A DNA stretch of 23,804 nt from a virus. A program made the position numbers and the translations under genes. This document shows positions 1-23,804 of the stretch, one piece after another. The DNA lies in IMG/VR virus record IMGVR_UViG_3300042260_000529, positions 1-23,804 of that record. One strand, 5' to 3'. The notes beneath the pieces are model-generated. The model was given only the letters and a program-made list of their open reading frames with translations, was not told the origin of the DNA and made no database searches. Position 1 is the first letter of the stretch, and each line of letters starts with the position of its first letter.

Positions 1-318
1 AGTAACTGATATGTTTGATTGATTATCAAAAGATGCAGTGACTGTAGCAACTTGAGATACATCCGCGGGTGGTAAATTGGTGATTTGTGAACCATCACCT
101 TTAAAATATGAAGCCGTTACAGCACCGATTAAGTTTATTGAACCAGTTGTAGTTGCATCAGTAACTAATACTGATTGTATAGATGGTGTTCCATTATCTT
201 TTTCAAAAAATATTCGACCATCATAGGTATTTATCGCCAACTCTCCTAATTCTAAGGAGCTGGTTGTAGGAACTTTACCCTGAACTGCTGTTCTCTTTAA
301 CTTTAATACTTGTGCCAT
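1..318 (-). CDS. Tail fibre protein, N-terminal part (runs off the window)
   Basis: This is a partial gene: the ATG is at 318 and the frame is still open at base 1, so only the first 106 residues are visible. It begins MAQVLKLKRTAVQG and continues with a GELAINTYDGRIFFEKDN segment. That start is closely related to the 212-aa fibre at 1573-2211 and more distantly to the other fibres here. Residues around 75-85 carry the GDGS-x-(I/L)T motif shared by neighbouring fibres. It is probably a structural component of the tail or distal fibre. No good Shine-Dalgarno sequence precedes the start (the nearest purine tract is GGCAAG), unlike most structural genes in the window. The assignment to the fibre family is firm from paralogy; the receptor or exact virion position is unknown. 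Confidence 0.75.
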   Translation of the reverse strand, partial: MAQVLKLKRTAVQGKVPTTSSLELGELAINTYDGRIFFEKDNGTPSIQSVLVTDATTTGSINLIGAVTASYFKGDGSQITNLPPADVSQVATVTASFDNQSNISVT

Positions 319-362
319 ATGTATGACTTGCCAATTTCATTATGTAATTACTTAAATTAGAA

Positions 363-380
363 ACTCCTTATATAAGGAGT
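363..380 (-). terminator. Perfect 7-bp inverted repeat after the S74 fibre gene
   Basis: The arms ACTCCTT and AAGGAGT flank ATAT, immediately downstream of the 388-1530 gene on the minus strand. A weak, interrupted T-rich stretch follows. It may be a terminator or a processing hairpin separating this gene from the next fibre. The arm also looks like a Shine-Dalgarno sequence, but it lies about 45 nt from the next ATG, too far to serve it. Confidence 0.4.
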
Positions 381-387
381 GTTGGAA

Positions 388-1530
388 TTATTTTCCGTTT
401 TCTAATTTTTCAATTTTGTTTCTTAATTCGTCAATCTGATATTGTTGTTCTTTAATACCTTCAATTAACAATGCAACTAACTTATCGTATTTAACTGCTT
501 TATATCCACTTTCTCTCGTCTGAACTAATTGTGGTAATACTGCCTCAATTTCTTGTGCGATTACACCCACATCGTTTCCTTCATATCCGTGCTCAATTTT
601 GTTCTCTTCTTTCCAATCGTAAGTATAACCACCAATCTTTTCAATTTTTTCCAATGCTTTTTCGATTGGAGTTACGTTTTCTTTGAAACGAATATCAGAA
701 GATGAATACGCAACAATGTCGTTTGTAGCATCTATTCTACCAGCAGTAGCAGATGCAGCCATACCTATACCTAATGAATTAAATTCAACGTTTGATGTAG
801 ATGCTAATGCTAAGTTAGTTCTTGCAGTTGATACATTAGATAAATCAGATAAGTTTGATGCTTTTGATAATTTACCATCTACCAATGTTGTTAAACCAGA
901 ATCACCAGATGCAAGTGATGCCGATATTTCTATCAAAGTATCAAATGCTGCCGATGCACCACCAATCAAATCCGTTAATTCTTGTTGAACGTATGCGGTT
1001 GTTGCAATTTGTGTTGAATTAGTATTTGATGCTGCAGTTGGTGCTACTGGAGTACCTGTAAATTCCGGTGAAGTAAACATCGTTGCTTTACTTTCGTTTG
1101 TTACGTTTCCTAATGATAAGAAAGTTTTAACCGAAGAAGCAGAGCCACTAACTACTGCTAATGAATTGTTGTAATCTAAAACGTTTGCATCAAAATTTGT
1201 AATTGTATCAGCATTAACTTGAGATGAACCACTAATAGTTCCAGCAGGTAATAAAGATGTTACTTGAGCAGAAGATGATACAATACCATCTCCACCTGTA
1301 TTTAAATATCTAGCATCAAAATCGGTTGTAAGTTGAGATGAACCTGATACTATACCAGTTCCACCAAATGTCAAACCACTACCATTACCACTAAATGTTC
1401 CACCTGTGAATGAGGCACCTTGATATGAACCACTAAATGAACCACTATACACACCACCTGCAGGTAGGGTAAATGTTGCACCATTTGCGAATGTTAGTGA
1501 ACCTGAAACTATTGGACTATGTATTATCAT
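388..1530 (-). CDS. Tail fibre with C-terminal peptidase S74 chaperone domain
   Basis: This 380-aa fibre starts at ATG 1530 behind a purine-rich leader (AAGGAAAAAGAGAG). Residues 1-60 are Gly/Ser-rich beta-type repeats (SGSFSGS, FTGGTFSGNGSG). Residues 60-110 carry the GIVSGSSQ-type repeats typical of all fibres here. A central part with short helical stretches follows. Residues 277-380 form an intramolecular chaperone of auto-processing (S74) type: SSDIRFKENV, GGYTYDW, GVIAQEIE, YKAVKYDKL, then a C-terminal coiled coil. In this family the domain helps trimerise the fibre and cleaves itself at a Ser-Asp near its start; SSD at 277-279 is the candidate. The last 130 residues or so nearly duplicate the end of the 1283-aa fibre. 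No enzymatic tailspike domain was recognised. Confidence 0.88.
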   Translation of the reverse strand: MIIHSPIVSGSLTFANGATFTLPAGGVYSGSFSGSYQGASFTGGTFSGNGSGLTFGGTGIVSGSSQLTTDFDARYLNTGGDGIVSSSAQVTSLLPAGTISGSSQVNADTITNFDANVLDYNNSLAVVSGSASSVKTFLSLGNVTNESKATMFTSPEFTGTPVAPTAASNTNSTQIATTAYVQQELTDLIGGASAAFDTLIEISASLASGDSGLTTLVDGKLSKASNLSDLSNVSTARTNLALASTSNVEFNSLGIGMAASATAGRIDATNDIVAYSSSDIRFKENVTPIEKALEKIEKIGGYTYDWKEENKIEHGYEGNDVGVIAQEIEAVLPQLVQTRESGYKAVKYDKLVALLIEGIKEQQYQIDELRNKIEKLENGK

Positions 1531-1556
1531 CTCTCTTTTTCCTTAAATTATTTGCT

Positions 1557-1564
1557 TATAAATA
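1557..1564 (-). promoter_or_regulatory. Candidate late promoter octamer (TATTTATA on the minus strand)
   Basis: The minus-strand TATATTTATA lies about 27 nt before the fibre start at 1530, leaving a short leader with a purine-rich ribosome-binding site. The same octamer or a one- or two-base variant stands upstream of seven other genes in this window. It resembles in composition, but does not equal, the T4 late -10 element (TATAAATA). The assignment is by recurrence and position only. Confidence 0.4.
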
Positions 1565-1572
1565 TATATTTT

Positions 1573-2211
1573 TTAAATAGAACCTCCATCAATTTGTGTT
1601 ATAGTTGTTGCATTTGCAGTTCCGGTCACATCACCATTCAAAGTTATTTGTGCAGAACCACTAAATACACCCAAAACATTCACTTGATTTGTGATTGCAG
1701 TTGATAATCCACTAATGTTATTTGAATCAACTGAACCGCTTACGATATGACCACCTTTTGCTACAACTACATAACCACTTTCTTGTGTTGCGAATGTAAT
1801 CGTAATTGTATTATCATCCGTATGTCTTAAAGTTGATGGTATAATTTGATAGCCATTAGAATCATACACTTGAGCAATTGCGTTTGGAGTATCTAAATTA
1901 TGATTTACTACCCATGTCGATGAGTTAGCAAATGAACGTTGGACAGTTGCATTTTGTGATACTGATATACCTGTCAATCTACTACCATCACCAACAAATC
2001 CAGATGCAGTAATTGCACCGGTTAAGTTTATAGAACCTGTTATTGGATTTGAAGTATTAGTAGCAACTAATTCTTGTATAGTATCATTTCCTTTTTTAAA
2101 GAAAACTTTACCATCATTAACGTTCATAGCAATTTCACCATATTCTAACGAACCAGTAGAGGGAACTGCCCCACTTGTAGTGGAACGTTTGAATTTAATG
2201 ATTTGTGCCAT
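1573..2211 (-). CDS. Short tail fibre / fibre-associated protein
   Basis: A 212-aa fibre-family protein, ATG at 2211. The N-terminus MAQIIKFKRSTTSGAVP and a GEIAMNVNDGKVFFKKGND segment match the partial fibre at 1-318. Residues 72-84 contain the FVGDGSRLTG motif shared with the 223-aa and 899-aa fibres. Residues 90-145 (SWVVNHNLDTPNAIAQVYD and an ITITFATQESGYVVVAK strand pair) look like a small beta domain found in phage fibre proteins. It ends in IDGGSI, a C-terminal signature also seen, slightly changed, in the 899-aa and 223-aa proteins. The RBS is weak (CGGAATA). It lacks an S74 chaperone. It may be a connector or knob, but its exact role is not visible. Confidence 0.75.
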   Translation of the reverse strand: MAQIIKFKRSTTSGAVPSTGSLEYGEIAMNVNDGKVFFKKGNDTIQELVATNTSNPITGSINLTGAITASGFVGDGSRLTGISVSQNATVQRSFANSSTWVVNHNLDTPNAIAQVYDSNGYQIIPSTLRHTDDNTITITFATQESGYVVVAKGGHIVSGSVDSNNISGLSTAITNQVNVLGVFSGSAQITLNGDVTGTANATTITQIDGGSI

Positions 2212-2229
2212 ATTTTATATTCCGTTTAC

Positions 2230-2237
2230 TATAAGTA
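2230..2237 (-). promoter_or_regulatory. Candidate late promoter octamer (TACTTATA on the minus strand)
   Basis: This lies about 19 nt before the 2211 start, in the 27-bp gap after the 1283-aa fibre gene. It differs by one base from the octamer at 1557, 6117, 9051 and 13417. The short distance to the ATG makes a very short leader if it is a -10 element, so confidence is low. Confidence 0.25.
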
Positions 2238-2238
2238 T

Positions 2239-5200
2239 TTATTTGTTTTCTAATTCAGTTACTTTAGCAGAAAGTTCCTTAACTGCTTGAATTAATACTG
2301 AAACTAACTTATCATATTTAACTGCTTTATATCCATTTTCACGAGTTTGAACTAATTCAGGTGCGATTGTTTCAATTTCTTGTGCAATAACCCCTAAATC
2401 ATGTCCTTCGTATCCATGTTCTATTTTGTTTTCTTCTTTCCAATCAAACTCATACCCACCGATTTGGTTAATTTTATCTAATGCGTTTTGGATTGGGGTG
2501 ATATTATCTTTAAATCTTCTATCTGATGATGAATATGCAACAATATCATTTGTAGCATCAATTCTACCGGTAGTTCCACTTGCTACCATTCCAATTCCTA
2601 ATGAGCCAAATTGAACGTTAGCAGATGTTCCACCACCAGTTGTTGATGAAAGTGTTACTTGTGATGAACCGGAAACTACACCATTTCCTGCATTTAATGT
2701 TGTAATATTTGCAGTTCCTAATGTGGTTGAACCTGTTACTTCTAAATTACCTACAAACGCAGTATCCGTTCCATTATGATAAATTCCAGATGAACTAATA
2801 TGGTCACCACCGATACCCATAATTAATTTATTTATAGGCATTCCAACTTCTTCACCTAACGAACCTGTATTACGAGGACCTGAAATCAACATACCACCGC
2901 TATATGAACTACCACTTGATTTTTGATAAATCCATCTTTCGTTTTCGGAATCCCATAATAATGAACCAGTTCCTTGAGTAGAACCCGAATCAAATACTGA
3001 TATACCACCAAATCTAACTGCAGGTGTATCGTTATTTAAGTAAATAATATTTGTTCCAATTGATACTGCTGATGCTGTTATATTTTCTAATGATGATGAA
3101 CCTTGAACGATTAAATCACCACTAATATACATCGAACCAGTAATAGTTTGAGTTTGAGTAAATATATTTGCTACATCTACTCTCGCAAATGAACCTGTTT
3201 CACTTTCAGTTATAAAACTTCCACTTTGTGAACCTAAATTAGACCATTTAGTATCATTTGATGCAGTATAATTACCGATTGTATTAAATTTAGTATCAAC
3301 CGAACCAGTGTAAGTTGCAAGAGTTGAATCTTTTGTCTCTTGTGATGCACTAAATGAGTTTAAGTTTGTTAAAGCTGTATCAACTGAACCAGTATATGTT
3401 CCTAATGTTGTATTTTTTGTTTCTTGTGAAGATGTAAACGCTTCTAATGCATCCAATCTAACATCTTGTGAACCAGTATCACCTTCTAATGCATCTAATC
3501 TATAATCAACTGATGCTGAGAATACGTTAAATCCACTTACCCCACCGATTGTAATTTGTGAAGACCCACTCACTACACCTTCAACATCTAATTTAGTCTT
3601 AATCGTTGTATTGATTGAAGAACTAAATGAATTTAATGTAGTTAAATTAGTATCTATTGAACCAGTATATGTTCCTAATGTTGTATTTTTAGTTTCTTGT
3701 GATGCACTAAACGTATTAAGTGGTAATAATATACTTACAATTTGTGAAGAACCACTAATTACACCATCGGTATTTAATTTATTTTTAACACCCGTTGTAA
3801 ATGTTGATGAATTTGTATCTAAACTTAATGTTACATCGCCAGTTGTACCACCACCGGTTAAACCATTACCTGCTGCTACTGCAGTAATATCTGCTACAGC
3901 AATTGCATTTAAAATTGCTTCCGTTCTCCAGTTTACATATTCTTTTGTTGCACCTGCAGTAAAAATGAATGTATCATTTAATGAAGCAGATGTAATTGAA
4001 CCGGTATCCAATTGAGCAGAAGATGTTACACTATAAAAAGCAGAATCTCTAATTGAACCTTGCGTTCCATAATCCCATTCACCGATTAATTGTTTAAATG
4101 ATGCTGAATATGCATATCTGATATCTAATGAAGCGGTTACTTGTGAAGAACCACTTACAACCGAATCTCCGTTTATTTCTAAATAACGAGTATCTAATGA
4201 AGCGGTTACTTGTGAAGACCCACTAATTACACCATCTACATTTAATTTATCTTTTACATTTGTATCAAAATTGGTAATAGTATCGGCGTTCACTTGTGAA
4301 GACCCACTAAATACTCCTTCAATATCTAATTTATCTTTTACATTTGTATCAAAATTAGTAATTGAATCTGCATTTACTTGCGTTGAACCACTAAATACTC
4401 CTTCAATATCCAATCTATTTTTAATACCACTTGAGTAATTTGTAGTTTGGGTTAAATCAACCTGTGATGAACCACTAATAACATCATCGCCATCTATTTC
4501 TAAAAATGTAAATTTAAGTGCATCTACTACTTGTGCAGAACCAGATACTACTCCTTCTGCGTTTAAACGAGTTTTAATACCACTTGAGTAATTTGTAGTT
4601 TGGGTTAAATCAACCTGTGATGAACCAGAAACTACGTCATCACCATCTATTTCTAAGAATGTAAATTTGAGAGCATCTACTACTTGTGCAGAACCAGATA
4701 CTACACCATCGCCACCTGCTAATAATAATTTACTTTCACTACCTAGTTTACCACCTTTCCAAAAGTCGTTTGTAGCATCCCAAAGTAATGAACCACTAAT
4801 AGTTGAACCGCCTGTTGCATCTTTGGTAATAATACCTGCAGTTGTAGCAGAACCACCATAGTTCAATTCTAATATATTTTCACCAATATTAACTTGTGTA
4901 GAGTTAATTTGTGTTGTTGTTCCTAATACTGAAAGGTCACCATTAATTGTTACATTTGTTCCATTTACACCAATTGCAGTTCTTAACGATGATGTATAAT
5001 CTTGTATTCCATCAATTCTAGTTTCGTGGTCAGATGCAGTGGCGTATAATGCGTTTAATCCTGCATTTACCGAACCAGTATATGTTGCTAATGTTGAGTT
5101 TTTTGTATCTTGAGATGCGGTATAGGTGTGAATTGATATTAAATCTAAATCAACCGAACCAGTGTAAGTTCCTAATGTTGTAAATTTACTATCAACCGAA

Positions 5201-6090
5201 CCGGTATAAGTTGCAAGAGTAGAGTTTTTAGTGTTTTGTGATGATGTAAATGCATTTAGTAATGATACTGAATTGTTTACACTACCACTATTTGTTTCTA
5301 ATTGGTCTAATCTATTATCTACGGATTGTGAGAAACTACCACTTAAATAAACAATTCTACTCTCATGATTTGATGCAGTTCCAAACAATTCAACTATTGA
5401 AGCAGTTGCAGAAGCTGTATATGGTGCTAATGTTGAAAACTTAGCATCAACTGAACCAGTGTAAGTTGCTAATGTTGTAAATTTAGTTGCATGATTTGAT
5501 GCAGTTCCAAACAATTCAACTATTGAAGCGGTTGTAGAACCGGTAACTGATGCTAATGTTAAAAACTTAGTATCAACCGAACCAGTATAAGTTGCAAGAG
5601 TAGAGTTTTTAGTTTCTTGTGATGCAGTAAAATTTAATAAACTAGAATCTTTTACACCACCATATAAATTATTGGCATATACATTTCTATATTTTTTATC
5701 AGTAGACCCAATGTCAAACGTATTATCGTTATTTGGGATTAATGAACTACTTAATTCACCTGTAAATACAATATTATCAGTATCTTCATTACCAAACGTA
5801 ATTAATGAACCACTAAATGTAATATTACCTGCAATAGTTGCATTACCACCTAATGTTAAATTTTGAGCAGTAATATCTCCACTAAGAGTTAATGCAGAAC
5901 CTGAAATTGTTCCCACTATTTGTAAATTTCCGGTATTTGTTTCCGTTAATTTTACTAATGTAATATTATCGTTAGATGCACTACTTTTACCAACTTGAAT
6001 TGTTGCTAACGTACTATTATAAAATAGTTCTGATTGTTCCAATGAAGTTGGGGTAGTAGACCCTCTTCTTAATTTTAATATTGCAGCCAT
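2239..6090 (-). CDS. Long tail fibre with repeats and C-terminal S74 chaperone
   Basis: This is the largest gene here (1283 aa), ATG at 6090, with AGGAA about 15 nt upstream. The N-terminus (MAAILKLRRGSTTP) matches the fibre-family start. The shaft consists of two intermixed repeat types: helical units of the TLATYTGSVDTKF kind with SQ-ETK-type spacers, and (G/D)(V/D)(V/I)SGSSQV units. Two copies of a beta module ending in GSLLWD lie at about residues 375-460 and 970-1060; two more are in the 899-aa fibre. Residues 1188-1283 form the S74 intramolecular chaperone (SSDRRFKDNI, GGYEFDW, GVIAQEIE, YKAVKYDKL), with SSD at 1188-1190 the likely self-cleavage site. It is probably a trimeric distal fibre that sets host specificity. 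The repeat-rich sequence is a recombination hot spot in principle. Confidence 0.88.
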   Translation of the reverse strand: MAAILKLRRGSTTPTSLEQSELFYNSTLATIQVGKSSASNDNITLVKLTETNTGNLQIVGTISGSALTLSGDITAQNLTLGGNATIAGNITFSGSLITFGNEDTDNIVFTGELSSSLIPNNDNTFDIGSTDKKYRNVYANNLYGGVKDSSLLNFTASQETKNSTLATYTGSVDTKFLTLASVTGSTTASIVELFGTASNHATKFTTLATYTGSVDAKFSTLAPYTASATASIVELFGTASNHESRIVYLSGSFSQSVDNRLDQLETNSGSVNNSVSLLNAFTSSQNTKNSTLATYTGSVDSKFTTLGTYTGSVDLDLISIHTYTASQDTKNSTLATYTGSVNAGLNALYATASDHETRIDGIQDYTSSLRTAIGVNGTNVTINGDLSVLGTTTQINSTQVNIGENILELNYGGSATTAGIITKDATGGSTISGSLLWDATNDFWKGGKLGSESKLLLAGGDGVVSGSAQVVDALKFTFLEIDGDDVVSGSSQVDLTQTTNYSSGIKTRLNAEGVVSGSAQVVDALKFTFLEIDGDDVISGSSQVDLTQTTNYSSGIKNRLDIEGVFSGSTQVNADSITNFDTNVKDKLDIEGVFSGSSQVNADTITNFDTNVKDKLNVDGVISGSSQVTASLDTRYLEINGDSVVSGSSQVTASLDIRYAYSASFKQLIGEWDYGTQGSIRDSAFYSVTSSAQLDTGSITSASLNDTFIFTAGATKEYVNWRTEAILNAIAVADITAVAAGNGLTGGGTTGDVTLSLDTNSSTFTTGVKNKLNTDGVISGSSQIVSILLPLNTFSASQETKNTTLGTYTGSIDTNLTTLNSFSSSINTTIKTKLDVEGVVSGSSQITIGGVSGFNVFSASVDYRLDALEGDTGSQDVRLDALEAFTSSQETKNTTLGTYTGSVDTALTNLNSFSASQETKDSTLATYTGSVDTKFNTIGNYTASNDTKWSNLGSQSGSFITESETGSFARVDVANIFTQTQTITGSMYISGDLIVQGSSSLENITASAVSIGTNIIYLNNDTPAVRFGGISVFDSGSTQGTGSLLWDSENERWIYQKSSGSSYSGGMLISGPRNTGSLGEEVGMPINKLIMGIGGDHISSSGIYHNGTDTAFVGNLEVTGSTTLGTANITTLNAGNGVVSGSSQVTLSSTTGGGTSANVQFGSLGIGMVASGTTGRIDATNDIVAYSSSDRRFKDNITPIQNALDKINQIGGYEFDWKEENKIEHGYEGHDLGVIAQEIETIAPELVQTRENGYKAVKYDKLVSVLIQAVKELSAKVTELENK
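4421..4726 (-). repeat. Two-copy tandem repeat, period 153 bp, inside the long fibre gene
   Basis: Bases from 4421 recur from 4574 with a 153-bp offset and only scattered substitutions. At protein level each unit is 51 residues, containing VVDALKFTFLEIDGDD, a VSGSSQV unit and LTQTTNYSSGIK. The period is a multiple of three, so copies can be gained or lost without breaking the frame. This is the most recent-looking duplication in the fibre shaft; the other repeats are shorter and more diverged. Confidence 0.85.
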
Positions 6091-6116
6091 TTATTGTGAT
6101 TTCCTATTTTATTTCA

Positions 6117-6124
6117 TATAAATA
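6117..6124 (-). promoter_or_regulatory. Candidate late promoter octamer (TATTTATA on the minus strand)
   Basis: Minus-strand TATTTATATTTATATG lies about 27 nt before the 6090 start, the same spacing as at 1557/1530. It is in a 158-bp gap that also holds the terminator of the preceding fibre gene, as expected for a new transcription unit. A related TATAAGTA (plus strand) is at about 6171. Confidence 0.45.
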
Positions 6125-6195
6125 TAAATAATTGGTAAATTTCCCCCAGACATAATGCCATTTACACTTATATAAGTATTGTAAAACCAAAAGTT

Positions 6196-6226
6196 AAAAA
6201 AAAATCCCCCACTAATGTGAGGGATT
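6196..6226 (-). terminator. Strong intrinsic terminator of the 899-aa fibre gene
   Basis: On the minus strand the 10-bp stem AATCCCTCAC / GTGGGGGATT (one G-T wobble) closes a 4-nt ATTA loop and runs into a tract of nine Ts. It sits just after the stop codon at 6249. Confidence 0.9.
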
Positions 6227-6248
6227 CTTATTTTTTTATTTAGATTGG

Positions 6249-8948
6249 TTAGAACGTTCCACCATCAATTTCGTTTGAAGCAACGAATGAAGAACCATTC
6301 CATTGAATCAAATCACCTGCATTTGAAGGTGCAACCGAAATTAATTTTTTACTTCCGTTCGATACTACAAATGCATTTGCAGTTAAACCATTAATTACTA
6401 AATCAGATGTAATAGTAACGTTAGAACCAGCATCAGTAATATGTGAATCTACTAATAGACCACTTGCACCGATTACTTGAACTGAACCAGAAGTTGGAGT
6501 TGCATTTAATCTAGCGAATTGTTTTTCACTTCCTAATGCTCCACCTTTCCAATAATCATTTGTAGTATCCCAAAGTAATGAACCAGAAGTTGTAGCACCA
6601 CCAGTTACATCTCTAACTACCAAACCACCATTTGCTGCACCAGTTCCATTCAATTCGATAATATTATCACCGATTTGGACAGTTGTAGAATCAATAGTAG
6701 TTGTTGTACCTTGAACGTATAAGTTACCAGTTACACTAACATTACCACCAACTGATAAGTTGTTTTGGATAGATGCTGTTGCGATTGTTACTGAATCAGG
6801 TAATCCGATTGTAACTGTCCCACCTGCACCTAATGTTACTGAACCACCACTTACTGAAATTTCATTTGATGTTCCTTGAACTGTCAATGAAGTATTACCT
6901 TCTACCGCAGTTCCTGCAGTTGAACCATAATCAACTTCGATTGAATTATCAACACCATTTAATGAAATACCCGTACCAGCAACACCTGCTGCTAAACTAG
7001 CTGCGGTTACACCACCTGATTTGATTGTTACATTACCAGATGTTACTGCAAAGTTAGTAGATGAGAATGAAGCAACACCTTTTGCAGTTGTTGAAGCATC
7101 TACACCACTAATTGTAATTGTATTATTTGTTACTGCAGTACTAACACCAGTTGAACCAGTTATTAATAATGATTCTGTCTTTAAGTTGATAGTATCATTA
7201 CCAGTCGAACCACTAAATGCAAGAGTACTAGCAATACCAGTTAATAACGAACCATCTCCTACAAATGAACCACTAAATGAACCACTTAATTCACCAGTTG
7301 TTATTCTTAAACCACTAATTGTAGTTGAATTCAATTGTGATGAACCACTAACAATACCTGCAGGGATATTTGATAAACCTGTGTATGATACTTGTGATGA
7401 ACCGCTAACAACACCTTCAACATTTAATTTGGTTTTAATAGTTGTATCAATTGAACCAGTATAAGTTGCTAATGTTGAGAATTTACTATCAATTGAAGAA
7501 GTATATGAACCGATTGTGTTAAATTTAGTATTTAACGAACCAGTATAAGATGCTAATGTAGAATCTTTTGTTTCTTGAGAACCACTAAATGTTTCTAAAT
7601 TGGTTACACGTGTTCCTAATGAACCCCCGCCACCAATAGATGCTTCAACTGCATCAATTCTAGTTTCGTGGTCTGATGCTGTTCCGAATAATTCAGTATC
7701 TTTAGCTGTTAATGATGAACTAAATGAAGTATATCCAGTTGTAGATGAAATTGTTACTTGTGATGAACCACTAATCACACCATCACTACCTGCCAATAAT
7801 AATTTTGATTCCGAACCACTTACTCCGGCTTTCCAATAATCATTAGTCGAATCCCATAATAAAGAACCAGTTGCAGTATTAGGACTAGTTGCATCCTTAA
7901 CCAATAAACCACCATTTGTTGCACCAGTTCCATTCAATTCGATAATATTATCACCTAATTGAATTGTAGTTGAATCAACAATAGTTTGTGTTCCTGCTAC
8001 AGTCAAATTACCATTAATTGTTACATCTTGACCATTCAATTCAATTGCAGTTTCAAATGCAGATTGAGATGCCTCTAATCTATCAGTTCTTAATTCATGA
8101 TTAGATGCAGTTGAATACAATTCAGTTAATTGAGAATTTACTGAACCTGTATAAGTTGCTAATGTTGAATTTTTAGTGTTTTGAGATGACGTAAATGCGT
8201 GTGTTGCAGTTAAATCTGAATTTATTGAACCAGTATAAGTTGCTAATGTTGAAAATTTAGTATCTATCGAACTTGTATATGAGCCAATTGTACTAAATTT
8301 AGTATCTACCGATGCTGTATAAGTTGCTAATGTAGAATCTTTTGTTTCTTGAGAGCCACTAAATGTTTCTAATGAAGTTACTCTGGCACCAATAGAACCA
8401 CCACCACCTAATGAAGCTTCGATTGTATCAATTCTACCTTCGTGGTTAGATGCAGATGCATATAATTCAGTTATATTTGTAGATGAGGTTACTAATCTGC
8501 TATTTAATGATGAACTAAAATCACTATATCCAGTTGTAGATGAAATTGTTACTTGTGATGAACCACTAACTGTCCCAGTTGGTAATAATGGAGTAATTTG
8601 AGAAGAACCCGAAACTATTCCCGTACCATCTGTGTTTGCAGTTGCTTTAATTTCAACGTTTCCACCTTTATTTAAGATGTATAATTTTTCAGTAGATGTA
8701 TTATAAAATGGAATACCATCTACCGATGTATCATATGAAGCACCAGATAAATCTGGATTTGTTGTACCTTGTAATATTTTGTTTGCTGGTGTTACTGTCG
8801 AACCATCAATACCTACGAATAAGATAGAGTTACCATTAGTTGCCGTAATTCCTGCCGAACCCGTTACAACTAACAATTCACCGGCTCTTTTAGTAGCACT
8901 TGCAACGGATTCCAGCGAACCACGTCTATGTTTGATTATTTGTGCCAT
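6249..8948 (-). CDS. Large repetitive tail fibre protein without S74 domain
   Basis: 899 aa, ATG at 8948 with AAAAAAGGAAAA about 10 nt upstream. The N-terminus MAQIIKHRRGSLESV matches the other fibres. The shaft alternates SGSSQV units, helical LATYTGS-type units and Gly-rich beta stretches (SIGGGGS, two copies). Two copies of the beta module with STT-x-QLGDNIIELNG and GSLLWD-type ends are at about residues 300-390 and 720-810; the same module is twice in the 1283-aa fibre. SFVGDGSLLTGI near residue 560 is the shared GDGS motif. It ends in EIDGGTF, matching the C-termini of the two short fibres and not the S74 fibres. It is thus a separate fibre class that may need a separate chaperone or partner. 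No catalytic domain was seen. Confidence 0.82.
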   Translation of the reverse strand: MAQIIKHRRGSLESVASATKRAGELLVVTGSAGITATNGNSILFVGIDGSTVTPANKILQGTTNPDLSGASYDTSVDGIPFYNTSTEKLYILNKGGNVEIKATANTDGTGIVSGSSQITPLLPTGTVSGSSQVTISSTTGYSDFSSSLNSRLVTSSTNITELYASASNHEGRIDTIEASLGGGGSIGARVTSLETFSGSQETKDSTLATYTASVDTKFSTIGSYTSSIDTKFSTLATYTGSINSDLTATHAFTSSQNTKNSTLATYTGSVNSQLTELYSTASNHELRTDRLEASQSAFETAIELNGQDVTINGNLTVAGTQTIVDSTTIQLGDNIIELNGTGATNGGLLVKDATSPNTATGSLLWDSTNDYWKAGVSGSESKLLLAGSDGVISGSSQVTISSTTGYTSFSSSLTAKDTELFGTASDHETRIDAVEASIGGGGSLGTRVTNLETFSGSQETKDSTLASYTGSLNTKFNTIGSYTSSIDSKFSTLATYTGSIDTTIKTKLNVEGVVSGSSQVSYTGLSNIPAGIVSGSSQLNSTTISGLRITTGELSGSFSGSFVGDGSLLTGIASTLAFSGSTGNDTINLKTESLLITGSTGVSTAVTNNTITISGVDASTTAKGVASFSSTNFAVTSGNVTIKSGGVTAASLAAGVAGTGISLNGVDNSIEVDYGSTAGTAVEGNTSLTVQGTSNEISVSGGSVTLGAGGTVTIGLPDSVTIATASIQNNLSVGGNVSVTGNLYVQGTTTTIDSTTVQIGDNIIELNGTGAANGGLVVRDVTGGATTSGSLLWDTTNDYWKGGALGSEKQFARLNATPTSGSVQVIGASGLLVDSHITDAGSNVTITSDLVINGLTANAFVVSNGSKKLISVAPSNAGDLIQWNGSSFVASNEIDGGTF

Positions 8949-9023
8949 TTAAGTTTTCCTTTTTTAGTTTTTTTGTTAATTATATAACCTTTTTTTTGAG
9001 TTTTAAGGACATATGCCTAATGA

Positions 9024-9046
9024 TAAAACACTATCTAGTGTCGATT
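9024..9046 (-). terminator. Hairpin (ACACTA/TAGTGT) between two fibre genes
   Basis: A perfect inverted repeat ACACTA-TC-TAGTGT at 9028-9041 is followed on the minus strand by TTTATC. It may terminate the 223-aa fibre gene. Alternatively, because the candidate promoter octamer at 9051-9058 lies just upstream, it may be a 5' hairpin at the start of the 899-aa fibre mRNA. Confidence 0.5.
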
Positions 9047-9050
9047 TATG

Positions 9051-9058
9051 TATAAATA
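9051..9058 (-). promoter_or_regulatory. Candidate late promoter octamer (TATTTATA on the minus strand)
   Basis: This is the same octamer as at 1557, 6117 and 13417, but 103 nt before the next start (8948). If functional it gives a leader of roughly 90 nt beginning with a hairpin. The rest of the 129-bp gap is A/T-rich and holds no ORF. Confidence 0.35.
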
Positions 9059-9077
9059 TAAAAATATTTGGGATTAG

Positions 9078-9749
9078 TTAAATCGTTCCGGCATCAATCA
9101 TATATGAACCAGAAGATATAATGTATTCTACCGCAGTTGTAAAATGTGCGGAACCAGTATTGAGAGATATAGTTGTAATACCACCTGATACTGATTTTGA
9201 AAGTCCGCTTCCTGCATTTACCGAAGAATCACCAATTGCAAAGGTATATACATTCCAAATTATACTATCAGTAAATGTGTTTACAAAATCAGCGTATGTA
9301 ATATCTGCTTGATAAAGTGTATTTGTATCTTTTATATAAACAATCTGTCCATCGGTAAAATAACTAACTGATGATGATGTTAAAGTTGCGTAATTATCAT
9401 ATATTCTAAATAAACCACCAACTTCATATGGAGATTTAATATTAATTGATGCAGTATTTGAGTTTACTATTGTAATCGGTGCACCGGAACCTGATATTTC
9501 TACTTGTGTTACAACTGCATCTATCGAACCACTTACAAAGTTAAGACCAGTTCCTTCTGCAACTACACCTGTCAATCGACTACCATCACCAACAAATTGA
9601 GCACCTTCAATTACACCGGATGCAGTAATATCACCATCCACATATAGTGAACCAGTTATTACTTGTGACCCGGAAATGGTAAATTGACCATCTACTACCG
9701 AGGCGGTAACAACACCTTCTATTTGTTTACTTTGAATAAGTGTAGCCAT
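9078..9749 (-). CDS. Short tail fibre / fibre-associated protein
   Basis: 223 aa, ATG at 9749, only 3 bases after the stop of the preceding gene, so it is probably co-transcribed with the neck genes. Residues 20-60 contain SGSQVITGSLYVDGDITASG, a beta repeat common in phage fibres, followed by FVGDGSRLTGV. A middle segment (residues about 105-165) with RIYDNYATL and GQIVYIKDTNTLYQAD looks like a small beta domain of the kind seen in fibre proteins. It ends in MIDAGTI, matching the terminal signature of the 212-aa and 899-aa fibres. No S74 domain is present. Being the first fibre after the neck operon, it may be the proximal or connector piece, but that is inference. Confidence 0.75.
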   Translation of the reverse strand: MATLIQSKQIEGVVTASVVDGQFTISGSQVITGSLYVDGDITASGVIEGAQFVGDGSRLTGVVAEGTGLNFVSGSIDAVVTQVEISGSGAPITIVNSNTASINIKSPYEVGGLFRIYDNYATLTSSSVSYFTDGQIVYIKDTNTLYQADITYADFVNTFTDSIIWNVYTFAIGDSSVNAGSGLSKSVSGGITTISLNTGSAHFTTAVEYIISSGSYMIDAGTI

Positions 9750-9752
9750 ATC

Positions 9753-10118
9753 TTAAATACTCACTATCTTTCCTTTAATTAAAAAATCAGTTGTTTGAAA
9801 CTCATTTTGATTGTAACCTAATGTTTCACCGAATGTAATGATTATATTATCACCATTCACACCTATATCATAAATATTACTACTTTGTTTAATACCTTGT
9901 AAATATACATCAGTATAATCTTTTGGAATGCTAATTTTCATTTCTTCTTCTAAAAATTTCTTATTCCACAAAACTAATGTTATTAATTTATCCAATATTA
10001 TAATTTGGTCTGGTGTATGAGGGTATAATGTAACATCCTGTATTACTCCGTTGATTAAATTTCGTAATCTACCCCTATTATCATACGGCATTTTCGATAT
10101 GTTAGGTTTTAATCTCAT
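9753..10118 (-). CDS. Conserved virion-associated protein with C-terminal beta module (121 aa)
   Basis: The start ATG overlaps the stop of the upstream gene (TAATG), so translation is probably coupled. I do not recognise the N-terminal half; residues 36-60 are predicted helical. Residues 67-121 (DVYLQGIKQSSNIYDIG ... IIITF ... DFLIKGKI) match a small beta module also ending the two upstream proteins. Such NG-x-x-x-Y...I-x-F...D-x-I modules are common in phage tail and fibre proteins and are taken as structural. It is likely a tail or baseplate accessory protein, by operon context. Confidence 0.65.
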   Translation of the reverse strand: MRLKPNISKMPYDNRGRLRNLINGVIQDVTLYPHTPDQIIILDKLITLVLWNKKFLEEEMKISIPKDYTDVYLQGIKQSSNIYDIGVNGDNIIITFGETLGYNQNEFQTTDFLIKGKIVSI

Positions 10119-10564
10119 TATAATAAAAATAATCTATCTCCATTTTCTTGTGACATCAAAGTATCATCTTCGTTATTCAAATATCTCAATGCAGATGGTG
10201 TTGATAAATTTTCTAAAACTTCGGTAGTTTCCGTTAAAGTAAAATCACCCTCTATTTTAATACTATCAGTTACATCTAATTGATATTGAAAATTACTTCT
10301 TTTAAATTTTACTAAAATATGTTTACCAAATTGCTCAATAATATAATCATTTGGACCAATAAATTGTCCATTCACAAATATATTAAAACGTGCATGTTCT
10401 TTTACATTTTTTCGTAAATGGGTAGGTAAATCATTTATAACTGAATTATGTAATATCCAAACCCAATATGCAGGATGTAACATATCATATGAAACCAAAT
10501 GATATTCATCGGGTTCATGCATTTGTTTTAATAAACGATTTATATCACCTAATGGAGTAATCAT
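10118..10564 (-). CDS. Tail-region structural protein with beta module (148 aa)
   Basis: The start ATG overlaps the upstream stop as ATGA. The N-terminal half has aromatic-rich HPAYWVWILHNSVINDL (residues 30-46), possibly a partner-binding helix. Residues 59-110 (RFNIFVNGQFIGPNDYIIEQ and following) form the beta module shared with both neighbours. About 35 polar residues follow. No enzyme motif is visible. It sits in the neck/tail-completion operon between a gp15-like gene and another module-bearing gene, so a structural role is likely. Family not recognised. Confidence 0.65.
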   Translation of the reverse strand: MITPLGDINRLLKQMHEPDEYHLVSYDMLHPAYWVWILHNSVINDLPTHLRKNVKEHARFNIFVNGQFIGPNDYIIEQFGKHILVKFKRSNFQYQLDVTDSIKIEGDFTLTETTEVLENLSTPSALRYLNNEDDTLMSQENGDRLFLL

Positions 10565-11676
10565 AATTCTATAAATTTCCCAGTCACATAAAATTCATCC
10601 GTATTTTCTAAAATATAACCTAATTGTGTTGCTGATGCTGGAGAATTAGTATTAAATGTAAATGTTACTGCTTTTGTATTCACATCGTAAGTGTAAGTGT
10701 ATATTGCAGGTTTTATAAACACTCCATTTATATAAACTCTAAACCAGTTCGTATCATCGAACGTGCTTCTCAATTCTGGCGGGCATTCGGGGATTTTTAC
10801 ATTATCTAATGTGATTGTGTTACTATCCACAAAAGTACCTGGATATGAACCTCTAATAGTGATGAAATCTAATATATCTGAATACTCATTATATACCACT
10901 TCGTTTTTAGCAGAATAATTTGTATGAGTATTACCAGTCAAATCAGTTTCCAACCCCCAAACTACTTTTTTAGGTGTTAAAACTTTCTTAGTAGTAGATT
11001 CATTATCAAATTTTTCAGGTAATAAATACGCATTCACTGTCATACTGAATGTACTTCTTACAACTCTTTGTGAATTATCACCAACTTCTTGTTGATTATC
11101 AAATGAATCGATTTTTACTCTAAATTTAAAACCACCTTTATCACCCCAATACTCATCGGTTGCATATTGAAATGCTTCCAGTATTTTATTCATATGTTCG
11201 GTAAAATCTGTCCATACCATTACTTCATAAGTAATAGTTACATAATCCGGCATTGTAATATTATATTGTTCTACCGGTCTTCTTGCTCCCGTCATTTGAG
11301 AGAACAAATCGTATTTATGTTTCTTTGAGTATTTAGTTACGGATGGATAAATAAGATGTCTATTCATAGTACTTGCAATAGATTCATCTCTTGCAATTGA
11401 ATTACGTTTGAATACCACCATTGGTAATTGAATTTGGCCGTTCTTATCTCTTAGAAAGCCATCCTTCTTAATATTTTTCCATCTTTCAGGATTTCCGTAT
11501 AAAACAGGTACTTTTACCTTTTCACCCAACACTTCGACAGTAGGCATGACAACATCCATCATGTGTTCAGCAATTGCTAAATCCACATCGTATAACTTAA
11601 CCCCTTTATGATTTTGAGGTTCGGTTTTAAGTTGATTTGCCCTATTGACAGATTTTTTTAATGGGTCTATTGACAT
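10561..11676 (-). CDS. Putative gp15-like tail sheath stabiliser / tail completion protein
   Basis: 371 aa; the ATG overlaps the previous stop (TAATG) behind GAGGAGAGAACA. Residues 55-100 (KVPVLYGNPERWKNI, LPMVVFKRNS) and 138-222 (NITMPDYVTITYEVMVWTDF, then a helix AFQYATDEYW and a VDSF-like strand pair) are arranged like T4-type gp15 proteins. Those combine a 'PY-x-hhhQLYVhVrnhedG' strand with an adjoining helix ending in aromatic residues. It lies directly after gp13-like and gp14-like genes, as in T4. Residues 310-371 add a beta module (NWFRVYINGVFIKPAIY) that gp15 of T4 lacks, making it about 100 aa longer. The call is by pattern and gene order; another virion protein is possible. Confidence 0.5.
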   Translation of the reverse strand: MSIDPLKKSVNRANQLKTEPQNHKGVKLYDVDLAIAEHMMDVVMPTVEVLGEKVKVPVLYGNPERWKNIKKDGFLRDKNGQIQLPMVVFKRNSIARDESIASTMNRHLIYPSVTKYSKKHKYDLFSQMTGARRPVEQYNITMPDYVTITYEVMVWTDFTEHMNKILEAFQYATDEYWGDKGGFKFRVKIDSFDNQQEVGDNSQRVVRSTFSMTVNAYLLPEKFDNESTTKKVLTPKKVVWGLETDLTGNTHTNYSAKNEVVYNEYSDILDFITIRGSYPGTFVDSNTITLDNVKIPECPPELRSTFDDTNWFRVYINGVFIKPAIYTYTYDVNTKAVTFTFNTNSPASATQLGYILENTDEFYVTGKFIEL

Positions 11677-12230
11677 TAGTATGTTCTCTCCTCAATTTGT
11701 ATTTGTGAACGTCTTACTAAGAAACCAGTAGCTATTAATTGCATTCTAGCATCTTCAAATGTATTAGTTTGTGGGTCATATATTTGTGGTGAACCACCTA
11801 CTAAAACACTTTCTTCTATATTATTCAATTCATAATAATATCCATCAAATAAAATTACATCACCCACCTCTGGATAACCAGTAAGTGTATTTTGAATTGC
11901 ATCTGCTGGTATTTCCGTTCCATTCACTGCAGTTATTTTTGGTATTTCATGAGTTCTTAAACGATGTCTCATAAAACGAAATTCAATTGTGTTTGTGCTA
12001 TCAGGTCCAAATTCATCGTAATTAGTAGTTACTTGCTCTCTTTGAACTATACACATTAAATTTGCAGGTTGATGATAAACTTTACCAATTGATTCACCAT
12101 ACAAATTTGTTTTAGATTCTCCTACCGAAACTTTGAATAGAGTAACTGCTTGTTGCACTACATAATCCACTACTTCTTCAGCAATGGTTTTTATGAAATC
12201 TAAATCTCTACTATGAAAAAATTTTGCCAT
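11676..12230 (-). CDS. Putative neck protein, gp14-like
   Basis: 184 aa; the ATG lies 4 bases after the previous stop, with a weak AGG upstream. Residues 10-35 are a helix, followed by mixed strands. Residues 119-146 (PEVGDVILFDGYYYELNNIEE) form a GD-h-h-x-h-x-x-x-hhE-h hairpin of the kind found in gp14-like neck proteins of T4-related phages. Residues 160-180 (ARMQLIATGFLVRRSQIQIEE) give a C-terminal strand. It is known from T4 that gp13 and gp14 close the DNA-filled head and bind the tail; the gene follows a gp13-like gene and precedes a gp15-like one. The similarity is modest, so the assignment leans on order. Confidence 0.55.
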   Translation of the reverse strand: MAKFFHSRDLDFIKTIAEEVVDYVVQQAVTLFKVSVGESKTNLYGESIGKVYHQPANLMCIVQREQVTTNYDEFGPDSTNTIEFRFMRHRLRTHEIPKITAVNGTEIPADAIQNTLTGYPEVGDVILFDGYYYELNNIEESVLVGGSPQIYDPQTNTFEDARMQLIATGFLVRRSQIQIEERTY

Positions 12231-12234
12231 AAAA

Positions 12235-13386
12235 TTAACCTATGTATATTGCAAGTGGAACTTTGTTTAATATTTTTTGTTGATGGTCAATAATATTAGA
12301 TTCATTTTCCATTCTTTGTTTTTTACTTACCTCTTCCAAATTCTCTCTTAGTTGTGTTACTAAATTTTCTTTTTCGGTTTGTGCTTCTGCTCTTAAAGCT
12401 GCACCATCCAAAGAAACATCAGAACCAGGAATTGGAATAGTAGAATATTTTTCTCTAATTGCACCTAACAACTCTTTTGCAAGTGCAAGTGTATATTTTC
12501 TAATCCATTGTTTACCAACATCGTTGATATTTGAATATGCTTTGAAATTATATCCAACATTAGAGTAATCACTAACTACATTTGGTCTTACGACTGTAGC
12601 ACCTTCTCTAAAATCTTTCTTTACAATATATTCAAACCAAAGTTTACTATCAGTTGTTGGTATTGGGAATATTTGTAATTTATTGTTTGTAATATTGAAT
12701 GTATGTGCAGATTTACGAATTTGGTCATTAAATTCAATTGCCTGAATTCTTAACATATCTTCATAAAGTGGCATTAAAACGAATTGTGCTGCTGGTGAGA
12801 ATGAACCAAATCCAAATTCATCAATTAAGTTTAATGTTCCTTGTCCACTTACTGAATAAGGGTCAAAGAATCTATTAATTGCAGGTGTTGGTTCGTGGAA
12901 TACTCTTGTAATATCAATTCGTTCACCACTCTCACTCACATCACCCCAAAGTGCTTGTAAATCATAATCTTGTCTACCAGATGTCATATCAATTGAACCA
13001 GATTTAACATCTATATTACCACCTACACCTGCAAGAGTTCCATATGAATCCGCAATAGTGATTACGTTATGCAATTCACTACCTAAAACTGATGATGTTG
13101 CAAAATTATTACTTAATTGTTGACCTTCTAATGCACCTAAATTTTGTCTTATACTAAATTGGTTTACTTGTGCAGAATATTCACTTACTGCCTCTTCAAA
13201 AACAGCAAAGAATGAACTTGATAATAGTTCTATATCAACAATAGGATAGCCTAAACGTTGTGCACACCATGTTGCTACCTTTGGTGCATCTGAAACGAAT
13301 TCAGAATCAGTGTCATAAATACCAAATGGGGTTGAACTACCAGAAACAAAGGTTGCTACACCCGTCCATACTCTTGATTGAGACAT
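12235..13386 (-). CDS. Neck protein, gp13-like head completion protein
   Basis: 383 aa with a strong TTAAGGAGAG ribosome-binding site. Residues 39-72 (TWCAQRLGYPIVDIEL then FAVFEEAVSEY) match the gp13 opening, in which a helix-plus-'GxPhhxhxh' stretch leads into a helix holding the protein's repeated Asp/Glu. Residues 291-330 (KQWIRKYTLALAKELLGAIR, then PIPGSDVSLDGAALRAEAQ) match the conserved gp13 C-terminal helix and the 'G-x-x-l-d-G-x-x-h' loop. A coiled coil follows at 330-370. T4 gp13 is about 310 aa; the extra length lies in the middle (residues 95-190). In T4 it joins the packaged head to the tail. It is the first gene of the neck operon, after a terminator and candidate promoter. Confidence 0.7.
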   Translation of the reverse strand: MSQSRVWTGVATFVSGSSTPFGIYDTDSEFVSDAPKVATWCAQRLGYPIVDIELLSSSFFAVFEEAVSEYSAQVNQFSIRQNLGALEGQQLSNNFATSSVLGSELHNVITIADSYGTLAGVGGNIDVKSGSIDMTSGRQDYDLQALWGDVSESGERIDITRVFHEPTPAINRFFDPYSVSGQGTLNLIDEFGFGSFSPAAQFVLMPLYEDMLRIQAIEFNDQIRKSAHTFNITNNKLQIFPIPTTDSKLWFEYIVKKDFREGATVVRPNVVSDYSNVGYNFKAYSNINDVGKQWIRKYTLALAKELLGAIREKYSTIPIPGSDVSLDGAALRAEAQTEKENLVTQLRENLEEVSKKQRMENESNIIDHQQKILNKVPLAIYIG

Positions 13387-13416
13387 ATATTACTCTCCTT
13401 AATACAATTATTCACA

Positions 13417-13424
13417 TATAAATA
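13417..13424 (-). promoter_or_regulatory. Candidate late promoter octamer (TATTTATA on the minus strand)
   Basis: Minus-strand TTTTATATTTATATG is about 31 nt before the gp13-like start. It directly follows the T-tract of the terminator at 13438-13463, as expected for the start of a new unit. The leader contains AAGGAGAG. Confidence 0.45.
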
Positions 13425-13432
13425 TAAAATAA

Positions 13433-13463
13433 CAAAAAAGGGAGTGAATTGCTCCACTCCCTT
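13433..13463 (-). terminator. Intrinsic terminator after the Dps-like gene
   Basis: A 9-bp stem (AAGGGAGTG-type arms, 13438-13446 with 13455-13463) with an 8-nt loop runs into TTTTTTGTT on the minus strand. It lies about 20 bp beyond the stop at 13485. Confidence 0.88.
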
Positions 13464-13484
13464 CGTTAATTCGATTATATTTTA

Positions 13485-13856
13485 CTATCCTAAGTTTACT
13501 AATTTGTATTTTGTAGAATATAATAGTTTAGCGATATTATCTAATTCATTTTGTATCCAACTATCTTTTAATTTTTCAGTTTGTCTTTCGTTTTCTAAGA
13601 ATTTAATAAGTTTATCAAAATAAGCGATTATATTTTCTTTTGATGCATCATTATCATTTCCGTTTACTTGTTTATAAGTTATTAATCCGTATTTACCTTG
13701 ATATGCCTCAATTAATCCATCTAATAATGGTATAAGTTCCGTATAATATCCTTCTAATGCTAAATGAATAGCAAGAGAACCCGGCCCTTTTGTTAAAGTA
13801 TGAAATTGATGTGCTTGAGTTCTACTATGAAAGAAGATTGATGCTAATTGTTCCAT
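13485..13856 (-). CDS. Dps-like / ferritin-fold small protein (DUF5856-like)
   Basis: 123 aa, ATG at 13856 with AAAGGAA about 9 nt upstream. Four helices can be drawn: residues 3-22, 25-53, 71-90 and 95-118. His19, His31, Asp46 and Glu50 have exactly the spacing (12, 15, 4) of the ferroxidase ligands of Dps proteins (E. coli H51, H63, D78, E82), and Glu35 sits where Dps has Asp67. The stretch HTLTKGPGSLAIHLALEGYY aligns without gaps to the Dps helix A-B region. It is much shorter than Dps (150-190 aa). I recall a phage family of this kind labelled DUF5856. It may bind iron or protect DNA, or the fold may only be retained. It lies between the SGNH-like and gp13-like genes as a single-gene unit. 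Confidence 0.65.
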   Translation of the reverse strand: MEQLASIFFHSRTQAHQFHTLTKGPGSLAIHLALEGYYTELIPLLDGLIEAYQGKYGLITYKQVNGNDNDASKENIIAYFDKLIKFLENERQTEKLKDSWIQNELDNIAKLLYSTKYKLVNLG

Positions 13857-13877
13857 TAAATTTATTCCTTTGTTACA

Positions 13878-13885
13878 AATAAATA
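13878..13885 (-). promoter_or_regulatory. Candidate promoter octamer variant (TATTTATT on the minus strand)
   Basis: Minus-strand ATATATTTATTTG lies about 22 nt before the Dps-like start. It differs by one base from the octamer used as the reference motif here. Confidence 0.3.
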
Positions 13886-13894
13886 TATTTTATT

Positions 13895-14638
13895 TTAAAA
13901 AAGAGTTGATTTTATTTTTTGTGATGAAAATTTACTATTTAAAACATCCAATCCAATTTCACTTTCCCATTTATTTGCTATTGAATTCATTTCGTTGTGA
14001 TAAAATTCATTCATATGAGTTTTTACAAAATCATGATTACACATTATTGTTGGATGACCATCTTTATTTCCATTTTCTAAAATATATGATGATGGAATGT
14101 AATTTTGAGAAAATTTTTGTAAATTTTCAGTTGTGTAAACACAATTCTTATAATCATCTAATAATAATTTTATGGAATCATTTGTATTTATAAAATTTCC
14201 ATCATCGGTATTTAATAATCCAAATGCTTCTACTATTTTATAGTTACAACCTATTAAATCTAAAAATGATTTTATACTTTTTACACTAAACCATGTGTTA
14301 TATATTGAATGAGTATCGTTCCAAATTTCATTTACAAATTTTTTACCAAATATATGTTCTGAATTGTAGATATTTCCATTTAAATTAAATCGATTAATAC
14401 GTTCATCATAAATATCAAATCTATTTACACTACTTAACATTATCAAAACATCATCATCTTTGTTAATTTTGTAGTTCAAATCAGTTTCATATAATTTTAA
14501 AGCAATATAATAGTTTCCAGCACCAGGATATCCAAAATTATGATGTATTTCATAATTAGTTCCAATTATATCAGCCCAACTTGGCCATTTATACTTAGTA
14601 AAACTACATCCAAATGTAAATAATCGTTTCTTTAGCAT
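13895..14638 (-). CDS. SGNH/GDSL hydrolase-like protein
   Basis: 247 aa. FTFGCSFT (Ser12) stands for the GDS block. GYPGAGN at residues 36-42 is a block II-like glycine/asparagine region. SSVNR (Asn72) follows a strand as in block III. NKDGHPT (His195) fits the catalytic-histidine block. Family members are esterases, lipases or sugar O-acetyl transfer/deacetylation enzymes; in phage they are often found near virion genes and may modify surface glycans. The substrate cannot be told. No Shine-Dalgarno sequence is visible: the ATG is only about 12 nt downstream of the terminator hairpin of the previous gene. It is unusually rich in Asn, Ile, Lys and Tyr and AT-rich compared with the neck genes, suggesting a separate origin. 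Confidence 0.6.
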   Translation of the reverse strand: MLKKRLFTFGCSFTKYKWPSWADIIGTNYEIHHNFGYPGAGNYYIALKLYETDLNYKINKDDDVLIMLSSVNRFDIYDERINRFNLNGNIYNSEHIFGKKFVNEIWNDTHSIYNTWFSVKSIKSFLDLIGCNYKIVEAFGLLNTDDGNFINTNDSIKLLLDDYKNCVYTTENLQKFSQNYIPSSYILENGNKDGHPTIMCNHDFVKTHMNEFYHNEMNSIANKWESEIGLDVLNSKFSSQKIKSTLF

Positions 14639-14650
14639 ATTTTTAAATAT

Positions 14651-14673
14651 AAAAAAGGGAGATTTCTCTCCCT
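14651..14673 (-). terminator. Intrinsic terminator after the 88-aa gene
   Basis: AGGGAGA/TCTCCCT stem (14656-14662 with 14667-14673) with a TTTC-type loop; A runs on both sides give a T-tract on the minus strand. The hairpin ends only 18 bases before the SGNH-like start codon. Confidence 0.88.
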
Positions 14674-14707
14674 AAAAAATGAATATGAAAAATAAAAACA
14701 AAAAAAT

Positions 14708-14974
14708 CTAATATTGAATCATCGAAACCGGAACATTGTATGAAGCAAAACCACCAATTACTCGTAAGTTAGCTTTTGTTCGGTTGATTTTAGTAACCTC
14801 TAATTCTCTACCCATCAATTTAGGGTGGTTGACCGTAACTTTCATACCAATTTGTAATCCCATTTTCTTTTCTAAGGATTCGATGTTACGTTTTTGTTTA
14901 ATTAACTCTACAACCATCTGATTAAGGTTGCGTAACTCTGATACTGATAATTTTGATAATTCTGAATAGTTCAT
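14708..14974 (-). CDS. Small protein with helical N-terminus and SH3/KOW-like C-terminus
   Basis: 88 aa, ATG at 14974. Residues 5-36 (SKLSVSELRNLNQMVVELI plus a KQKR stretch) form a helical hairpin. Residues 42-88 (GMKVTVNHPKLMGRELEV, KINRTKANL, YNVPVSMI) resemble a KOW/SH3-like barrel that in related proteins binds nucleic acid or ribosome/RNA polymerase parts. The specific family is unknown to me. There is no Shine-Dalgarno sequence before the ATG. It has its own upstream conserved block (14999-15069), shared with the 96-aa gene, and its own terminator. This regulation differs from the structural genes, so it may be an early or middle regulatory gene. Confidence 0.6.
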   Translation of the reverse strand: MNYSELSKLSVSELRNLNQMVVELIKQKRNIESLEKKMGLQIGMKVTVNHPKLMGRELEVTKINRTKANLRVIGGFASYNVPVSMIQY

Positions 14975-14998
14975 AATTTTATATTTTAAGTTTTAAAT

Positions 14999-15069
14999 GT
15001 TTATCTCTTATTACAAAGCTAATATAGGTAATTTATTTGATATTTCCAAATTATTTACCACTTTTTTTT
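14999..15069 (-). promoter_or_regulatory. Conserved upstream block, copy A (before the 88-aa gene)
   Basis: Minus strand, in order: an A-tract with GTGGTAAAT, ATTTGGAAA, 21 unlike bases, TTAGCTTTGTAA, then AAGAGATAAAC. The same elements in the same order and the same 21-base spacing recur at 15376-15450. TAGCTTTG fits the TAnnTTTG -7 element of Bacteroidota promoters, but no TTG lies at the usual -33 spacing. I read it as a promoter or activator region of a class distinct from the octamer promoters. Confidence 0.5.
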
Positions 15070-15358
15070 ACAAATATTCCGGTCCTGTCCATTTATATTT
15101 CGCAGTTCCATCAAAGATATTTCCTCTACTATGTTTAGCAGGGGCTCTCCAACTTGCTGGTTTCATTAAATCACCTCTTTTTACTGGTAATCCTTGAAAG
15201 TGGCCATCATACATACAAACAAACCCCCAAACTGAACTACCACTTTGTATTTTAATGAATTTAGAACCTTTTTTAAACGTTAAAGGTGTCCAACTATACA
15301 CAACACCATCAAATTGTTTATTAACTCCTTCTAACCAGATTTCAAATTGAGTTTTCAT
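15068..15358 (-). CDS. Conserved phage protein of unknown function (96 aa)
   Basis: 96 aa, ATG at 15358; no convincing Shine-Dalgarno (AAAAGAT only). Residues 62-86 (GDLMKPASWRAPAKHSRG then NIFD) are a motif I recognise from many otherwise unannotated phage proteins, usually written 'GDhhKPASWKAPAKxxRGNIF'. Residues 45-56 (WGFVCMYDGHFQ) are beta-type. The function is unknown. It has its own upstream conserved block (15376-15450), matching that of the next gene. This indicates a small transcription unit inserted between the capsid and neck genes. Confidence 0.65.
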   Translation of the reverse strand: MKTQFEIWLEGVNKQFDGVVYSWTPLTFKKGSKFIKIQSGSSVWGFVCMYDGHFQGLPVKRGDLMKPASWRAPAKHSRGNIFDGTAKYKWTGPEYL

Positions 15359-15375
15359 ATCTTTTATGTTTTATT

Positions 15376-15450
15376 GTTTATCTCTTAATCTTACATAGCT
15401 AAACTACAACATTTTTACCACTTTTCCAAATATTTTAACACTTTTTTTTC
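15376..15450 (-). promoter_or_regulatory. Conserved upstream block, copy B (before the 96-aa gene)
   Basis: Minus strand: A-tract with GTGTTAAAAT, ATTTGGAAA, 21 bases, TTAGCTATGTAA, then AAGAGATAAACA. The order and spacing match copy A, apart from a 3-base insertion before AAGAGATAAACA. In this copy AAAAGTGGTAAA also appears inside the spacer. The rest of the 194-bp gap (15359-15552) holds only the capsid-gene terminator. Confidence 0.5.
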
Positions 15451-15490
15451 AATTATTTTTGGCCATTGATAATCAACTAGTTATGGACAT

Positions 15491-15518
15491 AAAAAAAGGG
15501 AAACCGAAGTTTCCCTTT
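15491..15518 (-). terminator. Intrinsic terminator of the major capsid gene, UUCG loop
   Basis: The stem AGGGAAAC/GTTTCCCT closes a C(UUCG)G tetraloop on the minus-strand RNA and is followed by seven Ts. UUCG closed by C-G is an exceptionally stable loop. It lies about 35 bp past the capsid stop codon. Confidence 0.93.
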
Positions 15519-15552
15519 TCTATATTGAATCGTTAGTTTGATTCAGTTAAGA

Positions 15553-17172
15553 TTAGATTGAAGCCAAATCTTTAACATAAATCTTACCATAGAATTCTGG
15601 ACGAACCATCTTCTTAGCGTAACGAGTCATAACACCACGTCTTGGCGTGAAGTTAGTTGGGTCGTACACTAATGGAGTCATAATCAATGGAACGTATGGA
15701 GCGTACACAGCACCAGTCTCTAAGAAACTAGAACCTTTGAAACCTAACAAGATTTCGTTAGAAGTCATGTATGGGTTTTTGTAGACTGTGTAACGAGAAG
15801 CTAATGAACCTACTTGAGATACACCAGCTGCGAATGAAGCTGCATCTTTATCAGCGTTCACTACGAATCCAGGAATTGATTCTAAGATAGTTGCGATATC
15901 TGGAGATACAACGATGAAGTTAGCACCACCACGCAATGTTAATTGATGAATCTTATTAGATACTTTGTTAATCTTAGTACCCAAAGTTTGGAACCAAGTA
16001 TTTTTTTGGTATGCTAATGAAGAAGAACCTGCTGACCAAGTACCAGCTGTAGAGTTGTACTCTTCACCGATAGTTGCAGACCAGTATTCAGTTGTTAAAG
16101 CGTTTGCTTTTAACATATCTAAGATTTCTAAGTCAATCTCTAATGAGATATATTCAGACAACATAGATGTTAATTCAGCTTCAGCATCAATTGAGTGGTA
16201 TGCATTTAAATCTTGTGCCAACTCTGGAGTCCACACTGCTTTTAACTTACGAGTCTTAGCAACGATAGCCTCTGAACGTAATTCCAAATCAACTTCTGGA
16301 ATAGCGATGTCAGTTGCTGGTTCTGTTGGAGTAGCATCTTCGAAATCACCTCTTGTAGTAGAAGTTGGAGCTAATGAATACTTAACTGTCAATGCAGTTT
16401 TAGTAGCTACTGTCGCAACTTTAGCGAAGAATGTTACGTTAGTACCATCATAGCTAGAGTGTGCTGGGTAGAATGTATCTGCTGAATCAAAACCTGATGC
16501 AGAGATATGGAATGAACGTACTGCATCAAAATCTGCTGCAGAGTTTACGTTTGCTTTAGCAATTGTAATTTTTGCTAATGTACCTGCTGCTACTGATGCA
16601 GATAATGCTGCATCATACTTTACTTCTGCCCAAGATGCTGTTGCATATGTTTGGTTAGATGTAGATACTGATACTGATTGGTCGTTGATTGTGTAAGAAT
16701 ATCTTCCTTCACCATAAAGACCGTTTACTGCTGCTTTAGTTCTACCGAAATCACCATCGAAAGAAGTAGTACCATTACCACCAAACAATGATTTACCATT
16801 GAATTTAGTAGCACCTTGTACTGCTGTTCCGTATTTGAAATCTAGATAGAAGATAAGACCTGAAGGTAAGTTCATTGGTTGAACTGAAACGAATTCTTTC
16901 GCTGCAATTTCACCAAAAATACGTCTTACCAATGGTAATGCTACACCAGACCACTCTTCTGAACCTGCAGAAGTACCAGTTGCTGTTGCTTCATCCAATA
17001 ATTGTTTAGCTTGGTTCTCTAATAGAACTGCTACTTGAGATTGCTCTCTTTCTTTTAAACCTTCTAAAAGACCAGTTTGTTCCCACTTGTTCTTCAATTG
17101 ACGTGTTTCAGCCAACATTACTGATTGTGGGTTCTTGCCTTCCATAAGTTTAGATAAATTAAAATTTGCCAT
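15553..17172 (-). CDS. gp23: Major capsid protein, gp23-like
   Basis: 539 aa, ATG at 17172 behind a strong CTAAGGAGAG. Residues 81-116 (VRRIFGEIAAKEFVSVQPMN then LPSGLIFYLDFKYG) match the T4 gp23 'VRR...VQPMxxPtG' region. Residues 305-350 (AKTRKLKAVWTPELAQDL, DAEAELTSMLSEYISLEI) match the gp23 'AKTRaLKAeyTxELAQDL...DAeaEL' core. The C-terminal part (YAPYVPL, DPTNFTPRRGVMTRY) also matches. The first 61 residues are likely a propeptide: LLDE at 58-61 fits the gp21 cleavage consensus and lies near T4's Glu65 site. Residues about 120-285 are an Ala/Ser/Thr-rich insertion domain. It forms the hexamers of the head. The gene is the last of the head unit and has its own terminator. Confidence 0.95.
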   Translation of the reverse strand: MANFNLSKLMEGKNPQSVMLAETRQLKNKWEQTGLLEGLKEREQSQVAVLLENQAKQLLDEATATGTSAGSEEWSGVALPLVRRIFGEIAAKEFVSVQPMNLPSGLIFYLDFKYGTAVQGATKFNGKSLFGGNGTTSFDGDFGRTKAAVNGLYGEGRYSYTINDQSVSVSTSNQTYATASWAEVKYDAALSASVAAGTLAKITIAKANVNSAADFDAVRSFHISASGFDSADTFYPAHSSYDGTNVTFFAKVATVATKTALTVKYSLAPTSTTRGDFEDATPTEPATDIAIPEVDLELRSEAIVAKTRKLKAVWTPELAQDLNAYHSIDAEAELTSMLSEYISLEIDLEILDMLKANALTTEYWSATIGEEYNSTAGTWSAGSSSLAYQKNTWFQTLGTKINKVSNKIHQLTLRGGANFIVVSPDIATILESIPGFVVNADKDAASFAAGVSQVGSLASRYTVYKNPYMTSNEILLGFKGSSFLETGAVYAPYVPLIMTPLVYDPTNFTPRRGVMTRYAKKMVRPEFYGKIYVKDLASI

Positions 17173-17206
17173 TTTATTTTTCTCTCCTTAGAATTTTTTG
17201 TTTTGT

Positions 17207-18307
17207 TTATTTAATATTTGCTAACTTTTTAAATCTTTCAGCCATATCGTTTGATTCGTTGATAATTGCAGCCTTTGGTGCAGTTGAAGCAACTTTCTTA
17301 GATGCGAATGATTCAGTTATTTTTGTTGCTTTTACTTTCTTAGCAGTTCCACCAATTTTCATTGATTCAGCTAATGTTGCAAAAACTAATTTCACTTCTC
17401 TAACATTTTGAGTTCTGTCTAATGTTTCAACAACTTTGTGCTTTTGCTCATTTGTTAAATCATAAGAACGGAATAATTTGTTAGTGTAAAGTAATTTTGC
17501 GTTTAACAAGTTTACTTCGTTGATTGTAGATTTTAAAGATTTGATTACTTTGTAAGCTTCTTCTAATTCTGCTTCCATTTCTGCTACATTATTAGATTCT
17601 TCTTCTTCACCTTCTTCATTAACTTCTTCATCATCTCCGTATCCCATTTCACGTAAGATTTCTTCCAAGTCGATTTCGTCTTCTTCTGATACTTCTGCAG
17701 TTTCTTCTGATTCCTCTTCTTCAACTGCTGGAGCTTCAACTTCTTCTTCCTCTGCAACTGCTGCATCATCTGCATCAGCATCATCGGTTTCTGAAACTTC
17801 ATCAGAATCACCACCTAATTCGTCTTCTAATTCACGAATAATGGATTCTAAATCTAACTCGTCTTCGTCTTCTTCGTTTACTGATGCACCTGTTGGGTCA
17901 TCAATAACACCATCTTGATTTTCATCTTCGCCTTCACCTTCTGCAAGAGGCATGTTTTCGTCCTCTTTACCTGGTTCAGCTGTTTCTTTTTCTGTGTCAC
18001 CTAATTCAGTGTGAGCATCAGTTGCGATACCTTGTGGTGCATCACCATCAGTTCCACTACCGTCTTGTCCTTCGCCTGCTCCGATTTCTGATGAATCTTT
18101 TGCATCAACATCATCAGCACCATACTCTTCATTTACATCAGCTTCTTCTTCTTCGCCTTCCATTTCGGCTTGCAATTTCTTAGAAAGAATTGATTGTAAT
18201 CTTGGAGTAAAAGCTTCTTCTAATGCGATTTTAGCGTTAGCAATAGCAGTTTCACGTACGGCTTTAGCATCAGCAATTGCATCTTTTAACAATTTTGAAT
18301 TTGCCAT
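17207..18307 (-). CDS. gp22: Prohead core scaffold protein, gp22-like
   Basis: 366 aa, ATG at 18307 with AAAGGAAAG about 10 nt upstream. N-terminal helix (residues 1-48, Ala/Lys-rich); a very acidic middle (49-250, long Glu/Asp runs); a C-terminal helical part (251-318: AYKVIKSLKSTINEVNLL, LLYTNKLFRSYDLT) typical of T4-like core scaffolds; then a basic tail. It precedes the capsid gene, as 22 precedes 23 in T4. The scaffold is known to be chopped into peptides by gp21. Five hydrophobic-Asn-Glu tripeptides (58-60, 143-145, 229-231, 262-264, 349-351) are candidate cut sites. Residues 148-160 and 209-221 are two copies of a DE(L/I)DLE-x-I-x-RE motif. The start region has a leader of about 200 nt (18308-18510) with hairpins. 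Confidence 0.85.
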   Translation of the reverse strand: MANSKLLKDAIADAKAVRETAIANAKIALEEAFTPRLQSILSKKLQAEMEGEEEEADVNEEYGADDVDAKDSSEIGAGEGQDGSGTDGDAPQGIATDAHTELGDTEKETAEPGKEDENMPLAEGEGEDENQDGVIDDPTGASVNEEDEDELDLESIIRELEDELGGDSDEVSETDDADADDAAVAEEEEVEAPAVEEEESEETAEVSEEDEIDLEEILREMGYGDDEEVNEEGEEEESNNVAEMEAELEEAYKVIKSLKSTINEVNLLNAKLLYTNKLFRSYDLTNEQKHKVVETLDRTQNVREVKLVFATLAESMKIGGTAKKVKATKITESFASKKVASTAPKAAIINESNDMAERFKKLANIK

Positions 18308-18425
18308 TTGTTTACTTTCCTTTACTTTTTCTGAAAATATTAAGGGAGATTTTCAATAGAATGTGTTAGGTTAGTTGTTCGGTCACCTCATAAGAATGGG
18401 TATTCATTAACCAACATTTAATTTT

Positions 18426-18447
18426 AAATCCACAATAGAGGTGGATT
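18426..18447 (-). terminator. Hairpin in the gap between bS21 and scaffold genes
   Basis: AATCCAC/GTGGATT arms around AATAGAG. On the minus strand TTTAAAATT follows, a poor T-tract. It lies about 65 nt past the bS21 stop and 120 nt before the scaffold start. It could be a terminator or a 5' hairpin of the scaffold mRNA; a second AT-only hairpin (AATGTTT-ATAG-AAACATT) is at 18468-18485. The 203-bp gap otherwise shows no convincing gene. Confidence 0.4.
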
Positions 18448-18454
18448 ATTTGAA

Positions 18455-18462
18455 AATAAATA
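18455..18462 (-). promoter_or_regulatory. Candidate promoter octamer variant (TATTTATT on the minus strand)
   Basis: Minus-strand TATATATTTATTTTC sits between the two hairpins of the bS21-scaffold gap. It is one base different from the reference octamer. It would give the scaffold/capsid transcript a leader of about 140 nt. Confidence 0.3.
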
Positions 18463-18510
18463 TATAAATGTTTATAGAAACATTAAATTTATTACATTTT
18501 TTAAAAATTT

Positions 18511-18813
18511 TTATTCAAAATTTTTATCTTTTTGGGGTTTTTGTTCTTCTTTACCCTTTTTCTTTCTTTTTTTAGTGAAAAAACGTATAGTTCTATCACC
18601 TTCTGCTATTTTTTGTAGAGCAACTCTTTTTTGTTCCTCTCTAACAGCTTTTTGTTTTTGTAACCTTCTTTTAGTAGTAGGTTTAACGTATTCTTTTCTT
18701 TCTCTCAATTCTAAGAGATGTCCAGATTCGTTTACTTTCTTTTTGAACTTTTTTAAAGCCTTTGCAATGTCTCCATTACGAACTTCGACCGTAACTCTTG
18801 ATAATCCGCTCAT
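18511..18813 (-). CDS. rpsU: Phage-encoded ribosomal protein bS21
   Basis: 100 aa. Residues 6-62 are bS21: VTVEVRNGDIAKALKKFKKK, ESGHLLELRERKEYVKPTTKRR and a basic helix, with the family's 'ALrrFKr', 'R-r-x-y-x-KPT' signatures in the right spacing. bS21 binds the 30S platform next to the 3' end of 16S rRNA and takes part in translation initiation. Bacterial bS21 is usually 60-71 aa; this one has about 30 extra, very basic residues (TKKRKKKGKEEQK). Phage bS21 genes are known from metagenomic phages. The ATG at 18813 has no Shine-Dalgarno sequence (upstream is AATTTAAATCAAATTA), unlike the head genes on both sides. It lies between the modular 579-aa gene and the scaffold gene, which suggests late expression. 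Confidence 0.92.
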   Translation of the reverse strand: MSGLSRVTVEVRNGDIAKALKKFKKKVNESGHLLELRERKEYVKPTTKRRLQKQKAVREEQKRVALQKIAEGDRTIRFFTKKRKKKGKEEQKPQKDKNFE

Positions 18814-18850
18814 TAATTTGATTTAAATTGTTTTGTTGTAACTATTTGAG

Positions 18851-18858
18851 AATAAGTA
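18851..18858 (-). promoter_or_regulatory. Candidate promoter octamer variant upstream of bS21
   Basis: Minus-strand TACTTATT, two bases off the reference octamer, about 38 nt before the bS21 ATG and just past the stop of the 579-aa gene. It would allow bS21 to be transcribed separately from the upstream head genes. Weak evidence in such AT-rich sequence. Confidence 0.25.
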
Positions 18859-18871
18859 TGTCTTTTAAAAA

Positions 18872-20611
18872 TTATTTGCTTAAAAGAAATAAAGCTTCTT
18901 CTGCTTCTTGTTGATTTTTAATTTTTGGGTCTTTATACATATCAACTTTGTATCCTCTTAACGCATTTGATAAGAATATCATATACTTAGGATGACCTAA
19001 TTTCTCTTCTAAAGCAGATAATGAATCATAGAACGATTGTTCGTTTCCTTTATTCATTTTTTCTGCAGTTTTATATTCATCTTTGTGTTTATCTATATAA
19101 GATGCTTTTGAATCGGAATATCCATGTGCTGCTTCTTTTACTGATTCGTTTGCTGATTGAAATAATCTCACCGAAAGGATTACATCATTACCGATTTTTA
19201 AATTATTTACTTTATGTCTTTCTAAATCGTAAGATGGATTACCTATTGTGTTTGCTTTTGCAATTACACCATTCTTAATAAAATGTGGTTGTAGTCCAGA
19301 GTAATTATCATCTCTAAACATGAATACATCCGTTGGATTTTCTTTTGAGATTTTAATTATCTTAATTAAACCATTTTTACCCATAAAACATCCACCTTCA
19401 CATTTAGTTCCACCATAGGTTTTACCTTTTTGGAATGTAGATTCGTTTACTGATTCATTATGTGCTTTTCTATATCTAGCTAATGAATTAGCAAGTTCTT
19501 GTTCCATCTTTTTAGCAACTGCAGTAGTTACTAAATTATTAGCATGGAGAATATCAACTACTGTCAATGCATGTGAATATCTTTTATCACCAGTTAAATG
19601 ACCAGAATATATTTTTGCAACTTCTTCACCATCACCTGGTTTGTAAGTTTTGATTATTTCGTTTACCGATTCATTTTGAGTATCTAATTGAAAATATACT
19701 TTATTTTTTACTTTTTGAAAAGCATCAACTGCAGATTTCTCATTACCAACAAAATGCATATTCAATCCAATTTCATTTGAACGAACACCCTTTTTAGCTA
19801 ATGCCAAAATTTGTGATGCAACTGATTTTGAAATTATTTCTTTCGGAGTTCCTACGTGAATAAAATGTTTTAATCCTTCGTTTACTGATTCTTCAACAAA
19901 TCCTTTACTTTTGAAATCTTTAATTCCGTTTTCTAAATCTACTTTGTTTTTAAAAATCTTAATATCCCAAAAATCACTACCATCGTTGTGTTTTTTATGT
20001 CCATCATGTGAACTGATACTATATTTTGCTTTACCAATACCAGGATTTACTTTGAATGCTTTTTTACCTTCATTTACTGAATTACATCCACAATCTTTTG
20101 ATTCTTTTACTGATTCAGATGTTGGAACACAATTAGGAACTTCTTTACCATCCTTCATTTTCATTCCAACTTGTTTATATCCATCCCAACAAGGTGATGC
20201 TTCGTTCATTCCTAAACGTCCTTTCATCTCATCTTCGGTAATTTCACCTATTTTATAATAACGAGATAAGATATGTCCCATATCTTCATATAATCCATGT
20301 AATCTTTGGTCTAAGTTTTTTGCTTCAACTGCTACTTTATCAAATTGACTTCCCAATTTATCAAGTTCACTCATATTTCTCTTCACTGTCTGTGCATCAA
20401 ACCAACCATCTGCTTCGTTTATCGCTAATTGTTTAGCTGCTTCAGTAATTCCACCTAAAACTTCTGCAATTTCAGCAATATCAGATTTTCTATCCATCAT
20501 TTCTTGATACTTGTTGTATGTAGAAACGATTTCTAAGAAATGTTTTTTTACTTCGTTTGAGAATTTTTTAGGTTCTTCACCTTCTTTCACTATGTTAGAT
20601 AAACGTATCAT
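18872..20611 (-). CDS. Modular head protein with repeated ESVNE linkers (putative processed internal head polyprotein)
   Basis: 579 aa with a strong ATAGGAGAG site. N-terminal MIRLSNIVKE looks like a capsid-targeting peptide cut after Glu10. Residues 11-133 are helical. Then come small domains separated by near-identical linkers: ESVKE 166-170, NSVNE 177-181, ESVNE 241-245, ESVNE 314-318, ESVNE 386-390, ESVKE 489-493. The pieces are about 60, 68, 67, 95 and 86 residues. Residues 139-163 (SPCWDGYKQVGMKMKDGK then EVPNCVP) and 195-240 (AKYSISSHDGHKKHNDGSDF) are modules I recall from other phage proteins of unknown role. S-V-N-E fits the T4 gp21 hydrophobic-x-Glu cleavage rule. I infer a polyprotein cut in the prohead into several internal proteins; a multi-domain uncut core protein is the alternative. 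Confidence 0.6.
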   Translation of the reverse strand: MIRLSNIVKEGEEPKKFSNEVKKHFLEIVSTYNKYQEMMDRKSDIAEIAEVLGGITEAAKQLAINEADGWFDAQTVKRNMSELDKLGSQFDKVAVEAKNLDQRLHGLYEDMGHILSRYYKIGEITEDEMKGRLGMNEASPCWDGYKQVGMKMKDGKEVPNCVPTSESVKESKDCGCNSVNEGKKAFKVNPGIGKAKYSISSHDGHKKHNDGSDFWDIKIFKNKVDLENGIKDFKSKGFVEESVNEGLKHFIHVGTPKEIISKSVASQILALAKKGVRSNEIGLNMHFVGNEKSAVDAFQKVKNKVYFQLDTQNESVNEIIKTYKPGDGEEVAKIYSGHLTGDKRYSHALTVVDILHANNLVTTAVAKKMEQELANSLARYRKAHNESVNESTFQKGKTYGGTKCEGGCFMGKNGLIKIIKISKENPTDVFMFRDDNYSGLQPHFIKNGVIAKANTIGNPSYDLERHKVNNLKIGNDVILSVRLFQSANESVKEAAHGYSDSKASYIDKHKDEYKTAEKMNKGNEQSFYDSLSALEEKLGHPKYMIFLSNALRGYKVDMYKDPKIKNQQEAEEALFLLSK

Positions 20612-20625
20612 TTATATCTCTCCTA

Positions 20626-21837
20626 TTATTTACTGAATGCTTTAATGATTCCTTGTGCGAATTTATTTCCTGGTTTACCAACAATTGCAGTTGATATATC
20701 CATTCTATTACTTAATGTATTTGGGCCTTTTAATTTAAGATATGCTAATAACTTTCTATCGTTGATATTATTATCATCAATAAATTTCTTAACAGCTTGA
20801 GTTCTTAAACCAGTTAAACTAGCAATTTCTTCTGCTTCTGATTCATTTACTAATTTTGATAAAGAAATTCTACCTTCGTTTTTCATATAAGGTTTATTAT
20901 CAAATACTGATTGAATCATATCTGCTTCTTTATGGAATCCGTTCATTCTTAATGTGAATGCAATACTATCTGCTGCATCTACACCATCCCAACCAGATGC
21001 TTGTGATACATCAGTACCATAATCATCAATATCACCAGTTCCATTCATATAAATTGAACCATCGGCACTATTTTTTCTAATATCGGCCATTTTCTCTTTA
21101 TATTTAGGGTCTTTGATTGATGGATACTCCGGTCTTTTAGCAAATTCAGGTTTCCCTTCTATCTTAGCAACTAATTCTCTTGCTTCACTATGAAAATTTG
21201 AATCAGTTAATGCAGAAACTGCTGCTTGGAACATTGCTTCTTTATATTTTTCATTACCCAACTTTTGTGGAGTAATACCATATTGTTCTGCCTTCTTCTT
21301 AGCTTCTTTATTTACCGATGGATTACCTGGTCTTTTCTTAGCAGGTTCTGATTTAGGTTCTTCCTTAGATGTTTCCTTATCTTGTGCAAATGGTTTCCAT
21401 AATCCTCTACTATCGATTTCTTTTTTAGTAGATGGTGCAACATTTGCATCCTTTTGATGTGGATACTTCATTGGGTTGTATGGTTCTAATTCTGATGTGT
21501 TTACATTACCATCAGCATCAGTTTTAGTTTCACCTCTCTCATCACCTAATCTTACAATACCAACTGATTTAGTTCTTTTATTGTAAACAACCGAATCAAC
21601 ACCCATAGATGGAGTTGAAGATGATTGTTTAGGTTCTTCCTTAGATGGTTTATCAAAAATATTTACCTTAGAAGTTTTACCAGTAGATTTAGCTGATTTA
21701 TCATCTTCTTTTTCGGAGTGAGTTCCTGCTTTGATTGCAGCATCTCTACTATCCTTTGATTTAAACACTGCGGTTTTACCACTTGCCTTATTAGTAGCGG
21801 TAAACGTTTCTTCATTAAGTAAATTCTTTAATTTCAT
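20626..21837 (-). CDS. Putative internal head protein with capsid-targeting-like N-terminus (403 aa)
   Basis: 403 aa, ATG at 21837 behind AAGGAAA. MKLKNLLNEETFTAT looks like a short targeting peptide ending in L-N-E. Residues 11-45 (FTATNKASGKTAVFKSKDSR, AAIKAGTHS) are a module I recall from several phage structural proteins. Residues 46-190 are polar, Ser/Lys/Pro-rich and probably disordered. Residues 180-260 and 285-330 (SGWDGVDAADSIAFTLRMNG) are folded, helical. SKLVNESEAEE near residues 326-336 is another possible cut site, before a final helical domain (LTGLRTQAVKKFIDDNNIND). No enzymatic motif was seen. Its place between 21 and 22 suggests a head component. Confidence 0.55.
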   Translation of the reverse strand: MKLKNLLNEETFTATNKASGKTAVFKSKDSRDAAIKAGTHSEKEDDKSAKSTGKTSKVNIFDKPSKEEPKQSSSTPSMGVDSVVYNKRTKSVGIVRLGDERGETKTDADGNVNTSELEPYNPMKYPHQKDANVAPSTKKEIDSRGLWKPFAQDKETSKEEPKSEPAKKRPGNPSVNKEAKKKAEQYGITPQKLGNEKYKEAMFQAAVSALTDSNFHSEARELVAKIEGKPEFAKRPEYPSIKDPKYKEKMADIRKNSADGSIYMNGTGDIDDYGTDVSQASGWDGVDAADSIAFTLRMNGFHKEADMIQSVFDNKPYMKNEGRISLSKLVNESEAEEIASLTGLRTQAVKKFIDDNNINDRKLLAYLKLKGPNTLSNRMDISTAIVGKPGNKFAQGIIKAFSK

Positions 21838-21854
21838 TTGTTATTTCCTTATTA

Positions 21855-22295
21855 TTAAAATCCAACTGATACGATTTGACCATCAAACTCTATCCAACGT
21901 AATTTCATAGTGCTTAAATCTCTTAAATCTGATGTATCTAATCTATTTCTTCCTATTGGAACTTTTATTTCAACAATATTACCATGAATACCATCCCAAA
22001 TTGTTTGATGTTTTCCACCAAAGAATTTTTCAAAGGTATTGATTAATTTTTGTTTAGTAGAATCTAATTCATTAAATTTAATTTCAGATGCTTCTTTGAT
22101 TAAATTTTTATTTTCAGTAACAATTGTCTTATGTGTATATAAATCTAACTTACCATCTTCTTTAATCTTTACTTCATAGTTAGTTTTACGAATATCGTTA
22201 TGACCACCTTTATATGGAGTATCACCAACTTCTTTTTTGATGCTACCCATTTCTATCTTGTTATTCTTTAAATAATCTTGTATTGAGAATCCCAT
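21855..22295 (-). CDS. Unknown head-operon protein (146 aa)
   Basis: 146 aa, ATG at 22295 with AAAGGAAAG upstream, 12 bp after the protease stop, so it is in the same operon. The N-terminal half is charged (KIEMGSIKKEVGDTPYKGGH, YEVKIKEDGKLDLYTHK). Residues 68-90 are helical (FNELDSTKQKLINTFEKFFG). The C-terminal 45 residues are beta-type (NIVEIKVPIGRNRLDTSDLR, LRWIEFDGQIVSVGF). I do not recognise the family. Context makes it a head or packaging-related protein; nothing else can be said. Confidence 0.6.
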   Translation of the reverse strand: MGFSIQDYLKNNKIEMGSIKKEVGDTPYKGGHNDIRKTNYEVKIKEDGKLDLYTHKTIVTENKNLIKEASEIKFNELDSTKQKLINTFEKFFGGKHQTIWDGIHGNIVEIKVPIGRNRLDTSDLRDLSTMKLRWIEFDGQIVSVGF

Positions 22296-22307
22296 TTTAT
22301 CTTTCCT

Positions 22308-22901
22308 TTATGATAATTCAGTAATGATTTCTCTCATAAGGTCTTGTGCCTTACAATAATCACCACAAACTACCGCTTGTTCTTGTAATTGTTTATTTAC
22401 GGATTCATTCATTGGTGTCATAAATGCACCATGAGTAGATGGATTGGATACAAAATCCCAACCAATTAGTTCAAAATCTTCACCAACTTTCACCTTACCC
22501 TCTCCCATAGGAGTTACTGAACCCATACCACGAGAAGAAATACCTAAAAGGATTCCTGCTCTTAACAATTCTTTTAATATATTACCAGATGGAGTTGGTA
22601 AAATTTCTACTGTCCCGCATAAATCATTACCTTCCCACCAAATTTCTCTTACATTGTGTGAAACGTTTTTTAAGTTGATTACTGATGAATCTGGGTGGTC
22701 TAATTCTCCTAATGCACGTCTTTCCTTAATAAGAGTTTCGTATTTCTTTGCTTCTCTTTGTAAGATTTCTAACGGATATACTCTACCATTCTGATTTTCA
22801 GCAACAGCTCTTTGCAAAACACCTTTAACAAGTGTTCTACCTGATGCATCTTCGTTGATTTTACCTTCAAATAGGTTAGTCTCAATTAATAAATTTTTCA
22901 T
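22308..22901 (-). CDS. gp21: Prohead core protease, gp21-like
   Basis: 197 aa from ATG 22901, chosen because it overlaps the upstream stop (TAATG) and has GGGGAG 6 nt upstream; an in-frame TTG at 22913 would add four residues but lacks this. The family is the T4 prohead serine protease (herpes-assemblin-like fold). GRVYP at 40-43, GELDHP with His69, VREIWWEG at 84-91, and GISSRGMGSV at 120-129 with Ser122 or Ser123 fit the known His/Ser arrangement. GWDFVSNPS at 147-155 is the usual strand after the Ser. The enzyme is known to cut scaffold, capsid protein and internal proteins after Glu and then itself; FEGKINE near the start and NESVNK near the end are possible self-cut or linker sites. Confidence 0.9.
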   Translation of the reverse strand: MKNLLIETNLFEGKINEDASGRTLVKGVLQRAVAENQNGRVYPLEILQREAKKYETLIKERRALGELDHPDSSVINLKNVSHNVREIWWEGNDLCGTVEILPTPSGNILKELLRAGILLGISSRGMGSVTPMGEGKVKVGEDFELIGWDFVSNPSTHGAFMTPMNESVNKQLQEQAVVCGDYCKAQDLMREIITELS

Positions 22902-23092
22902 TATGCTCCCCAAACGTTTCTTTTCTTAAATAAATCAAAAAATATTGCAGAAACTTCTTTACGAATAATATCTCTAATGATTTTTTCATCTTCACTAGTG
23001 ATTTCTTCATTAACAAACCCCCATTTTACTTTAAGGATTTCCTCATCAATTATTTCTAACAATCTTTTCTTAGTCATTCGGTTAATTACCAC
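22901..23092 (-). CDS. Small prohead-operon protein (63 aa)
   Basis: Starts with GTG at 23092, or with ATG at 23077 (MTKKRLLEIIDEEI); neither has a clear Shine-Dalgarno and the ATG gives a 58-aa protein. The N-terminal K(K/R)RLLEIIDEE is similar to that of the next gene upstream and to capsid-targeting peptides. The rest is helical and charged (DEKIIRDIIRKEVSAIFFDL). Its location directly before the protease corresponds to T4 gp68 or gp67, small prohead core proteins, but sequence similarity was not established. The stop overlaps the protease start. Confidence 0.5.
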   Translation of the reverse strand: MVINRMTKKRLLEIIDEEILKVKWGFVNEEITSEDEKIIRDIIRKEVSAIFFDLFKKRNVWGA

Positions 23093-23298
23093 TTTTTCTT
23101 TTTAGCTTCGTTTTTCTCACCTTTACCATTCCATGCTGCATCAATTTTATCAAAAAAAGCTTTCTTTTCTTCTTCTGACATTTCTGGAATAGATTTTCCA
23201 GCCTTATCTAATGCTGCTTGAAAGAATTGTTGGTATTCAGTTTCTTCTACCATCACTTCTTTAACGATTTCTTTTAGTCTTGCACGTGATATTTTCAT
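23086..23298 (-). CDS. Small charged prohead-operon protein (70 aa)
   Basis: 70 aa; the ATG overlaps the upstream stop (TAATG) with GGAGATAG nearby. MKISRARLKEIVKEVMVEE is an N-terminal motif seen in many small phage proteins and fits a peptide cut after V-K-E or V-E-E. Residues 24-55 are helical (FFQAALDKAGKSIPEMSEEE). The tail is Lys-rich (KNEAKKKKW). It lies in the region corresponding to T4 gp67/gp68 (prohead core), which supports but does not prove that role. Confidence 0.55.
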   Translation of the reverse strand: MKISRARLKEIVKEVMVEETEYQQFFQAALDKAGKSIPEMSEEEKKAFFDKIDAAWNGKGEKNEAKKKKW

Positions 23299-23804
23299 TA
23301 TTTTTCTATCTCCTGTATTGTTTTTGCAATGTTAATTAATCTCTCTTTTATTTTATAAATATGACCGTGAGTTCTTTTCCAAAAAACATCGGATGATAGT
23401 TCGTTCATCGTCTTAATTTGATTATACCAACGGAAAAACTTCTCTACTTCGCTCAATTGGTGTTTTAATTCTTTCAATCCTACTGCTAACTTCTTATTAG
23501 CGTGCATTGATTCATCATTTTTCAATTCTAACCAACGATTTACTGGTCTTTTAACTTTACCTTCGGATACTGATTCGTATTTACCTCTTAGTTTTCCTAA
23601 TGATTTAAGAGCATCCTTTTCGTTCTTCTTAAAGTAATCTTCAACTTCTCTTTTTGTATCAAATGATAATTGGCCTTTACCTTTCTTCACATCATCTACC
23701 CAAAATGAATCAGAATCTCTATCAAATTCGTAGTATCCTATGAGTTTTCCGTTTGATAATACTTTACCATCTTTAACTTCCCAACTTTCGTTTACCGATT
23801 CTTT
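23298..23804 (-). CDS. Second ESVNE-containing modular head protein, C-terminal part (runs off the window)
   Basis: A GTG at 23690 can be taken as a start, but the frame is open to the window edge and codes KESVNESWEVKDGKVLSNGK and GYYEFDRDSDSFWVDD before it. The gene therefore begins outside and 168 codons plus a stop are visible. ESVNE lies at the very edge and ESVSE about 70 residues later, dividing the protein into a beta-type piece and a helical piece (WLELKNDESMHANKKLAVGL, then a coiled coil). The architecture matches the 579-aa protein. It is probably a second processed internal or core protein; the portal gene may lie further upstream but is not in view. Confidence 0.6.
   Translation of the reverse strand, partial: KESVNESWEVKDGKVLSNGKLIGYYEFDRDSDSFWVDDVKKGKGQLSFDTKREVEDYFKKNEKDALKSLGKLRGKYESVSEGKVKRPVNRWLELKNDESMHANKKLAVGLKELKHQLSEVEKFFRWYNQIKTMNELSSDVFWKRTHGHIYKIKERLINIAKTIQEIEK

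Follow-up and report, generated by a model that had tools for sequence, protein, structure and literature searches.

A probable cassette polyprotein in the head operon of a T4-type phage

Gene A, an open reading frame of 579 residues in the head operon of a T4-type phage, probably encodes a prohead-core cassette polyprotein, in which a carrier would deliver several protease-resistant internal proteins for gp21 to cut apart. Cleavage of a polyprotein into several working products is textbook knowledge for RNA viruses and retroviruses, not for tailed-phage heads, and we found no paper describing a prohead-protease cassette array in the literature searched. A sequence-only reading had proposed that this one gene supplies several internal head proteins, and all the sequence tests run agree with it. 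If true, this would be a simple route to load many proteins with one targeting signal. Likely injected proteins could then be read from sequence, as the segments between hydrophobic-x-Glu (hxE) junctions, and small families that have not been studied, more than 100 in number, would become candidates for anti-defence factors; the closest phages described have Bacteroidetes as their predicted hosts. The arrangement also points to a ready design for the packing of several proteins into a phage head.

Gene A and the head operon

The window, that is, the whole stretch of DNA analysed (23.8 kb), comes from a virus record and represents part of a T4-type phage. On the minus strand lies a head operon in which gene B is followed by two small genes; then come the gp21-type protease, genes E and C, and gene A, and behind these a gene for ribosomal protein S21, a probable scaffold gene and gp23. 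The protease (22913-22308) matches Peptidase_S77 (Pfam, E 9.3e-28) and PHROG 207, head maturation protease (E 1.5e-50), and the S77 match, together with a location upstream of gp23 within the head operon, identifies it as a T4-type prohead protease. Both position and profile bear out the statement that the protease gene lies three genes upstream of gene A, which is placed between the protease and gp23. The features are as follows, gene A being given from its N-terminus onwards.

23298..23804, minus strand: gene B, truncated at its 5' end by the edge of the window; ESVNE, then a cassette, ESVSE and the framework C-domain RPVNRWLELKNDESMHANKK...
22308..22913, minus strand: prohead protease, T4 gp21 type (Peptidase_S77, profile matches), presumed cutting enzyme
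21858..22091, minus strand: gene E C-terminal cassette, residues 69-146, after NLIKE
20629..20841, minus strand: gene C C-terminal cassette, residues 333-403, after KLVNE
18872..20611, minus strand: gene A, probable cassette polyprotein (ORF, ATG start, 579 aa, six linkers)
20582..20611, minus strand: N-terminal targeting-type peptide MIRLSNIVKE, a recurrent MIKLKxLLNE-type N-terminus; putative capsid targeting sequence, with a predicted cut after E10
20237..20581, minus strand: framework N-domain (residues 11-125), an acidic helical domain with many [VIL]xE
20117..20236, minus strand: CWxGY...GMKxKxGKxVPNCVP segment, residues 126-165
20102..20116, minus strand: linker 1, ESVKE
20069..20083, minus strand: linker 2, NSVNE, after the hexapeptide SKDCGC
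19892..20068, minus strand: cassette s2, residues 182-240
19877..19891, minus strand: linker 3, ESVNE
19673..19876, minus strand: cassette s3, residues 246-313
19658..19672, minus strand: linker 4, ESVNE
19457..19657, minus strand: cassette s4, residues 319-385
19442..19456, minus strand: linker 5, ESVNE
19148..19441, minus strand: cassette s5, residues 391-488, the most widespread family
19133..19147, minus strand: linker 6, ESVKE
18875..19132, minus strand: C-terminal cassette s6, residues 494-579
15553..17172, minus strand: major capsid protein gp23 (Pfam Gp23, E 3e-78)

ORF translation and a motif scan agree on six [EN]SV[NK]E linkers, exactly where they had been claimed (ESVKE at residues 166-170, NSVNE at 177-181, ESVNE at 241-245, 314-318 and 386-390, ESVKE at 489-493), while the shuffled protein is expected to hold a mean of 0.0076 (maximum 2 in 20,000 shuffles). 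At the DNA level, the linker motif occurs six times in the 23.8-kb window, five times in gene A and once in the truncated gene B, and the reversed control pattern matches nowhere in it.

The other genes of the window call for a few remarks. The S21 gene (18813-18511, minus strand) comes directly after gene A and shares the strand of the head genes; in the described bS21 phages it lies on the opposite strand (PMC9723584). Two large repetitive proteins of tail-fibre type, with VSGSSQVT repeats, are encoded at 6090-2239 and 1530-388 (minus strand), and both end in SSD(I/R)RFK(E/D)N...GVIAQEIE, which by eye resembles an S74 intramolecular chaperone. The ORF at 14638-13895 (minus strand) begins with MLKKRLFTFGCSFTKYKWPSW, by eye like an SGNH-hydrolase-type start.

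Exchange of cassettes at the linkers

Sequence comparison indicates that the linker-to-linker segment is a movable cassette. In related viral contigs, 91 ORFs with at least two linkers yielded 158 such segments in 52 clusters, some of which are chained by composite segments, so that the true family count differs. Many of the loci are fragments of related phages and the counts do not represent independent events; the main test was accordingly cluster-weighted. The highest number of linkers per ORF among the relatives is six.

The linker array is also found outside gene A, in gene B (ESVNE and ESVSE), and the system spans several genes. The 80 distinct ORFs homologous to gene B measure 149 to 608 aa and contain 0 to 5 linkers, length and linker number being correlated (r = 0.84). 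Their N- and C-terminal ends are constant; the shortest forms (149 aa) have nothing between these ends, and the longest (608 aa) have up to five linkers. The same cassettes occur in differing orders, in gene A and gene B alike. For instance, the linker-s5-linker stretch of 328 bp (window 19457-19130) is 83.5% identical to part of gene B in L014, a locus whose gene B cassettes had no match among the cultured phages of the collection searched, and gene B of L011 carries s5 and s3 in reversed order. Two loci whose DNA is 85 to 94% identical around gene A give alignments to the window that break and resume at linkers: s2 and s4 are absent from the gene A locus of L007, and s2 to s4 from that of L008. 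The expectation that linkers would be kept while domains change is thus confirmed by the homologue alignments, which show cassette shuffling with breakpoints at the linkers.

The individual segments differ in their distribution. Cassette s5 has 30 distinct relatives, spread over gene A, gene B and further loci, although one scan of genome contigs found none; s2 has 12, with varying junctions (ESVNE, ESVTE, GVDE, VKE, IVTE). Relatives of s3 occur in L007 (gene A) and in L011, L012 and L017 (gene B), s6 is the last segment of gene A in many relatives, and s4 has no relative among the segments of related viral loci. The gene A N-domain forms a single-domain gene at the equivalent place in two more distant relatives, Microcystis phage Mel-JY01 and the uncultured phage LR756508; since it stands there alone, the cassettes look like additions. 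The description of gene A as small domains between linkers fits the cassettes behind the linkers and has to be amended for the first 165 residues, which are mostly a conserved acidic helical framework.

Beyond these loci, three contigs of 276-289 kb contain the linker motif 5, 8 and 11 times, in the head operon and a few other places, and the reversed motif 0 times. Cassette-type genes with linkers are present in four of five further stretches from these contigs, and in L034, L061 and L097 cassette genes have a targeting-type peptide at their start. We know of no isolate of this phage group. The nearest described phages are the bS21-encoding jumbo phages with predicted Bacteroidetes hosts; that report gives neighbouring genes as hypothetical and makes no use of the word "polyprotein" (PMC9723584).

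Three observations concern further genes. A protein of more than 1,300 residues is encoded near gene B (L137:2-3970, L088:1-3969), and cassette exchange is seen in this third gene too: in L137 two linkers flank a HEITHQ zincin-like segment, and a different cassette is present in L088. The small gene after gene B (L008:5000-5503, L014:4958-5467) encodes KKLD(I/V)DKDGDIGSDDL, a stretch similar to the loop of an EF-hand or a dockerin. Many cyanophage proteins also contain the CWxGY...GMKxKxGKxVPNCVP segment, one of them Syn33_105 (NC_015285.1 98044-99408), near the small terminase gene.

Alternatively, the 15 bp of the linker could serve mainly as recombination homology (GAATCAGTAAACGAA) that spreads the cassettes, the protein motif being a by-product. 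Indeed, the identical 15-mer GAATCAGTAAACGAA is found in 92 of 188 distinct contexts, the codons AAC and TCA are overused in linkers relative to the codon usage of these phages, and base conservation falls to background beyond the 15 bp and one G. However, linkers are encoded by 47 different DNA 15-mers, and the exact linker word is in frame in 210 of 210 cases in the loci, never out of frame. Two scans that looked for paired linker DNA words, made with no protein query, gave 118 further loci in which 98 of 99 distinct double-linker stretches keep the frame and are open. Moreover, hxE recurs at junctions of other sequence. Given that the word stays in frame and has many synonymous forms, we reject a pure DNA-repeat explanation, and consider it highly improbable that the protein motif arose as a mere by-product. 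The 15-mer bias is explained in part by shared ancestry; the linker may also have a role as recombination homology, which could operate alongside cleavage, not instead of it.

Junctions as candidate protease sites, and the cargo between them

T4 gp21 cleaves after L/I-X-E (PMC9026906), and T4 internal proteins enter the head by means of a short N-terminal peptide that gp21 removes, ten residues being sufficient for IPIII (PMC9026906, PMC7411985). Gene A itself starts with such a short peptide ending in hydrophobic-x-Glu, MIRLSNIVKE. Among 774 ORFs of related loci, 116 have an N-terminus resembling a capsid targeting sequence, and hxE occurs in residues 4-14 of 276, against 111 to 190 in later windows. 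By sequence, the linker appears equivalent to this N-terminal targeting peptide. Cassettes found at protein starts follow MIKLKDLLNE, MIKLKDIINE, MKSLKE, MIRLKE or MIKLKNILNE, and relatives of s5 are among those directly behind MIKLKDIINE, MKSLKE and MIRLKE. The C-terminal cassette of gene E stands behind MIKL(S/T)xLNE in L054, L063 and L046; relatives of that of gene C are preceded either by ESVNE or by MI(K/S)LKxIL(K/N)E; and the CWxGY segment recurs behind an N-terminal peptide in L138, L141 and L145 (MIKLQTLLNE/DSPCWNGYKQ and similar, the slash marking the junction).

One cassette may also have many junctions, ESVNE in one phage and IVTE, GVDE, KVKE or INKE in another. At 105 non-canonical cassette starts, Glu occupies position -1 in only 58 (55%) and a full hxE precedes 43 (41%), compared with 2 to 22% and 0 to 18%, respectively, at flanking positions; the remaining starts are explained in part by automatic calls that are off by one or two residues. 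Small residues predominate at P1' of 188 distinct canonical linkers: Ala, Gly and Ser make up 65%, compared with a background of 19%, and Ala is enriched 6.5-fold. The putative maturation site of gp23, LLDE/ATATG, placed by its position relative to T4 gp23, is likewise hydrophobic-x-Glu followed by Ala. Most linkers have Val at P3, unlike the Leu/Ile preferred in T4, and this counts against the gp21 reading. Nevertheless, the proposal that the linkers fit the hydrophobic-x-Glu rule of prohead proteases is upheld by the targeting-peptide equivalence, the small P1' residue and the loss of [VIL]xE inside cassettes described below.

Could the linkers be ordinary flexible hinges that spread with recombining domains, in a multidomain head protein that stays uncut? 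They do lie in low-confidence, probably flexible stretches of the AlphaFold model. This model is poor (mean pLDDT 53.7 for gene A, with several alignment schemes tried), partly because MAFFT misplaces fragments of shuffled domains; all six linkers are wholly or almost wholly below pLDDT 50, as are 44% of gene A residues, which weakly supports their being exposed. A continuous fold with buried linkers was accordingly not predicted, by a model that is itself weak. Hinges, however, need neither a Glu at the junction nor a small residue after it, nor equivalence with N-terminal targeting peptides, nor a selective loss of [VIL]xE inside cassettes, and we regard this explanation as unlikely.

That loss is marked. 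Within cassettes, [VIL]xE occurs at 0.48 times the expectation from shuffled sequence, which ignores secondary structure (z -4.5), whereas the control motifs [VIL]E, [VIL]xxE, Ex[VIL], [VIL]xD, [VIL]xQ and [FYW]xE are near expectation. These neighbouring-register controls and the T4 comparison argue against secondary structure as the cause. The motif is altogether absent from 37 of the 52 cluster representatives. From residue 182 onwards, gene A contains six [VIL]xE, namely four linkers, one abutting a linker (241) and one other (536). Cassettes are also small and basic (median 8.2 kDa; pI above 8.5 in 49 of 50). The 118 further loci served as replication: in 82 cassette clusters unlike the first set, of which 74 have a pI above 8.5, [VIL]xE stands at 0.67 times expectation (z -3.3), a weaker depletion in the same direction, with internal hxE present in some clusters, and the controls are at or above expectation except [FYW]xE (0.81, z -1.1).

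The framework domains behave in the opposite way: the N-domain of gene A (5.0 [VIL]xE per 100 aa, 20 homologues) and the N- and C-domains of gene B have 5.0 to 5.4 per 100 aa, 2.3 to 2.7 times expectation, and the cassettes about tenfold less (0.46). T4 offers the same pair of patterns. After the targeting peptide, IPI, IPII and IPIII contain 0 [VIL]xE where 3.8 are expected, and gp22, gp67 and gp68, which gp21 shreds, together have 5.9 per 100 aa (1.86-fold), against 1.7 in the other T4 proteins checked. Residues 11-125 of gene A resemble a core protein, which would be shredded, rather than a passenger.

It might then be asked whether the whole chain is a sacrificial core scaffold, with linkers aiding complete destruction and nothing staying in the head. 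The fate of the three T4 core proteins, whose site density the frameworks resemble, is consistent with this, as is the location of gene B between portal and gp21, like gp67/gp68. But the scarcity of sites in cassettes, their basic character, shared with the internal proteins, and their high diversity, which mere filler does not require, make this very unlikely.

Searches for function gave no assignment. Pfam found nothing significant in gene A segments and no convincing function in 27 segments, cassettes and related pieces; sub-threshold hits (for example MltA insert, E 6e-4, below its cutoff) were not trusted. The s5 cassette modelled alone reached a mean pLDDT of 68, and Foldseek against PDB and viral models returned nothing at E below 0.001, nor did a profile search of PDB return anything.

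Proposed mechanism and comparison with known systems

We favor the following scheme for the cassette polyprotein. The N-terminal targeting peptide and the helical, core-protein-like carrier domain would bring the gene A product into the assembling prohead, where the gp21-type protease would cut after the Glu of each hydrophobic-x-Glu linker. Cutting would shred the carrier or framework and free several small, basic, protease-resistant proteins, which would stay in the head with the DNA, as do T4 IPI-III. The cassettes would probably enter the next host, and may counter host defences or help takeover. The parts of this scheme differ in strength. Cassette anatomy, exchange at linkers, the equivalence between a linker and an N-terminal targeting peptide, the small basic nature of cassettes and their avoidance of the gp21 motif are read directly from the sequences; from these we infer cleavage and retention in the virion, and injection and an anti-defence function are the least supported. 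T-even internal proteins form a diverse, highly variable anti-restriction set in which only the targeting signal is conserved (PMC3012670), and inhibition of type IV restriction enzymes is described for Ip2 and Ip3 (PMC12373910); by this analogy an anti-defence role is a reasonable guess. A broader view, which we consider less likely than not, is that of an integron-like repertoire at the protein level: more than 100 small families of injected anti-host proteins would be exchanged as cassettes from gene to gene and from phage to phage, their shared 15-bp end being both recombination homology and prohead-protease cut site, and one head assembly would arm the virion with changing effectors.

Polyvalent proteins of phages and conjugative elements also carry many shuffled domains per chain and are proposed to be packaged and processed, but they contain recognised conflict domains and their cutting is attributed to embedded zincin peptidases (PMC5512222). 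Pfam, run on gene A, on its segments and on a number of other cassettes, gave no significant match to a recognised conflict or nucleic-acid domain, and it found no zincin peptidase in gene A, whose sites match a separate prohead protease; one relative, L137, does carry the zincin-like HEITHQ segment as a cassette. Because known domains are lacking, we reject membership in this class.

In the giant phages SPN3US and phiKZ, a gp21-type protease cuts after Glu in a short motif, as presumed here, and ejection proteins have long propeptides cut at several places; in the part of that report consulted, each reported substrate gives one mature product and no array of cargo domains is described (PMC10052503).

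The closest parallels come from T4. Its core proteins gp67, gp68 and gp22 have the same [VIL]xE excess as the framework domains, and gene B occupies the place that the gp67 and gp68 genes hold between portal and gp21; the likeness is one of site density and position, and the carriers described here, unlike those core proteins, hold inserted cassettes that avoid gp21 sites. Like IPI, IPII, IPIII and Alt, which have capsid targeting sequences, the cassettes are small basic proteins, and as in IPI-III, where [VIL]xE is confined to the end of the targeting peptide, they are poor in internal gp21 sites. In T4, however, each internal protein has one gene, one N-terminal peptide and one mature product. 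Gene A has five cassettes behind linkers, in line with the suggestion that a linked set would be a different design from separate genes, and since it would yield several products, we class it as a variant of the T4 internal-protein system rather than a strict member. In this variant, several passengers would share one targeting peptide, with internal hxE linkers between them, and single and arrayed forms coexist.
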